A program made the translations under genes and the position numbers. A stretch of DNA of 64,000 nt from Cognatiluteimonas weifangensis. Its GTDB lineage: Bacteria; Pseudomonadota; Gammaproteobacteria; Xanthomonadales; Xanthomonadaceae. The stretch lies in the NCBI RefSeq assembly GCF_003416885.1, contig NZ_QVPD01000006.1, positions 62,001 through 126,000 on the forward strand. The letters run 5' to 3'. The notes under the pieces were generated by a model. It saw only the letters and a program-made list of their open reading frames with translations, ran no database searches and was not told the DNA's origin. This document shows positions 1-64,000 of the stretch, piece after piece; position 1 is the first letter of the stretch, and each line of letters starts with the position of its first letter.

Positions 1-434
1 CCGTGGTCTCCGCCGTGCGCCGCATCCGCAGCGAACTCGGCGTCTCCCCGGCGAAACAGGTGTCGCTGCTGCTGCGCGGCGGCACCGCCGACGATGCCGC
101 GCGTGCTGCCCGCCACGCCGCGCAGCTGCGCTTCCTGTGCCGGCTCGAGCGCATCGAAACCATCGGCGGCGAACCCCCGGCGGCCGCGCCGGCCGTGGTC
201 GGCGAGCTGCAATTGTTCGTGCCGCTGGAGGGGCTGGTCGACCTCGGTGCCGAGCGCGTGCGCCTGGACCGGGAGATCGCCAAGGTCGCGGCCGAGAAGG
301 ACAAGAGCGCGGCCAAGCTGGCGAAGTTCGGCGCCAACGTGCCGGCCGCGGTGGTCGAGCAGGAACGCGGGCGCCTCGCGGACTGGAGCGCCAAGCTGGA
401 TGCGCTGCAGGCGCAGCGCGCACGCCTGGGCTGA
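1..434 (+). CDS. valS: Valyl-tRNA synthetase, C-terminal end (partial)
   Basis: Only the last ~143 codons are present; the gene begins before the window. Class I valyl-tRNA synthetases charge tRNA-Val in the cytoplasm and end in an antiparallel coiled-coil arm that contacts the tRNA. The visible tail matches that arm: an LEGLVDLGAERVRLDREI segment, then a Lys/Ala-rich helix (AAEKDKSAAKLAKFGANVPA) and a second helix ending ALQAQRARLG. No start can be judged. It is followed after 55 bases by an unrelated amidohydrolase. The family call is firm because the terminal arm is characteristic; nothing can be said about the catalytic domain. Confidence 0.9.
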   Translation, partial: VVSAVRRIRSELGVSPAKQVSLLLRGGTADDAARAARHAAQLRFLCRLERIETIGGEPPAAAPAVVGELQLFVPLEGLVDLGAERVRLDREIAKVAAEKDKSAAKLAKFGANVPAAVVEQERGRLADWSAKLDALQAQRARLG

Positions 435-489
435 CCGTTTCCGCCGATCGAATGCGTAGTCTCCCGTGATCGCCAAGGGGAGTCGCGCC

Positions 490-2088
490 ATGCGTCGGTT
501 GTTCGCCTCGTTCCTGCTGTTCGCCTCCGCGCAAGCGGCGTGCGTCGATCTGGTCCTGCACAACGGCAAGCTGTGGACCGGCGACGAGGCGCAGCCCGTG
601 GCCAGCGCCATCGCGATCGACGACGGCCGCATCGTCGCGGTCGGCGACGACGCCCGGATCCTGCAGCTCGCCGGCGCCGATACCCGGCGCATCGACCTGC
701 AGGGCCGCCGCGTGGTCCCCGGCATCAACGACGCGCATACGCATGTCACCGTCGGCCTGGCTTCGCTCGACCTGAAGGTGGACCGCGCCGGCGGCAGCGC
801 CGCGGTGCGGGCGGCCCTTGCCGCGCAACCCCGGGACGGCGATCGCTGGCTCACCGCCGACATCGGCATGGACGTGCTGGCCGATCCGGCGATGCGCCGG
901 CGCCAACTCGATGCGCTGCACCCCACTCGTCCGGTGCTGCTCACCGGCTGGACCGGCCACGGCGCACTGCTGAACAGCGCCGCGCTGCAGGCCCTGGGCC
1001 TGTCGCCGGCGCGGGTGCCGCCGGGCGGCTGGCTCGGCCGCGACGCCGCCGGCGATGCCGACGGCCGGGTCTACGAATACGCGCAATGGTCGCCGCGCAC
1101 GCAGCTCCCGCCGCGCCCGCAACGGCTGCGCCAGGTGATTGCCGACGAGACCGCCATGCTGCTCAAGCTGGGCGTCACCAGCATCCAGAACATGGCGATC
1201 GGCACCTCGATCCCGGACTTCATCGCCGCCTGGCGCGACAGCGGCACGCCGCTGCGGGTGCGGGTGATCCGCACGCCGCTGGCGACCGCGCCCGGGCAGC
1301 CACCGGCGGACCTCGAGCTGCCGCGCGTCGACCCCGCGCACCCGGCGATCACCGTCTCCGGCACCAAGTGGATCCTCGACGGCACGCCGATGGAACACGG
1401 CGCGGCGATGCGCCACGCCTACGCCGACGGCAGCCACGGGCGATTGAATTTCAGCCAGGCGGAGATCGCGGCGTTGCTCAGCGAAATCTTCGCCCGCGGC
1501 GACCAGCCGCTGCTGCACGTCTCCGGCGACGCCACGCTTGCCGCCGTGCTCGACGCCATGCAGGCGGTCGCCGCGCCCGCGGCGTGGCAGGCGCTGCGGC
1601 CGCGGATCGAGCATGGCGAGGGCCTGGCGCCCGACCTGATGCTGCGCGCCCGCGCCTTCGGCATCGTGCTGGTGCAGAACCCCTCGCACTTCATGCTGCC
1701 CGCAGCCGAGAGCGCGTACATGCAGGCGCATGCGCTGCAACCGCTGGCCGCGGTCGCGGCCGCCGGCATCCCGCTGGCGCTGGGCAGCGATGGCCCGCCC
1801 AGTCCGTGGCTCAACATGCTGTTCGCCAGCCATCCGGTCTCGCGTCCGGACCAGACGCTCAGCCGCGAACAGGTCCTGCGCGCCTACACCGCGGGCAGCG
1901 CGTTCGCGGAATTCGCGGAAGGCCACAAGGGCCGGCTCGCGCCCGGCTATGCCGCGGACCTCGCGGTGCTGTCGCAGGACGTGCTCGACCCGTCGCTGCC
2001 GGCCGACGCCCTGCCCGCCACCACCAGCCTGCTGACCCTGGTCGCCGGCGCAGTGGCCTGGCGCGACCCGGGCTTCGCGACCGATTAG
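490..2088 (+). CDS. Exported amidohydrolase family protein (YtcJ-like)
   Basis: A 532-residue metal-dependent hydrolase of the amidohydrolase-3/YtcJ group, a TIM-barrel family acting on amide or imide bonds; the substrate is unknown. The start at 490 is preferred over GTG 466 because AAGGGG lies 9 bases upstream and the protein then opens with a signal peptide (MRRLFASFLLFASAQA) with a type I cleavage site, so it is probably periplasmic. Visible landmarks are the small N-terminal beta domain (VDLVLHNGKLWTG), the metal-binding NDAHTHV at about residue 85, and GSDGPPSPW near residue 435. It ends 9 bases from the convergent rimI. The family call is good; the reaction is not predictable. Confidence 0.85.
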   Translation: MRRLFASFLLFASAQAACVDLVLHNGKLWTGDEAQPVASAIAIDDGRIVAVGDDARILQLAGADTRRIDLQGRRVVPGINDAHTHVTVGLASLDLKVDRAGGSAAVRAALAAQPRDGDRWLTADIGMDVLADPAMRRRQLDALHPTRPVLLTGWTGHGALLNSAALQALGLSPARVPPGGWLGRDAAGDADGRVYEYAQWSPRTQLPPRPQRLRQVIADETAMLLKLGVTSIQNMAIGTSIPDFIAAWRDSGTPLRVRVIRTPLATAPGQPPADLELPRVDPAHPAITVSGTKWILDGTPMEHGAAMRHAYADGSHGRLNFSQAEIAALLSEIFARGDQPLLHVSGDATLAAVLDAMQAVAAPAAWQALRPRIEHGEGLAPDLMLRARAFGIVLVQNPSHFMLPAAESAYMQAHALQPLAAVAAAGIPLALGSDGPPSPWLNMLFASHPVSRPDQTLSREQVLRAYTAGSAFAEFAEGHKGRLAPGYAADLAVLSQDVLDPSLPADALPATTSLLTLVAGAVAWRDPGFATD

Positions 2089-2097
2089 GCCCGCGCG

Positions 2098-2586
2098 TCA
2101 GGCCTCCTGGTCCAGCAGCTCCAGCGCCATGACGATCGCGTCCTCGCGCCCGCCGATGGCGGGGTAATAGCGCGGGCGGCGGCCGATCTCGTTGAAACCC
2201 TCGGCGTGGTACAGGGCGATCGCGACCGCATTGGAGGGCCGCACCTCCAGGAACACGCGCTGCGCGCCGTGCGCGCGCGCCAGCTGCAGCAGCGCGCGCA
2301 GCAGGCGGCGGCCGTGGCCTTCGCCCTGCACTTCCGGGGCGACGCAGACGTTGAGCACGTGCGCCTCGTCGGCGGCGATGCTGAGCACCGCGTAGCCGAT
2401 CAGTTCGCCGTCGCGCTGCAGCACCCAGGCCGGATACCCCGCATGCAGGCAGTCGCGGAAGATGCCGCGGGTCCACGGGAACGGATACGCGCGCTGCTCC
2501 ACCGCCAGCACCGCGTCCAGGTCGTCCTCGCGCATCGGCCGCAGCGTGGCCGGAACGGAGGCGGCATCGGCGGCGAGCGCGTTCAT
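2098..2586 (-). CDS. rimI: Ribosomal-protein-alanine N-acetyltransferase RimI
   Basis: A GNAT-fold acetyltransferase of 162 residues that in E. coli acetylates the N-terminal Ala of ribosomal protein S18. The acetyl-CoA-binding segment VQGEGHGRRLL, the preceding strand HVLNVCVAP, and the RimI-typical YPFPWT, VFLEVRPSNAVAIALYHAEGF and GRRPRYY segments are all present. The start MNALAADAAS at 2586 is the first Met in frame with the domain and lies 10 bases after the stop of the upstream small gene. Transcription appears to be pssA, psi-like gene, rimI. In Enterobacteria holD precedes rimI, which bears on the identity of that upstream gene. Confidence 0.9.
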   Translation of the reverse strand: MNALAADAASVPATLRPMREDDLDAVLAVEQRAYPFPWTRGIFRDCLHAGYPAWVLQRDGELIGYAVLSIAADEAHVLNVCVAPEVQGEGHGRRLLRALLQLARAHGAQRVFLEVRPSNAVAIALYHAEGFNEIGRRPRYYPAIGGREDAIVMALELLDQEA

Positions 2587-2596
2587 GCCGCCGTGC

Positions 2597-2845
2597 CTAG
2601 GCGCGCGTCCGCCGCAGGTGCCGCAACTGCGGCCACAGCGCGCGCTTGGCCCCGGCATCGCCGCGCAACGCCGCCGGCGCCGGCCAGCCGCGCGCCAGCT
2701 GCGCCGCATCGTCCGCAGCGCGGTCGCGGCCGGCGGCGCGCAGCAGCGCGTCCAGCAGCGGATCGTCGGGCAGCGCCGGGTCCGGCACCACGTAGGGCGT
2801 GTGGCCGAGGGCCTGCAACAGTTCGCGCTGGAACGGGTCCCACAT
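2597..2845 (-). CDS. Small protein upstream of rimI; candidate divergent DNA polymerase III psi subunit
   Basis: An 82-residue soluble, Ala/Leu/Arg-rich protein. Its start at 2845 is 5 bases after the pssA stop and its end 10 bases before rimI, so it sits in a tight three-gene unit. The N-terminus (MWDPFQRELLQALGHTPYVV) and the following DPLLDALLRAAGRD helix recall the short N-terminal region and body of E. coli psi (HolD), and holD-rimI is a classic enterobacterial operon. Similarity is too weak to claim by eye. The call therefore rests on synteny, size and a W/L/G pattern. If it is not HolD, it is an uncharacterised xanthomonad small protein. Confidence 0.6.
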   Translation of the reverse strand: MWDPFQRELLQALGHTPYVVPDPALPDDPLLDALLRAAGRDRAADDAAQLARGWPAPAALRGDAGAKRALWPQLRHLRRTRA

Positions 2846-2850
2846 CGGCC

Positions 2851-3624
2851 TCACCCCGCCTTGGACCGACGCCGCCGCAGCCACAGTGCCGGCCCGGACA
2901 GCGCATACAGCACGCTGGCCGCGAGCAGCACCCGTGGCGGGTCCAGCACCAGCGCGATCAGCACCACCAGCGCGATCACGATCGCGACGAACGGCACCCG
3001 CTCGGCCCGCGGCCCGTGGCCGCCGCCCTTGAAGCTGGGATAGCGGATGCGGCTGACCATCAGCAGCGCCGCGACCACGGTCACGGCGATCGCGACGTAG
3101 CGCAGGTCGCGGCCCTGCAGCTGCAGGTCGTGGCAGGTCCACACGAAACTCGCCAGCAACCCGGCCGCGGCCGGGCTGGCCAGGCCGATGAACCAGCGCT
3201 TGTCGACCTGCGCCACCTGCGCGTTGAAGCGCGCCAGGCGCAGCGCGGCGCAGGCCGCGTACAGGAACGCCGCCAGCCAGCCGAGCCTGCCCGCGGTGAC
3301 GCCGTCGAGCTTCATCCAGACCAGCGCCCAGTAATACAGCACCAGCGCCGGCGCCATGCCGAAACTGACCAGGTCGGCGAGCGAGTCGTACTGCACGCCG
3401 AACTCGCTCTGGGTATTGGTCAGGCGCGCGACGCGGCCGTCGATGCCGTCCAGGACCGCGGCGATGAAGATCGCCACGCAGGCCGCCCCGAAACGCCCCT
3501 GCGAGGCGGCGATGATGGCGAAGAAGCCCGCGAACAGCCCGCCCGTGGTGAACAGGTTCGGCAGCAGATAGATGCCGCGGCCGCGCGGGCGCGGCGGGCC
3601 GGGGCTGTCGACGGGCTCGTCCAT
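2851..3624 (-). CDS. pssA: CDP-diacylglycerol--serine O-phosphatidyltransferase
   Basis: An integral membrane enzyme of 257 residues that makes phosphatidylserine from CDP-diacylglycerol and serine, the first step toward phosphatidylethanolamine. The CDP-alcohol phosphotransferase signature DGxxARx8Gx3Dx3D is exact (DGRVARLTNTQSEFGVQYDS, continuing to LAD) at about residues 60-83. Several hydrophobic segments follow, ending in a basic tail (LRRRRSKAG). The N-terminal LPNLFTTGG is typical of the type II (Bacillus-like) PssA group. It is the promoter-proximal gene of a minus-strand unit with the psi-like gene and rimI, and it diverges from a DUF4124 gene. Confidence 0.93.
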   Translation of the reverse strand: MDEPVDSPGPPRPRGRGIYLLPNLFTTGGLFAGFFAIIAASQGRFGAACVAIFIAAVLDGIDGRVARLTNTQSEFGVQYDSLADLVSFGMAPALVLYYWALVWMKLDGVTAGRLGWLAAFLYAACAALRLARFNAQVAQVDKRWFIGLASPAAAGLLASFVWTCHDLQLQGRDLRYVAIAVTVVAALLMVSRIRYPSFKGGGHGPRAERVPFVAIVIALVVLIALVLDPPRVLLAASVLYALSGPALWLRRRRSKAG

Positions 3625-3699
3625 GGCGCGAGTTTAGCGGGCTTGCGCCGCCTGCGGCGCGGTGCTGCAATCGCCGCACGCCGTCGCGAGGAGTCCGCC

Positions 3700-4122
3700 A
3701 TGATCGTCCGCCTGCCGACGCTCGCCTGCCTGCTGGTGGCCGGCACCGCCCTGGCCCAGTCCGGCGGGCTCTACCAGTGGAAGGACGCCCGCGGCGTCAC
3801 CCATTATTCCGACGCGCCGCCATCCAGCGGCCAATATCAGGCGCGCCGGATCGTGCAGCACGACGCCCCGCCGGCGCCCGCCGCGTCCGCCGCATCTGCC
3901 GCGGACAAGCCGGCCACCACCACCCAGGCCGATGCCAACTGCAGCCTGGCCCGCAGCAACCTGGAAAAACTCCAGGCCGGCGGCGCCATCGGCCTGGATG
4001 CCGACGGCGACGGCCAGCCCGACGCCCCGCTGAGCGAGGAGGCGCGCGACCAGCAGTTGCGCCTGGCCGAGGCCAACATCCGGGCGTTCTGCGCGCCGCA
4101 GGCCGCCCGCGCCACGCCGTGA
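3700..4122 (+). CDS. DUF4124 domain-containing exported protein
   Basis: A 140-residue protein with a clear signal peptide (MIVRLPTLACLLVAGTALA) followed at once by the DUF4124 core GGLYQWKDARGVTHYSDAPP. A Pro/Ala-rich linker and a C-terminal part with two Cys (NCSLARSNLEKL and AFCAPQ), which could form a periplasmic disulfide, complete it. The start at 3700 has GCGAGGAG upstream with good spacing. The function of DUF4124 is unknown. The next gene, a second DUF4124 protein, starts on a GTG that overlaps this stop codon, so the two are probably translationally coupled. Confidence 0.85.
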   Translation: MIVRLPTLACLLVAGTALAQSGGLYQWKDARGVTHYSDAPPSSGQYQARRIVQHDAPPAPAASAASAADKPATTTQADANCSLARSNLEKLQAGGAIGLDADGDGQPDAPLSEEARDQQLRLAEANIRAFCAPQAARATP

Positions 4123-4412
4123 GGGCGGGCTGGGCCGTCGTCGCCGGACTCGCGCTGGGCATCGGCCTGGCGTGGTGGCTGGCGCGCGATACCCCGCAAC
4201 AGGCGCAGGCCAAGCGCGAGCGCGCCGCCCAGGCCGCCGCCGCCAACGCCGAGGACGCGCGCCCGGCGCTGTATCGCTGGCGCGACGCCGCCGGCGTGCT
4301 GCAGATCACCGAGCAGCCGCCGCAGGGCAAGGACGCCGGGCGCAAGTACGAGCGCATCGACCCGCAACCGCGCCCGGGCATCGAAGTCCACGGCGACCGC
4401 GACGCGCGGTAA
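4119..4412 (+). CDS. Membrane-anchored DUF4124 protein, translationally coupled
   Basis: A 97-residue protein beginning at a GTG (4119-4121) that overlaps the upstream stop TGA. Residues ~5-20 form one hydrophobic segment ([18 protein letters not shown]) without an obvious cleavage site, so it is likely a signal anchor. A charged Ala/Gln/Lys-rich spacer leads to the DUF4124 motif [19 protein letters not shown] and a [12 protein letters not shown] tail. The motif is the same as in the preceding gene, so the pair probably arose by duplication with different membrane attachment. Its role is unknown. A downstream start is possible, but the GTG overlap and anchor favour this one. Confidence 0.75.
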
Positions 4413-4527
4413 GCGGGCGGGTCCGCGCGCCGCGGCCGGCGTCGCAGTGACGTCGCCACCGCAGCCGCCGGCATCGCGATGCGGATCTGCGGCAAAATGG
4501 CCGCTTCCCCGTCCCGAAAGCCTCCCG

Positions 4528-6252
4528 ATGCGCCTGTCGCAGTTCCATCTCCGCACCGTCAAGGAAACCCCCGCCGACGCCGAGATCGTCAGCCATCAGC
4601 TGATGCTCAAGGCCGGCATGCTGCGCAAGCTCGCCGCCGGGCTCTACACCTGGTCGCCGCTGGGCCTGCGCGTGCTGCGCAAGGTCGAGGCGGTGGTGCG
4701 CGAGGAGATGGACCGCGCCGGCGCGATCGAGCTGCTGATGCCCACGATCCAGCCGCAGGAGCTGTGGGAGGAAACCGGACGCTGGCAGAAATTCGGCGGC
4801 CAGTTGCTGAAGATCCGCGATCGCAAGGAAGCCGGCTACTGCTACGGCCCCACCGCCGAGGAAGTGATCACCGACTTCGCCCGCCACGAACTGGCCAGCT
4901 ACAAGCAGCTGCCGGTCAACTTCTACAACATCCAGAGCAAGTTCCGCGACGAGATCCGGCCGCGCTTCGGGGTGATGCGCGCGCGCGAGTTCCTGATGAA
5001 GGACGCTTATTCCTTCCACCTGGACGAGGCCTCGCTCGCCGCCGAGTACCGGAACATGTACGCCACCTACGGCCGCATCTTCACCCGGCTGGGACTGAAG
5101 TTCCGCGCGGTCGCCGCCGACACCGGCGCGATCGGCGGCAGCGCCTCGCACGAGTTCCACGTGCTGGCGGACTCGGGCGAGGACGCGATCGCCTACGCGG
5201 TCGACGCGCAGGGCGCCGACGCCTCCGACTACGCGGCCAACGTGGAACTGGCCGAGGCGCTGGCGCCGGGCGCGCGTCCGGGCGCGACCGAGGCCATGCG
5301 CAAGGTCGCCACGCCCGTGCAGAAGACCTGCGAGGACGTCGCCGCGCTGCTCGGCATCGCGCTCGCGCGCACGGTCAAGTCGGTGGCATTGATGGGCGAT
5401 GCCGACACCGGCTTCGTGCTGGCGCTGGTGCGCGGCGACCACATGGTCAACGAGATCAAGCTGGCCAAGCTGCCGGGCCTGGGCGAATACCGCCTCGCCA
5501 CCGAGGCCGAAATCCTCGAGCACCTGGGCAGCGAGCCCGGCTTTCTCGGGCCGCTGGCGCCGAGGCGGCCGATCACCGTCATCGCCGACCGCAGCGTCGC
5601 CGCGCTCGCCGACTTCGTGGTCGGCGCCAACGAACCGGGCTTCCACCTGGCCGGGGTCAACTGGGGCCGCGACCTGCCCGAGCCGGCGCTCGTCGCCGAC
5701 ATCCGCAACGTGGTCGAAGGCGATCCGTCGCCCGACGGCAAGGGCCGGCTCGCACTGGCGCGCGGCATCGAGGTCGGCCACGTGTTCGCGCTCGGCGACA
5801 AGTATTCCAGGGCGATGGACTGCACCGTGCTCGACGCCGACGGCCGCGCCGTGCATCCGCTGATGGGCTGCTACGGCATCGGCGTCTCGCGCATCGTCGC
5901 CGCGGCGATCGAGCAGAACCACGACGCCGCCGGCATCCTCTGGCCGGCGGCGATGGCGCCGTGGCAGGTGGCGGTGTGCGTGATCAACCCCAAGGCCGAC
6001 GCCGCCGTCGCCGCGGCCGCCGAGGCGCTGTATCGCGAACTGCAGGCCGCCGGCATCGACACCGTGCTCGACGACCGCGGCCTGCGCCCGGGGGCGATGT
6101 TCGCCGACATCGAACTGATCGGCATTCCGCACCGGGTGGTGGTGTCCGCCCGCGGCCTGGACGCGGGAACGTTCGAATATCGCGCGCGCGGTGCGGGCGA
6201 CGCGGAGAATCTCGACCGCGCCGGGCTGCTGGCGCGGTTGTCCAGCGGCTGA
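4528..6252 (+). CDS. proS: Prolyl-tRNA synthetase with YbaK-type editing insertion
   Basis: A class II synthetase of 574 residues that charges tRNA-Pro; the length matches the bacterial type with an inserted editing domain. The N-terminal catalytic core starts [19 protein letters not shown] and holds motif 2 ([18 protein letters not shown]). The insertion at about residues 225-400 has YbaK-like features ([25 protein letters not shown]), which would clear mischarged Ala-tRNA-Pro. Motif 3 ([15 protein letters not shown]) and the anticodon-binding domain follow. The start at 4528 is where family homology begins. The gene stands alone, with an H-NS-like gene 148 bases downstream. Confidence 0.97.
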
Positions 6253-6312
6253 AAATATCCCGGCGATATTCTCCGGATCCGTGCGCCAGATTATCCGCGC
6301 GCGCGCACCGGC

Positions 6313-6341
6313 TTGGACCGGCCCGCCATCGCGATTATGAT
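6313..6341 (+). promoter_or_regulatory. Sigma-70 promoter of the H-NS-like gene
   Basis: A TTGGAC -35 box (6313-6318) and a TATGAT -10 box (6336-6341) are separated by exactly 17 bases. Each is one mismatch from consensus. Transcription would start near 6348, giving a leader of about 53 bases before the ATG at 6401. This is one of the best promoter matches in the window. Confidence 0.7.
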
Positions 6342-6400
6342 CGGACCCTCGTTGCGCGCGGTTTGCCGCGCGCCGATCCCCCATCGAACCCGGAGTCAAC

Positions 6401-6760
6401 ATGGCCATCGATCTCAATCGCCTGTCCACCAAGGAACTCGACGCGCTGATCAACCAGGCGAAAAAGCGCAAGGCCACGCTGGGCAAGCGCAAGCCCGCCG
6501 CCAGCGTGCGCAAGAAACTCGCCGCCCTGGCCAAGGCCGAGGGGTACACGATCGCCGAACTGTTCGGCGCTGCCGGCACCGCGCCGAAAGCACGCAAGGC
6601 CGCCGCGCCCCGCAAGGCCCGCAAGCTCGGCAAGGTGGCGCCGAAATACCGCAACCCCGCCAACGCCAAGGAAACCTGGACCGGCCGCGGCAAGCAGCCG
6701 CGCTGGCTGGCAGCGGAAACCGCCAAGGGCCGCAAGCTCGAGGACTTCCTGATCGCGTAA
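6401..6760 (+). CDS. H-NS family histone-like nucleoid protein
   Basis: A 119-residue DNA-binding protein. The N-terminus (MAIDLNRLSTKELDALINQA) is the short helical oligomerisation region. The middle is a Lys/Ala/Arg-rich linker (KARKAAAPRKARKLGK). The C-terminus carries the H-NS DNA-binding signature KETWTGRGKQPRWLA, the TWxGRGxxPxW motif of the H-NS/BpH3/XvrA group, ending in KGRKLEDFLIA. Such proteins coat AT-rich DNA and silence acquired genes. Here the AT-rich LPS island in the same window would be a natural target, although that is only a suggestion. A strong promoter precedes it. Confidence 0.92.
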   Translation: MAIDLNRLSTKELDALINQAKKRKATLGKRKPAASVRKKLAALAKAEGYTIAELFGAAGTAPKARKAAAPRKARKLGKVAPKYRNPANAKETWTGRGKQPRWLAAETAKGRKLEDFLIA

Positions 6761-6780
6761 TCCAGGGCATCCATGGCTTT

Positions 6781-6810
6781 CCTTCTCCCCGCGCATTTGC
6801 GGGGAGAAGG
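6781..6810. repeat. Perfect 12-bp inverted repeat downstream of the H-NS-like gene
   Basis: CCTTCTCCCCGC (6781-6792) and GCGGGGAGAAGG (6799-6810) pair perfectly around the loop GCATTT. It lies between convergent genes, so it may help end transcription, but no U-run follows. The trailing GTGCCGAAGGCGGAGGGG resembles the dispersed palindromic repeats I recall from many xanthomonad genomes. The family assignment is from memory. Confidence 0.6.
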
Positions 6811-6905
6811 TGCCGAAGGCGGAGGGGGGTTCCTTTACCCCGGTATTGTCGAATGCATCGCGTCCGTTGCGCGGGCGCAAGCCGGTGCGACGCACGGACC
6901 CGGCA

Positions 6906-8180
6906 TCACAGGTTCCGCCGCGTCGGCAGCAGCAGGTTGCCGAACAGCAGCCCCGCAATCAGCGCCAGCAGGATATTGAGGACCGCCAGCGCGGCGCTTT
7001 GCCCGAGCGCCGCGTCCTGCTGCTGCACCAGGGTCATCACCCCGCGCAGGCTGGCGCTGCCGGGCACCAGCATCAGGATCCCCGGCACCCGCACCAGCGC
7101 GCCGGGACGCCGCACCCAGCGCGCGTAGCCGTTGCCGGCCGCGGTCAGCAGCAACGCCGACAGGAAAATCCCGACCGGGCTGCCCCAGGCCGCGTCGCCC
7201 AGGCGCGAGACCAGATACCCGGCGACCGCCGCCAGCATCACCAGCGGATAATCGCGGCGCGCACTGCGGAACAGCAGCGCGAACGAGAATGCCGCGACCA
7301 CCAGCGCGCCCCACTCCACCGCGTCCGGCTGCGGCCGCCACGCCCGCACCTGCGGCTCCAGCCCGGCCAGATGCGCCAGCGCCAGCGCGATCGCGCTGCC
7401 CACGGTCAGCTGCATCACCGTTGCCAGCGCGCCGGCGAAACGCGCGGTGCCCGAGACCAGGTGCTGGCTGGTGAGCTCGTTGACCGCATTGGTCAGGCTC
7501 ATGCCCGGGACCAGCACGATCAGCGCGGCGATGATCACGGTATTGAGGTTGAGCGGGGCCAGCCACGTCGCCACCAGGATCGCGACGAAACCCGCGATCA
7601 GCGCCGACAGCGCTTCCCCGGCCTCGCGCAGCTGCGGCCGGCCGCGCGCCAGCAGCCAGAACAGGCCGATCAGCACGCCGGCACTGCCCGCGGTGGCGAT
7701 GTCCAGCCACGGCAGCCGCAGCAGCCCGGCGATCGCCGCCGCCGCCAGGCCGAAGCCGAACACCTGCGCGGCGTCGCCGCGCCGGGTCGGCGGGCGTTCC
7801 AGCGCGCGCAGCGCGGCGTGGCCGGCGCCGATGTCCAGACGTCCGGCCATCACTTCCTCGGCGATGCGGTCGACCTCGCACAGCTTGGCCAGGTCGGTGT
7901 CGCCCGGCGGCATGCGGATCACGCGGGTGATGTCGCTCAGCCCCGGCGGCCGTCCGGGATCGCTGAAGGTCAGGATCAGCCCGGTGGGGTTGGACATCGG
8001 CTCGCATTCCAGCCGCAGCGCCGAGGCCACCGCGTTGAGCGCGCCTTCCAGCCGCTGCGCGGTGGTGCCGTAGGCGTGCAGGTGCCCGGCCAGCTCGACC
8101 ACGAACGCGACCCGCGCGGCATAGTCGCCCCCGAGGGGGGATGGGGCTGCGGGCACGACTGGCACGGGCGATCGGGACAT
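6906..8180 (-). CDS. ThrE-type threonine/serine exporter, fused DUF1212-DUF3815
   Basis: A membrane protein of 424 residues. The cytoplasmic N-terminal half (DUF1212) contains VVELAGHLHAYGTTAQRLE and LTFSDPGR. About ten hydrophobic segments follow, with the exporter signature LVPGMSLTNAVNELTSQHL near residue 245 and MLVPGSASLRGVMTL in the C-terminal half (DUF3815). ThrE of Corynebacterium exports Thr and Ser and has this fused layout; E. coli splits the halves. The start at 8180 (MSRSPVPVVP) is chosen over possible upstream GTGs because the domain begins shortly after. It diverges from the MCE transport operon. The true substrate is unproven. Confidence 0.85.
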   Translation of the reverse strand: MSRSPVPVVPAAPSPLGGDYAARVAFVVELAGHLHAYGTTAQRLEGALNAVASALRLECEPMSNPTGLILTFSDPGRPPGLSDITRVIRMPPGDTDLAKLCEVDRIAEEVMAGRLDIGAGHAALRALERPPTRRGDAAQVFGFGLAAAAIAGLLRLPWLDIATAGSAGVLIGLFWLLARGRPQLREAGEALSALIAGFVAILVATWLAPLNLNTVIIAALIVLVPGMSLTNAVNELTSQHLVSGTARFAGALATVMQLTVGSAIALALAHLAGLEPQVRAWRPQPDAVEWGALVVAAFSFALLFRSARRDYPLVMLAAVAGYLVSRLGDAAWGSPVGIFLSALLLTAAGNGYARWVRRPGALVRVPGILMLVPGSASLRGVMTLVQQQDAALGQSAALAVLNILLALIAGLLFGNLLLPTRRNL

Positions 8181-8287
8181 GGCCGAAGCATCGCATGCGC
8201 CGCGCGCCGTGCGCACCCGCGGCGGCGGCGCGGCACGGCGCGAATCTGTATCCTCGTGCCCGCAGCAGGGACCGGACTGCCGATCGC

Positions 8288-9412
8288 ATGAGCCCCGCCC
8301 ACAGCACCGAGCCGAGCATCGCCGTCGACCGCGTGGAAGGCGACGGCGTCCGCCTGCGGCTGCTCGGCGACTGGACGCTGGAACACGCGACCGCGCTCGG
8401 CGCGGCCCTGCGCGACGCGCCGGCGACGGCGCGGGCGGTCGATGCCACCGCGGTCGACCGGCTGGACTCGATCGGGGTGCTGCAGTTGCTGCGCCATGCG
8501 CGGCGCTGTCACCTGGATTTCGCCGCCTTCGCCTTCCGCCCCGACCACCACGCCCTGGTCGCCGCGATCGAGGACGTCGCCGACGAGCGCCCCAGGCGCA
8601 AGCGCGAATACGGCGTCGCCGCCGCGCTGGCGCGCCTGGGCTTCGCGGTGGCCGACAACTGGCGCGAGATCGTCGCCCTGGTCAGCTTCGGCGGCGAAAG
8701 CCTGGTCAAGCTGCTGCGGATGCTGCGGCAGCCGCGCCGCTTCCGCCCGGTCGCGACCGTGGCCCACATGGAGCAGGTCGGGCTGGACGCGGTGCCGCTG
8801 GTGGCGCTGCTGTCGTTCCTGGTCGGGGCCGTGATCGCGTTCCTGGGCGCCAACATCCTCGCCGACTTCGGCGCCACCATCTACGTGGTGGAGCTGGTCA
8901 ACATCGCCTTCCTGCGCGAGTTCGGCGTGCTGCTGACCTCGATCGTGCTCGCCGGCCGCACCGCCAGTGCGTTCACCGCACAGATCGGCGCCATGGTCGG
9001 CCGCGAGGAGGTCGACGCGATGCGCACGCTCGGTCTGGACCCGGTCGACGTGCTGGTGATCCCGCGGCTGCTGGCGCTGCTGTTGACGCTGCCGCTGCTG
9101 AGCTTCATCGCCGACCTGGCCGGCCTGCTCGGCGGCATGACGGTGGGCGCCTACGGCCTGGACATCCCGCCGCCGGCCTACTTCGCGCGGATGCAGGACA
9201 CGATGCAGCTGCGGCATTTCCTGGTGGGGATGTCCAAGGCGCCGGTGTTCGCAGTGGTGATCGCGCTGATCGGCTGCCTGGAAGGACTGCAGGTCAAGGG
9301 CACGGCGCAGTCGGTCGGCGAGCGCACCACGTCCAGCGTGGTGCAGACGATTTCGCTGGTGATCGTGCTCGACGCGATCGCCGCGATCTGGTTCATGCAG
9401 ATGGACTGGTGA
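8288..9412 (+). CDS. MlaE-family lipid ABC permease with fused N-terminal STAS domain
   Basis: A protein of 374 residues, about 110 longer than E. coli MlaE. The extra N-terminus looks like a STAS domain (LRLLGDWTLEHATALGAALR, then VDRLDSIGVLQLL), the fold of the separate MlaB subunit. From about residue 150 the MlaE permease follows, with hydrophobic segments VALLSFLVGAVIAFLGANIL and EFGVLLTSIVLAGRTASAFT and the EEVDAMRTLGLDPVDVLVIP loop that contacts the ATPase. With the next three genes it forms an inner-membrane MCE transporter moving phospholipid between membranes. The start ATG at 8288 is the first in frame before the STAS domain. Confidence 0.88.
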   Translation: MSPAHSTEPSIAVDRVEGDGVRLRLLGDWTLEHATALGAALRDAPATARAVDATAVDRLDSIGVLQLLRHARRCHLDFAAFAFRPDHHALVAAIEDVADERPRRKREYGVAAALARLGFAVADNWREIVALVSFGGESLVKLLRMLRQPRRFRPVATVAHMEQVGLDAVPLVALLSFLVGAVIAFLGANILADFGATIYVVELVNIAFLREFGVLLTSIVLAGRTASAFTAQIGAMVGREEVDAMRTLGLDPVDVLVIPRLLALLLTLPLLSFIADLAGLLGGMTVGAYGLDIPPPAYFARMQDTMQLRHFLVGMSKAPVFAVVIALIGCLEGLQVKGTAQSVGERTTSSVVQTISLVIVLDAIAAIWFMQMDW

Positions 9413-9498
9413 AGGCGGTGACGGGTGATGGGTGATCGGTCATTTGCACAAGCGGGCTTTGCCCACGGCATTCCGCGGAACGGGGGCGCTTCGCCTTG

Positions 9499-10326
9499 AT
9501 GGCTCGCCAAGCGCCAGTCACCAATCCCGGCGAGGGCGACGCCATCGTGCGCGTACGCGGGCTGGTCAACCGCTTCGGCGCCCAGGTCGTGCATCAGGAC
9601 CTGGACCTGGACCTGCGCCGCGGCGAGATCCTCGGTGTGGTCGGCGGCTCGGGCAGCGGCAAGTCGGTGCTGATGCGCTCGATCATCGGCCTGCGCACGC
9701 CCAACGCCGGCGAGATCGAGGTGCTGGGCGTGGATGCGCGCTCCGAGGAACCCGCAGACCGGTCGCGGATCGAGCGCAGCACCGGGGTGCTGTTCCAGGA
9801 CGGTGCGCTGTTCTCCTCGCTCACCGTCGGCGAGAACGTGCAGGTCCCGCTGAAGGAACACCATCCGGAGTTGCCCGAGTCGCTGCGCTACGAGCTGGCG
9901 CTGCTCAAGGTCAAGCTCGCCGGCCTGCCCGCCGACGCGATCGACAAGCTGCCCTCGCAGCTGTCCGGCGGCATGCGCAAGCGCGCCGGCCTGGCGCGGG
10001 CGCTGGCGCTGGACCCGCCGCTGCTGTTTCTGGACGAGCCCACGGCCGGGCTGGATCCGATCGGCGCGGCCGCCTTCGACCACCTGATCCGCACCCTGCA
10101 GCAGGCGCTGGGCCTGACCGTGTTCCTGATCACCCACGACCTGGACACCCTGTACGCGATCTGCGACCGGGTGGCGGTGCTGGCCGAACGCAGGATCCTG
10201 GCGGTGGCGCCGCTGGCGGAACTGGAACGGTTGCCGCATCCCTGGGTGCAGGAATACTTCAACGGCCCGCGCGGCCGCGCCGCACGCCGCGCCGGGGCGC
10301 GGACCCCGGGGGACGCGTCCGCATGA
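9499..10326 (+). CDS. MlaF-like ABC transporter ATPase
   Basis: A protein of 275 residues that powers the lipid transporter encoded around it. The Walker A motif GGSGSGKS lies at about residue 50, the Q-loop GVLFQDGALF at ~97, the ABC signature QLSGGMRKRAGLARALA at ~155 and Walker B PPLLFLDEPTAGLD at ~172, followed by the switch His in ITHDLDTLYAICD. The GMRKRA form of the signature is typical of MlaF/TTG2A. The ATG at 9499 directly follows an in-frame TTG; the ATG is preferred. The gene is 86 bases after the permease gene. Confidence 0.93.
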   Translation: MARQAPVTNPGEGDAIVRVRGLVNRFGAQVVHQDLDLDLRRGEILGVVGGSGSGKSVLMRSIIGLRTPNAGEIEVLGVDARSEEPADRSRIERSTGVLFQDGALFSSLTVGENVQVPLKEHHPELPESLRYELALLKVKLAGLPADAIDKLPSQLSGGMRKRAGLARALALDPPLLFLDEPTAGLDPIGAAAFDHLIRTLQQALGLTVFLITHDLDTLYAICDRVAVLAERRILAVAPLAELERLPHPWVQEYFNGPRGRAARRAGARTPGDASA

Positions 10327-10438
10327 GCGCCGCCGCGTCCGCCGCCGCCCGCCTGCAGGCTGCCGGCGACTTCGCTATAACGGGGCCTGTCACGCACCGC
10401 CGCTGCTGCTCCCCGTTCCCCGCGCCCGGGTCCCGCTG

Positions 10439-11365
10439 ATGGAAACCAAAGCCAACTACGTCCTGATCGGCGTCTTCACCCTGGCCACTGCGGCATTCCT
10501 GCTGCTGTTCGGGCTGTGGGCCGCCAAGTACTCCTCCGAGCGCGACTGGCAGGCGTACCGGGTGATCTTCAGCGAGCCGGTCACCGGCCTGACCGAAGGC
10601 AGTTCGGTGCAGTACAACGGCATCGCCGTGGGTACCGTGGAAACCCTGGCGCTGGCGCCCAACGATCCGCGCCGTGTGATCGCCCGGCTCAAGATCCGGG
10701 CCGACATCCCGGTCAAGATCGACACCCGCGCCAAGCTCTCGATCACCAGCCTCACCGGCGTGCCGTTCATCCAGCTCACCGGCGGCAGCCCGGGCGCGCC
10801 GGCGCTCGCCCGCGGCGAGCGCGACGAGGTCCCGCTGATCCAGACCGAGGCCTCGGCCCTGCAGAACATCGCCGACACCGCCAACCGCCTGGTCGCGCGC
10901 ATGGACCAGGTGCTGAGCGAGGAGAACGTCGCGCGCATCGCCGCCACGCTGCAGCACATCGAGTCGCTGACCGGGACCCTCGCCGGCCAGCGCGAGGACC
11001 TGCGCGCGCTGGTGGTCAACGCGCGGCAGTCCAGCGCGCAACTGGCCAGGACCCTCGCCACCACCAACCGGGTGGTCGAGGACGTGGATCGCGAACTGGT
11101 CGCCAAGCTGCCCGGGCTGATCGCCAAGCTCGACGGCACCCTGACCCGGCTCGACGCCGCGGCCGGCGGCGCCGACGCGATCCTCAACGAGAACCGCGCC
11201 GCGATCCACAGCTTCGCCAACGACGGCCTGGCACAACTGGGGCCGACCCTGGCCGAGTTGCACCTGCTGATCCGCGACCTGCGCCGCATCAGCGACGGCC
11301 TCCAGGGCAGCCCGGCGCGCTACCTCATGGGCCGCGACGCCCCCAGGGAGTTCGAACCGAAATGA
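10439..11365 (+). CDS. MlaD-like MCE-domain substrate-binding protein
   Basis: A periplasmic lipid-binding subunit of 308 residues, anchored by one N-terminal helix (NYVLIGVFTLATAAFLLLFGLW). The MCE/MlaD domain follows (YRVIFSEPVTGLTEGSSVQY, GIAVGTVETL, SITSLTGVPFIQLTGG). The C-terminal ~170 residues are long, Ala/Leu-rich helices (IADTANRLVARMDQVLSE, QHIESLTGTLAGQREDLRAL), longer than in E. coli MlaD and closer to the helical tails of larger MCE proteins. The stop overlaps the start of the next gene (ATGA). A 112-base gap separates it from the ATPase gene. Confidence 0.9.
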   Translation: METKANYVLIGVFTLATAAFLLLFGLWAAKYSSERDWQAYRVIFSEPVTGLTEGSSVQYNGIAVGTVETLALAPNDPRRVIARLKIRADIPVKIDTRAKLSITSLTGVPFIQLTGGSPGAPALARGERDEVPLIQTEASALQNIADTANRLVARMDQVLSEENVARIAATLQHIESLTGTLAGQREDLRALVVNARQSSAQLARTLATTNRVVEDVDRELVAKLPGLIAKLDGTLTRLDAAAGGADAILNENRAAIHSFANDGLAQLGPTLAELHLLIRDLRRISDGLQGSPARYLMGRDAPREFEPK

Positions 11366-12033
11366 AATCGCGGATCGGGATACCGCCATCGCGATGGGCA
11401 ACGCGGGCCGCCACGCTGGCCGTGGCCGCGCTGCTCGCCGGCTGCGCGCTCGTCGGCGGCAACCGCGCGCCGACGACGATCTACGCGCCCGACCCGCGGG
11501 TGCCCGCAGACGCGGACTGGCCGCAGGTGGCGTGGCAGCTCACGATCGCCCGCCCGGAGGCTGCGCGCATGCTCGACAGCACGCGCATCGTGGTGCGGCC
11601 GACGCCGGGCGAACTGCAGGTCTACAAGGGCGCGGCCTGGGCGCGGCCCCCGGGCGAGCAGCTGCAGGACACCCTGCTGCACACGCTGCAGGATTCGCAA
11701 CGCATCCGTGCGGTCGCGCGCCAGGGCAGCGGCCTGGCCGCCGATTACCGACTGGAGCTGGAGCTGCGCCGCTACGAGGCCGACTACGCCGGCAACCCGG
11801 TGCCGGTCGCGACCATCGAGGTCGCCGCCCGGCTGCTGGACACCGGCGATCGGCAGGTGGTCGCCACCCGCACCTTCCTGCAGGCGGTGCCGGCCGCCGG
11901 CACCGACACCGCGCGGGTAGCCCAGGCCTTCGGCCAGGCGCTGGCCGCGATCGGCCACGACCTGGCCGGCTGGACCCTGGCCAGCGGCCAGGCGCACGCA
12001 CGCCGCCACCCGCAGCCGTCCGCGGCCCCGTAG
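11362..12033 (+). CDS. PqiC/YmbA-like ABC transport auxiliary lipoprotein
   Basis: A protein of 223 residues whose ATG overlaps the stop of the MCE gene by four bases. The N-terminus has a signal with a lipobox (ALLAGC), so it is lipidated, probably on the outer membrane. The body has the ABC-type transport auxiliary lipoprotein pattern: DSTRIVVRPTPGELQVYKGAAW, then QLQDTLLHTLQDSQRIRAV and YRLELELRRYEADYAG. PqiC-type lipoproteins complete MCE transport lines at the outer membrane. No periplasmic shuttle (MlaC) is encoded in this operon, which suggests this lipoprotein and the long MlaD tail bridge the gap. Confidence 0.87.
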   Translation: MKSRIGIPPSRWATRAATLAVAALLAGCALVGGNRAPTTIYAPDPRVPADADWPQVAWQLTIARPEAARMLDSTRIVVRPTPGELQVYKGAAWARPPGEQLQDTLLHTLQDSQRIRAVARQGSGLAADYRLELELRRYEADYAGNPVPVATIEVAARLLDTGDRQVVATRTFLQAVPAAGTDTARVAQAFGQALAAIGHDLAGWTLASGQAHARRHPQPSAAP

Positions 12034-12148
12034 CCGCGTCCGCACCTGCGCACGCGAGCGCGCGCCGCGCCAACCGCGGCCTCGCCCCGCGGCGGCCCGA
12101 CGCAACGGCATCGCAGCGCGGACCCTGGCCCGGTACCGTGGAGGCGCG

Positions 12149-12181
12149 GCGACCGCCCGGCATCCGGCCGGCGGCGGTCGC
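12149..12181. repeat. Inverted repeat between convergent genes
   Basis: GCGACCGCC (12149-12157) pairs perfectly with GGCGGTCGC (12173-12181). It sits between the lipoprotein gene and the convergent AlkB-like gene, 8 bases past the latter's stop. It could serve as a transcription end point, although no U-run is visible. The rest of 12034-12189 shows nothing else. Confidence 0.4.
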
Positions 12182-12189
12182 GGCCCCGC

Positions 12190-12780
12190 TCACGGATCGA
12201 GGATCCGGCGGAACGTCAGGTTGAGCCGCGGCCCGAGCGGGCGCGCGGTGCGCGGCAAGGCATGGCGGTAGTGGCGCTGGGTGTCGCCGGCCATCAGCAG
12301 CAGGCTGCCGTGCGGCAAGTCCAGCGCGAGCCTGCACGCCGGATCGCGGCGCTGCTTGAGCACGAAGCGCCGCGTCGCGCCCAGGCTCAGCGACGCGATC
12401 ACCGGCTGCGGCCCCAGGGCCGGCTCGTCGTCGCTGTGCCAGCCCATGCTGTCGCGACCGTCGCGGTACAGGTTGGCCAGCACGCTGTTGAAGGCCACGC
12501 CCAGTTCCGCCTGCAGCCGCGCGCGCAGCGGCTGCAACGCCGGCGGCCACGGTCGTGGCTGGAAGCGGGCGCCCGAGTAGGTGTAGACGGCGTCCGGATC
12601 GCCGATCCAGCAGCTCAACCGCGGCGCCGCCAGCTCGCGCCCGAACAGGCGCAGCCGGTGCACCTCCCACAAGATCGCGGCGGACAGCGCCTGCCACAGC
12701 GCATCCGCCTGCGCCGGCGCCAGCCAGGCGGGATCCAGCGCCAGTTCGGCACCGGGCAGCGGCAGCGGTTGCAGCGACAT
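12190..12780 (-). CDS. AlkB-like 2-oxoglutarate/Fe(II) oxygenase
   Basis: A protein of 196 residues. AlkB enzymes demethylate alkylated bases in DNA or RNA using Fe(II) and 2-oxoglutarate. The iron-binding H-x-D (GWHSDDE) lies near residue 113. The distal His is in YRHALPRT at ~175, and the 2OG-binding Arg pair is in GPRLNLTFR at the C-terminus. SARFQPRPWPPAL and FNSVLANLYRDGRDSMGWH match the short bacterial ALKBH2/3-like group. The ATG at 12780 is the only sensible start. It stands alone, divergent from the ETF-QO gene. Confidence 0.88.
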   Translation of the reverse strand: MSLQPLPLPGAELALDPAWLAPAQADALWQALSAAILWEVHRLRLFGRELAAPRLSCWIGDPDAVYTYSGARFQPRPWPPALQPLRARLQAELGVAFNSVLANLYRDGRDSMGWHSDDEPALGPQPVIASLSLGATRRFVLKQRRDPACRLALDLPHGSLLLMAGDTQRHYRHALPRTARPLGPRLNLTFRRILDP

Positions 12781-12886
12781 GGCCCTACGCTAGCGCGCCG
12801 GTGCCCGCCGGGGTGAATGCCGGCCCCACGATTTGCCGCCCCCGCCACAAACACCGAAAATCCCCGGCATGACCCAGGAGATCGCA

Positions 12887-14554
12887 ATGCCGCAGCCCGA
12901 CGAGGATCGCTCCGAGGACAGCCGCCCGGTCGCGATCGAGCGCGACGCCATGGAGTACGACGTGGTCACCGTGGGCGCCGGCCCGGCCGGACTGGCGTTC
13001 GCCATCCGGCTCAAGCAGCTGGCGCCGCAGCTGTCGGTGTGCGTGATCGAGAAAGGCGCCACCGTCGGCGCGCACATCCTCTCCGGCGCGGTGATCGAGC
13101 CCGGGCCGCTGGACGCGCTGCTGCCCGGCTGGCGCGACGCCCCGCCGCCGGTCTGCGTGCCCGCCGGCGCGGACGAGTTCTGGCTGCTGTCCAAGACCGG
13201 CGGCCGCCGGCTGCCGGTGCCGCCGGGGATGAAGAACCACGGCAACTTCATCGTCAGCCTCGGCGCGCTGTGCGCCTGGCTGGCGCCGCAGGCCGAGGCG
13301 CTGGGAGTGGAGATCTATCCCGGCTTCGCCGCCGCCGCACCGCTGCACGACGACAGCGGCCGCGTCGTCGGCGTGCGCATCGGCGACATGGGCGTGGCCA
13401 AGGACGGTTCGCACAAGCCCGGCTACACGCCCGGCATCGACATCCGCGCCAGGCTCACGGTGCTGGCCGAAGGCGCCCGCGGCAGCCTGACCAAGCAGCT
13501 GGTCAAGCGCTTCGCGCTGGATGCCGACAGCGACCCGCAGGGCTACTCGATCGGGATCAAGGAGCTGTGGCAGCTGCCGGCCGGGCGCACGACGCCGGGC
13601 AAGATCGTGCACAGCCTCGGCTGGCCCGCCGACAGCCGCACCTACGGCGGCGGCTTCCTCTACCACCTGGACGGCGACCGCGTCGCGCTGGGCTACGTCA
13701 GCGGGCTCGACTACCACGACCCGAACTACCAGCCGTGGGAAGCGTTCCAGCAATGGAAGAACCATCCCCTGTTCGCGCCGCTGCTGGAAGGCGGCAGCAT
13801 CCTTTCGGCCGGCGCGCGCGCCATCGTCACCGGCGGCTGGCAGTCGCTGCCCAAGGTCGAGATGCCCGGCGCGCTGCTGATCGGCGACGGCGCCGGCCTG
13901 CTCAACGTGCCCAAGATCAAGGGCACCCACCAGGCGATCCGCTCCGGCATGCTTGCCGCCGAGCATCTGGCCGCGCAGGCCGCTTCCGGCAGCCTGGACA
14001 GCGCCGGGTTCGACGCCAGGCTGCGCGCCTCGGCGGCGATGAAGGAGCTGCGCCGGGTCCGCAACGTCAAGCCCGGCTTCAAGCGCGGGCTGTGGTTCGG
14101 CCTGGCCAACGCCGCCTGGGAAACCGTCACCGCCGGCCTGTCGCCGTGGACCCTGAAGGTGACGCCGGACTGGTCCGCGCTCGACAAGCTCGGCGCGCAC
14201 GAGCAGCCCAAGCGCGACTACGCGACGCGCACGCTGCCGCCGCGCGACCGCCTGCAGGGCGTCTACTACGCCGCCACCGCCCACGACGAGGACCAACCGG
14301 TGCACCTGGTGGTGCACGACACCAGCATTTGCGTCGACCGCTGCGTGGTCGAGTACGGCAACCCCTGCACCAACTTCTGCCCCGCCGGCGTCTACGAAAT
14401 GGTCGACGACGCCAGCCAGCCGCACGGCCTGCGCCTGCAGGTCAACTCCGCCAACTGCGTGCACTGCAAGACCTGCGACATCAAGGACCCCTACGAGGTC
14501 ATCACCTGGGTCGCACCGGAAGGCGGCTCGGGGCCGAATTACCAGAATCTGTAG
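12887..14554 (+). CDS. etfD: Electron transfer flavoprotein-ubiquinone oxidoreductase
   Basis: A membrane-associated FAD and 4Fe-4S protein of 555 residues that passes electrons from reduced ETF to ubiquinone. The dinucleotide-binding motif VGAGPAGLAFAIRLKQL lies near the N-terminus. GGGFLYHLDGDRVALGYVSG and GDGAGLLNVPKIKGTHQAI are family-typical. The C-terminal ferredoxin domain has cysteines in NPCTNFCPAGVYE and NCVHCKTCDIKDP. The ATG at 12887 follows AGGAG at a spacing of 6; upstream ATGs at 12869 and 12833 are possible. Its partner ETF is encoded by etfBA at 22334-24024. Confidence 0.94.
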   Translation: MPQPDEDRSEDSRPVAIERDAMEYDVVTVGAGPAGLAFAIRLKQLAPQLSVCVIEKGATVGAHILSGAVIEPGPLDALLPGWRDAPPPVCVPAGADEFWLLSKTGGRRLPVPPGMKNHGNFIVSLGALCAWLAPQAEALGVEIYPGFAAAAPLHDDSGRVVGVRIGDMGVAKDGSHKPGYTPGIDIRARLTVLAEGARGSLTKQLVKRFALDADSDPQGYSIGIKELWQLPAGRTTPGKIVHSLGWPADSRTYGGGFLYHLDGDRVALGYVSGLDYHDPNYQPWEAFQQWKNHPLFAPLLEGGSILSAGARAIVTGGWQSLPKVEMPGALLIGDGAGLLNVPKIKGTHQAIRSGMLAAEHLAAQAASGSLDSAGFDARLRASAAMKELRRVRNVKPGFKRGLWFGLANAAWETVTAGLSPWTLKVTPDWSALDKLGAHEQPKRDYATRTLPPRDRLQGVYYAATAHDEDQPVHLVVHDTSICVDRCVVEYGNPCTNFCPAGVYEMVDDASQPHGLRLQVNSANCVHCKTCDIKDPYEVITWVAPEGGSGPNYQNL

Positions 14555-14680
14555 GCGCCCGCCGCCTCACCCCACCCGTGGCTCCTGCTGTACGGTTACA
14601 GCGTTTCGGGCCAGCGCTGCTGCTGGCCAGGTTCCCCCAGGAACGCATGTCGCGACGATGGCGAGCCGCCAAGTTGTGAC

Positions 14681-15316
14681 TCAGGCGGCGGTAAAGTCGC
14701 AGCCGGTGCTTGCGCGCACCTGCGCCAGGGTCACGCCCGGCGCCAGTTCGACCAGGGTCAGGCCCTCCGGCGTCACGTCGAACACCGCCAGGTCGGTGAT
14801 GATCCGGTCGACCACGCCGACCCCGGTCAGCGGCAGCGTGCATTCGCGCAGGATCTTGTGGCTGCCGTCCTTGGCCACGTGTTCCATCAGCACCACCACG
14901 CGCTGCACGCCGGCGACCAGATCCATCGCCCCGCCCATGCCCTTGACCATCTTGCCTGGCACCATCCAGTTGGCGAGGTCGCCCGTGTCGGTGACCTGCA
15001 TCGCGCCGAGGATCGCCAGGTCGATGTGGCCGCCGCGGATCATCGCGAACGAGTCGTGGCTGCCGAAATAGCTGGCTCCGGCGCGCGCGGTCACGGTCTG
15101 CTTGCCGGCGTTGATCAGGTCGGCGTCGAGTTCGGCGTCGGTCGGGAACGGACCGATGCCGAGCAGGCCGTTCTCCGACTGCAACCACACGTCCACGCCC
15201 TCGGGGATGTAGTTGGCCACCAGCGTCGGCAGGCCGATGCCGAGGTTGACGTAGGCGCCGTCGCTGAGTTCCTGCGCGGCGCGCTGCGCCATCTGCTCGC
15301 GGGTCCAGGCCATCAT
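14681..15316 (-). CDS. scoB: Succinyl-CoA:3-ketoacid CoA transferase subunit B
   Basis: A protein of 211 residues forming the catalytic half of the CoA transferase that activates acetoacetate with succinyl-CoA. The active-site Glu motif [12 protein letters not shown] lies near residue 50, with [25 protein letters not shown] and [19 protein letters not shown] following. The start uses the first of two adjacent ATGs (15316), which overlaps the scoA stop as ATGA behind a strong AGGAGGTGAA. The pair is transcribed scoA-scoB and probably serves ketone-body or branched-chain degradation. Confidence 0.95.
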
Positions 15317-16044
15317 TTCACCTCCTGGCGCACGGTGCGCTGCTCGATGCGCTTCTCCGGATGCGGGTTGTGGACGATGCGGTCGACGTAGATGCCGGGC
15401 AGGTGCACCTGGTCGGGGTCGATCGCGCCGAGCGCGACGATCTCCTCGACCTCGGCGATGCAGACCTTGCCGGCCATCGCGCAGGCCGGGTTGAAGTTGC
15501 GCGCAGTCTTGCGGAACAGCAGGTTGCCGGCCGGGTCGGCCTTCCACGCCTTGACCAGCGCCACGTCGGCGGTGAGCGCGGTTTCCATCACGTACATGCG
15601 ACCGTTGAACTCGCGCGTTTCCTTGCCCTGCGCGACCACGGTGCCGTAGCCGGTGGCGGTGTAGAACGCCGGGATCCCGGCGCCGCCGGCGCGCAGGCGC
15701 TCGGCCAGGGTGCCCTGCGGGTTGAATTCGAGTTCCAGCTCGCCGGCCAGAAACTGGCGCTCGAACTCCTTGTTCTCGCCCACGTAGGACGAAATCATCT
15801 TGCGGATCTGGCGCGTGCCCAGCAGCTGGCCGAGGCCGAAACCGTCGACCCCGGCGTTGTTGGAGATCACGGTCAGGCCCTTGACCCCGGAGTCGCGCAG
15901 CGCCGCGATCAGCGCCTCGGGAATGCCGCACAGGCCGAAGCCGCCGACCGCGAGGGTCTGGCCGTCGGCGACGACGCCACGCAGGGCGTCGTGCGCATCC
16001 GTGAAGAGCCTGCCGGCAGAGCGGCCCGCTTGTCCTGTACCCAT
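15313..16044 (-). CDS. scoA: Succinyl-CoA:3-ketoacid CoA transferase subunit A
   Basis: A protein of 243 residues, the CoA-binding subunit of the same enzyme. The glycine-rich CoA-binding region is visible as [20 protein letters not shown] near residues 34-53. [32 protein letters not shown] and [18 protein letters not shown] are all characteristic. It overlaps scoB by four bases. The N-terminal ~15 residues ([16 protein letters not shown]) are slightly longer than some homologues, so a later start is possible but no better one is seen. Confidence 0.95.
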
Positions 16045-16122
16045 GGTCGAATCCCCGATGACGAATGCCGCCAGTTTAACGCGGCCCCCGCTGCCGGTCG
16101 TTCGTACCTTCGGGCAAGGCCG

Positions 16123-18036
16123 TCATGGCGCGGTGAGCAACGCCACCAGGCGGTCGGCGAGCGCCTGCGGCTGCGCCGCCGTGGTGTCCAGGGTGACTTC
16201 GGCCCGTTCCGGCACCTCGTACGGCGAATCGATGCCGGTGAAGTTGCGGATCTCCCCGGCCCGGGCCCTGGCGTAGAGGCCCTTGACATCGCGCTGCTCG
16301 GCGACCTCCAGCGGGGTGTCGACGAACACCTCCAGGAACTCGCCCTCGCCGAACAACTCCCGCGCCATCCGCCGTTCGGCGCGGAACGGCGAGATGAAGC
16401 TGACCAGCACGATCAGCCCGGCGTCGACCATCAGCCTGGCCACCTCGGCGACGCGACGGATGTTCTCGACCCGGTCCTCGGCGGTGAACCCCAGGTCCTT
16501 GTTGAGGCCGTGGCGGACGTTGTCGCCGTCCAGCAGGTAGGTGTGCCGGCCCAGCGCCAGCAGTTTCTTTTCCACCAGGTTGGCGATGGTCGACTTGCCC
16601 GAGCCCGACAGGCCGGTGAACCACAGGCAACGCGGGGTCTGGTGCTTGATCTGCGCGCGCGCGGCCTTGTTCACCTCCAGGTGCTGCCAGTGGATGTTGC
16701 CGGCGCGGCGCAGGGCGAAGGCCAGGGTGCCGGCGGCAACGGTGGCGTTGGACTGCCGGTCGATCAGGATGAAGGCGCCGAGCTCGTGGTTGTCGGCATA
16801 GGCCTCGAACGGCACCGGCTGGTCCAGGTATAGGTTGCAGTAGGCGACCTCGTTCAGCACCAGGTGCTTGGCGGCCAGTTCCTCCTGGGTGTTGACGTCG
16901 ACCTTGTGCTTGATCTCGGTGACCTGCGCGCCGACGGTGCGGGTGCCGATCCTGAGCCAGTACGGGCGCCCGGGCAGCAACGGCTGCTCGCCTAGCCACA
17001 GCAGGTGCGCGGCGAACTGGTCGGCGATCTCGGGCGGGCTGGCGGCGGCAGCGAGGACGTCGCCGCGGCTGGCGTCGATCTCGTCGGCGAGCGTGAGCGT
17101 GACCGCCTGGCCGGCCGCGGCCCGCGGCAGGTCGCCGCCGGCGGTGACGATGCGCGCGATCCGCGAGCGCTGCCCGGACGGCAGCACCGCGATCTCGTCG
17201 CCGGGCGCGATCGCGCCGGCGGCGATGGTGCCGGCGAAGCCGCGGAAATCCTGGTCCGGGCGGCAGACCCATTGCACCGGCATGCGGAAGCCGAGGCTGC
17301 CGTTGGCGCCGCTGCGCTCGATGCGAACGGTTTCCAGATGCTGCAGCAGGGTTTCGCCCGTGTACCACGGCATCGCCGCCGAGCGCTGCAGCATGTTGTC
17401 GCCCTTCAGCGCCGACAGCGGGATGCAGGTGACGTGCGGGATGCCGAGCGTCGCCGCCAGCTCGCGGTAACCGGCGACGATGTCGTTGAAGACGGTTTCG
17501 TCGTAATCCACCAGGTCCATCTTGTTGACCGCCAGCAGCACGTGGCGGATACCCAGCAGGGACACGATGTAGCTGTGGCGCCGGGTCTGGGTCAGCAGGC
17601 CCTTGCGCGCGTCGACCAGCATCACCGCGAGCTCGGCGGTGGAGGCGCCGGTAGCCATGTTGCGGGTGTACTGCTCGTGGCCGGGGCAGTCGGCGACGAT
17701 GAACTTGCGCTTGTCGGTGTCGAAGAAACGGTAGGCGACGTCGATGGTGATGCCCTGCTCGCGCTCGGCGGCGAGGCCGTCGACCAGCAGCGCGAAGTCG
17801 ATCTCGCCGTTCTGGGTGCCGAAGCGCTTGCTGTCGCTTTCCAGCGCGCTGACCTGGTCGTCCAGCAGCAGCCGGGTGTCGTGCAGCAGGCGCCCGATCA
17901 GGGTGCTCTTGCCGTCGTCGACGCTGCCGCAGGTGATGAAGCGCAGCAGGCTCTTGCCTTCGTGCCGGCGCAGGTAGTCGGCGACCTGGGCGTGGGCGCC
18001 GCCCGGCGCAACGGGGGCCTCGTGGGAGATGGCCAT
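16123..18036 (-). CDS. cysNC: Bifunctional sulfate adenylyltransferase subunit 1 / adenylylsulfate kinase
   Basis: A fusion of 637 residues. The first ~430 are CysN, the GTPase that drives APS formation with CysD: P-loop [26 protein letters not shown], and [10 protein letters not shown]. The last ~190 are CysC, which phosphorylates APS to PAPS: P-loop [24 protein letters not shown], and [14 protein letters not shown]. This fusion is usual in xanthomonads. It begins at ATG 18036, sharing a base with the cysD stop. PAPS is the sulfate donor for assimilation and for sulfotransferases such as the one at 25689 in this window. Confidence 0.96.
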
Positions 18037-18947
18037 CAGAAGTAGCCCTCCTGCTTCTTCTTCTCCATCGACGCCGACGGGTCGTGGTCGATCACCCGGC
18101 CCTGGCGCTCGGAAGTGGTGGCCACCAGCATCTCGGCGATGACCTTCTCCAGGGTGTCGGCACCGGACTCGATCGCGCCGGTGAGCGGATAGCAGCCCAG
18201 GGTGCGGAAGCGCACCATCTTCAGCATCGGCGTCTCGCCCGGGTGCAGCGGCAGGCGCTCGTCGTCGACCATGATCAGGGCGCCCTCGCGCTCCACCACC
18301 GGGCGCTGCGCCGCCAGGTACAGCGACGGCACCGGGATGCGCTCGCGGTAGATGTACAGCCACACGTCGAGCTCGGTCCAGTTGGAGATCGGGAACACGC
18401 GCACCGACTCGCCCTTGTGGATGCGGGCGTTGTACAGGTCCCACAGCTCCGGGCGCTGGTGCTTCGGGTCCCAGCGGTGGCGGGCGTTGCGGAAACTGAA
18501 GATGCGCTCCTTGGCGCGCGATTTTTCCTCGTCGCGGCGGGCGCCGCCGATCGCGGCGTCGAAGCCCCAGTGGTCCAGCGCCTGCTTCAGCGCCTGGGTC
18601 TTCATCACGTCGGTGTGCACGGTGGCGCCGTGGGTGATCGGGTTGATGCCCTGGGCGAGGCCGTCGGGATTGGTCCAGGTACGCAGTTCGACCCCGGTCT
18701 CGGCCGCGCGCCGATCGCGGAAGGCGATCATTTCGCGGAACTTCCAGGTGGTGTCCACGTGCAGCAGCGGAATCGGCGGTCGCGCCGGGTAAAACGCCTT
18801 CAGCAGCAGGTGCAGCAGCACCGAGCTGTCCTTGCCCACCGAGTACAGCATGACGGGGTTGTCGAACTCCGCCGCGACCTCGCGCAGGATGTGAATGCTC
18901 TCGGTTTCCAAGCGGTCGAGGTGGGACAGCGCGTGCGGCTCAGGCAT
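18036..18947 (-). CDS. cysD: Sulfate adenylyltransferase subunit 2
   Basis: A protein of 303 residues of the PAPS reductase/CysD N-type ATP pyrophosphatase fold, catalysing adenylation of sulfate to APS. The PP-loop is visible as [19 protein letters not shown], followed by [35 protein letters not shown] and a C-terminal EKKKQEGYF, which is the CysD hallmark ending. The ATG at 18947 ([14 protein letters not shown]) is preferred to an upstream in-frame start because the family begins there. The order is cysD then cysNC; the permease gene at 18995-20773 lies just upstream on the same strand. Confidence 0.95.
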
Positions 18948-18994
18948 CTTCACGACAAGTCCTTCGGGAATCGGGATTCTAGCTCGGGCGCGGC

Positions 18995-20773
18995 TCAAAA
19001 TGCCCAGAACCGGGGGATCGCCCACAGCACCGCGACGCCCACCACCAGCGACAGCGGCAGGCCCACGCGCACGTAGTCGGTGAAGCGGTAGCCGCCGGGG
19101 CCGTAAACCATCAGGTTGGTCTGGTAGCCGATCGGGGTGATGAAACCGGCCGAGGCGCCCATCATGATCGCGATCACGAACGGCATCGGCTGCACCCCGA
19201 GCTGCGTCGCCGCCGCTACCGCGATCGGGAACATCAGCACCGCGGCCGCGTTGTTGGTGACCAGTTCGGTGAAGGCGACCGCGGCCACGTACACCAGCAC
19301 CAGGGTCCAGAACGGGTCCGCGCCCGCCCAGGCCATGAGCTGCGCCGCGACCAGCGCGGCGACGCCGCTGCGCTCCAGCGCCGCGCCCAGCGCGAACGAG
19401 CAGGCGATGACCACGATCAGGCGCAGGTCCAGGCTGCGGCGCAGTTCCGCCAGGCGCACGCAGCCGGCCAGCAGCGCCAGCACCGCCGCCGCCACTGCCG
19501 ACAGCAGAATGTCGATCCCGAACACGGTGTTGGCCAGGATCATCGCCCCGACCAGCGCCAGCACGGTCAGCGCGCGCGGCCGGTGCACGCGGGCGGCGCC
19601 GTCGATTTCGCTGGCCATCAGGAAGTCGGCGCCGCCGCCGTGGCGGCGCAGGAAACCGGCGTCGGTCTCCACCAGCAGGGTGTCGCCGGCCTGCAGCACC
19701 GCGTCGCCCGGCTTGACCCGCAGACGCTCGCCGCGCCGCGCCACCGCGATCACCGCCGCGTTGTAGCGGCTGCGGAACGCCGACTCGACCAGGGTCTTGC
19801 CGACCGCCGGCGAATACGGCGACAGCACCACTTCCACCAAGGTGCGCTGGCCGCCGGCATCGTCGATCTTGAACAGTTGCTCGGTGGCCGGGCGCAGGCC
19901 GGGCAGGCGCCGCAGCTCGCGCACGGCGTCGGTGACGCCGACGAACACCAGGCGGTCGCCGCCCTGCAACCGCACCTCCGGGGCCACCGCGACGTGCACG
20001 TCGCCATCGCGCACCAGCTCGACCAGGAAGGATCCCGCCAGCCGCCGCAACCGCGCCTGGCCGATGCTAATGCCGGCGACCGGGCCGGCCGCCTCGACCA
20101 GCATCTCCACCACGTACTCGCGGGTATCGGCAGCCTGCTGCAGCGCCGAGCGGCGCTCGGGCAGCAGCCAGCGCCCCAAGGTGAGCAGGTACGCGCCGCC
20201 GGCCACGGCGGCGACCGCGCCCACCGCCAGCGGATCGAACATGCGCAGCGCCGGCATCCCGCCGTGCTGGTGCACCAGCCCGGCGACGATCAGGTTGGTG
20301 CTGGTGCCCAGCAGCGTGCACATGCCGCCGAGGATGGTGGCGTAGTTCATCGGCAGCAGCAGCCTGGACGGGGCGATGCCGCTGCGCCGGCTCCAGTGCT
20401 CGATCGCCGAGGTCAGCATCGCCACGATCGGGGTGTTGTTGATGAACGCGGACAACGGCGAAGCGATGCCGACCAGCCGCGCCTGCGCGGCGAATGCCCC
20501 GCGCGGCCGCCCCAGCACCCAGTCGCCGATCCAGCGGATCGCGCCGGTGGACTTGAGCGCGGCCACCAGCACGAACAGCACCGCCACGGTCAGCACACCC
20601 GGGTTCCAGAACCCCGCCAGCGCCTGCGTCGGCGCCAGCACGCCGGTGCCCATCAGCACCAGCGCGGCGCCGGCCAGCACCTTGTCCGGGGTGAAGCGCT
20701 CCCACAGCAGCAGGCCCAGGGTCGCCACCACCACCGCGATCGTCAGCCATCCTTGCCAGTCGAGTGCTGCCAT
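18995..20773 (-). CDS. SLC13-family permease with two central RCK-C domains, probable sulfate transporter
   Basis: A protein of 592 residues. Hydrophobic blocks at both ends (about residues 10-200 and 410-592) carry the DASS/ArsB-like repeats, including [19 protein letters not shown] and [20 protein letters not shown], the two Asn-Thr/Asn-Asn re-entrant motifs. Between them are two TrkA-C/RCK-C modules ([20 protein letters not shown] and [19 protein letters not shown]). It lies 47 bases upstream of cysD on the same strand, so sulfate is the likely substrate. That is inferred from context; the family also carries dicarboxylates. Confidence 0.87.
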
Positions 20774-20799
20774 GCGTCGGGAAATCGTCCGACCAACCG

Positions 20800-22212
20800 T
20801 CAGGAACGGCCGTAGACGTCCTCCAACCGGACGATATCGTCTTCACCGAGGTAGCTACCCGACTGCACTTCGATCAGTTCGACCGGCTCACTGCCCTTGT
20901 TGCGCAGGCGGTGCACGCTGCCCAGGGGGATGAAGGTGCTTTCGTTCTCGTGCAGATCGAATACCTTGTCGTCGCAGGTAACCTCGGCCACGCCCGATAC
21001 CACCACCCAGTGCTCGGCCCGCTTGTGGTGTTTTTGCAGGCTCAACGCGGCACCGGGCTTGACCGCGATGCGCTTGACCTGAAAACGTTCGCCGGCATCG
21101 ATGGAATCGTAGTTGCCCCACGGCCGGTAGACCTTGCGGTGGAACGCGTGCTCCTGGCGTCCCGATTGCCTGATGCGGTCGACGATCTGCTTCACGTCCT
21201 GGACCCGGTCCTTGCGCGCAACCAGGGTCGCGTCCGCGGTATCCACGATCACCACGTCCTCGATGCCGATGGTGGCGATCATCCTGCGTGCCGACGCACG
21301 CACCAGGTTGTTGCGGCTGTCCAGCGATATCACGTCGCCCTCGTGGCGATTGCCGTCGCCGTCGTGCTCCGCGGCCGCCCACAGCGCGGACCAGGAACCG
21401 ATATCGCTCCAGCCGCAGCTGACCGGCACCACCGCGGCACGACTGGTCTTCTCCATCACTGCATAGTCGATCGAGTCGCTCGGGCTGGTCGCGAACGCGT
21501 CCTTGTCGATGCGGATGAAGTCGAGGTCGCCCTTGGCATCTTCGCAAGCCTCGCGTGCCGCCTCGAGGATCGCCGGCGCGTGCACCCCGAGCTCATCGAG
21601 GAAGCGCTGCGCCCGGAACATGAACATGCCCGAGTTCCAGGAATAGTCCCCGGCGGCCAGGTACGAAGCAGCCATCGCCTGGTCGGGCTTCTCCACGAAC
21701 CGCCGCACCTGGTAGCCAGCGCCGTTGATCGCTTCGCCGCGCTGGATATAGCCGTAGCCGGTCTCGGGATGCTCCGGCGCGATGCCGAAGGTGACCAGCC
21801 AGCCCTCGTCGGCCAGCCGCGCCGCTTCCTGGACCGCCTGACGGAAGGAGTCTTCGTTGTCGATCAAGTGGTCGGCGGGAAGCACCAGCATGGCGGCATC
21901 GGGATCGCGCGCGACCAAGTGCAGCGCGGCCAAGGCGATTGCCGGGGCGGTATTCCGCGCCACCGGTTCGAGCAGGATGCCGCCGTGACCGGAACCAAGT
22001 TCCTGCAGCTGCTCCCCGACCATGAAGCGATGGTCCTCGCTGCAGACCACGATCGGCGCCTGGACATCCGGCAACCGGCCCGCGCGGAGGGCGGTTTCCT
22101 GGAACAGCGAGCGGTCGCCGACCAGCGCCAGGAACTGCTTGGGTTGGTTATGGCGGGACAGCGGCCAGAGCCGCGATCCGCTGCCGCCGCTGAGAATGAC
22201 GGGGTGAAGCAT
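20800..22212 (-). CDS. manC: Mannose-1-phosphate guanylyltransferase / mannose-6-phosphate isomerase
   Basis: A bifunctional enzyme of 470 residues (XanB/AlgA type) making GDP-mannose. The N-terminal nucleotidyltransferase starts MLHPVILSGGSGSRLWPLSR with the pyrophosphorylase signature, followed by VLPADHLI and FVEKPD. The C-terminal cupin isomerase domain shows RPWGNYDSIDAGERFQVKRI and SLQKHHKRAEHWVVVSG. The ATG at 22212 is where family similarity starts. Its product feeds gmd and rmd in the LPS island, although the gene itself lies outside, beyond etfBA and divergent from it. Confidence 0.95.
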   Translation of the reverse strand: MLHPVILSGGSGSRLWPLSRHNQPKQFLALVGDRSLFQETALRAGRLPDVQAPIVVCSEDHRFMVGEQLQELGSGHGGILLEPVARNTAPAIALAALHLVARDPDAAMLVLPADHLIDNEDSFRQAVQEAARLADEGWLVTFGIAPEHPETGYGYIQRGEAINGAGYQVRRFVEKPDQAMAASYLAAGDYSWNSGMFMFRAQRFLDELGVHAPAILEAAREACEDAKGDLDFIRIDKDAFATSPSDSIDYAVMEKTSRAAVVPVSCGWSDIGSWSALWAAAEHDGDGNRHEGDVISLDSRNNLVRASARRMIATIGIEDVVIVDTADATLVARKDRVQDVKQIVDRIRQSGRQEHAFHRKVYRPWGNYDSIDAGERFQVKRIAVKPGAALSLQKHHKRAEHWVVVSGVAEVTCDDKVFDLHENESTFIPLGSVHRLRNKGSEPVELIEVQSGSYLGEDDIVRLEDVYGRS

Positions 22213-22333
22213 CCTGGCCTCGAGGGTGGTTTCGAACGCCAAAGGATAGCCGAATGCGCGGCGCTTCCCTCCGGTTCGCTAGAATTGGCAGGTGGGCCGG
22301 ATGGTCCGGGCATTGGATGAGGAACCCCCAACG

Positions 22334-23086
22334 ATGAAGATCCTGGTCGCCTACAAACGCGTGGTGGACGCCAACGTCCGCATCCAGGTCAGGCCGGACG
22401 GCTCCGGCGTGGTCACCGACGGCGTCAAGCTCTCGGCCAACCCGTTCGACGAGATCGCCCTGGAAGAAGCCCTGCGCCTGCGCGATCGGGGCATCGCCAC
22501 CGAGGTGGTGGTCGCCACGATCGCCCCCGCCGACGCCCAGGCGCACCTGCGCAACGGCTTGGCGATGGGCGCCAACCGCGCCATCCACGTCGTCGTCGAG
22601 CCCGGCCGCGAAGTGCAGCCGCTGACCGCCGCCCGCGCCCTGCTGAAGCTGGTCGAGCGCGAGCAACCGGATCTGGTGATCCTGGGCAAGCAGGCGATCG
22701 ACGACGACGCCAGCCAGACCGGGCAGATGCTGGCCACGCTGTGGGGTCGCCCGCAGGCCACCTTCGCCTCGAAGCTCGAGGTCGCGGGTGGCAAGGCCAC
22801 GGTGACCCGCGAGGTGGACGCCGGCCTGGAAACCCTGGAAGTAGACCTGCCCGCGGTCGTCACCACCGACCTGCGCCTCAACGAGCCCCGCTTCATCAAG
22901 CTGCCGGACATCATGAAGGCGAAGAGCAAGCCGATGGAGTCCATCCCGTTCGCGGACCTGGGCGTCGAGGCCGGCAAGGGCCTGGAGACCACCGCCTACG
23001 CGCCGCCACCCAAGCGCAGCCGCGGGGTGATGGTGAAGGATGCGGCCGAACTGGTTGCCGCGCTCAAGCAGAAGGGGTTGCTGTGA
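22334..23086 (+). CDS. etfB: Electron transfer flavoprotein beta subunit
   Basis: A protein of 250 residues. ETF collects electrons from acyl-CoA and related dehydrogenases and passes them to ETF-QO (encoded at 12887). MKILVAYKRVVDANVRIQ, SANPFDEIALEEALRL, LVILGKQAIDDDASQTGQML (AMP-binding region) and the C-terminal PAVVTTDLRLNEPRFIKLPD are all diagnostic. The ATG at 22334 is supported by where homology starts. The stop overlaps the etfA start by one base. etfBA forms the left border of the LPS island. Confidence 0.96.
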   Translation: MKILVAYKRVVDANVRIQVRPDGSGVVTDGVKLSANPFDEIALEEALRLRDRGIATEVVVATIAPADAQAHLRNGLAMGANRAIHVVVEPGREVQPLTAARALLKLVEREQPDLVILGKQAIDDDASQTGQMLATLWGRPQATFASKLEVAGGKATVTREVDAGLETLEVDLPAVVTTDLRLNEPRFIKLPDIMKAKSKPMESIPFADLGVEAGKGLETTAYAPPPKRSRGVMVKDAAELVAALKQKGLL

Positions 23087-24024
23087 TGTCGAAAGTACTC
23101 GTCGTTGCCGAACACCTGGACGGCAAGCTTAATGCGTCGACCGCCAAGTGCGTGTCGGCCGCGCAGGCGTTGTCGCCGGAATCCATCGACATCGTGGTGC
23201 TGGCGGCCGATGCCGCCGGTGTCGCCGCCGAGGCCGGGAAGATCTCCGGTGTGGCGCGCGTGCTCGCCGTGTCCAACCCTGCGAACGAGCGCGCCATCGC
23301 CCAGGTGCTGGCACCGCAGGTCGGGAAGCTGGCCGAGGGCTACAGCCATGTGTTCGGTCCCTCGACCACCTTCGGCAAGGACCTGATGCCCTGCGTAGCC
23401 GCGCTGCTGGGAGTGCCGCAGGTGTCCGACCTGATGGCCGTCGAGGGCAGCCACGAATTCAAGCGGCCGATCTATGCCGGCAATGCGATCGTGACCGTGA
23501 AGGCAACTGCCGACCATGTGGTTGTCGCCACGGTGCGTACGGCCTCGTGGCCGGAAGCAGCCCAGGGCGGCAGCGCCGCGGTCGAGGCGGTAACGGTGGG
23601 CGCGGCACTACCGACCCATACGCGCTTCGTCGGCCTGGCCGCCGGCAAGTCCGACCGCCCCGACCTGCAGAGCGCCAAGCGGGTCGTTTCCGGCGGCCGC
23701 GGCGTCGGCTCGAAGGAGAACTTCGAGATCATCTACAAGCTGGCCGACAGGCTGGGGGCCGCGGTTGGGGCCTCACGCGCAGCGGTGGACGCCGGTTACG
23801 TGCCCAACGAACTGCAGGTCGGCCAGACCGGCAAGATCATCGCCCCGGAGCTTTACGTGGCAGTCGGCATCAGCGGCGCGATCCAGCACCTGACCGGCAT
23901 CAAGGATGCCGGTACGATCGTGGCGATCAACAAGGATGCGGATGCACCGATTTTCGAGGTGGCGGATATCGGACTGGTGGGGGATCTGTTCAACGTGCTT
24001 CCCGAGCTGGAGTCAGCCCTTTGA
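23086..24024 (+). CDS. etfA: Electron transfer flavoprotein alpha subunit
   Basis: A protein of 312 residues. The C-terminal FAD-binding domain is clear: VVSGGRGVGSKENFEIIYKL, VGASRAAVDAGYVPNELQVG, TGKIIAPELYVAVGISGAIQ and INKDADAPIFEVADIG. The start codon ATG 23086 overlaps the etfB stop. In Xanthomonas the O-antigen cluster is bounded by etfA on one side and metB on the other, and the same arrangement is seen here with the WbqC gene starting 34 bases downstream on the same strand. Confidence 0.96.
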   Translation: MSKVLVVAEHLDGKLNASTAKCVSAAQALSPESIDIVVLAADAAGVAAEAGKISGVARVLAVSNPANERAIAQVLAPQVGKLAEGYSHVFGPSTTFGKDLMPCVAALLGVPQVSDLMAVEGSHEFKRPIYAGNAIVTVKATADHVVVATVRTASWPEAAQGGSAAVEAVTVGAALPTHTRFVGLAAGKSDRPDLQSAKRVVSGGRGVGSKENFEIIYKLADRLGAAVGASRAAVDAGYVPNELQVGQTGKIIAPELYVAVGISGAIQHLTGIKDAGTIVAINKDADAPIFEVADIGLVGDLFNVLPELESAL

Positions 24025-24058
24025 GCGAGCGGCCACCGGTCGCCGGCGGAGCAGGATG

Positions 24059-24760
24059 ATGAAGCGCGTCGCCATCCTCCAATCCAACTATGTCCCATGG
24101 AAGGGCTATTTCGACATCATCGCAAGCGTCGACGAGTTCATCGTATACGACTGCGTGCAATACACGAAAAACGACTGGCGCAATCGAAACCAGATCAAGA
24201 CTGCGCAGGGGAAGGCATGGCTCACGGTTCCGGTCCGGCAACATTCGCTGGAACAGGTAGTCGACCAGACACCCATTGCCGACACCAGGGCGTTTCGCAA
24301 GCACTGGACGACCTTCCAGCAAAGCTACGCGCGTGCCGAATGCATCCGGTACTGCACGGACGCGTTGTCGCACCTGTTCCTCGGGAGTGTGCCGACCGAC
24401 AACCTGAGCGCCGCCAATCTCCATTTCATACGCGGCCTCTGCGCTGAGCTCGGAATCACGACGACCATCCGCTCTGCCAGGAACTACAACCTAGAAGGTG
24501 ACCGGAACGAGCGGTTGGTCAGCCTCTGCCGGCAGGCAGGTGCTACGACCTACCTTTCCGGACCGGCCGCGCGCTCCTACCTCGACGCAGCACGCTTCAG
24601 CGCAGCCGGCATCGCGGTGGAGTGGATGAGTTACGAGTACCCGGAGTACCCGCAGCCGCACCCGCCGTTCGATCATTTCGTGAGCATCCTCGACCTCATT
24701 GCGTGTACCGGAAGCGAGGCCCGCCTGCACCTCGCCCATAGCCGAAAATCCCGGCCATGA
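24059..24760 (+). CDS. WbqC-family protein
   Basis: A protein of 233 residues of the WbqC-like family found in O-antigen and glycan clusters; its reaction is not established. The N-terminus is the family hallmark (AILQSNYVPWKGYFDIIA), followed by DEFIVYDCVQYTKNDWRNRN. A later segment, ATTYLSGPAARSYLDAARF, and WMSYEYPEYPQPHPPF are also typical. Two adjacent ATGs exist (24056, 24059); GGAG is 7 bases before 24059, so that one is preferred. The stop overlaps the start of the GT2 gene (ATGA), tying it to the glycan operon. Confidence 0.85.
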   Translation: MKRVAILQSNYVPWKGYFDIIASVDEFIVYDCVQYTKNDWRNRNQIKTAQGKAWLTVPVRQHSLEQVVDQTPIADTRAFRKHWTTFQQSYARAECIRYCTDALSHLFLGSVPTDNLSAANLHFIRGLCAELGITTTIRSARNYNLEGDRNERLVSLCRQAGATTYLSGPAARSYLDAARFSAAGIAVEWMSYEYPEYPQPHPPFDHFVSILDLIACTGSEARLHLAHSRKSRP

Positions 24761-25689
24761 CTCCGTCGATCAGCGTTGTCATCCCCGTGTTTCGAAGCCG
24801 CACTTTGCTGCCGCATCTGTACGACCGGCTGGCATCGGTGCTCGACGGAACAAATGCGGGTTGGGAACTCATCCTTGTCGATGACGCCAGCAACGACGGC
24901 ACTTTCGAAGCAATGCTGGCGCTGCACGAAAAGGATCATCGCGTGCGGGTCGTCCGGTTCGCGCGGAACATGGGGCAGCACCATGCTACGCTCCATGGCA
25001 TCAAGCGCAGCAAGGGCGATTACGTCCTGACGCTGGACGACGATCTGCAGAACCCCCCCGAGGAGATCCCGGCGTTCCTTGCGAAGGTCGATGAGGGGTA
25101 CGATCTGGTGATCGGCAAGATCACGGGCGACAAGGCGCACTCGCTGTCGCGCAACATCGCCAGTCGAACCGTACAGTTCCTGGTCGGCAAGATCCTCGGG
25201 AAGCCGAAATCACTGTCGCTGTCGAGCTACCGCTGCATGAGCCGCCGCGCGGCAGAGGCCATGGGCAGCTATTCGGGAGCGCATGTCTACATGCCGGCCC
25301 TCATGCTCGGATCCGTACCCGCCGACCGCATCTGCAACATTCCGGTCGCACACCACCCCAGGCTTGAAGGACACAGCCAGTACACGCCCCGCAAGCTGCT
25401 GAAGCTCTTTTCGTACCTGCTGGTCAATCACTCATCGATTCCCCTGAGGTTCATGACCATCTGGGGAACCCTGATCAGCGTTGCCAGCCTGGGTTACGCC
25501 GGCTTCGTCCTCGTGGACGTGCTGGCCAACGGCTCGGCGGTGACCGGATGGCCGACCCTGGTCATCCTGATTTCGTTCATGTCCGGAACCATTCTGATGT
25601 CCATGGGCATCCTCGGCGAGTACATCGGCCGGCTCATCTCGGAGAACGCGCGATCCGGGCAGTCGCCGGTATTCGAGGAATACCCCTGA
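24757..25689 (+). CDS. Polyprenyl-phosphate glycosyltransferase, GT2 (GtrB/ArnC/DPM1-like)
   Basis: A protein of 310 residues. The GT-A domain opens SISVVIPVFRSRTLLPHLYD, with ILVDDASNDGT, the metal-binding TLDDDLQNPPEEIP and QYTPRKLLKLF. Two C-terminal transmembrane helices (GTLISVASLGYAGFVLVDV and TLVILISFMSGTILMSMGIL) and the GEYIGRLISE tail are the hallmark of enzymes that put a sugar on undecaprenyl phosphate at the cytoplasmic face. The lipid-linked sugar then needs flipping, and two four-helix SMR-like proteins encoded downstream are candidates. The start overlaps the WbqC stop. Confidence 0.9.
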   Translation: MTPSISVVIPVFRSRTLLPHLYDRLASVLDGTNAGWELILVDDASNDGTFEAMLALHEKDHRVRVVRFARNMGQHHATLHGIKRSKGDYVLTLDDDLQNPPEEIPAFLAKVDEGYDLVIGKITGDKAHSLSRNIASRTVQFLVGKILGKPKSLSLSSYRCMSRRAAEAMGSYSGAHVYMPALMLGSVPADRICNIPVAHHPRLEGHSQYTPRKLLKLFSYLLVNHSSIPLRFMTIWGTLISVASLGYAGFVLVDVLANGSAVTGWPTLVILISFMSGTILMSMGILGEYIGRLISENARSGQSPVFEEYP

Positions 25690-26768
25690 TGGACCAGGTC
25701 TTCGTCACCGGAATGCTCAGATCCGGCACGTCGCTTGTGCAGACGCTCCTGACCAACCTTCCCGGGACCTTCGTCGCCTATCAGCCGTTCCACCGGTTTT
25801 ACGTAGACGTGAAGCGGTCGTTCCTCGTCGAGCATGGATTCGACGCGATGCTGCCACTGGACGACGGCACGAGAGCCGTCGCCGAGCGCGAGCAGTTCAC
25901 GCAGTGGCTGGCCATGCGCGTGTTCTCGGCCACGGAGGCCGAAACATTGGTGGCAACGAGCACTGGCGGGAAAGGCGGCAGCATGCCGGATTGGATTCCC
26001 GAACCGACCGGCGCCGGGACCTTCTTCCAGATCCGAAGCGAACTCCACAGGTCGCTGGCCCGGCATTTCCAGCGGACGAACCCGGCCGTCACCGGCTCGA
26101 AGGAGATCCTCTGCGAGGAGTTCATCCCCTCGCTGCTCGACGCCGGCGTCCGATGCGTACTGGTACTGCGGGACCCGCGGGGAGTGATTGCATCGGCGAA
26201 CAACGGCCGCTATCAGGCCTCCGTCGGCGACCAGTACCCGATAATGATGCTGCTCCGCCTCTGGAGGAAGACAGCTGGATACTGGCTACAGTATCGAGAC
26301 CATCCCCTCGTGACCGCCGTCCGCTACGAGGATGTAGCATCGGATCCGCGAGCGGCGACAACTAGGTTTGCCGGATTCCTTGGCGTCGACGAGTTCGATC
26401 CGACCCCCGGCGCACCGTTGCTCGACCATGCAGGGCAACCGTGGATGGGGAACTCATCCTACGGCGATAAACCCGCCGTCGACCGCAACTCGACGGAAAG
26501 CTGGCGTGATGTCTTGTCAGTAAGCGACCAGCGCTTCATCGCCGCTTGCTCACGGTGGGAAATGCAGCAGGTTGGATACCTTCCACCCGGAGACATAAAC
26601 CAGAAAGACATCGAAAGATATTGCGAGAACACTTCAGGTGTTCGCGAGTTCTATCTTTCACGACACCGGCTAGATGACCGGATACGGGAACAGGAATTGC
26701 AACGCTACGAACGATTGTCGAATGTCAGCTCTACGCAGACGATTGATTCTTTCGGCCTCCACAGCTAA
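25689..26768 (+). CDS. PAPS-dependent sulfotransferase family protein
   Basis: A protein of 359 residues. The 5'-phosphosulfate-binding loop is at the N-terminus (FVTGMLRSGTSLVQTLL). The 3'-phosphate-binding region is VLVLRDPRGVIAS around residues 157-170. Such enzymes move sulfate from PAPS to a sugar or other hydroxyl. Inside an LPS cluster the likely acceptor is a glycan, but the exact one is unknown. The start ATG overlaps the TGA of the GT2 gene. PAPS would come from cysD/cysNC about 7 kb away. The C-terminal ~80 residues (KDIERYCENTSGVREFYLS) show no known motif. Confidence 0.82.
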   Translation: MDQVFVTGMLRSGTSLVQTLLTNLPGTFVAYQPFHRFYVDVKRSFLVEHGFDAMLPLDDGTRAVAEREQFTQWLAMRVFSATEAETLVATSTGGKGGSMPDWIPEPTGAGTFFQIRSELHRSLARHFQRTNPAVTGSKEILCEEFIPSLLDAGVRCVLVLRDPRGVIASANNGRYQASVGDQYPIMMLLRLWRKTAGYWLQYRDHPLVTAVRYEDVASDPRAATTRFAGFLGVDEFDPTPGAPLLDHAGQPWMGNSSYGDKPAVDRNSTESWRDVLSVSDQRFIAACSRWEMQQVGYLPPGDINQKDIERYCENTSGVREFYLSRHRLDDRIREQELQRYERLSNVSSTQTIDSFGLHS

Positions 26769-26797
26769 AAACCGATCTGCCGCGGAATTCCTCGGAC

Positions 26798-27166
26798 ATG
26801 CCTGAAAACAGACCAGCTCCGCGCGCGGCTCTAATGGTGCTAATTGCGCTGAACGTCGCCCTGCAGCTGAGTAGTGCACTCCTGTTGAAGATTTCTCCCG
26901 CATTCGAGCGGGAGACAACATTCACGGTTTTGGCAATTCTGCTTGCGGTCCTTGCCCTGAACGTTTTGCGATTCCTGTCCTGGGGTGCACTTCACAGGCG
27001 CTACCCCTTGAGCCTTGCGTATCCGGCCTCCGCTCTCTTCTTCCCGGGAATACTCGCTATGGCCTGGCTGTTCGACGAACCCGTCGGACCTTTGCAATTG
27101 GCGGGTACGATGATCATCTTGGCTGGGGTTGCCCTCCTCCTGGCCCCGGATAAGGAAAGATCATGA
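26798..27166 (+). CDS. Four-helix SMR/EamA-like membrane protein A
   Basis: A protein of 122 residues with four predicted transmembrane helices: LMVLIALNVALQLSSALLLK, TVLAILLAVLALNVLRFL, YPLSLAYPASALFFPGILAM and LAGTMIILAGVALLL. The LSLAYPASAL and GEDP-type turn (FDEPVGPLQLAGT) match small-multidrug-resistance/EmrE relatives, the group that includes ArnE and ArnF, which together flip lipid-linked aminoarabinose. Its stop overlaps the acyltransferase start, and a second such protein follows at 27701. Local G+C is clearly lower than in the flanking core genes. Confidence 0.82.
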   Translation: MPENRPAPRAALMVLIALNVALQLSSALLLKISPAFERETTFTVLAILLAVLALNVLRFLSWGALHRRYPLSLAYPASALFFPGILAMAWLFDEPVGPLQLAGTMIILAGVALLLAPDKERS

Positions 27167-27711
27167 CTGCTCCCCCGCGCGGATGGCATGCGAAGTTATT
27201 GGCCAATCATATTTATCTCTACTTTCTCAACGCTTATTTTGGCCTGCTTGCTCTCTTACCGGAGCCCATTCGCGGGCTGGGATATCGACTCGTACTCGCA
27301 CGCCAGGGAGTGGGCGTCTACTACGACGCCAAGGTCTATATCAAGTTTCCCTGGCTCGTTGAAGTGGGAGATTACGTGAGCTTCAATCGTGGCATCGAGA
27401 TATATCCCAGCCACGCGACCAATCATCGGGTCGTGATCGGAAGCAATGTCCGAATCGGTCCGAACGCGCGGTTTCTGGCTGCGGGTCACGATGTCGATGA
27501 TCCGGACTTCCGAGAAACAGGCGGCGAAATCAGAATCGGAGATAATTGCTGGATAGGCGCCAGCGCGGTCATTCTTCCCGGGGTAACCGTGGGTAACGGA
27601 GCGGTAGTCGCTGCCGGTAGCCTGGTGTCCCGGGATATTCCCGCAATGGCAGTCGCCGCCGGGATACCCGCACGCATCATCCGCCAAAGGCGTTTCAACG
27701 ATGCTCGGTGA
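27163..27711 (+). CDS. Hexapeptide-repeat acyltransferase
   Basis: A protein of 182 residues of the left-handed beta-helix (WbbJ/maltose-acetyltransferase-like) family. Hexapeptide repeats occupy about residues 75-175: VVIGSNVRIGPNARF, GEIRIGDNCWIGASAVIL and GVTVGNGAVVAAGSLVSRDI. The catalytic His is probably that in AAGHDVDDPDF. The N-terminal ~50 residues are hydrophobic and aromatic (LLANHIYLYFLNAYFGLLAL) and may lie on the membrane. It is wedged between two SMR-like genes, overlapping both, and precedes a WecE-type aminotransferase, so N- or O-acetylation of an amino-dideoxy sugar is plausible. Confidence 0.85.
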   Translation: MTAPPRGWHAKLLANHIYLYFLNAYFGLLALLPEPIRGLGYRLVLARQGVGVYYDAKVYIKFPWLVEVGDYVSFNRGIEIYPSHATNHRVVIGSNVRIGPNARFLAAGHDVDDPDFRETGGEIRIGDNCWIGASAVILPGVTVGNGAVVAAGSLVSRDIPAMAVAAGIPARIIRQRRFNDAR

Positions 27712-28018
27712 TCTGGCCCTTATTGGGGCAATCGTCGCCACCACGGTGGCTCAGATCAGCTACAAGAAGAGAAGCATCGGTGGTTCGCGAGAGTACCTCA
27801 TCGCCGCGATCGCTTTTTTTGCCGTTACGCCTGCGCTTACATATATCGCGGTCAAGATATTGGGTGTTGGTATCACCTACATGAGCACTAGCGTTACGTA
27901 CATACTCGTTAGCATCGCTGGATGGGTCATCTTCGGGGAAACCATCAAGCGACGAAAGGTCCTGGCTTTGTCGCTTATCGCGACCGGAATCGCAACCTAT
28001 TCACTGGGAACCTTATGA
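27701..28018 (+). CDS. Four-helix SMR/EamA-like membrane protein B
   Basis: A protein of 105 residues with four transmembrane helices: LALIGAIVATTVAQISYKK, EYLIAAIAFFAVTPALTYIA, ITYMSTSVTYILVSIAGWVI and VLALSLIATGIATYSLGTL. The pattern ALxxGITYM(S) and FGETIKRRK are SMR/EamA-like. It starts 11 bases inside the end of the acyltransferase gene, and its stop overlaps the aminotransferase start. With the protein encoded at 26798 it resembles the ArnE/ArnF pair. It is AT-rich relative to the core genome. Confidence 0.8.
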   Translation: MLGDLALIGAIVATTVAQISYKKRSIGGSREYLIAAIAFFAVTPALTYIAVKILGVGITYMSTSVTYILVSIAGWVIFGETIKRRKVLALSLIATGIATYSLGTL

Positions 28019-29160
28019 CCATCAGAATTCCATTCAACAAGCCGTACATGACCGGCAGGGAACTGGAGTACATCTCCAAGGCCCATTCCAACGGTCACCT
28101 TTCCGGCGATGGTGAGTTCACGCGTCGATGCCATGACTGGCTCAAGGAACAGACCGGGTGCGCCCGGACACTTCTGACGCATTCGTGCACCGGCGCCCTC
28201 GAGATGAGCGCGATGCTCGTCGGAGTCGGCCCGGGGGACGAAGTGATCATGCCGTCCTTCACCTTCGTATCCACGGCAAATGCGTTCGTGCTCCGCGGCG
28301 CGGTACCGGTATTCGTGGATGTCCGGCCCGATACGCTCAACATCGATGAGTCCCTGATCGAAGCCGCGATCACCCCGCGAACGAAGGCGATTTGCGTCGT
28401 CCATTACGCGGGCGTTTCCTGCGAGATGGACGTCATCATGGCGCTGGCACGCAAGCATGGGTTGCATGTTATCGAGGATGCGGCCCAGGGAATTCTCTCC
28501 ACCTACCGGGGCCGCCCCCTTGGCGCCATCGGAACACTGGGAGCGTTGAGCTTTCACGAGACCAAGAACGTGATTTCCGGAGAAGGCGGTGCGCTGTTGA
28601 TCAACGATCCGGCTTTGTCGGAGCGCGCCGAAATCATTCGCGAAAAGGGCACCAACCGCAGCAAGTTCTTCCGCGGACAGGTGGACAAGTACACCTGGGT
28701 GGACATGGGGTCATCGTACCTGCCGGGCGAGATCATCGCCGCGTTCCTCACGGCGCAACTGGAGCAGGCCCACGAGATCACTGCGCGGCGCCTGGCCATC
28801 TGGGACCGGTACCACGAATGGGCCGCCCCGTTTGAAAGCGATGGCCTGTTGCGGAGGCCGGTGGTGCCGATGGAATGCGTCCACAACGCGCATATGTACT
28901 ACCTGTTGCTCCCCTCGCTTTCGGCACGGACGAAATTCATAGAGTCGCTGAGAGACAAGGGCATCGGCTCCGTGTTTCACTACATTCCGTTGCACAGTGC
29001 GCCCGCTGGCCGCCAGTTCGGCCGAACTCACGGAAACGCACTGCCGATCACCGACGACCTCAGCGATCGCCTGGCTCGCCTCCCGCTTTGGGTGGGGTTG
29101 GAGGATGTGATGGACGAAGTGTTGGACGCAGCATCATCGGCACTTGTGGCAGCACGTTGA
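28015..29160 (+). CDS. dTDP-4-amino-4,6-dideoxygalactose transaminase (WecE/RffA type)
   Basis: A PLP enzyme of 381 residues in the DegT/DnrJ/EryC1 family. The PLP-lysine segment is SFHETKNVISGEGGALL, the exact WecE-type pattern. Also visible are FVDVRPDTLNIDESLIEAAI, YAGVSCEMDVIM, VIEDAAQG, and GSSYLPGEIIAAFL. WecE aminates dTDP-4-keto-6-deoxyglucose to dTDP-Fuc4N. The rmlAB genes needed for that substrate are not in this window and must lie elsewhere. The start ATG 28015 overlaps the stop of the SMR-like gene. Another 4-keto sugar nucleotide as substrate cannot be excluded. Confidence 0.88.
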   Translation: MTIRIPFNKPYMTGRELEYISKAHSNGHLSGDGEFTRRCHDWLKEQTGCARTLLTHSCTGALEMSAMLVGVGPGDEVIMPSFTFVSTANAFVLRGAVPVFVDVRPDTLNIDESLIEAAITPRTKAICVVHYAGVSCEMDVIMALARKHGLHVIEDAAQGILSTYRGRPLGAIGTLGALSFHETKNVISGEGGALLINDPALSERAEIIREKGTNRSKFFRGQVDKYTWVDMGSSYLPGEIIAAFLTAQLEQAHEITARRLAIWDRYHEWAAPFESDGLLRRPVVPMECVHNAHMYYLLLPSLSARTKFIESLRDKGIGSVFHYIPLHSAPAGRQFGRTHGNALPITDDLSDRLARLPLWVGLEDVMDEVLDAASSALVAAR

Positions 29161-29271
29161 CGCGTGGCCGAGTACCGTCGTGGCACCCCTGCCGATCCTA
29201 CAGCCCTGGATCGGATCTTTCAGTCTCTGGGCCACAGAGGCATAATATATTAACCAATACTGGAGTTTCCC

Positions 29272-29904
29272 ATGCGAGTCTGCCGTCCGCTATGCCTTGC
29301 AATATGTATGTCCTCTCTGGTCGCTCTGGGCGCGTGCAGCGGTGCCCCGGACTCCACACCGGCCGACGGTAACGGGCCCGTGGCTGCGTCTGAGACCGAT
29401 GCACCTCCTGTTGCCCCTGAGATTAACGAAGCCCTTGTCCCGGAGCAGGTGAGCGTCTCGCTGAGTCTTGCAGGCAAACCGGTTTACCTTGAAGATGAAG
29501 ACGCCTTGCTGCTGGGCATAACGATCGCCAACAACGGCCAAACCGACCTGATCGGAAGCGGCAGTAAGCCGGTGAATCTCGGGGCTTCTCTGTTGGGCCC
29601 TGACGGCGCGGGTACACCGCCCGGCGTACGTGATTTTGTAAGGGTGCCGCTGCCGTTGATCGCCAGGGGCACCGAGAAGACCGTGCGCATGAAGCTGCCG
29701 GCCAAGTCCCTGAATGGCCAGACGGTTCAAGTCCAACTGGTGCAGGAAGGCGTGGCCTGGTTTGATGCGTTCGGCCAAGCCCCGCTCAAGCTCGACGCCT
29801 ATTCGCCATGCAACAATGCCTCCGGCGCACTTTGCAACAGTTCTGGCGAAACGGTAAGTGCCGCCAACGCCTCCGTCGAGCAGGCACCGCAAGAGCGACA
29901 GTAA
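29272..29904 (+). CDS. Predicted lipoprotein of unknown function
   Basis: A protein of 210 residues with a signal peptide ending in a lipobox (SLVALGAC at about residues 15-22), so it should be lipidated. A Pro/Asp-rich linker (APDSTPADGNGPVAASETD) leads to a beta-rich domain (VSVSLSLAGKPVYLEDEDAL, LGITIANNGQTDLIG) with an Ig-like look, as in proteins that bind or modify surface polymers. The C-terminus holds two Cys (SPCNNASGALCNSS). No family is recognised. It is the last plus-strand gene of the island, 111 bases after the aminotransferase, with an AT-rich stretch (CATAATATATTAACC) ahead that may hold its own promoter. Confidence 0.75.
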   Translation: MRVCRPLCLAICMSSLVALGACSGAPDSTPADGNGPVAASETDAPPVAPEINEALVPEQVSVSLSLAGKPVYLEDEDALLLGITIANNGQTDLIGSGSKPVNLGASLLGPDGAGTPPGVRDFVRVPLPLIARGTEKTVRMKLPAKSLNGQTVQVQLVQEGVAWFDAFGQAPLKLDAYSPCNNASGALCNSSGETVSAANASVEQAPQERQ

Positions 29905-29927
29905 GCGCATACCCACGCATCAGTTCA

Positions 29928-29940
29928 CCCCCCCCCCCCC
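29928..29940. repeat. C13 homopolymer tract
   Basis: Thirteen consecutive C residues lie between the lipoprotein stop (29904) and the convergent membrane-protein stop (30022). It is not inside either reading frame as called. Long mononucleotide runs are prone to slippage in vivo and to length errors in sequencing. The rest of the 117-base gap shows nothing else. Confidence 0.9.
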
Positions 29941-30021
29941 GGATCTGCCAGTCGGCGATCCGGGGATTGGTGTACTTCCGCCCACTATCGCTTGGACCAT
30001 TCCAACCTGCGAGTGGATTTA

Positions 30022-32322
30022 TCAGTCGACGTCGAGGGATGCGAACATGAATCCCAGGCGCCGGGGGTCGGGCTGATCCGGCTCGAACCGGGCAGAACTG
30101 AAGTCCACGGTCGCCAACTCGCCATCGAAATCGGGGAAGTAGTAGGCAACGGTGGTTTTGTCGATCCGCTCTGTCCTGGCGGGTCGATAGGACCCATTCA
30201 ATGTGACCGTGGGTACGTTCCCCGCGGGGAAACCGCCGCGCAAGACCAGCCTCGTGATCCGCCTCTTTCCCACGCAACCGGAAAACGCTATCCGGGCATC
30301 GGGCTGCGTCCACCTGAAATAGTTCTGCTCGAGATCGTAGAATCCCGTCGCTTCATGGCCCGACAGATTCCCGTTTGCCCTGATCACGCTGTCCACAAGG
30401 TGCACGCCGTAATCACCATTGATCCGGAAGCTCAATTTCCGGCTATCCCCCGGTGGCACCGTCGATTTTTTCGCCTCCAGCGTTACCCGGGTTTCGCCAG
30501 CGCCCAGAATGATTTGCTCGCACACTCGCCTGGGCGTCTGGGCTGCGACGTCTATCGAGTTCGACGTGTCTCCATGGGCCACCTTCAGCTGGTCGTCGAA
30601 CAGCGACGTTGCGGTGAAGGACAGGATCGCCTTCTTGCCGGCCAATTGCTCCCTGTTGAAGACATGGAATATCGCATTGCCATCCGTCCAGTTATATGAC
30701 TTGCCATCGCCGTACATTTCCCGGTCATAGGTGACGTCCAGCACGACGCCAAGCTCTGGTGGGGTCGTGCTGACCGGGTTGACTCGGTGGTTCGAGACCT
30801 CCACCAGCTGGATTTCGCCTGCTGCAACACCGTATTCCATGGCAAGCTCGGAAAGCTCTTCATACCGTGGAGTCGGCACATACTGGTTGTAACCGGTTTT
30901 GACTTTCGCTCTCGCGGGATCAGGATTGGGGATAACTTCCGAAACCAGGACGTATGTTCTGTTGTTGCCCTTCGACCTCCAGGTGTTGATGGTCTTGTCG
31001 AAATATCCAAGCGCTCCGGTCCGGGCGTAGATGTTGTCGCCGACGATTGCAACGAGACCGTATTCTTCCGACTGCGTCGCCAGTTCGACCGCCCTGAAAT
31101 CGTCCCTGAAGCTTCCGATTCTGGCAGCCGAGTCATGCCGCATCTGCCGATATTCGGCCGCGCCCAGGTATTGATAAACCCCCAGGACGCAAATGACGGC
31201 GAACAGCAGAAAGGTACGGATTGAAAACCAGGTGTTGTCGGGCACTAGCGACTTGGCCGCGACGGCAAGCAGCATGATGAACCCTGCGTAAGGGATATAC
31301 AGGAAGTAAGGGTTCGGAAACGCTTGCCGCGCACTCAGCGAATAGATGCCGGTCATTCCAAGCAGGAGGAATGAGGACAACAGCAACTCCGGCAGGGATA
31401 CAAGTCGCTTCTTCCAGCCGTAAGCCAGGCCCGTCAGCACAAGGACGATAAAAATGCTGTTCATCCAACGGCTGTCGCCAAGCAGGCTGAGCAGGTTCTG
31501 CGACAGGTTGCTCAGGACATGGATGGCGTCCAACTTGATGGTGGTGCCGACATAAGCCGAATCCGGCGCAAACGAGATGATTACGAGGTTGACGGCGATG
31601 GGGATGCTCAATGCCATGACATAAACCGCGGCGGCTCGAACGTCCTTTCGCGCCATGTAGTGTGCGATCGCCAGGGGTGGCAGGATCACAACCGCACCGT
31701 AGTTTCCAATGGCAACGACCGCATAGGCTGCATAAATCCCGATTACGGCCCAGCGTGGAAGGGCGATGCGGTCGGAAGCGACAAGGCATAGCGCCAGGAA
31801 TATCGTAAGCAGGTTTACGGACGACGATCCTATCCACAGCGAAAGCGCGTAAGTCCCGGAGTCCAGGTTGAGCGCGAGTGCAAACAGGCTCGAGAACATG
31901 ATCGCGGGGACTGCACCGACGCGTAGAACGCGCACCAGAACCAGGAACAGGAGAAATGAATTCAGCGCGTGGGCAATGAGGTTCAGGATCAGATGGGCGC
32001 CGACATTCTCCGATACCAGATTGACCTGGAGCAGGCGCGCAATCGGCAGTACTCCCGGGAACCGGTGCGATGTTTCCCACTGCTGCCGGTATTGATCCTC
32101 CACGGATTCCGCTGCCTCGGCCATGCCCTCCGGTGTCAGCAAGCCCCCATCCACGTAACTTGCCCCGATGATCCAGGCATCATCCATGTGATAGTCGTAG
32201 CTGGCGAAGCGGTAGTTCGCAGCGAACGCCAGCCCCAGGAAGAACGTCAGGAGCAGAAGGCCCCATCGGCTTCTCATAGGGTGCAGCACCGAAATGTTCA
32301 TGAGCGCCCGTTCCGATTTCAT
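30022..32322 (-). CDS. Large polytopic membrane protein with periplasmic C-terminal domain, GT-C-like
   Basis: A protein of 766 residues. After one N-terminal helix comes a short loop with YDYHMDDAWIIGAS, an acidic pair where GT-C glycosyltransferases carry the catalytic Asp. Roughly ten further hydrophobic helices reach residue ~410. The last ~330 residues are hydrophilic and beta-rich (LSFTATSLFDDQLKVAHG, RITRLVLRGGFPAGNVPTVT). GT-C enzymes use polyprenyl-phosphate sugars on the periplasmic side, which would suit the GT2 product made in this island. The start at 32322 is the best of several Met codons. The assignment rests on topology; no family is recognised. Confidence 0.72.
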   Translation of the reverse strand: MKSERALMNISVLHPMRSRWGLLLLTFFLGLAFAANYRFASYDYHMDDAWIIGASYVDGGLLTPEGMAEAAESVEDQYRQQWETSHRFPGVLPIARLLQVNLVSENVGAHLILNLIAHALNSFLLFLVLVRVLRVGAVPAIMFSSLFALALNLDSGTYALSLWIGSSSVNLLTIFLALCLVASDRIALPRWAVIGIYAAYAVVAIGNYGAVVILPPLAIAHYMARKDVRAAAVYVMALSIPIAVNLVIISFAPDSAYVGTTIKLDAIHVLSNLSQNLLSLLGDSRWMNSIFIVLVLTGLAYGWKKRLVSLPELLLSSFLLLGMTGIYSLSARQAFPNPYFLYIPYAGFIMLLAVAAKSLVPDNTWFSIRTFLLFAVICVLGVYQYLGAAEYRQMRHDSAARIGSFRDDFRAVELATQSEEYGLVAIVGDNIYARTGALGYFDKTINTWRSKGNNRTYVLVSEVIPNPDPARAKVKTGYNQYVPTPRYEELSELAMEYGVAAGEIQLVEVSNHRVNPVSTTPPELGVVLDVTYDREMYGDGKSYNWTDGNAIFHVFNREQLAGKKAILSFTATSLFDDQLKVAHGDTSNSIDVAAQTPRRVCEQIILGAGETRVTLEAKKSTVPPGDSRKLSFRINGDYGVHLVDSVIRANGNLSGHEATGFYDLEQNYFRWTQPDARIAFSGCVGKRRITRLVLRGGFPAGNVPTVTLNGSYRPARTERIDKTTVAYYFPDFDGELATVDFSSARFEPDQPDPRRLGFMFASLDVD

Positions 32323-32466
32323 GGATGTCTCTGTGACTGGGAGATCTGTGAGGCCGAGCATCGGGACGGGCCCGAAACACCGCCCTCCACGGGAGAGCAG
32401 CAAGCCTCCCGCGCAGTCGCGTTCAATTGACGAAGCGCCGACCTGTGCAGCGGCTCACCGCACCTG

Positions 32467-33135
32467 TCAATCCATCTCCGGTACAGCCAGGTAATCCCAC
32501 ACTTCCTGCCGGCGGGAACTTTCTGCAAACTCGGTCGCCCCGAGAGGGGTTCTGTTTATGTCCATGACCTGGTAGCCAATCCCGGTCAGGAATGCATGGA
32601 CCGCCAGCGGATCCACGTTGTATGCCGCGTACGAATTGGCTCCGAACTCGAAGCTTATGAAGGGGCGCCACTTCCGAAGGATGCGCTCGGCACCGCGCAA
32701 CACTCCCCACTCCCCTCCCTCCGTGTCGATTTTTATATATCGTACCGGCAACGAGTTGTCGATGACGTCGTCCAGCCTCCGGACCTCGACCTTCGTCCGT
32801 TCCACCCGGGTCTCCGAATCGAATATGCGTTCCTTCAGCCCGGAATACTCCAGTGCATCCACGGCAATCACGAACTCCGCCGTCTCATCCTTCTGCCCGA
32901 GAGCCAGGGCCTGGACGCTTACATTCGCGATGCGCTCCTCTGCCAGTGTCTGCCGCAGCTTCTCCGCCATAACCTGGAGGGGCTCGAACGCATAGACGTG
33001 GCCCTGGGCCCCGATGCGCCTGGACATGGGAATGGTGTGGCGGCCGCGATGAGCGCCAACGTCGATGCAGATTGAACCATCCTGCAAGATTTCCTGATAG
33101 AACCCTTCGAGAAGTCCTTCGAAATCAGTAGGCAC
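32467..33135 (-). CDS. FkbM-family methyltransferase
   Basis: A SAM-dependent methyltransferase of 222 residues. The SAM-binding motif is SICIDVGAHRGRHTIPMSRR near the N-terminus, followed by GHVYAFEPLQVMAEKL and the FkbM-typical YIKIDTEGGEWGVLRGAE at ~130 and FISFEFGANS at ~155. FkbM enzymes usually O-methylate sugars or polyketides. The start is uncertain: GTG 33135 is chosen because GGAG lies 7 bases upstream; GTG 33141 is the alternative. It follows the double-GT4 gene by 40 bases. Confidence 0.85.
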   Translation of the reverse strand: MPTDFEGLLEGFYQEILQDGSICIDVGAHRGRHTIPMSRRIGAQGHVYAFEPLQVMAEKLRQTLAEERIANVSVQALALGQKDETAEFVIAVDALEYSGLKERIFDSETRVERTKVEVRRLDDVIDNSLPVRYIKIDTEGGEWGVLRGAERILRKWRPFISFEFGANSYAAYNVDPLAVHAFLTGIGYQVMDINRTPLGATEFAESSRRQEVWDYLAVPEMD

Positions 33136-33175
33136 GTGCACTCTCCGATTAGTCCCAATCCCGACCGCAACCGAT

Positions 33176-35572
33176 CTACCTGCGCGCCCGATCCGTAACG
33201 CCAATCTCTGCCAACACCTGGTCGCCCAGCACGTCCCACGAAAACCTGCGTTCCACGTGCCGCCGAGCCGCGCGGGCCTTTGCCTGCCGCTCGGCCGGGT
33301 TGGCCACCAAGGCTTGGGACAACGCGCCTTCAAACCCTTCACCCGTATACAGCCAGGCCATGGAGGTGTCGATGTCCGAGCCTCTCGCGCCGAATTCGGA
33401 GGTGACGACTCCTACGCCTGACGCCATGTAGTCCAGCAACTTCAGGTTGCTGCCCCCGCCGGACCGCATCGGATTCAGCGCGACCGTCGCCATGCCAAGC
33501 AGCACGTCCTTTTCTTCATCGTCGACCACCCCGACGAGATGCACATTTGCGGGCAGTTGACGCGACTCGATTGCCTTGCAGGCGCTTCCGATAATGATGA
33601 AGTCGACTTGTTCAAAGTGGTCGGCGACGGCAATTACATCTTCGACCGCCTCCAGGTTGGGGCCATGCCAGCTCGCCAGCATCACCGCAACCGGTCGATG
33701 TTCCATTCCCATGCGATGGCGCAACGCCGCGCGGTCCCTTTCCTCGACGAAGGTGATCGATTCAAGATCCGCCCCGTTCGGCAACATCAGAAAACGGGCG
33801 TCGTCCACCCCGTAGGTCTGCTTCAGCCTGTCCCGATCCGGCTCCGACACGGCAATCACACGAGCGGCGCGTCGACACATTTCCGCTTCGACTTCCTCTA
33901 CCACCGCTACCATCCTGCGGCCCTCTTCGGTAGCGGGCAGCATGGTTGATTTCATGGAAGCTTCGTGGTTATGCGCCTCGTACCACAACTCGGGCAGTTG
34001 CAGGCCATCGAGTACAGGCAGGGTGTATGGATGCTCGAGGATGCACAGGTCGGCGTCCTCGAGCGCTTCCGCGCACGCGTCGCGATAAGAGCCGGCAAGT
34101 TCAGGCTTCATCGCGAAAATCACGTCGGTTACCGGGGTCCAGTCCAATGCACGCGATGCCTCCACTTCATATTGCGCATGCTTTCTCGATCTGGGAACAC
34201 GCACTTCGTACATGCCTTCGGCGATCAATTGCCTGGATGGGCTGTCCTCCGGGCCAACGGAAGACACCACTGTAAGGTCATGGACCCGTGCTATGCGTCG
34301 CCACAGGTGGTAAATCCGGCACTGTCCTCCACCCACGGGAGGATAAATGGGGAACGTACTCAGGACCACGACTTTCTTTCGCTTGGTGGACGCAGCCATC
34401 TCAACCATCTTGTCATCCATTGGCAATAGACTCGCTACGGCCTTTTCCCAGGTTACGCTCGCAATATCCCGGCTGCCCTGCTCGCCCAATGCCACGCATA
34501 GTTCGCGGTCTCGGGCCAGCTGTTCGATGCAACGGGCCAATGATTCAGGGCTTGGATCCGCCACCAGGCCATTCTCGCCATGGCGGATGAATTCCAGCGG
34601 CCCTCCGGCGTCGGAGGTGGTAACAACCGGCTTGCCGCTACGCATTGCCTCCATGGTGATGTACCCGAGATCCTCGTCATAGGGCGTGAACAGTACGGCT
34701 CTTGCGCCCGAATAGAGTTCGCTTAACCGCTGGTTGTCGACGTATCCCAGAAATTCGATGCGCGGATCACCTTTCGCCAATGCACGCAAGCGTGCGTCTT
34801 CGGGACCGGTCCCGGCGATTTTCAACCTGGCATTGACATTCCCGACCATCCGGAACGCACGCACGATGAGATCGATCCGCTTGGGGGCATCCAGGCGGCT
34901 GGCGGTGAAGAAGTACTCATAAGGACCGTTGTCGCGCGTCTCCAGGCCGGAAGGTGGATAAGCGACCACGGCGGACACGTCCTGTGGAAAGTAGTCGCTG
35001 CGGGTAGCCACCACTTTCGAGATCGCGGCATGGCGTGCGATGGCACCTTTCCTCAGGGCATACGCATCAAGGTAGTGGACGATCTCGCGCGTCAGTGGTC
35101 CCGGAAACTGGAACCCGGGCCTGCATTCCGGATCCTCGCGCAGTTCGAATACCGAACTGAAAAACTCGCTCAACTGCTGGGGGTTCTCGAGCGGATCCCG
35201 CATGCGTCGGCGCAGTTCGAGCAGCCTTGCCGGCAATGCGGCCGGCGGATCCACGGGAAGGCCGAAAAGGTGATAGGTGTCGTAGAGACCACGCAGGCAA
35301 TGGAGCATGTAGCAGACATGGTTGGGATGGCTGACCATCCATGCCGGATACTTCGTCGAAATAACCAGGTCGAAACGCGAAACATCGAGCTCGGAAAAAG
35401 CCCGGTAGCTTTCCATCAACGCCCAGAAATCCCCTTCCGGCGAGGCAAGCGTGACCAGCGTGGCCTCATGGGAGGTTCCACGATTGAGATGGTCGAGCAA
35501 ACCCGCGTACAGGTTCTCGGCCCCACCCCTCACCGCCGGAACCGAGCTCGGAGCGACGACACCGATTCTCAC
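33176..35572 (-). CDS. Tandem GT4 glycosyltransferase (two catalytic domains)
   Basis: A protein of 798 residues made of two GT-B glycosyltransferases. Domain 1 (about 1-390) opens MRIGVVAPSSVPAVRGGAEN and has the E-x7-E motif in EDLGYITMEAMRSGKPVVTT. Domain 2 (about 400-798) opens KVVVLSTFPIYPPVGGGQCR and ends with NPMRSGGGSNLKLLDYMASG, a GT4-like nucleotide-sugar site. Two activities in one chain suit an enzyme adding alternating linkages in an O-chain repeat. The sugar is probably GDP-D-rhamnose, given gmd and rmd next door, but this is inference. It lies 16 bases after the preceding GT4 gene. Confidence 0.87.
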   Translation of the reverse strand: MRIGVVAPSSVPAVRGGAENLYAGLLDHLNRGTSHEATLVTLASPEGDFWALMESYRAFSELDVSRFDLVISTKYPAWMVSHPNHVCYMLHCLRGLYDTYHLFGLPVDPPAALPARLLELRRRMRDPLENPQQLSEFFSSVFELREDPECRPGFQFPGPLTREIVHYLDAYALRKGAIARHAAISKVVATRSDYFPQDVSAVVAYPPSGLETRDNGPYEYFFTASRLDAPKRIDLIVRAFRMVGNVNARLKIAGTGPEDARLRALAKGDPRIEFLGYVDNQRLSELYSGARAVLFTPYDEDLGYITMEAMRSGKPVVTTSDAGGPLEFIRHGENGLVADPSPESLARCIEQLARDRELCVALGEQGSRDIASVTWEKAVASLLPMDDKMVEMAASTKRKKVVVLSTFPIYPPVGGGQCRIYHLWRRIARVHDLTVVSSVGPEDSPSRQLIAEGMYEVRVPRSRKHAQYEVEASRALDWTPVTDVIFAMKPELAGSYRDACAEALEDADLCILEHPYTLPVLDGLQLPELWYEAHNHEASMKSTMLPATEEGRRMVAVVEEVEAEMCRRAARVIAVSEPDRDRLKQTYGVDDARFLMLPNGADLESITFVEERDRAALRHRMGMEHRPVAVMLASWHGPNLEAVEDVIAVADHFEQVDFIIIGSACKAIESRQLPANVHLVGVVDDEEKDVLLGMATVALNPMRSGGGSNLKLLDYMASGVGVVTSEFGARGSDIDTSMAWLYTGEGFEGALSQALVANPAERQAKARAARRHVERRFSWDVLGDQVLAEIGVTDRARR

Positions 35573-35588
35573 GAACTTCTTCCCGTTT

Positions 35589-36614
35589 TCATTTCAAAAG
35601 ACGCTCGACAACAGGATCCCAGGATATGTCCATGTCGTCATAGGCAGCACGGCCGGCCTGGCCATGCGCTGTCGCCAGTGCTTCCGATCGGCCGTAGCGA
35701 TCAATCGCTTGTGCTATCACGTCCGCCACCGGCTCGACTACCTGTCCTGTTTCCCCGTGAACCACGAATTCCAGGGGCCCGCCGGAATCGGTGCATGTGA
35801 TGACGGGTTTTGACGCGAGCATGCTCTCCAGGGTTACGTATCCGTAGTCCTCGTCGTATGGTCCGAAGAAAATGGCCCTTGCCTTGGCGTAGTAGGAGCG
35901 CATTTCCCGGTCGCACACGTAGCCCAGCAAGCGTACTTTCGACTCGATCCCGAGCTCTGAAATTCGCCTGTTGAGAGCGGCTGCAGCCCCACCCTCGCCG
36001 GCAATGAGAGCCACCATGGGCGAGCGCGTTTTCGCCATCGCTTCCACAAGCAGCATCTGTCGCTTCAACGGCTCGAGCCGGGAGGGGCTGAAAATGAACG
36101 GCAGCGACTCTTCACAACGGAACTGCTCCGCCGAAAACGGCGGGTGGTATATCGGCGCGGATGAAACGCCATTGTATTGCTGGAGCCGGGCACTCACCCT
36201 CTTGGCGATGGTGAATCTCCGGGGGATTCGCAGCAGGGCATCCGTGTCTTGCTGGATCACTCGTTTGCGAACGGCCTTGTCCTTGCCGCTGGCTCCTTTT
36301 TCGTCCCAGAGTTCGTAGTACGCACGGTGCTGGTGCAGGAGCCATAGGACGGAGTCAGGATGCTGCGCATAGAAGCAGGGAAACTTGAGGTGGATGACCT
36401 TGTCGACGTTCCCGGCACAGAACGAGGCAAGGTTGATTCGTCCCCACCAATCGGCGCTCTCCTCGATCGCGCTGGCCGGCGAGAAGCGAAATGGCGCCGT
36501 AAGTATGTCGGCTCGGTGTCCTTGCCGTTTGATGGCCGCGAGCAGGCCTTGCGCGAGGATCTCCCCCCCTCCCCTGACGAACGGAACCTGCACGCTGGTA
36601 ATCAGGATGTTCAT
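35589..36614 (-). CDS. GT4 glycosyltransferase
   Basis: A GT-B glycosyltransferase of 341 residues. The N-terminal Rossmann start MNILITSVQVPFVRGGGEIL has the glycine-rich donor/acceptor loop. SPSRLEPLKRQMLLVEAMAK begins the C-terminal domain, and EDYGYVTLESMLASKPVITC is the catalytic E-x7-E region. It closely resembles the first half of the neighbouring tandem enzyme (both have GGPLEF after the motif), so the two probably share a donor. It is 33 bases after gmd and 16 before the tandem gene. Confidence 0.87.
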   Translation of the reverse strand: MNILITSVQVPFVRGGGEILAQGLLAAIKRQGHRADILTAPFRFSPASAIEESADWWGRINLASFCAGNVDKVIHLKFPCFYAQHPDSVLWLLHQHRAYYELWDEKGASGKDKAVRKRVIQQDTDALLRIPRRFTIAKRVSARLQQYNGVSSAPIYHPPFSAEQFRCEESLPFIFSPSRLEPLKRQMLLVEAMAKTRSPMVALIAGEGGAAAALNRRISELGIESKVRLLGYVCDREMRSYYAKARAIFFGPYDEDYGYVTLESMLASKPVITCTDSGGPLEFVVHGETGQVVEPVADVIAQAIDRYGRSEALATAHGQAGRAAYDDMDISWDPVVERLLK

Positions 36615-36647
36615 GCGCAGTTCGGGATTTGCTCTCGCAAGCTACCC

Positions 36648-38529
<1,882 letters not shown>

Positions 38530-38533
<4 letters not shown>

Positions 38534-40377
38534 GCCACTCCTCGCCGCGCAACGATCGAATAATCGGGAGCAACAGCAAGCTGGGAAAGCAGCGCGTTGA
38601 TCGATTCGGCGCCCGGAATTTCGTCAGCCAGCAGCGGCGGCGCACCGAGGTCGCGCGCGATCGTCCAGCGCTCGATCCGCACATGGTGGAATCCCCTTGC
38701 CTCCACGATCCAGCGAAACGCCTCCGGCGGCAGCGGGTTGCGATGAGTCGGATCCATGTAGAAGTAATGGGTAGCCACCTGGATGTTTTCTGGATTGGGG
38801 GTTTCCAGCGCCAGCAGGCCGCCCGGCTTCAACAACCGCCGACTCTGGTCGAGCAGTTCGATCAGGACCTCGAATGGCAGATGTTCCGCGATGTGCATTC
38901 CCGTTATGGCGCCCACCGAACCATCCGGTAGCGAGCGCATGATTTCGATGACATCACCCTCGATCACATCCAGTCCGCGCCCCGCGCACAGATCGATGAA
39001 CACGCGATTGCTGTCTACACCACGCCCTGCCAGGCCGTGCTCGCGCAGCACTTCGAGCCATTCCCCACGCCCACAGCCCAGGTCCAGTACCGGAGCATCC
39101 GCGGTTCCCGCCCCGGCTTCCTGGACAAAGGCGACATATGGTTCTGCCCTGACGCGAACCATCTCGCGGCTACCCCTGAACTTGTCTTCGAATGCCGCAT
39201 ACAACGGATCCAGCGCCCGTGCGCTTTCCAGCTCCCTGGCGTGCTGCGCCAACCTTTCCTGTTCGACCAGCGCCGCGGATCGGAGTTGCTCCAGCATTCC
39301 TTGCTGCTGCTCCAGCATTCCTTGCTGTTGCTGCTGCATTCCTTGCAGTTGCTCCCGCAGTGTCCGGATTCCATCTTCGAACCCGGCTACGACCTCCAGT
39401 TGCGCAGTTGTTGCGGTCTGTTGCTTCACCAGTTTGTCGATGGCCTTTTGGGCGTCTCCCAGCGCTCCGGATATAGGCCGCAGGGTTTCGATCTGGGATT
39501 GCAAAGATTCCATGCGCGTCGCCGCGGCTTCTTCCGCCTCGGCTTGCTTTTCCCGGATTCGAGCCAGATGCGACCCCGCTTCCGCATTGGCTTGTTCAAG
39601 CTCTTGCAGTCGCCGGGCCAGCAGCGCTTCCAGGGAGGCCAGCCCTTCCGACGACTTCAACGCATGTCGTGCCTGAACCGCGTCAGCTTCTTCGAACCGC
39701 GACTGCAGCTGCATGGACAACTCGTTGACCAGGTTCCCGAGTCCATGCGCTTCGCGCGATGCGGAGGCTTCGTACACTTGTTGGCGTCGCGTAAAGGTTC
39801 CCAGGCGCAGCAGTGCGTGCAGCCACGCAACGACAGGCCCGATCAATGGCATGTGCCGCAACTTCTGCAGCAAGTACGGGGCCAGCAGGCCATCCACGTG
39901 CACAGATCTTGCCTTGCCCTCGGGGGACCACCGGAGCGTACCCAGCACCTCTACTTTGGATGCGACGCCGGCGCGGAGCAGCTCCAGATAATGTGACGCG
40001 CCTTTCGCATCCGGCTCGCGTCGCAAAAGCGCGCGATAGGCTGTGGTGACGAACGTCTCGTCAGCCGCGGCAAGCAGCTCGGGCAGGGTGAATTCGCTCT
40101 TCGAGGTATCTGTCAAAGCCGCGCTTTTCCATCTCGCCAACGCCCCCTTCGGCTGCGGGAACGCTACAACAGATCCCGTGCCGTCAGTATCGGCATTCAG
40201 GGATGCGTTCTTGCCCTTCCTCGCCGCCGTCTCGACCCGGACGCGACGCATGATCTCTGCAGAATCAAGTGGTGACTGTCCAGGCATGGCAGGGTGCATA
40301 TCCGAACCGTCTCGGACCCGTGAGATGAGTGTGTCGATATTTGGCAGTGGTCGATCGAATCCGTCAGTTTCGTTCAT
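38530..40377 (-). CDS. DUF4214 / coiled-coil / methyltransferase protein, candidate O-chain terminator (WbdD-like)
   Basis: A protein of 615 residues in three parts. DUF4214 occupies about residues 96-160 (ADETFVTTAYRALLRREPDA). A long helical, Gln/Glu/Ala-rich coiled coil runs from about 215 to 410, including three 7-residue repeats. A class I SAM methyltransferase fills about 425-600 (VLDLGCGRGEWLEVL, GDVIEIM, HIAEHLPFEVL). In E. coli O9a, WbdD caps D-mannan by methylation and phosphorylation, and its coiled coil sets chain length. The architecture and the Wzt with a sugar-binding tail support the same role here. ATG 40377 lies 4 bases after the upstream stop. Confidence 0.85.
39280..39342. 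repeat. Three 21-bp tandem repeats inside the coiled-coil region
   Basis: Three in-frame units of exactly 21 bases (39280-39300, 39301-39321, 39322-39342) encode GMLEQLR, GMLEQQQ and GMQQQQQ (residues 360-366, 353-359 and 346-352 on the minus strand). The unit length equals one coiled-coil heptad. The middle and outer units differ at a few bases only. Confidence 0.9.
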
Positions 40378-40381
40378 CACA

Positions 40382-41824
40382 TCAGGACTCGATGGACGGG
40401 CCGCTCATTCTAGCCGCATGGGACCAGATTGCTTCCACGGTGTCGCCCCATGACGACAGATCCCCTGCCGAAGGCGGGGAAGGCCAAGACGAGGCATCCA
40501 CGCTGAATTCACGCAAGGCAGCCTCGAGGTCGCCAGGGCTCGCAAAGTAACGAGCATCGGCCCCTGCCACCTCCCGAAACACTGGCAGATCGCGCAGCAA
40601 CAGGCGGCACCCCGCGGCGGCGGCTTCAATGACAGGCAATCCGAAGCCCTCCCCTTCCGAAGCAGCGACGAGCAACGAACTGGACCGGTAAAGACCTTGA
40701 AGGGTTCGGTCGTCGGCTTGCTCGAGCCATTCAAGCCTGTCGCAGCCGCTTGAGATTTTGCGGATGCGGCTGAGCAGGCCATCCACCTTCCAGCCCGGGT
40801 GACCAACGATGACAAGCCGGAGGTCGCGGCCATCGGCCCATAGCCGGTCGAATGCCTTGAGGACATCCGCATGCCCCTTCCTCGGCTCGATTGTGCCGAC
40901 CATCAACACCTGTCGGGGACAACGCCGGGACGCGACCTGGTCCGGAATGGCCATGCGCAGCCCGTCACACCCCATGGGCACGACGATGGTCTGCGGGATG
41001 CGCCTGGCGTCGGACGACAGTGCCCGGACAAACGCCTCGCGAGTGGACTTCGAAATGCAGACGGCAAGATCCGCAAACTCGGCGACCACCTCCAGCCAGC
41101 GCCGGAGGTCCCGGGAAACCGGTTCCGGAAACCAGTCCGGCCGTTCGACCGGCAGTACGTCGTACACCACGGGAAGAATACGCACCCCGGTCTGGCGCAG
41201 TGCGGCCCAGGCGGACCCCAGCACCGCCGCGAACTCGCGGCAAAGATCAAGTCCGAGGAACGCATCCCCGTGTCGCGGGGAAAGAACACCTTCCCCCCCG
41301 AGGGATTCCGGTGGCAGCCCGAGAAAACGCTCCAGGAAACGATGCGCGGGATAGTACCGCCCGTCGTTCCGCAGGCACACTGGGACCGGGACGAAGGGTA
41401 TCTCCATATCGGCGTACATTGCACCCAGTACCCGACGAGTTACGCGTTGGATCCCCGCCCCGAGGTCTTCGAGATCAAGGGCAGTGACATCCACGTAAAG
41501 GCGCGGGCCGCTTCCCGTCATTATCCGGGACAGGATGCGATCCAGCGGAGCATGCAACTCGCCAAGAACAATCGTGCCGACACCCCCTGGCACGGGAGGC
41601 CGCAACTCCGGTCGCGATGGCTGCGACGAGGCCGGCTGCAAACGATCGGCAAGTCGATTGGCCGCCCGTAACGGCGCAGTTATCTTCCAACTGCGACTGC
41701 CGCGCAGGAGCGCCAGCTCTTTCTCAAGCGCATCCGACCTGGCCGTCTCCTCCACGTAGGCCAGCCACGCATCCAGGGCGGACTCATCTACCGAGACGCG
41801 TCGACGAACCTTCGCCGTCCTCAT
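40382..41824 (-). CDS. GT4 glycosyltransferase with N-terminal extension
   Basis: A protein of 480 residues. The first ~130 are helical with the LRGSRSWKITAPLRAANRLAD motif often seen in polysaccharide glycosyltransferases. The GT-B core follows: DVTALDLEDLGAGIQRVTRR, LPVVYDVLPVERPDWF, MVGTIEPRKGHADVLKAFD and the donor-site E-x7-E in SEGEGFGLPVIEAAAAGC. The start ATG 41824 overlaps the wzt stop. It is the first glycosyltransferase after the exporter and may start the O-chain or its adaptor, but the donor is unknown. Confidence 0.87.
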   Translation of the reverse strand: MRTAKVRRRVSVDESALDAWLAYVEETARSDALEKELALLRGSRSWKITAPLRAANRLADRLQPASSQPSRPELRPPVPGGVGTIVLGELHAPLDRILSRIMTGSGPRLYVDVTALDLEDLGAGIQRVTRRVLGAMYADMEIPFVPVPVCLRNDGRYYPAHRFLERFLGLPPESLGGEGVLSPRHGDAFLGLDLCREFAAVLGSAWAALRQTGVRILPVVYDVLPVERPDWFPEPVSRDLRRWLEVVAEFADLAVCISKSTREAFVRALSSDARRIPQTIVVPMGCDGLRMAIPDQVASRRCPRQVLMVGTIEPRKGHADVLKAFDRLWADGRDLRLVIVGHPGWKVDGLLSRIRKISSGCDRLEWLEQADDRTLQGLYRSSSLLVAASEGEGFGLPVIEAAAAGCRLLLRDLPVFREVAGADARYFASPGDLEAALREFSVDASSWPSPPSAGDLSSWGDTVEAIWSHAARMSGPSIES

Positions 41825-43071
41825 GCCGATCCTGTCAACCGTCCTGTTGCCTGACGCGTGATTTCGATTCGCGCAGGAATATGCGCAAGCCCGACAAACA
41901 CGGGATGGTCCACGTTGGCCACCGTGAACACGAGTGCGAGATCCTTCCACTGGTAGTTCCGGACCAGATGGGTTTCGGTACTCGACAACGCAACGGATAC
42001 CGAATAGCTCCCCGTCCCCAGGTTGGCGGGGAAGCAGACATTGAATTCGATAGCCTCGCCTTCCTCGACATCCTCGAGCGCTTGCCCGGTGTGATGGGTA
42101 TTGGTGCCGTAGATCGGCTGGCCGAGCCTGTCGCGGATCATGTATCCGAATACGAGGCGATCGACCGGGCTGATCGCCCGGACCTTAGCCCGAAGAGAAA
42201 CAGGGCGCCCGACCTCGACATATTCCACGGGCTGGCCCTGCGCATCGAGGATGTCGAGTTGCTCGAACACCGCTTCGCCCGACCCTGATTCAGTTCCGAC
42301 GGAGCCGTCTGCCTCCTTGGTCCGGACCCCGCTGTTTTCCTTTTCGGCAATCAGTGCGTTGTAGTAATCGAATACCTCCTGCGGCAAGCCATCAAGCATC
42401 AGGCGCCCTTTGTCCAACAGGATGGCCCGGTCGCATAGTGCTTGAACAACCGTGGGATCGTGAGAGACGATCAACAACGTGGTGCCGGTATCACGAAACT
42501 GCTGGATCCGCTGGAAGCATTTGTGGACGAAATAGGCGTCACCGACCGCAAGCGCCTCGTCCACGATCAGCACATCCGGCCGGATCGCGGTTGCGACACT
42601 GAAGGCGACGCGCATCTGCATGCCGCTCGAATAGGTGCGCATCGACTGATCGAAGTAATCGCCTATCTCCGCGAACGCTTCGATCTCGGGAATCAGGCGG
42701 TCGATCTCCTCGCCTCCGACCCCCATTAGACCGGCTGCATGACGCGCATTCTCACGCCCGGTCAGTTCCGGGTTGAAGCCCAGTCCAAGCTCCAGGAGTG
42801 CGGATACCCGTCCATTGGTGGACACCCTGCCTTCGTTCGGCAGCGTTGTCCCGGCAATCATCTTGAGGAGGGTGCTCTTGCCGGCACCGTTCTGGCCGAT
42901 GACACCAACCGCCTCGCCCGCCGCTACCTTGAAACTGATATGGCGCAGTACCCATCGCTCCGAGAGCGGGTCTATGCGGGCCCCGAACCAACGTGCAAAA
43001 CGCTGTATTTCACTCGCGTATTCGCGGTAGACCTTGCCGGCGTTCTCGATTACGAGCGAGTCCGGACTCAT
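41821..43071 (-). CDS. wzt: O-antigen ABC transporter ATPase with C-terminal sugar-binding domain
   Basis: A protein of 416 residues. The ATPase half (about 1-250) has Walker A GQNGAGKST, signature YSSGMQMRVAFS, Walker B VLIVDEALAVGD and the switch His in LIVSHDPTVVQALCD. The C-terminal ~150 residues form a beta-sandwich (FGYMIRDRLGQPIYGTNTHH and FNVCFPANLGTGSYSVSVAL), the Wzt domain that in E. coli O9a binds the methylated end of the O-chain before export. This pairs naturally with the methyltransferase encoded two genes downstream. The start overlaps the wzm stop. Confidence 0.94.
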   Translation of the reverse strand: MSPDSLVIENAGKVYREYASEIQRFARWFGARIDPLSERWVLRHISFKVAAGEAVGVIGQNGAGKSTLLKMIAGTTLPNEGRVSTNGRVSALLELGLGFNPELTGRENARHAAGLMGVGGEEIDRLIPEIEAFAEIGDYFDQSMRTYSSGMQMRVAFSVATAIRPDVLIVDEALAVGDAYFVHKCFQRIQQFRDTGTTLLIVSHDPTVVQALCDRAILLDKGRLMLDGLPQEVFDYYNALIAEKENSGVRTKEADGSVGTESGSGEAVFEQLDILDAQGQPVEYVEVGRPVSLRAKVRAISPVDRLVFGYMIRDRLGQPIYGTNTHHTGQALEDVEEGEAIEFNVCFPANLGTGSYSVSVALSSTETHLVRNYQWKDLALVFTVANVDHPVFVGLAHIPARIEITRQATGRLTGSA

Positions 43072-43859
43072 AGCGCGTCCACCAGTTCAGCCGACGCCCG
43101 TCGAAAAACAAACAACGAAACGGCCAGCAGCACGCATGCCATCACGGTGGGAATCCACAGGCTTGCCGATGGCGCTCGACCGTATACCAGCACATCCTGG
43201 TACGCACCGATCAACGGGACAACGGGATTGAACAGCAGTGCTGCCTTGAAGTGCTCCGGAACGATACTGCTCGGATAGACGATGGGAGTGACCCAGAACC
43301 ACAGCTGCAACACCACCGCCATTACCTGGCCAATATCACGTGCGAAAACGTTCAGCGTCCCCAGCAGCAGCCCGAGGCCGGTGGCGAATGCCGCAGTGAG
43401 CAGGATCAGCGGGGCCAGCCAGAGCCACTCGACGCTGGGAAGGAACCCGATAACGGGAAAAATGATCAACGTCGCAACCAGCAGGGCGGCATTGCTCACC
43501 ATTGCCGCCCCCCCCACTACCAGCGGCAATGTGATGCGCGGGAACTGGATCTTTTTCAGCAGTGATGCCTGATCGATGAAAACCGTCAGGCAGCGCTGGA
43601 CTATCTCGGCAAAGAAATTCCAGCAGAGCAAGCCCGCCAGAAGGTATGCCGCATACCCATATTTGCTGTCCACGCCCTGCAACCGCGCGGCCAGGACACT
43701 GGAAAGGATCGTGGCGAAGATCAATACCTGGGCCAAGGGCTGCAATACAATCCACGCGGTGCCGAATCGGCTGCGCGCAAGCCGGGACTTGAATTCGCCC
43801 TTTATCGAGGAGCCCACGAACCCCCGGTATCGCCACCCTGCCCTGATCAATGCTGGCAT
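43068..43859 (-). CDS. wzm: O-antigen ABC transporter permease
   Basis: An ABC-2 membrane protein of 263 residues with six hydrophobic segments. Family marks are FKSRLARSRFGTAWIVLQPL before the first helix, LLKKIQFPRITLPLVV, the FARDIGQVMAVVLQLWFWVTP loop and PVVPLIGAYQDVLVYG. It forms the channel that moves undecaprenyl-linked O-chain across the inner membrane with Wzt. ATG 43859 lies only 3 bases after the metB-like stop, so transcription from cbs-metB may read into the island. Confidence 0.92.
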   Translation of the reverse strand: MPALIRAGWRYRGFVGSSIKGEFKSRLARSRFGTAWIVLQPLAQVLIFATILSSVLAARLQGVDSKYGYAAYLLAGLLCWNFFAEIVQRCLTVFIDQASLLKKIQFPRITLPLVVGGAAMVSNAALLVATLIIFPVIGFLPSVEWLWLAPLILLTAAFATGLGLLLGTLNVFARDIGQVMAVVLQLWFWVTPIVYPSSIVPEHFKAALLFNPVVPLIGAYQDVLVYGRAPSASLWIPTVMACVLLAVSLFVFRRASAELVDAL

Positions 43860-43862
43860 CGG

Positions 43863-45053
43863 CTATTCCATCCCCAGCGCAGAAACCAGGTCCGCCCGCA
43901 AATCCTCCACACTCTCCACGCCGACACTCAACCGCACCAGCGAGTCGGTGATCCCCAGTTGCGCGCGCCGCTCCGGCGGGATCGAGGCGTGGGTCATTAC
44001 CGCCGGGTGGTTGACCAGGCTTTCCACGCCGCCGAGCGATTCGGCCAGGGTGAACAGCTCGGTGCGCTCGCAGAAGCGCTTCGCCGCCTCGAAGCCGCCC
44101 TTCAGGCAGATCGAGAGCATGCCGCCGAAACCGTCCATCTGCCGCTTGGCGAGCGCGTGGTGCGGATGCGAGGCCAGGCCCGGGTAGATCACCTTCTCGA
44201 TCGCCGGGTGGGCCTGCAGGTATTCGGCCAGCGCCTGCGCGTTCTCGCAATGCGCTTTCATGCGCAGGTGCAGGGTCTTGGCACCGCGCAGGGCGAGGAA
44301 ACTGTCGAACGGGCCCTGCACCGCGCCGACCGAGTTCTGCAGGAAGGCGAGCTGCTCGGCCAGTTCGGTGTCGTCGCCGACCACGACCATGCCGCCGACC
44401 ATGTCGGAGTGGCCGTTGAGGTACTTGGTCGCCGAGTGCATCACCAGGTCGGCGCCGTGCTCGAGCGGGCGCTGCAGCGCCGGCGAGGCGAAGGTGTTGT
44501 CGACCACCATGCGCAGGCCGTGCTTGCGCGCGATCGCGGAGATCGCGGCGAGGTCGACGATTTTCAGCAGCGGGTTGGTCGGAGTCTCGACCCACACCAG
44601 CTTCGTCTTCGGCGTGATCGCGGCCTCGAACGCGGCCGGGTCGGTGAGGTCGACGAAGCTGAAGTCCAGGCCCGCGCTGCGCCGGCGCACGCGCTCGAAC
44701 AGGCGGTAGCTGCCGCCATAGATGTCGTCCATGGCGACGACGTGGTCGCCGCTGTCCAGCAGCTCCAGGATGGTCGAGGTCGCCGCCAGCCCGGAGGCGA
44801 AGGCGAAGCCGCGACGGCCGCCTTCCAGCGCCGCCACGCAACGCTCCCAGGCGAAGCGGGTCGGGTTGTGGGTGCGCGAGTACTCGAAGCCCTGGTGCAC
44901 GCCGGGGCTGGACTGGGCGTAGGTGCTGGTGGCGTAGATCGGCACCATCACCGCGCCGGTCGACGGGTCGGGCGCCTGGCCACCGTGGATGGCGCGGGTC
45001 CCCAGACCCCAGTGCGCCGCGGCGGAAGGGGCGTTGCCGTGCTTGTCGTTCAT
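43863..45053 (-). CDS. metB: Cystathionine gamma-synthase/gamma-lyase
   Basis: A PLP enzyme of 396 residues of the trans-sulfuration family. The cofactor-lysine segment is MHSATKYLNGHSDMVGG. ATSTYAQSSPGVHQGFEYSR, VAALEGGRRGFAFASGLAA and SLGGVESLVNHPAVMTHASI are characteristic. Sequence alone does not separate synthase from lyase; the cbs gene 59 bases upstream favours a reverse trans-sulfuration (gamma-lyase) role, while the locus name in Xanthomonas is metB. The start is ATG 45053. It marks the right border of the LPS island. Confidence 0.9.
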   Translation of the reverse strand: MNDKHGNAPSAAAHWGLGTRAIHGGQAPDPSTGAVMVPIYATSTYAQSSPGVHQGFEYSRTHNPTRFAWERCVAALEGGRRGFAFASGLAATSTILELLDSGDHVVAMDDIYGGSYRLFERVRRRSAGLDFSFVDLTDPAAFEAAITPKTKLVWVETPTNPLLKIVDLAAISAIARKHGLRMVVDNTFASPALQRPLEHGADLVMHSATKYLNGHSDMVGGMVVVGDDTELAEQLAFLQNSVGAVQGPFDSFLALRGAKTLHLRMKAHCENAQALAEYLQAHPAIEKVIYPGLASHPHHALAKRQMDGFGGMLSICLKGGFEAAKRFCERTELFTLAESLGGVESLVNHPAVMTHASIPPERRAQLGITDSLVRLSVGVESVEDLRADLVSALGME

Positions 45054-45112
45054 GTCCGAAGGCCGTGGAATCCAGCCGTCGATTCTAGCATCGGGCCGGC
45101 CGCCGCCCCGGT

Positions 45113-46483
<1,371 letters not shown>

Positions 46484-46585
46484 GCGGGACTCGCGTCGCG
46501 GCGGAACCGCAATTATGCCGCGCGGGCCGTGGGACGGCCCGGGCCGCGCGGCACGGCAGCGGGCTGCCGTGCGGCGCGGCACAAC

Positions 46586-46629
46586 CGCGGGTGGCGGCGG
46601 CCGACGAGGAAAGGCCGCCGCCACCCGCG
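46586..46629. terminator. 17-bp perfect stem-loop downstream of the DUF465 gene
   Basis: CGCGGGTGGCGGCGGCC (46586-46602) and its exact complement (46613-46629) flank a 10-base loop. It lies between the small DUF465 gene stop (46641) and the cbs gene on the same strand. The stem is very stable, but no U-run follows, so intrinsic termination is uncertain. Confidence 0.55.
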
Positions 46630-46640
46630 CCGGAACCCGA

Positions 46641-46856
46641 TCAGTTTCGGAGCGTGGCGTAGAGGCGGGTCAGGCGATCCTTGGCCGCGAGCTTCTGCCG
46701 CTTCATCTGCGCCAAGGTGGTGTCGTCGACCGCCAGCACCCCGAGTTCGGCGTCCAGCACCTGCTTGTCGAGCTGCTTGTGGCGCTGGTAGAGCTGCTTG
46801 AACTCGGGATGGAGCATCAGTGCCTCGACGTCCGCCTGCGATTGCCCTTCGAACAT
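46641..46856 (-). CDS. YdcH family (DUF465) protein
   Basis: A small cytoplasmic protein of 71 residues, two helices joined by a short turn. DUF465 members show a conserved Hx5F/LxxLxxxHxxLDxxI pattern; here MLHPEFKQLYQRHKQLDKQV, then LKRQKLAAKDRLTRL-like helix 2 (MKRQKLAAKDRLTRLYATLR). Function is unknown in the family. A strong AGGAGG lies just upstream and overlaps the stop codon (TAG) of the 72-codon reading frame at 46866. Confidence 0.85.
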   Translation of the reverse strand: MFEGQSQADVEALMLHPEFKQLYQRHKQLDKQVLDAELGVLAVDDTTLAQMKRQKLAAKDRLTRLYATLRN

Positions 46857-46865
46857 GGAATCCTC

Positions 46866-47084
46866 CTACTTCGGCGCGCGGGAAGAAGGCCGGCTGCGGT
46901 GCCCGACGGCCCGCGGCCCGGCGGTTGCTGCCGGCTCCGGATACGGAAACGCCCCGGCCGGACGGCACGGGGCGTTGCGATGGAACCGGCAGGCCAGATC
47001 CGCGACCAGGACGCCTCCCTCGGGAGTATCCGCGGGCCTCTGGCTCGCGGCGGCGTGCTCCCGGTCATCGAAGGCATCGGTCAT
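46866..47084 (-). CDS. Possible small protein of 72 residues, unknown
   Basis: An open frame starting MTDAFDDREHAAASQRPADT and ending in a basic tail (HRSRPSSRAPK). Its TAG stop lies directly before the ribosome-binding site of the DUF465 gene (TAGGAGG), as in an operon, and third positions are G/C-rich. No SD is obvious before ATG 47084, and a structured leader precedes it. No family is recognised. The sequence also resembles peptide strings that I recall recurring in xanthomonad repeats, so it may be a decayed or repeat-borne frame. Confidence 0.35.
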   Translation of the reverse strand: MTDAFDDREHAAASQRPADTPEGGVLVADLACRFHRNAPCRPAGAFPYPEPAATAGPRAVGHRSRPSSRAPK

Positions 47085-47099
47085 GGCATGGCTCGGTGA

Positions 47100-47165
47100 C
47101 CAGAGGGGCGGATCGGAAACCGCACCCTCTGGAGTTCCGACCCTACTCCTCCTGCCGGAGTCCGG
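47100..47165 (-). promoter_or_regulatory. Structured leader of three stem-loops upstream of the 72-codon frame
   Basis: Three hairpins lie in a row: CCGG-ACT-CCGG (47155-47165), GGAGT/ACTCC (47131-47149) and a 12-bp stem with one bulge (CCAGAGGG GCGG paired with CCGC A CCCTCTGG, 47100-47132). Between the last two, GTCGGAA can instead pair with TTCCGA of the third loop, so two folds compete. This could be a riboswitch, an attenuator or a repeat. No known class is recognised. The rest of 47133-47320 shows no gene. Confidence 0.4.
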
Positions 47166-47320
47166 CAAGCCTGCGGTGGCGATGCCGTGACGCTTGCCCG
47201 ACCGACTGGCAACTTGTTGATTTTGCGTACTTTCCCCGTGGCCGGAGAGCAATGGAAAACGGAAATCCCGGGCACGCCAGCGGGGGTGCCCGCAGCTTCC
47301 TGGCGGGCGCCCGCCGAGGC

Positions 47321-48280
47321 TCAGCGCGGTGTCTTCGCGTCCCCGGCGTCCCCGGCCGCAGCCGCGGCGGCCTTCTGTGCGGCCATCAGTTCGGCTTCCT
47401 GCCGCGCCAGCTCGGCCGCCCGCTTGCGCGCGGCCTTGAGCTTGGCGGCCTGCGCCCCGCCGACGTCGATGATCACGGCCTCGGCTTGCTGCCGGGCCGC
47501 GGCCTCGGCTTCGGCGGCGGCGCGCAGGCGCTGCGCCTCCTCGGCCTGGATCTGGGCCTGGATCCGCAGGCGTTCGGCTTCCTGGCGCGCGCGCTCGGCC
47601 TCGCGGCGGCTGGCTTCCACCAGCAGCTCGCTGCGGGTGCGGTCCAGGCGCTCGATGGCGCGCTCCAGCAGTTCCCCGTGCGCGGCCAGCTCGGCGGTCG
47701 ACACCCGCCGCGCGGCCAGTACCAGCGCGGCCGCCTGCTGGCTGCGGCGCGCGGCGGCCAGCGCCTCCAGCGCCTGGTGCGCCTGCAGCCGCTGGTAGGC
47801 GGCCAGCCCGGCCAGGCGCGGATCGGCTTCCAGCGCCTGCAACCGCGCCGCCGGCGCGTCGTCCTCGGCGGCCGTGACCGCCGTCACGTCGCCGGGCAGC
47901 GCATCGGCCGGCTCGTCGGCGAGCTGCAGCTGCCGGCGCAGGCCGGCGATCTCGTCGCGCCGCTGCGCGTACTCCTGGCGCAGCGTTTCGGTGTGGCTTT
48001 GCGTGTAGGCAAGTTCGCCCGCCGCCGCCGCGGCGACGGCCAGCGTGCGCGCCTCGCCCTGCCGGCTCGCGGCCAGCGCCGCCTGCGCCTGCGTCAGCTC
48101 CACCCGCGCCGTGGCGAGGATGTCGGCGGCGTACTGGTCGGCATCGGCGGCGTCGGCCCGCGCGAGCGCCTGTTGCGCGGCGGCCAGCTCCGCGGTCGGC
48201 GGCGGCAAGGTGGCGCAGCCGCCCAGGGCGAGCAGCGCGGCCAGCAGCGGGAAACGGATTTGTGCGAAGCTTGCGTTCAT
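47321..48280 (-). CDS. DUF4398 domain lipoprotein
   Basis: A protein of 319 residues. The signal ends in the lipobox LLALGGC, so it is probably lipidated. The DUF4398 region (TAELAAAQQALARADAADA, then LATARVELTQAQAALAA) follows. The rest is a long, nearly continuous helix rich in Ala, Arg and Glu (EASRREAERARQEAERLRIQ), likely a coiled coil, ending in AGDAGDAKTPR. Homologues often carry an OmpA-like C-terminus; it is absent here. Its role may be envelope spanning. ATG 48280 is the start next to the signal peptide. It diverges from pilU. Confidence 0.85.
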   Translation of the reverse strand: MNASFAQIRFPLLAALLALGGCATLPPPTAELAAAQQALARADAADADQYAADILATARVELTQAQAALAASRQGEARTLAVAAAAAGELAYTQSHTETLRQEYAQRRDEIAGLRRQLQLADEPADALPGDVTAVTAAEDDAPAARLQALEADPRLAGLAAYQRLQAHQALEALAAARRSQQAAALVLAARRVSTAELAAHGELLERAIERLDRTRSELLVEASRREAERARQEAERLRIQAQIQAEEAQRLRAAAEAEAAARQQAEAVIIDVGGAQAAKLKAARKRAAELARQEAELMAAQKAAAAAAGDAGDAKTPR

Positions 48281-48373
48281 TGGGGGTGCCGGGGCGAAGG
48301 GGCGTCGCGCGGCCATTTTTCATCAGCCAGTGCGTTGTCGCAACGATAGCGCGTCGTCTACGAGGGTCCGTGA

Positions 48374-49495
48374 ATGGATATCGGCTATTTCCTGAAGCTG
48401 ATGGTGGAGAAGAACGCCTCCGACATGTTCCTGACCACCGGCGCGCCGGTGTACATCAAGGTCGAGGGCAAGCTCTACCCGCTCGGCAACACCGGGCTGC
48501 CCACGGGCATGGTCAAGAAGATCGCCTACTCGCTGATGGACGAGGGCCAGGTGCCGGTGTTCGAACGCGACCTGGAACTGAACATGGCGCTGGCGCTGCA
48601 GGATTCCGGGCGCTTCCGCGTCAACGTGTTCAAGCAGCGCGGCGAGGTCGGCATGGTGATCCGCGCGATCCGCAGCGTGATCCCCTCGATCGAGGAGCTG
48701 CAGCTGCCGCAGGTGCTCAAGGAAATCATCATGGCCCCGCGCGGGCTGGTGCTGCTGGTGGGTTCGACCGGTTCGGGCAAGTCGACCACGCTGGCGTCGA
48801 TGATCGACCATCGCAACAGCACCACCTCCGGCCACGTCCTCACCATCGAGGATCCGATCGAATACCTGCACAAGCACAAGAAGTCGATCGTCAACCAGCG
48901 CGAGGTCGGCCTGGACACCCACGCCTTCCACAACGCGCTGAAGAACGCGATGCGCGAGGCGCCGGACGTGATCCTGATCGGCGAGATCCGCGATGCCGAG
49001 ACCATGGAGGCCGCGATCGCCTTCGCCGAAACCGGCCACCTGTGCCTGGCGACGCTGCACTCCAACAACGCCGACCAGACCATCGAGCGCATCCTCAACT
49101 TCTTCCCCGAGGGCGCGCACAAGAACATCCTGATGAACCTGGCGCTGAACCTGAAGGCGGTGGTGTCGCAGCGCCTGGTGGTGGGCATGGACGGCCGCCG
49201 CCTGCCCGCGGCCGAGGTCCTGATCAACACACCGATGATCCGCGACCTGCTGCGCCGCGGCCAGGTGCACGAGATCAAGCAGGCGATGGAGGAGTCGTTG
49301 GAAGCGGGCATGGAGAGCTTCGACCAGTGCCTGTTCCGGCTGCACAAGGAAGGCAAGATCGAGAAGGAAGAAGCGCTCAAGGCGGCCGACTCGCGCGACG
49401 GCCTGGCGCTGAAGTTCCGCCTGTCCGAAGGCAGCAGCGGCGAGCACGATCCCTACGCCGACGTGTTCGAGACCGGGGCAGGCGGCCGGGCTTGA
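48374..49495 (+). CDS. pilU: Type IV pilus retraction ATPase PilU
   Basis: A hexameric AAA-type ATPase of 373 residues that helps retract type IV pili. Walker A GSTGSGKST lies near residue 132, the Asp box is LTIEDPIEYLHKHKKSIVNQ, Walker B is DVILIGEIRDAETME and the His box is GHLCLATLHSNNADQT. The N-terminus MDIGYFLKLMVEKNASDMF and the length are closer to PilU than PilT. No pilT gene is adjacent. The next 850 bases are a repeat element. Confidence 0.93.
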   Translation: MDIGYFLKLMVEKNASDMFLTTGAPVYIKVEGKLYPLGNTGLPTGMVKKIAYSLMDEGQVPVFERDLELNMALALQDSGRFRVNVFKQRGEVGMVIRAIRSVIPSIEELQLPQVLKEIIMAPRGLVLLVGSTGSGKSTTLASMIDHRNSTTSGHVLTIEDPIEYLHKHKKSIVNQREVGLDTHAFHNALKNAMREAPDVILIGEIRDAETMEAAIAFAETGHLCLATLHSNNADQTIERILNFFPEGAHKNILMNLALNLKAVVSQRLVVGMDGRRLPAAEVLINTPMIRDLLRRGQVHEIKQAMEESLEAGMESFDQCLFRLHKEGKIEKEEALKAADSRDGLALKFRLSEGSSGEHDPYADVFETGAGGRA

Positions 49496-49514
49496 AAAAG
49501 TTTCATCTCCCGGG

Positions 49515-49838
49515 GGAAACCCCTGCGGAGAAAGTCGACGGCCCGACTTGTGGCGGACACGCCGTCATTCCGTTCCGGAGGCTCGGCGGAAACCTCTGCG
49601 AGGGAAGCCGGTGGCCCGGCCTGTGCGGGATACACGGTTAGTCCATCCTTCATGCGCGGAAACATCTGCGGGGAAGCCGGCGCCCAGTCGGTGCAAGACA
49701 CGCCGTGAGTCCATCCCCGCGCGCGGAAGCTTCTGCGAGGGAAGCCGGCGGCCCAACCCTTGCAGGACGCGCCGCGAATACATGCTTCAGGTGCGGAAAT
49801 ATCCGCGGGGGAAGCCGGTGGCCCGGCCTGTGCGGGAC
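49515..49838. repeat. Composite repeat element 1, direct ~70-bp units
   Basis: Five imperfect direct units start at 49515, 49588, 49658, 49725 and 49795 (spacings 73, 70, 67, 70). Each has GGAAAC-CTCTGCG followed by GAAGCCGG, a C/G-rich core (GGCCCGGCCTGTGCGGGA in the best copies) and CACGCCGTGAATACATCC. No spacer-like unique sequence separates them. Frames across them translate to repetitive strings and are not taken as genes. Confidence 0.85.
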
Positions 49839-49919
49839 ACGCCGTGAATACGTCCCTGTAGGCTCCTCGGCGGCATCCATGCCGCCGACGGTCCCGCACA
49901 GGCCGGGCCACCGGCTTCC
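49810..49919. repeat. Composite repeat element 1, GTAG-headed palindrome with 29-bp arms
   Basis: The core of the last direct unit (49810-49838) is followed by its exact reverse complement (49891-49919), 29 of 29 bases. Inside lies GTAG (49858-49861), then a perfect 9-2-9 palindrome, CGGCGGCAT-CC-ATGCCGCCG (49868-49887). A GTAG head before a palindrome is typical of REP sequences, for example those of Stenotrophomonas. Confidence 0.8.
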
Positions 49920-49981
49920 GGGCAAGTGAGTCGGCGCGCGTAGAAACAACCAGCCGAAGCGACGAACCTCCAGTCTCGCGC

Positions 49982-50098
49982 AGTCGCCGGCCGGCGGGCT
50001 GGGGGTGCGGAGAGTGGACCATGGAGGGCCCACGACCCGACTTAAAGACAGGAGGTCGTCAGGAGGGCGCAGCACCCCCAGCCCGCCGGGCGGCGACT
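49982..50098. repeat. Composite repeat element 1, long hairpin
   Basis: The 27-base arm 49982-50008 (starting AGTCGCCGGCC) pairs with 50072-50098 at 26 of 27 positions. A smaller inner stem, GTGGACC (50014-50020) with GGCCCAC (50027-50033), has one mismatch that would be a G-U pair in a minus-strand RNA. The loop carries CTTAAAGACAGGAGGTCGTC. The same structure recurs at 63779-63895. Confidence 0.8.
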
Positions 50099-50345
50099 CC
50101 TGCCGAAGCCGATCCACCGAAGCCAGGCCATGACTCGCGCCCCAACTTCAATGACAGGAGTCGTCAGGAGGGCGCAGCACCCCCAGCCCGCCGGGCGGCG
50201 ACTCCGTCCGAAGCCGATCTCACGAGGTCAGCCAGGACTCGAAGTCAGGCCAGGCGCGGCGTGCGACACGACTTGAAGACAGGACACACTGTCAAGAAGA
50301 CGCAGCACCCCAAGCCCGCAGGGCGGTCACTCCGTCCGAAGCCGA
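50041..50345. repeat. Composite repeat element 1, tail repeats
   Basis: The block from CTTAAAGACAGGAGGTCGTC through GCGCAGCACCCCCAGCC to CCGAAGCCGATC occurs three times, starting near 50041, 50147 and 50271, with rising divergence. The third ends 12 bases before the maiA stop. The whole stretch 49496-50357 has no credible protein gene. Confidence 0.8.
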
Positions 50346-50357
50346 TCTCCGTCCCCT

Positions 50358-51023
50358 TCAAGCCTGGTTGGGCGCGTCCGGCTGCCGCTCCGGACGCGCG
50401 GCATCGAACGCCGGCAGCGCCAGGCAGGCCTGTTCGATCCGGACGATGGTCGGGTACGGCGTCAGGTCGATGCCGTAGCGGCGCGCGTTGTATACCTGCG
50501 GCACCAGGCAGCAGTCGGCGATGGTGGGGACGTTGCCGTCGCAGAACGCGCCGGTCGAGGGATGGTCCTGCAGCAGCGCCTCGAACGCGGCGAAGCCTTC
50601 GCCGATCCAGTGCCGCACCCAGACGTCGCGCTCGGCCTGCGGCACGCCCCAGTCGCGCTCGAAATACTGCAGCACGCGCAGGTTGTTGAGCGGATGGATT
50701 TCGCAGGCGACCACTTGCGCCAGCGCGCGCACGCGCTGGCGGTCGCGCGCGGTCGCCGGCAGCAGCGCCGGCGTCGGCCACATCTCGTCGAGGTACTCCA
50801 GGATCGCCAGCGACTGCCGCAAGGTGCGCTGGCCGTGCTGCAGCACCGGCACCAGCTGCTGCGGGTTGGTGGCGCGGTAGCTGTCCGCATGCTGCTCGCC
50901 GCCGCCGCGCAGCAGGTGCACCGGCATGATCTCGTAGGCCAGGCCCTTGAGGTTCAGGCCGATGCGCACCCGGTAGGCGGCGCTGGAACGCCAGTAGGAA
51001 TACAGGCACAACCGATCGATCAC
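50358..51023 (-). CDS. maiA: Maleylacetoacetate isomerase (zeta-class GST)
   Basis: A glutathione-dependent enzyme of 221 residues that isomerises maleylacetoacetate to fumarylacetoacetate in tyrosine breakdown. The N-terminal thioredoxin domain has LYSYWRSSAAYRVRIGLNLK, with the SSxxYRVRIAL-type active site, followed by NPQQLVPVLQHG and LRQSLAILEYLDE. The helical domain ends YPTIVRIEQACLALPAF. The start ATG 51023 fits the family. It lies downstream of the fumarylacetoacetase gene on the same strand, so the two last steps are together. Confidence 0.92.
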   Translation of the reverse strand: MIDRLCLYSYWRSSAAYRVRIGLNLKGLAYEIMPVHLLRGGGEQHADSYRATNPQQLVPVLQHGQRTLRQSLAILEYLDEMWPTPALLPATARDRQRVRALAQVVACEIHPLNNLRVLQYFERDWGVPQAERDVWVRHWIGEGFAAFEALLQDHPSTGAFCDGNVPTIADCCLVPQVYNARRYGIDLTPYPTIVRIEQACLALPAFDAARPERQPDAPNQA

Positions 51024-51132
51024 GAGACCGCTCCCCCTGCGGCAGCCGGAGCCAACCGCGATCCGCGCACCTTAGCGTGCGCGGCGCCGGCAAGGAATAC
51101 CGCCGGTCGCGCGGGCAGGCGCGCCGATGCCG

Positions 51133-52122
51133 TCAGGGCGCCGGCTGGCGCTCGATCCGCTGCTCGATGGCGCCGAAGATGCTGCGGCCCTCGCGGTCCA
51201 GCATCTCGATCCGGACGCGGTCGCCGAAGGCCATGAACGGGGTCTGCGGCTTGCCGGTCGCCAGCGCTTCCACGGTGCGCTTCTCGGCGAAGCAGGAGGC
51301 GCCCAGGCTGGTGTCCTCGTTGGCGATGGTGCCGGAACCCACGATCGTGCCGGCCGACAACGGCCGGGTCTTCGCCGCATGCGCCACCAGCTGGGCGAAG
51401 TCGAACTGCATGTCGACCCCGGCCTCGGGCGCGCCGAACCATTGCCCGTTGACGTGGGTGAGCAGCGGCAGATGCAGCTTGTTGCCGCGCCAGGCGTCGC
51501 CGAGCTCGTCGGGGGTCACGAACACCGGCGACAGGGTCGAGCGCGGCTTGGACTGCAGGAAGCCGAAGCCCTTGGCCAGCTCGCCCGGGATCAGATTGCG
51601 CAGGGAGACATCGTTGACCAGACCGACCAGCTGGATGTGCTCGGCGGCCTGCGCCGGCGTCACCGCCATCGGCACGTCGTCGGTGACCACCACGATCTCG
51701 GCTTCCAGGTCGATGCCGTAGGCCTCGTCGACCACCCGCACCGGGTCGCGCGGGCCGTTGAAGCCGGCGCTGGTGGCCTGGTACATCAGCGGATCGGTGT
51801 AGAAGCTTTCCGGCACCTCGGCGCCGCGCGCGCGGCGCACCCGCGCCACGTGCGGCAGGTAGGCGCTGCCGTCGACGAACTCGTAGGCGCGCGGCAGCGG
51901 CGCGGCGAGCGCGAGCATGTCCAGGTCGAAGGCGCCGTCGGCACTGCCGTCGTTGAGCGCCTCCGACAGCGCGACCAGCCGCGGCGCGGTGTTGGACCAG
52001 TCCTCCAGCGCCCGCTGCAGGGTCGGCGCGATGCCGGTGGCGCGCACGCCGTGCGCGAGGTCGCGGGAGACGACGATGAGGGTGCCGTCGCGGCCGCCTT
52101 CCTTGAGGGAACCGAGTTTCAT
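51133..52122 (-). CDS. Fumarylacetoacetate hydrolase family protein
   Basis: A protein of 329 residues. It starts MKLGSLKEGGRDGTLIVVSR, typical of the bacterial FAH group adjacent to maiA. Metal and substrate residues lie in DLEAEIVVVTDDVPM and GFGFLQSKPRSTLSPVFVTP; GSGTIANEDTSLGASCFAEK is also characteristic. With maiA it should cleave fumarylacetoacetate to fumarate and acetoacetate; scoAB elsewhere in the window could then activate acetoacetate. Upstream dioxygenases of the pathway are not present here. A start further upstream is open but lacks homology. Confidence 0.88.
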   Translation of the reverse strand: MKLGSLKEGGRDGTLIVVSRDLAHGVRATGIAPTLQRALEDWSNTAPRLVALSEALNDGSADGAFDLDMLALAAPLPRAYEFVDGSAYLPHVARVRRARGAEVPESFYTDPLMYQATSAGFNGPRDPVRVVDEAYGIDLEAEIVVVTDDVPMAVTPAQAAEHIQLVGLVNDVSLRNLIPGELAKGFGFLQSKPRSTLSPVFVTPDELGDAWRGNKLHLPLLTHVNGQWFGAPEAGVDMQFDFAQLVAHAAKTRPLSAGTIVGSGTIANEDTSLGASCFAEKRTVEALATGKPQTPFMAFGDRVRIEMLDREGRSIFGAIEQRIERQPAP

Positions 52123-52390
52123 GCGTTGCCGCCGGTGATTGCGCGAACCGCGATTGTAGCGCGACGCACCTCGCCGACCGCGCGCCACCCCTGCTGCCGC
52201 CGCGCCATGCCGCAGCGTGTGACAACGCTGCGACCGCGCGAAGGCGCTGCGGCCACGCGAGTGCGCGGCGGCCGGCAACCGTTGTGGCCGCACCTGCGCA
52301 GCACCGATGCGCGCCACCGGGGCGGGCACCGGCGTGGCACTTCCGGGCAGCGTGCGCGGGCTGCCCCGGCCGGCGGATGCCGCGTCGCCG

Positions 52391-53137
52391 CTACGCCGCC
52401 TCGCCCTGGAAGCCGCCGGCGCGCCAGGTCAGCACCAGCGTGTCGCGGTGGCCGACGACACCATCGTCCAGCGGCTGGATCGGGGTGGACTCGTGGATCA
52501 CGCGGGCGTCGTCGAGCAGCAGCAGCGACCACGGCGCGTCGAGCGTGAAGCGCAGCCCCGCGGAGCCGATCGCCTCGAACACCCGGGTTTCGCCGCCCTT
52601 GATGCCGTCGCGCCCGACCAGCAGCACGGCGACGAAATCCACGCCGTCGCGGTGCGCGCCTTCGGGCGTCGGGCGGCCGATGCCGTCGCTGGTGTCGATC
52701 CGGAACTGGTGCGCCTCGAGGTACCAGGTGCATTCGTCCCGCAGTTGCGAGCACAGCCCGGTCAGCGCCGCCAGCAGTCGCGGCCACGCCGGCTGCGCCA
52801 GCACCTCGGCCGCGATCGGCTCGAACCAGCGATGCATGCCGCCGTGCAGCGCGTTGTATTCCAGCGACTGCCAGTGCGCGCGGTGCGGCGCCAGGACGGG
52901 GACGCCGGCCTCGACCACGAAACAGGCATGGCGGCGGCGGCGGTAGCTGCCGCCGTCCTTGAGGTAGCGGTCCACGACGAGATCGCCCCAGCTGGGGCGC
53001 AACGCCTGCAGCGCGTCCAGCCCGCAGCCGCACAACGCGGCCACCGCCTCCGGCGCCAGCACCGCGTAGCCGCGCCCGCGCAATTGCGACAGCAGCGCGG
53101 CGGGCGGAGTGTAGGGCGGCGGCGGGGTCGGGACCAT
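52391..53137 (-). CDS. 2OG-Fe dioxygenase family protein (PF10014-like)
   Basis: A protein of 248 residues. The iron-binding H-x-D is in EGAHRDGVDFVAVLL at about residue 158, and the distal His is in ARVIHESTPIQPL at ~212, followed by RDTLVLTW. GRPTPEGAHRDG is typical of the PF10014 group, which includes free amino-acid hydroxylases (e.g. isoleucine dioxygenase). The substrate here is unknown. The ATG 53137 precedes a Pro-rich start (MVPTPPPPYTPPAAL). It lies 99 bases downstream of a tRNA-Gln gene, and 268 bases before the FAH gene with nothing recognisable between. Confidence 0.8.
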   Translation of the reverse strand: MVPTPPPPYTPPAALLSQLRGRGYAVLAPEAVAALCGCGLDALQALRPSWGDLVVDRYLKDGGSYRRRRHACFVVEAGVPVLAPHRAHWQSLEYNALHGGMHRWFEPIAAEVLAQPAWPRLLAALTGLCSQLRDECTWYLEAHQFRIDTSDGIGRPTPEGAHRDGVDFVAVLLVGRDGIKGGETRVFEAIGSAGLRFTLDAPWSLLLLDDARVIHESTPIQPLDDGVVGHRDTLVLTWRAGGFQGEAA

Positions 53138-53184
53138 TGGCTATTGTAAGTGCGGCTCCGGCCGCGACCGCAGCCGTGGGCCAC

Positions 53185-53207
53185 AAAAAACCCGCCGGGT
53201 GGCGGGT
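53185..53207 (-). terminator. Intrinsic terminator downstream of tRNA-Gln
   Basis: On the minus strand the stem ACCCGCC / GGCGGGT closes a short loop and is followed by six U (complement of AAAAAA at 53185-53190). It lies 29 bases after the tRNA 3' end, the expected place. Confidence 0.8.
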
Positions 53208-53235
53208 CTTCTGCGCATCTTGCCGGCTGCGGAAC

Positions 53236-53310
53236 TGGCAGCCCCGGAAGGATTCGAACCTCCGAATGCCTGAGTCAGAGTCAGGTGCCTTACCGCTTGG
53301 CGACGGGGCT
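53236..53310 (-). tRNA. tRNA-Gln (anticodon CUG)
   Basis: A 75-base cloverleaf. The acceptor arm AGCCCCG pairs with CGGGGCT; the anticodon stem CCTGA/TCAGG encloses the loop CTCTGAC, so the anticodon is CTG. The T arm holds GGTTCGAATCC. CCA is encoded at the 3' end (53236-53238). The D arm (GCCAAGCGGTAAGGC) matches E. coli tRNA-Gln closely. Confidence 0.96.
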
Positions 53311-53328
53311 GTGAAGCGGATTCTAACC

Positions 53329-53359
53329 AAAAGCCCATGAACGCCGCAGCAGGGCTTTT
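53329..53359 (-). terminator. Hairpin between rpsI and tRNA-Gln
   Basis: AAAAGCCC (53329-53336) pairs with GGGCTTTT (53352-53359). It follows rpsI on the minus strand, and the A/U-rich stem base resembles a bidirectional terminator. Confidence 0.55.
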
Positions 53360-53363
53360 GTCG

Positions 53364-53391
53364 GCGTCCCGCGCCCTCTGGCGCGGGACGC
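53364..53391 (-). terminator. 12-bp perfect stem-loop after rpsI
   Basis: GCGTCCCGCGCC (53364-53375) and GGCGCGGGACGC (53380-53391) flank CTCT. It lies 22 bases past the rpsI stop. There is no U-run, so it may protect the transcript end or act with the next hairpin. Confidence 0.5.
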
Positions 53392-53412
53392 TGCGGGCGG
53401 AAACCCGCGGAC

Positions 53413-53805
53413 TTAACGCTTGGAGAACTGGGTCGCGCGGCGGGCCTTGTGCAGGCCGACCTTCTTGCGCTCGACCTCGCGCGCGTCGCGGGTCATGAAG
53501 CCGGCGCGGCGCAGATCGGACTTGAGCGTTTCGTCGTACTCCACCAGCGCGCGGGCGATGCCCAGGCGGATGGCGCCGGCCTGGCCGGTGATGCCGCCGC
53601 CCTCGACCGTGACCTTGACGTCGAACTTGCCGGTCGACTGGGTCAGCTCCAGCGGCTGGCGCACGATCATGCGCGCGGTCTCGCGGCCGAAGAACTCCTC
53701 GATCGAACGGTCGTTGATGGTGATCTTGCCGTCGCCCTTGCGCAGGAACACGCGTGCGGTGGAGGACTTGCGACGGCCGGTGCCGTAATTCTGGGTGATT
53801 GCCAT
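53413..53805 (-). CDS. rpsI: 30S ribosomal protein S9
   Basis: A protein of 130 residues. It starts [20 protein letters not shown] and ends with the S9 tail [11 protein letters not shown], whose last residues contact tRNA in the P site. [20 protein letters not shown] is the core signature. The start ATG 53805 is fixed by homology. It follows rplM by 55 bases, the universal L13-S9 pair. Confidence 0.97.
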
Positions 53806-53860
53806 GGTTTTACCTTTGGAAGTCCGCACATCGACGTGCGGGCTCTTTGCGAGACTCGCG

Positions 53861-54289
53861 TTAAATGTCCAGGACCTGCGGCTGCTGGGCGGCGTGCGGA
53901 TGGTTCGGGCCCTTGTAGACCTTGAGCTTCCGGTACATCGCACGGCCGAGCGGGTTCTTCGGCAGCATGCCCTTGACCGCGGTCTCGAGCACGCGCTCGG
54001 GGTGGCGCTGCAGCGCCTGCGCCAGCGACTCGGTCTTCAGGTTGCCGACGTAGCCGGTGAAACGGTGGTACATCTTGTCGGCCAGCTTGTTGCCGGTGAC
54101 CGCGACCTTCTCGGCATTGATCACGACGATGTAGTCGCCGGTGTCGACGTGCGGGGTGAACACGGGCTTGTGCTTGCCGCGCAGGCGGCGGGCGAGCTCG
54201 GAGGCGAGGCGGCCCAGGGTCTTGCCCTCGGCATCGACGAGGTACCAGTCGCGCTGGACGGTCTCGTTCTTGGCACTGAAAGTCTTCAT
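53861..54289 (-). CDS. rplM: 50S ribosomal protein L13
   Basis: A protein of 142 residues. It starts [20 protein letters not shown] and has [38 protein letters not shown] and [20 protein letters not shown], all diagnostic of L13. It is the first gene of the L13-S9 operon, with a good promoter 98-126 bases upstream of its start codon. In many bacteria L13 represses its own operon; no such site is evident by eye. Confidence 0.97.
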
Positions 54290-54386
54290 GGCGGGTCTGG
54301 TCTGGGTACCTGGTCGGGCTGGTTCCGGCGGCCTCGGGCCGGCGGAAGGTCGCCGCGCGTTGTGAATGCGGAACGCAAGAGGCGGA

Positions 54387-54415
54387 ATGATAGCGGGCGC
54401 CGCCGGCGCAGGCAA
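54387..54415 (-). promoter_or_regulatory. Promoter of rplM-rpsI
   Basis: On the minus strand TTGCCT (54415-54410) and TATCAT (54392-54387) are 17 bases apart. The position gives an RNA leader of about 90 bases before rplM. Confidence 0.65.
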
Positions 54416-54434
54416 GCCGCCGTACACTGCCGCG

Positions 54435-55562
54435 GTGACCGCGCCCCTCGCCTCCCTCGTGGCCCTCGCCGACCGCTGCGTGCAGTGCGGGCTGTGCCTG
54501 CCGAGCTGTCCCACCTACCGCCTGGACGGGCTGGAAGCCGAGTCGCCCCGCGGCCGGATCGCCCTGGCCCGGGCCTGGGCGCTGGCTGCAAGCGCCCCGA
54601 CCGCCGCCGGCGAGACCCATCTGGACCAGTGCCTGGGCTGCCGCCGCTGCGAGGCCGTGTGCCCGGTCGGGGTCGAATACGGGGCGCTGCTGGGGCAGGC
54701 ACGCGCGCAGCAGCGCATCCGGCGCACCCCGGGCCGACGCCAGCGCTGGCTGGAATGGCTGACGCTGCGGCCACGGCGGCTGGCCATCGCGCTGGGCCTG
54801 TACCGACGCCTGCATCCGCTGCTGCCCGCGGCATGGCGGTCGCTGCCGCGACCGCCGGCGCCGCGCCCGGAGACGCTACCGGCGTCCGCGCCGGTGGCGC
54901 TGTTCCGCGGCTGCATCGCCGGCCCGTACGAGGCCGAGCTGCGGGCGGCCACCGCCCGGCTGTGCGCCGCGGCCGGCGCCGCCCTGGCGCTACCCGCGGC
55001 GCAGGGCTGCTGCGGCGCTCTGCACGCCCACGCCGGCGATACCGCGAGCGCCACCGCGCTGGCCGCGCGCAACCGCGCCGCCTTCGCCGGCACGCCGACG
55101 GTGCTGACCCTGGCCAGCGGCTGCCACGCGGCGGTCGCCGACGCGCTGGCGGGGGTCGCGACCACCCGCGACGCGCTCGACTTCCTCGCCGCGCGCGCCG
55201 GCCGGCTGCGCTTTCGCGCCTGCCACGAGACGGTCGCGTTGCACCTGCCCTGCACCCAGCGCAACGTCGTCCACAGCGACGCGGCGACCCGGACCCTGCT
55301 GGCGCAGGTGCCGGAACTGGCGGTCGTCGAACTCGATGCCGGTTACGGCTGCTGCGGCGCGGCCGGGACGCAGATGGCCACCGCCCCGGCACGCGCCGCG
55401 CGCTTCCGCCAGCCGCTGCTCGAGCAGTTGCAGGCTTCCGGCGCCCGCCGCCTGCTCAGCGCCAACATCGGCTGCCGCCTGCACTTCGCCAACGCCACCG
55501 CCGTCCCCGTCCAGCACCCCCTGGAGTTCCTTGCCGAGCACCTGCTCGCAGGGACGGCGTAA
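54435..55562 (+). CDS. GlcF-like iron-sulfur protein
   Basis: A protein of 375 residues. Two 4Fe-4S motifs lie at the N-terminus ([16 protein letters not shown] and [17 protein letters not shown]), followed by two CCG domains ([12 protein letters not shown] and [12 protein letters not shown]) with matching CxxxH-like sites. This is the layout of the glycolate oxidase iron-sulfur subunit. No glcD or glcE is adjacent, so it is either an orphan subunit or works with another flavoprotein. GTG 54435 is chosen because homology begins just after it ([13 protein letters not shown]). Confidence 0.85.
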
Positions 55563-55612
55563 GCCGCGAAAGATTTCGGGGGGTTCGCCTTCCGACAGGC
55601 GATAATCCGGGC

Positions 55613-56251
55613 ATGGAACGCACCCTGACGCCACTGGATCGGATCCTCGTCGATGCGCAGAACGCGCTGGACACCGTGTTCGGCAGCGCCCGCGCCGAGC
55701 GCCCCAACCCCGGCCTCGGCGAAGCCGAAGTGGTGCTGGAGGACGCCGAACGTCGCCACGCCGCCGGGCTGATGCGGATCAACCACGTCGGCGAGGTCTG
55801 CGCGCAGGCGCTGTACGTCGGCCAGGCCGCGGTCGCCCGCGACGCCGCCACCCGCCGGCAGCTGCTCGCCGCCGCGCAGGAGGAGACCGACCACCTGGCC
55901 TGGTGCGCGGACCGGCTGCGCGAGCTCGACAGCCGTCCGAGCCGGCTCAACCCGCTGTGGTACGCCGGCAGCTACGCGATCGGCGCGCTGGCCGGCCTGC
56001 GCGGCGACGGCTGGAACCTGGGCTTCGTGGTCGAGACCGAACGCCAGGTCGAAGCGCACCTGGACCAGCACCTGCGGCAACTGCCGGAAGCTGACACCCG
56101 CAGCCGCGCGATCCTGGCGACGATGAAGGCCGACGAGGCGCGCCATGCCGACAACGCCCAGGCGCAGGGCGCGCGGGTGCTGCCGCCACCGATTCCGGCG
56201 CTGATGGCGGCCGCCTCGAAGCTGATGAAGACGGTCGCCTACCGGCTCTGA
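55613..56251 (+). CDS. coq7: 2-polyprenyl-3-methyl-6-methoxy-1,4-benzoquinone monooxygenase (Coq7)
   Basis: A di-iron hydroxylase of 212 residues for the penultimate step of ubiquinone biosynthesis. Iron ligands show as [54 protein letters not shown] and [16 protein letters not shown]. The core ExxH motifs are intact. The start ATG 55613 fits the family ([16 protein letters not shown]). It is 50 bases after the GlcF-like gene and converges on speD. Confidence 0.93.
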
Positions 56252-56264
56252 GCGTCGCGCAGAC

Positions 56265-56292
56265 AAAAAAGGCCGGCATGGAGCCGGCCTTT
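56265..56292 (-). terminator. Terminator of speD (shared with coq7)
   Basis: AAAGGCCGGC (56268-56277) and GCCGGCCTTT (56283-56292) form a 10-bp stem. On the minus strand the stem runs into six U, so it should end speD transcription. Its plus-strand side has only three T, so it ends coq7 less strongly. Confidence 0.8.
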
Positions 56293-56315
56293 GCGTCCGC
56301 GACGGGTGGTGGCGC

Positions 56316-57107
56316 TCACTCCACCAGGTTGCGGCCGTGATAGAGCTCCTCGATCTCGCGCTTCAGCCGCGCCTCGATCTTCATCCGCTCCTTGAACGAG
56401 AGGTTCTTCGCCTTTTCCTCGAACAGGTAGTCGTCCAGGTCGAAATCCTTCACGTGCATCTTGGTGTGGAAGATGTTTTCCTGGTAGACGTTGACGTCGA
56501 TCATCTCGTAGCGCGAGCGGATGTTCTTGGCCAGGTAGTCCTGGATCGAGTTGATCTTGTGGTCGATGTAGTGCTTGCGGCCCTTGATGTCGCGGGTGAA
56601 ACCGCGCACCCGGTAGTCCATCACCACGATGTCCGATTCCAGGCTCTCGATCAGGTAGTTCAGCGTCTTCAGCGGCGAGATCACCCCGCAGGTGGCGACG
56701 TCGATGTCGGCGCGGAAGGTGGCGATGCCGTTGTCCGGATGGGTCTCCGGGTAGGTATGCACGGTGATGTGCGACTTGTCCATGTGCGCGAGCACGGCCT
56801 CGGAGATCACGCCCTTGGCCTGCGCCTTGTCGATCACCGGCTCCTCGGAGATCAGGATCGTCACCGAGGCGCCCTGCGGGTCGTAGTCCTGGCGCGCGAC
56901 GTTGAGGATGTTGGCGCCGATGATCTCGGCCACGTCGGTGAGGATCTGGGTCAGCCGGTCGGCGTTGTATTCCTCGTCGATGTACTCGATGTAGCGCCGA
57001 CGCTGGTCTTCGGACACCGCATAGCAGACATCGTAGATGTTGAACGACAGCGCCTTGGTCAGGTTGTTGAACCCTTGCAGTTTCAGGCGCGGCAGCGGCT
57101 TGACCAC
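56316..57107 (-). CDS. speD: S-adenosylmethionine decarboxylase proenzyme
   Basis: A protein of 263 residues that supplies decarboxylated SAM for spermidine synthesis. It cleaves itself at a serine, which becomes the pyruvoyl cofactor; the site is [15 protein letters not shown]. Other marks are [52 protein letters not shown] and [20 protein letters not shown]. It starts on a GTG (57107; [12 protein letters not shown]), as homologues begin with the same sequence. It diverges from clp. Confidence 0.95.
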
Positions 57108-57141
57108 GGCGTTGGTTTTCCGGAAGCGGAGGAAGAGCGGG

Positions 57142-57170
57142 ATTATGCGGCAAAACCCGCCCCCGGCGAA
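57142..57170 (-). promoter_or_regulatory. Possible promoter of speD
   Basis: On the minus strand TTCGCC (57170-57165) and CATAAT (57147-57142) are 17 bases apart. The -10 is good, the -35 weak. Confidence 0.45.
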
Positions 57171-57189
57171 AACCCGGGCCGGCGGGGGT

Positions 57190-57218
57190 TTGCCGCCGGC
57201 GCGGCAACGTCATACCCT
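57190..57218 (+). promoter_or_regulatory. Possible promoter of clp
   Basis: TTGCCG (57190-57195) and TACCCT (57213-57218) are 17 bases apart, 32 bases before the ATG. It is back to back with the speD promoter in a 143-base shared region. Confidence 0.45.
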
Positions 57219-57250
57219 GCACCGAACCCGCCCGCGCAGCCCTGACTCCT

Positions 57251-57934
57251 ATGCCGACCGCCTTGCACGTCGCGCACCGCCAAACCACCACCAACCCGCT
57301 GGCGCCCGACGCCGCCGCGATCGACCGCTTCCTCGGCTACTGCCACCGCCGCCGCTATCCGCCGCGCACCGAGGTGTTCCGCCCGGGCGACCCGGCCGGC
57401 ACGCTCTATTACGTGGTCAACGGCTCCACCAGCATCATCACCGAGGAGGACGACGGCCGCGAGCTGGTGCTGGGCTACTTCGGCGCCGGCGAGTTCGTCG
57501 GCGAGATGGGCCTGTTCATCGAATCCGACCGGCGCGAGGTGATCCTGCGCACTCGGGTGCCGTGCGAACTGGCCGAGATCAGCTACGAGCGCCTGTACCA
57601 GCTGTTCGCCGGGCCGCTGGCGGCCGACGCGCCGGGGCTGCTGTGGGCGATCGGCGCGCAGCTGTCGCGGCGCCTGCTCGATACCAGCCGCAAGGCCGGG
57701 CGCCTGGCGTTCCTCGACGTCACCGACCGCATCATCCGCACCCTGCACGACCTGACCCACGAGCCGGAGGCGATGAGCCACCCGCAGGGCACGCAGCTGC
57801 GGGTCTCGCGGCAGGAGCTGGCGCGCCTGGTCGGCTGCTCGCGCGAGATGGCCGGGCGGGTGCTGAAGAAGCTGCAGCTCGACGGCGTGCTGCACGCACG
57901 CGGCAAGACCATCGTGCTGTACGGCACGCGCTGA
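57251..57934 (+). CDS. clp: CRP-family global regulator Clp
   Basis: A DNA-binding regulator of 227 residues. The cyclic-nucleotide-binding domain has TEVFRPGDPAGTLYYVVNGS, EFVGEMGLFIESDRREVILR and RTRVPCELAEISYERL. The C-terminal helix-turn-helix is RVSRQELARLVGCSREMAGR, followed by LKKLQLDGVLHARGKTIVLY. In Xanthomonas Clp binds target promoters unless c-di-GMP is bound and controls virulence, motility and exopolysaccharide genes. The helix-turn-helix region is essentially the same as in Xanthomonas Clp as I recall it. ATG 57251 is the only start. Confidence 0.93.
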   Translation: MPTALHVAHRQTTTNPLAPDAAAIDRFLGYCHRRRYPPRTEVFRPGDPAGTLYYVVNGSTSIITEEDDGRELVLGYFGAGEFVGEMGLFIESDRREVILRTRVPCELAEISYERLYQLFAGPLAADAPGLLWAIGAQLSRRLLDTSRKAGRLAFLDVTDRIIRTLHDLTHEPEAMSHPQGTQLRVSRQELARLVGCSREMAGRVLKKLQLDGVLHARGKTIVLYGTR

Positions 57935-57937
57935 GCG

Positions 57938-58390
57938 ATGGCGAGCGCTGCCGGCCCTGCGCCGCGGGTGCGGCCGGCGACAGCGGACGACGCCGGGGCC
58001 GTGGCCCGGCTGCTGGCCCAGCTCGGCTATCCCTGTGCGCACGAGGAGGCCGCCGAACGCATCGCGGTGATCGCCGCCGACCCGCGCCAGCACCTGCTGC
58101 TGGCCGAGCATGACGGCGCGGCCTGCGGGCTGGTCTCGCTCCACCTCCTGTACTCGCTCGCGCACGGCGCGGAGCTGGCGCGCATCACCGCGCTGGTGGT
58201 CGCCCCCGAGCACTGCCGCCGCGGCATCGGCCGTCGGCTGCTGCGCGAGGTCGAGCAACTGTCGCGCCGCCGCCGCGTGCACCGGATCGAGGTCGCCAGC
58301 AACGCCCAGCGCACCGGCGCGCACGCGTTCTACCGCGACTGCGGTTACGCCGACGGCTCGCTGCGCTTCGTCAAGATGCTGGGCGACTGA
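57938..58390 (+). CDS. GNAT family N-acetyltransferase
   Basis: A protein of 150 residues with the GNAT fold. The first beta strand and helix (RVRPATADDAGAVARLLAQL) and the acetyl-CoA-binding loop ITALVVAPEHCRRGIGRRLL are clear. ASNAQRTGAHAFYRDCGY is the usual C-terminal motif. The substrate is unknown. It starts 3 bases after the clp stop, so the two may be cotranscribed. Confidence 0.85.
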   Translation: MASAAGPAPRVRPATADDAGAVARLLAQLGYPCAHEEAAERIAVIAADPRQHLLLAEHDGAACGLVSLHLLYSLAHGAELARITALVVAPEHCRRGIGRRLLREVEQLSRRRRVHRIEVASNAQRTGAHAFYRDCGYADGSLRFVKMLGD

Positions 58391-58468
58391 CGGGACGCCG
58401 CACAGGGCAGCATGCGGCAGCGGCGCGCGCCGACGCCTGCGGCCGGCACGGGGCGCCCCGGCGCCGCT

Positions 58469-59206
58469 CTACCCCGGCGGATCGCCAGCGCGGTGGGCAC
58501 AACCCCAGTTGAGAATCGGCGTGCCCGGCGGCAGCACGCGGCGGAACAGCGCCACCCGCGAGCGCTTCGGGTTGACCACCACCGGCCGGCGCGCGGCCTG
58601 CAGCAGCGGCAGGTCGGCGGCGCTGTCGGAATAGGCGATCGCGATCCGGTCGTAGCCGTGGTCCCAGATCATCCGCATCTTGTTGGCCGCGTGGCAGTGC
58701 TGCACGGTGACGTAGCCGCCCAGGAACGGCTCGCCGAGACTGCCGATCACCGGCAGGTCCTGGTGGGCGACGAAGTCCAGGATCGCGCGCGCCAGCTCCG
58801 GCGGCGCGCCGGTGGCGATCAGCACCCTGTCGCCGGCGACACGGTGGCGGTGCAGCACCTCCAGCGCCCGCGGCAGCAGCCGGGCGCGGATGGCCGCGGC
58901 GTCGGCCTGCACGTAGGCGTCGATCAGGCGCTCGATGTCGCGGCCGCCGCCGACCGTGCCGATCCACAGGAACCCGGAAATCCCGCGGCGCCGGGTCGGC
59001 AGCCAGGCCACCATCGGCAGCAGCAGCGGCGCGGCCAGCAGCGCCAGCGCCTGGCGCCAGCGGCGGCGCCGGATCAGCCACGCCACCAGGTGCGCGCCGG
59101 AGTCGCCGGCGTACAGGGTGTGGTCGAAGTCGAACACCACCAGCGGCCGGTACGGCAGCGCGGTCTCGGGTGCGGGCATCGGCGCGGGCTCGGGGAGCGG
59201 CATCAT
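58469..59206 (-). CDS. HAD-IB family phosphatase in the trp operon
   Basis: A protein of 245 residues of the HAD superfamily. Motif I is [15 protein letters not shown], motif [11 protein letters not shown], and motifs [18 protein letters not shown] basic region with hydrophobic stretches ([20 protein letters not shown]) suggests membrane association, as in the HAD-IB group that includes PgpC-like and serine-B-like phosphatases. The substrate is unknown. The start ATG 59206 overlaps the trpC stop (ATGA); ATG 59203 is also possible. It is the last gene of the trpE-G-D-C unit. Confidence 0.82.
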
Positions 59207-60012
59207 GCGGCGAAGAATAGCCGTTGCAGCGCCGCGCCCGGATCGGCTTCGCGCATGAACGCCTCGCCGACCAGGAACGCGTCGACGCCCGCGGCGCGCA
59301 GGCGGCGCACGTCGGCGGCGGTGGCGATGCCGCTTTCGGTGACCAGGCGGCGCTCCGGCGGCACCGCAGTGCGCAGCGCCAGGGTGGTGTCCAGCGACAC
59401 CTTGAAGCTGCGCAGGTCGCGGTTGTTGATCCCGAGCAGCGGCGCGCGGCCGGCCACCGGCGGCAGCGCCAGCGCGCGCTGCAGCTCGTCCGCGGCATGC
59501 GCTTCCAGCAGCACGTCCATGCCCAGCGCCAGCGCCTGCGCGGACAACGCCCGCAGCTGCGCGTCGTCGAGCGCGGCCACGATCAGCAGAATGCAGTCGG
59601 CGCCCAGCGCGCGCGCCTCGACCACCTGGTAGGGATCGACGGTGAAATCCTTGCGCAGCACCGGCAGGGTGCAGGCGGCGCGGGCCTGCTGCAGGTGGGC
59701 GTCGGCGCCCTGGAAGAACTCGACGTCGGTCAGCACCGACAGGCAGGCGGCGCCGGCGGCGGCGTAGCTGCGCGCGATCGCCGCCGGGTCGAAGTCGGCG
59801 CGGATCAGGCCGCGCGACGGGCTGGCTTTCTTGATCTCGGCGATCACCGCGGGCGCGCCGGTCGCCACCCGGGCCGCGAGCGCGGCGGCGAAGCCGCGCG
59901 CCGGCGGCAGCTCCGCGGCCCGCGCCGCCAGTTCGCGCAGCGGCACGCGCGCGCGGCGCGCGGCCACCTCCTGCGCCTTGCGCTGCAGGATCCGCTGCAG
60001 GATGTCGTTCAT
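59203..60012 (-). CDS. trpC: Indole-3-glycerol phosphate synthase
   Basis: A TIM-barrel enzyme of 269 residues. It starts [40 protein letters not shown] holds the catalytic Lys, with [39 protein letters not shown] and [20 protein letters not shown]. It is monofunctional, with no TrpF domain. Four-base overlaps link it to trpD and to the HAD gene. Confidence 0.96.
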
Positions 60013-61058
60013 CGCCCGCCCGTCCCGGCGCCGGCGAGGCGCTGCGTGGCGGCGACGAACTCCCGCAGCTTCGCCCGCGCCGCGCCGGAGGCGAGCGCGG
60101 CACGGGCGCGGACGATGCCGTCGGCGATGGAGTCGGCGACGCCGGCCGCGTACAGCGCCGCGCCGGCGTTCAGGGCCACGATCTCCCGCGGCAGGCCCGG
60201 GGTGTCGTCGAGCGCGCTCAGCAGCATCGCCTTCGACTCGGCGGCATCGGCCACGCGCAGGTTGCGGGTATGCGCCATGGCGATGCCGAAATCCTCCGGA
60301 TGCACCTCGTACTCGCGCACCGCGCCGTCGCGCAGCTCGCCGACCAGGGTCGCCGCGCCCAGCGACAGCTCGTCCATGCCGTCGCGGCCCCACACCACCA
60401 GCGCGCGCTGCGCGCCCAGCGCCTGCAGCACCCGCACCTGGATGCCGACCAGGTCCGGATGGAACACCCCCATCAGGATGTTCGGCGCGCCCGCCGGGTT
60501 GGTCAGCGGGCCGAGGATGTTGAACAGGGTGCGCACCCCCAGCTCCCGGCGCACCGGCGCCACCATCTTCATCGCCGGATGGTGCAGCGGCGCGTACATG
60601 AAGCCGACGCCGGTGGCGCCGATGCACTGCGCCACCTGCTCGGGCTGCAGCTCGATCGCCGCGCCCAGCGCCTCCAGCACGTCGGCCGCGCCCGATCTGG
60701 AGGACACGCTGCGGTTGCCGTGCTTGGCGACCCGGGCGCCCGCCGCCGCGGCCACGAACGCGGCGGCGGTGGAGATGTTGAAGGTGTGCGCGCCGTCGCC
60801 GCCGGTGCCGACGATGTCGACCAGCTGCGCGCGGTCGGCGACCTCCACCGGGCGCGCGAACTCGCGCAGCACCTGCGCCGCGCCGGCGATCTCGTCGACG
60901 GTCTCCTTCTTCACCCGCAGCCCGGTGAGGATCGCGGCGGTCAGGGCCGGCGGGACCTCGCCGCGCATGATCCGGCGCATCAGGTCGACCATTTCGTCGA
61001 AAAAGATTTCGCGGTGCTCGATGGTGCGCTGCAGGGCTTCTTGCGGGGTGATGGGCAT
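60009..61058 (-). CDS. trpD: Anthranilate phosphoribosyltransferase
   Basis: A protein of 349 residues. Signature segments are [20 protein letters not shown] (PRPP binding), [32 protein letters not shown] and [18 protein letters not shown]. It overlaps trpC by four bases. A 120-base gap separates its start from the trpG stop, and nothing recognisable is in that gap. Confidence 0.96.
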
Positions 61059-61178
61059 GGTGTGGGCTCGTGTGGGTCGGTGCCTGCGGCCGCGACGCAG
61101 GCGGGCGCGACGCAGGTCGCGATGGGAAACAAGCGCGGGGCCGGATCGCGACTCGCGTCCTCCACCGCCGGGCCGCGG

Positions 61179-61757
61179 TCAGCGCTCCAGGAAGTTCTTC
61201 AGCAGCGCATGGCCGTGCTCGGTCAGGATCGATTCGGGGTGGAACTGCACGCCTTCCACCGGGTGTTCGCGGTGGCGCAGGCCCATCAGCGCCTCGACAC
61301 CGCCGTCGGCGTGCTCGCTCCAGGCGGTGACCTCCAGGCACGGCGGCAGCGCGGCCGCGTCCACCACCAGCGAGTGGTAGCGGGTCGCCTCGAAACCGTC
61401 CGGCAGCCCCGCGAACACGCCGGCGCCGCGATGGCGGATGCGCGAGGTCTTGCCGTGCATGATCCGGCCGGCGCGCACCACCTGGCCGCCGTAGGCCTGG
61501 CCGATCGCCTGGTGGCCCAGGCACACGCCCAGGATCGGGATGCGCGGGCCGAGCGCGCGGATCAGCTCCAGCGACACCCCGGCCTGGTCCGGCGTGCACG
61601 GCCCCGGCGAGATCACGATCCGCTCCGGCGCGCGCGCGGCGATCTGCGCCACGCTCAGCGCGTCGTTGCGCACCACCTCCACCTCCGCGCCCAGCGCCTG
61701 CAGGTACTGCACCAGGTTGAAGGTGAAGCTGTCGTAGTTGTCCAGCATCAGCAGCAT
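61179..61757 (-). CDS. trpG: Anthranilate synthase component II (glutamine amidotransferase)
   Basis: A protein of 192 residues supplying ammonia to TrpE. The class I amidotransferase triad is present: Cys in [15 protein letters not shown], and His/Glu in [12 protein letters not shown]. It starts [19 protein letters not shown] at 61757, behind GAGGACG. The gap from the trpE stop is 10 bases. In some bacteria this subunit also serves folate synthesis; a second copy elsewhere cannot be judged. Confidence 0.95.
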
Positions 61758-61767
61758 GGGGACGTCC

Positions 61768-63279
61768 TCACAGGCCGCGCGCGGCTTCGGCCACCGCACG
61801 GAACAGCGCGCGGCCCTTGTTCATCGTCTCTTCCCACTCCAGCGCCGGGTCGGAGTCGTGGACGATGCCGGCACCGGCCTGCACGTGCAGCCGGCCGTCC
61901 TGGATCACCGCGGTGCGGATCGCGATCGCGGTGTCGGCGTCGCCATGCCAGCCGAGGTAGCCGATGGCGCCGGCGTAGACGTTGCGCCGGATCGGCTCCA
62001 GCTCGCGGATGATCTCCAGCGCGCGGATCTTGGGCGCGCCGCTGACGGTGCCGGCCGGGAAGGCCGCGCGCAGCACGTCGGCGTACGACAGCCCGGCGCG
62101 CAGCGTGCCGGTGACCTCGCTGACGATGTGCATGACGTGGCTGTAGCGCTCGATCCCGAACCGCTCGCCCACTTCCACCGTGCCGGATTCGGCGACGCGG
62201 CCGACATCGTTGCGGCCCAGGTCGATCAGCATCAGGTGCTCGGCGCGCTCCTTGGGATCGGCCAGCAGCTCGGCCTCCAGCGCCGCGTCCTGCGCCGCGG
62301 TGGCGCCGCGCGGGCGGGTGCCGGCGATCGGGCGCACGGTGACGGTGGCGCGTCCGTGCGCGTCGTGCTGCAGCCGCGCCAGGATCTCCGGCGAACTGCC
62401 GACCACCTGCATCTCGCCGACATCCAGGAAGTACAGGTAGGGCGACGGATTCAGCGCGCGCAGCGCGCGGTACACGTCGATCGGGCGCGCGGCGAAGGGC
62501 ACCGACAGCCGTTGCGACAGCACCACCTGGAACACGTCGCCGGCAGCGATGTAGGCCTTGGCCCGGGCGACCGCATCGAGGAAGCCCTCGCGGCTGAAGC
62601 CGGAGACGAACTGCGCCTCGTCCAGCACCTGCGGCTGCTGCAGCTGCGGATAGCCGGCGCCGCCATGGCGCAGGCGATGGCTGAGTTCGTCCAGGCGGCG
62701 ATTGGCGCGCGCCAGCGCCTGCGGCTGCGCCGGATCGGCGTGCACCACCAGGTACAGCCGGCCCTTGAGGTTGTCGAACACCGCCAGCTCGGTGCTGAGC
62801 ATCAGCAGGATGTCGGGGGTGCCGAGCTCGTCGGGCTTGTCGGCACCGCGCAGGCGCGGCTCCAGGTACTGCACGCATTCGAAGCCGAACCAGCCGACCA
62901 GCCCGCCGCTGAAGCCCGGCAGGCCGTCGATCCCGGGCACCGAATGCGCGGCGCGCAGGCGCTCGACCTCGGCGAAGGGATCGGCGACTTCGCGCGCTTC
63001 GACCAACTCGCCATGCTCGGTCACCGACAGGGTGTGGCCGGCGAACGCGTACACCCGCTGCGCCGGCAGGCCGATGATCGAATAGCGGCCGAAACGCTCG
63101 CCGCCCTCGACCGATTCGAACAGGTAGGTGTGCGGGCCGTCGGCCAGCTTCAGGTAGACCGACAGCGGCGTGTCGAGGTCGGACAGGACCTCGCGCACCA
63201 CCGGGATCAGGGTATGGCCGTCAGCGGCGTGACGGGCGAAGCGCTCGGCGGCTTCGGCAGGGCTCGGGCTGGTACTCAC
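61768..63279 (-). CDS. trpE: Anthranilate synthase component I
   Basis: A chorismate-binding enzyme of 503 residues. The N-terminal part holds the Trp feedback site ([19 protein letters not shown], which includes the LLES-type motif). The catalytic core has [40 protein letters not shown] and [19 protein letters not shown]. It starts on GTG 63279, with GGAAG upstream. A short reading frame rich in Trp overlaps the first 59 bases and may regulate it. Confidence 0.94.
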
Positions 63280-63388
63280 GCAGGACTTCCTTCGACGGGC
63301 AGGCAGGGACGGCGGCAACGGTGGCGGCAGGCCACCATCGCCAGCCCTGCGGGGCTGCGAACGAAGGAGTGAAGGCGCACAAGCTCAT
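63221..63388 (-). CDS. Candidate trp leader peptide
   Basis: A 55-codon frame starts at ATG 63388, four codons after an in-frame TAG, with the peptide MSLCAFTPSFAAPQGWRWWP at its start. Trp codons at positions 16, 18 and 19 (63341-63343, 63335-63337, 63332-63334) form a W-R-W-W cluster. The frame ends at 63221, 59 bases inside trpE. A TAGAGT box (63399-63394) would put transcription at or near the ATG, so the RNA might be leaderless, but the -35 is poor. Three Trp in four codons just before trpE is very unlikely by chance. Confidence 0.6.
   Translation of the reverse strand: MSLCAFTPSFAAPQGWRWWPAATVAAVPACPSKEVLREYQPEPCRSRRALRPSRR
63303..63350 (-). promoter_or_regulatory. Hairpin over the Trp codons upstream of trpE
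   Basis: On the minus strand GGCGATGGTGGC (63342-63331) pairs with GCCACCGTTGCC (63325-63314) over all 12 positions, two of them G-U. A flanking GCAGGG (63350-63345) / CCCTGC (63308-63303) stem encloses it. The 5' arm includes the Trp codons. The trpE ribosome-binding site starts about 10 bases further on. No U-run follows, which points to control of translation rather than a terminator. Confidence 0.55.
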
Positions 63389-63520
63389 GGGCCGACTCTA
63401 GCAGGCGAGGCAGCGGCGGCGCTAGCTGCGATCTCTCAGCAGGTTGTCCCTCCGGGGCCGACTCCGAGACTGGAGGTGCCCCGGATGGACCTGCAAGAAC
63501 ATGATTTCTCTCCCGGGCAC

Positions 63521-63719
63521 GGAACCTTTGCGGAGGAAGCCGGTGGGGGCCGCCCTCGTGTGGGAGACGCCGTGAATGCATCCCGAGTGCGGAAACCTCT
63601 GCGGGGAGAAGCCGGCGGCCCGGCCTGTGCGGGACACGCCGTGAATACATCCCTGTAGGCTCCTCGGCGGCATCCATGCCGCCGACGGTCCCGCACAGGC
63701 CGAGCCACCGGCTTTCGGG
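63521..63719. repeat. Composite repeat element 2, direct units and palindrome
   Basis: Two direct units start at 63521 and 63591 (spacing 70), with the same GGAA(A)CC-TGCGG, GAAGCCGG, CACGCCGTGAAT pattern as element 1. They are followed by CCCTGTAGG, the CGGCGGCAT-CC-ATGCCGCCG palindrome, and an inverted core (GTCCCGCACAGGCCGAGCCA) with a few differences from the left arm. 63280-63520 otherwise holds only the trpE leader region. Confidence 0.8.
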
Positions 63720-63778
63720 CAAGTGAGTCGGCGCTTGTAGAGAAAACCAACCAGAAGCGATGGACGCCAATCTCGCCA

Positions 63779-63895
63779 AGTCGCCGCCCGGCTGGCTGGG
63801 GGTGCGGAGAGTGGACCAGGGAGGGTCCACGACCCGACTTAAAGACAGGAGGTCGTCAGGAGGGCGCAGCACCCCCAGCCAGCCGGGCGGCGACT
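63779..63895. repeat. Composite repeat element 2, long hairpin
   Basis: The 27-base arms 63779-63805 and 63869-63895 are perfectly complementary. The inner stem GTGGACC (63811-63817) / GGTCCAC (63824-63830) is also perfect. Compared with element 1 one outer pair has changed from G-C to T-A on both sides, so the pairing is kept. Confidence 0.8.
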
Positions 63896-63937
63896 CCCGC
63901 CGAAGCCGATCCCCAGATTGCAGGCCGGGTTGGCCTG

Positions 63938-64000
63938 CGCCCCGACTTAAAGACAGGAGGTCGTCAGGAGGGCGCAGCACCCCCCACAGCCCGCGGCGGC
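63938..64000. repeat. Composite repeat element 2, second tail repeat (runs off the window)
   Basis: GACTTAAAGACAGGAGGTCG and GCGCAGCACCCCCC repeat the tail block seen in the preceding hairpin (first copy near 63838). The element continues beyond 64000. Confidence 0.75.

Follow-up and report, generated by a model that had tools for sequence, protein, structure and literature searches.

A Trp-rich leader frame that overlaps trpE out of frame in Xanthomonadaceae is a probable translational attenuator

A Trp-rich leader frame overlaps the start of trpE in the window analyzed here, a 64,000-nucleotide stretch of the Cognatiluteimonas weifangensis genome, and we consider it probable, at about three chances in four, that this leader is a translational tryptophan attenuator. 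On this reading, an overlapping Trp-rich frame is translated from an mRNA predicted to be leaderless, its codons 7 to 9 are predicted to pair with the Shine-Dalgarno (SD) sequence of trpE, and a ribosome stalled at the W-R-W-W codons would open the SD. Comparison of related sequences established the frame, the Trp run, the phase relative to trpE, a selected stop inside trpE, and the co-evolution of the two RNA arms. The positions of the features are listed in Table 1.

Table 1. Features of the leader and trpE region in the window
Feature	Position	Strand	Basis and details
Leader reading frame, 55 codons, W-R-W-W at codons 16–19	63221..63388	-	sequence and conserved overlapping frame in 79/141 family genomes; ATG at 63388, TGA at 63223–63221
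Trp-Arg-Trp-Trp codons, predicted stall site	63332..63343	-	sequence; W-R-W in 81/85 leaders; Trp codons 16, 18, and 19 at 63343–63341, 63337–63335, and 63334–63332
trpE, start GTG 63279–63277	61768..63279	-	NCBIfam TIGR00564 above cut-off
trpE Shine-Dalgarno AAGGAAGT	63285..63292	-	sequence; 5 bases before GTG
Leader stop TGA inside trpE	63221..63223	-	formed by trpE codons 19–20 (GCT GAC); GCT in 62/67 Ala codons at matching place
Predicted -10 element TAGAGT	63395..63400	-	sequence; similar hexamer in relatives
12-bp hairpin, 5' arm = Trp codons	63314..63342	-	minimum-energy fold; matching helix in consensus of 13 relatives; arms 63342–63331 and 63325–63314
Middle stems	63299..63358	-	fold; 63355–63358 and 63344–63350 pair with 63299–63308 and neighbors
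Predicted anti-SD, leader codons 7–9, pairs with trpE SD region	63362..63370	-	folds; partner positions

The original prediction described a 55-codon Trp-rich frame that ends inside trpE and overlaps it by 59 bases. Both statements held when the coordinates, the Trp codons 16, 18, and 19, and the trpE start were read again, and the leader lies in a different frame from trpE. The encoded TrpE scored 533.6 bits against NCBIfam TIGR00564 (cut-off, 517.7 bits), and trpE is followed in the window by genes for a TrpG/PabA-type amidotransferase and TrpD. An N-terminal extension of TrpE by fusion was rejected because the leader is out of frame. Three Trp codons within four codons occur at 13 places across the six frames of the window; the Trp run alone is therefore weak evidence, and the case rests on comparison and conservation.

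We located trpE in 141 of the 149 genomes of the window's family and inspected all 141 upstream regions, together with 80 named loci from the genome collection, 79 of which had a usable N-terminal anchor. Related species are treated as separate in the family counts. The sequence TGGCGATGG was found upstream of trpE in 81 of the 141 family genomes, with the same phase to trpE in 80 of these. The core pattern, [TC]GGCGATGG, was present in 85 of the 141 regions; the invariance of its letters comes from the selection of loci and was not used as evidence. This core translates as W-R-W in 81 of the 85 leaders, which bears on the original prediction directly, for it had named the lack of a conserved frame or of Trp codons in relatives as grounds for dismissal. 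The variants among the 85 leaders were GWRWW (34), WWRWW (13), AWRWW (9), GWRWR (8), and others. In 79 core carriers the leader frame passes the trpE start out of frame, and in the other six it ends before trpE. The overlapping form occurs in 30 of 51 genera, for example in Xanthomonas sp. GPE 39, Stenotrophomonas maltophilia, S. tumulicola, S. koreensis, Pseudoxanthomonas dokdonensis, and Lysobacter tabacisoli. When 13 relatives, but not the window, were used to build a covariance model, the window leader scored 53.6 bits (E = 4.9e-8), and the next match in the window's own genome had an E value of 0.2. Under stricter filters the same model matched 3 of 369 genomes of the class, all within the family, so narrow is its reach; its alignment contains antisense and spurious matches and was left out of the counts. 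The leader next to trpE is confirmed and, judging from these sequence comparisons, conserved in many members of the family.

The frame also occurs in shortened, degenerate, and missing forms. Short leaders ending before trpE were seen at L135, L142, L126, L136, L156, and L152, and also at L123, L143, L166, and L141; they have in part fewer Trp codons and lack the stop inside trpE. L123, L143, and L166 are G-R-W-R leaders missed by the core pattern, which we added by eye to the first six to give a set of nine, and L141 has the core W-R-R-W. The short leaders belong to three genera (g13, g26, and g45). Four degenerate overlapping leaders (L013, L206, L199, and L151) fall outside the pattern. Many leader-less trpE upstream regions (e.g., L131, L133, L145, L165, and L200) show, by eye, a CTGGCATACT-like promoter motif immediately upstream of trpE, which makes a transcript start close to the gene probable. 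No such leader was seen upstream of trpE at eight loci (L053–L059 and L081), which we take to be Rhodanobacteraceae; L056 has a frame ending in A-L-W-R-W farther upstream of trpE. At L064, L068, L070, and L100, from Proteobacteria outside the family, short frames close to trpE contain clusters of Trp and Arg codons as well as a GGCGATGG-like core and end before the gene; such short W-R-W frames may represent an older form of the leader. The Burkholderiales-labeled loci L085, L086, L087, and L090 share an upstream frame with G-A-W-P-W-R that ends farther before trpE, and no obvious long T-run was seen there by eye. Genera with a shortened or lost leader offer natural controls.

Although the core lies anywhere between 55 and 91 nt from the trpE start, this spacing equals 1 modulo 3 in 83 of the 85 leaders. 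The exceptions are L126, in which the leader ends before trpE, and L125, in which the core reads R-R-W-R. The trpE start codon is followed by A in 72 of the 85 loci, the window included, and in these the third possible phase would end the leader at the trpE start. The kept phase thus avoids both a fusion of the leader with trpE and, at the loci with this A, a leader stop at the trpE start, where re-initiation would make trpE depend on translation of the leader.

The place where the leader does end appears constrained as well. The leader extends 59 nt into trpE in the window and 35 nt in 54 of the 79 overlapping leaders, and the leader-frame stop falls at one identical trpE codon pair in 66 of the 79. 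The Ala codon at this site is GCT in 62 of 67 cases, versus 14 of 1298 Ala codons in trpE bodies (the control comprised the overlap loci among L009–L038). A stop at the site was found in none of the nine short leaders (Fisher, 8.7e-7; 0/10 when L141, which also has no stop there, is added) and in three of the 53 remaining upstream regions, namely the degenerate overlapping leaders of L013, L206, and L199; that of L151 stops elsewhere. When all leader-frame stops between -52 and +8 relative to the anchor were counted, the frequencies were 78/79 for overlapping leaders, 0/9 for short leaders, and 15/50 for the others. Past the stop site, 38 of the 79 frames were still open at the end of the sequence covered, at least 111 nt on, and the other 41 reached the next stop, 24 of them after at least 213 nt and 17 within 105 nt. 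These counts indicate that the leader stop inside trpE is under selection. The selection is visible in codon choice (GCT where GCC or GCG is the rule), and the claim can therefore be tested by single-base changes.

A selected stop close to the trpE start would also suit positive coupling, in which ribosomes translating the leader unfold the RNA, terminate within trpE, and step back to re-initiate at the trpE start, the leader serving mainly to ensure trpE translation. Leader translation would indeed open the SD, but the kept phase avoids a stop exactly at the trpE start, where coupling would be best, and coupling gives no reason for the Trp codons; an excess of Trp would, moreover, raise trpE. 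We regard this explanation as highly improbable.

The hexamer TAGAGT ends 6 nt before the leader ATG in the window, and transcription is predicted to begin at this ATG, near 63388. In 76 of the 85 leaders, 6 to 7 nt separate the end of a TAnnnT hexamer (mostly TAAAGT, TACAGT, or TAGAGT) from the leader start codon; in the other nine the distance is 8 to 10 nt. The leader start was taken as the nearest in-frame start with a TAnnnT hexamer close upstream, and the presence of the hexamer is thus partly a matter of choice, the tight spacing less so. From a -10-like hexamer at 6 to 7 nt, the leader mRNA is predicted to be leaderless. The segment 63430–63999 belongs to a large intergenic repeat family. 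In the window's genome this family has 243 matches, and about 40 of them are at least 325 bases long at 82 to 91% identity; three same-genus genomes have 36, 18, and 11 matches, and two others have none.

The 151-nt region of the window folded with -64.8 kcal/mol (z, -3.18), and none of 200 dinucleotide shuffles was as good. The 12-bp hairpin of the original prediction was present in this minimum-energy fold. Its relation to the trpE ribosome-binding site was refined: the hairpin stands as described, and the SD is predicted to be paired by an upstream part of the leader and not by the Trp hairpin itself. The Trp hairpin is predicted to form the apex of an extended fold in which the trpE SD is buried; among the folds listed, the middle stems and the Trp-codon tip lie above the SD pairing. 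We folded 58 leaders less than 85% alike. At least three of the six SD bases had a likely partner in the 5' arm, about 10 to 37 nt before the first core codon, in 54 of them; in L014, L136, L156, and L220, the SD was not paired with the 5' arm in the usual way. The mean unpaired probability of the SD was 0.19, versus 0.42 after the codons of the 5' arm were reordered, and it was lower in 55 of the 58 leaders. For the window leader taken alone, 20% of the codon reorderings hid the SD equally well.

Co-evolution of the arms was assessed by an arm-swap test on the same 58 leaders, in which native arm pairs are compared with row and column means. The residual for native arms was -4.0 kcal/mol, and none of 20,000 random matchings was as good; with one leader per genus (29 leaders), the residual was -4.03, again with 0 of 20,000 as good. 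Four control runs with base-shuffled arms gave +0.19, -0.50, -0.55, and -0.58. Column-wise covariation in the 13 ungapped leaders (a group without L019) was not significant, as 72 of 500 shuffles reached the score, and pairs changed on both sides numbered one by RNAalifold and two by pair count. RNAalifold on a MAFFT alignment of the 58 leaders gave only five pairs, with the arms misaligned, and this result was replaced by the single folds, the ungapped group, and the arm-swap test. The original prediction had proposed a conserved short frame with clustered Trp codons and covarying hairpin arms as the test. The frame and its Trp cluster passed it in 30 of 51 genera, and the arms passed by the arm-swap test but not by column counts. 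We conclude that, by the arm-swap test, the two RNA arms co-evolve.

This pairing at the RNA level is one of several observations that speak against a functional small protein, in which the Trp codons would matter as residues rather than as a sensor. The peptide varies greatly outside W-R-W, the window and its relatives read a pyrimidine-rich stretch in different frames, and the leader peptide had no Pfam match. A precedent exists in the Sinorhizobium meliloti leader peptide peTrpL, which functions in trans according to the portion of PMC7298713 used here, but we consider such a role for the present leader hardly credible. A trans-acting peptide was considered as well and rejected.

As the original prediction had held, no terminator U-run follows the Trp codons in the window, and the longest T-run between these codons and position +12 of trpE was three or fewer in 57 of the 58 leaders. 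A terminator is therefore unlikely, and an intrinsic terminator was rejected as a candidate. An Rfam scan of 62800–64000 gave no trp leader among nine matches up to E = 5, only sub-threshold chance families. Classical transcription attenuation of the E. coli trp type, in which the leader ribosome decides whether an antiterminator or an intrinsic terminator forms ahead of trpE, shares with our observations a clustered-Trp frame directly before trpE and a strong GC-rich hairpin. It is difficult to reconcile with the short T-runs, the missing Rfam match, the mere 55 to 91 nt between the core and the trpE start, and the continuation of the frame into trpE in 79 of the 85 leaders, and we judge it very unlikely. 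Regions free of U-runs would accommodate Rho instead: fed ribosomes would leave at the stop, trpE would remain untranslated, and Rho would terminate within trpE, so that the leader would act mainly on transcription. In E. coli, toiL ties translational repression by an upstream open reading frame (uORF) to Rho termination within the open reading frame, as described in the part of PMC12121999 considered here. Such a mechanism does not by itself account for arms that hide the SD, and we consider it unlikely as the main mode of action.

To model the stall, we placed the first core codon in the ribosomal A site and let the ribosome cover positions -15 to +15 relative to its P site. The mean openness of the SD rose from 0.19 to 0.44 on stalling at the first core codon, and to 0.50 in the strict mode, in which RNA behind the ribosome is barred from pairing. 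Stalling at the second and third Trp codons gave 0.32 and 0.30, a small average release, in the permissive mode and 0.51 and 0.52 in the strict mode. For the first codon, openness above 0.7 was reached by no leader in the strict mode and by two in the permissive mode, and the window leader stayed at 0.17 (permissive) but reached 0.53 (strict). These model values suggest that release of the SD by a stalled ribosome is plausible but partial and, in the window leader, requires the ribosome to keep the RNA behind it from pairing.

We thus return to the translational attenuator. When charged tRNA-Trp is low, a leader ribosome would stall at W-R-W-W, break the stem, and leave the trpE SD open, so that trpE would be translated. 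When Trp is ample, the ribosome would read on, cover the trpE start while reading another frame, and terminate at the selected stop, 59 nt inside trpE here and most often 35 nt inside it; the leader would then refold over the SD, and little trpE product would be made. The earlier proposal that stalling at Trp codons targets the translation of trpE and not a terminator is supported by the comparisons above; from them we infer the effect on translation, the direction of regulation, and the respective shares of start occlusion and SD pairing. Polarity on trpG and trpD and action of Rho are possible consequences.

In a broader and less secure proposal, which we nevertheless favor, an overlap switch would have taken the place of the trp terminator in the Xanthomonadaceae. 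The phase and the stop of this leaderless Trp sensor would be under selection; fed ribosomes would occlude the trpE start, and starved ones would stall and expose it. Many genera of one family appear to place the Trp sensor on translation, with a selected stop inside the enzyme gene. As for other regulators, PF01371 (the Trp repressor family) was matched in 137 of the 149 family genomes, and no match was found in the window's genome or in the same-genus genomes G002 and G054; the Pfam family is wider than TrpR, because a control also matched in Bacillus subtilis.

In Proteobacteria, amino-acid attenuation is usually presented as a terminator-based control of transcription, and the E. coli trp attenuator (trpL) has an intrinsic terminator with a U-run and a leader that ends before trpE. 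The present leader resembles trpL and the Rfam Trp leader in its Trp codons within a frame before trpE and in the proposed use of ribosome stalling as the sensor, but it differs in the absence of a U-run, the predicted pairing of the SD, and the overlap with trpE. Searches based on terminators would miss such leaders. In translational attenuators of the erm/cat type, a stalled leader ribosome frees a paired SD. Pairing of the SD by leader RNA in the uninduced state is predicted here as well, but in the erm/cat type the stall is induced by a drug, and the leader is not a sensor for an amino acid that the target makes.

Several described leaders share single traits with this one, as far as the excerpts drawn on here go. 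The S. meliloti trpL (rnTrpL) is a leaderless Trp leader frame before trpE, as is predicted for the present one, but it has 14 codons and works by transcription attenuation that releases an sRNA, and no trpE overlap is reported in those excerpts (PMC7298713, PMC10117765). The actinobacterial cys leaders and the LEU element are leader peptides without obvious terminators, and in LEU the leucine codons pair with the SD; these are predictions, for other amino acids and another phylum, and the same extracts of PMC1262725 describe no out-of-frame overlap. E. coli toiL represses topAI translation and through it alters Rho termination; stalling in this uORF relieves translational repression of the next gene, as proposed here, but toiL senses ribosome-targeting antibiotics and not an amino acid, and the share of Rho was demonstrated there (PMC12121999, in part). 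In mycobacteria, the speed of elongation through leaderless poly-Cys uORFs governs translation of the following gene, according to the section used of a review (PMC9031893). They resemble our leader, itself predicted to be leaderless, as short frames with a run of regulatory codons for the amino acid of the target pathway, here Trp codons before trpE, but they concern cysteine and Actinobacteria.

Among the matches listed in a search of the open-licence literature, none dealt with a Trp leader in Xanthomonas or Stenotrophomonas. The leader may be a new form of ribosome-mediated attenuation, and an earlier prediction of it may exist. In eukaryotes, overlapping uORFs such as those of ATF4 overlap the main start out of frame and block initiation there until stress. 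The out-of-frame overlap of an upstream frame with the main start is common to both, but the ATF4 type depends on scanning ribosomes and eIF2 control and involves neither a codon-specific stall nor SD pairing. If the proposal is true, the overlap switch would parallel, in bacteria, the logic by which overlapping uORFs govern eukaryotic stress genes, and its regulatory stop would lie inside the coding sequence of the enzyme that it controls.
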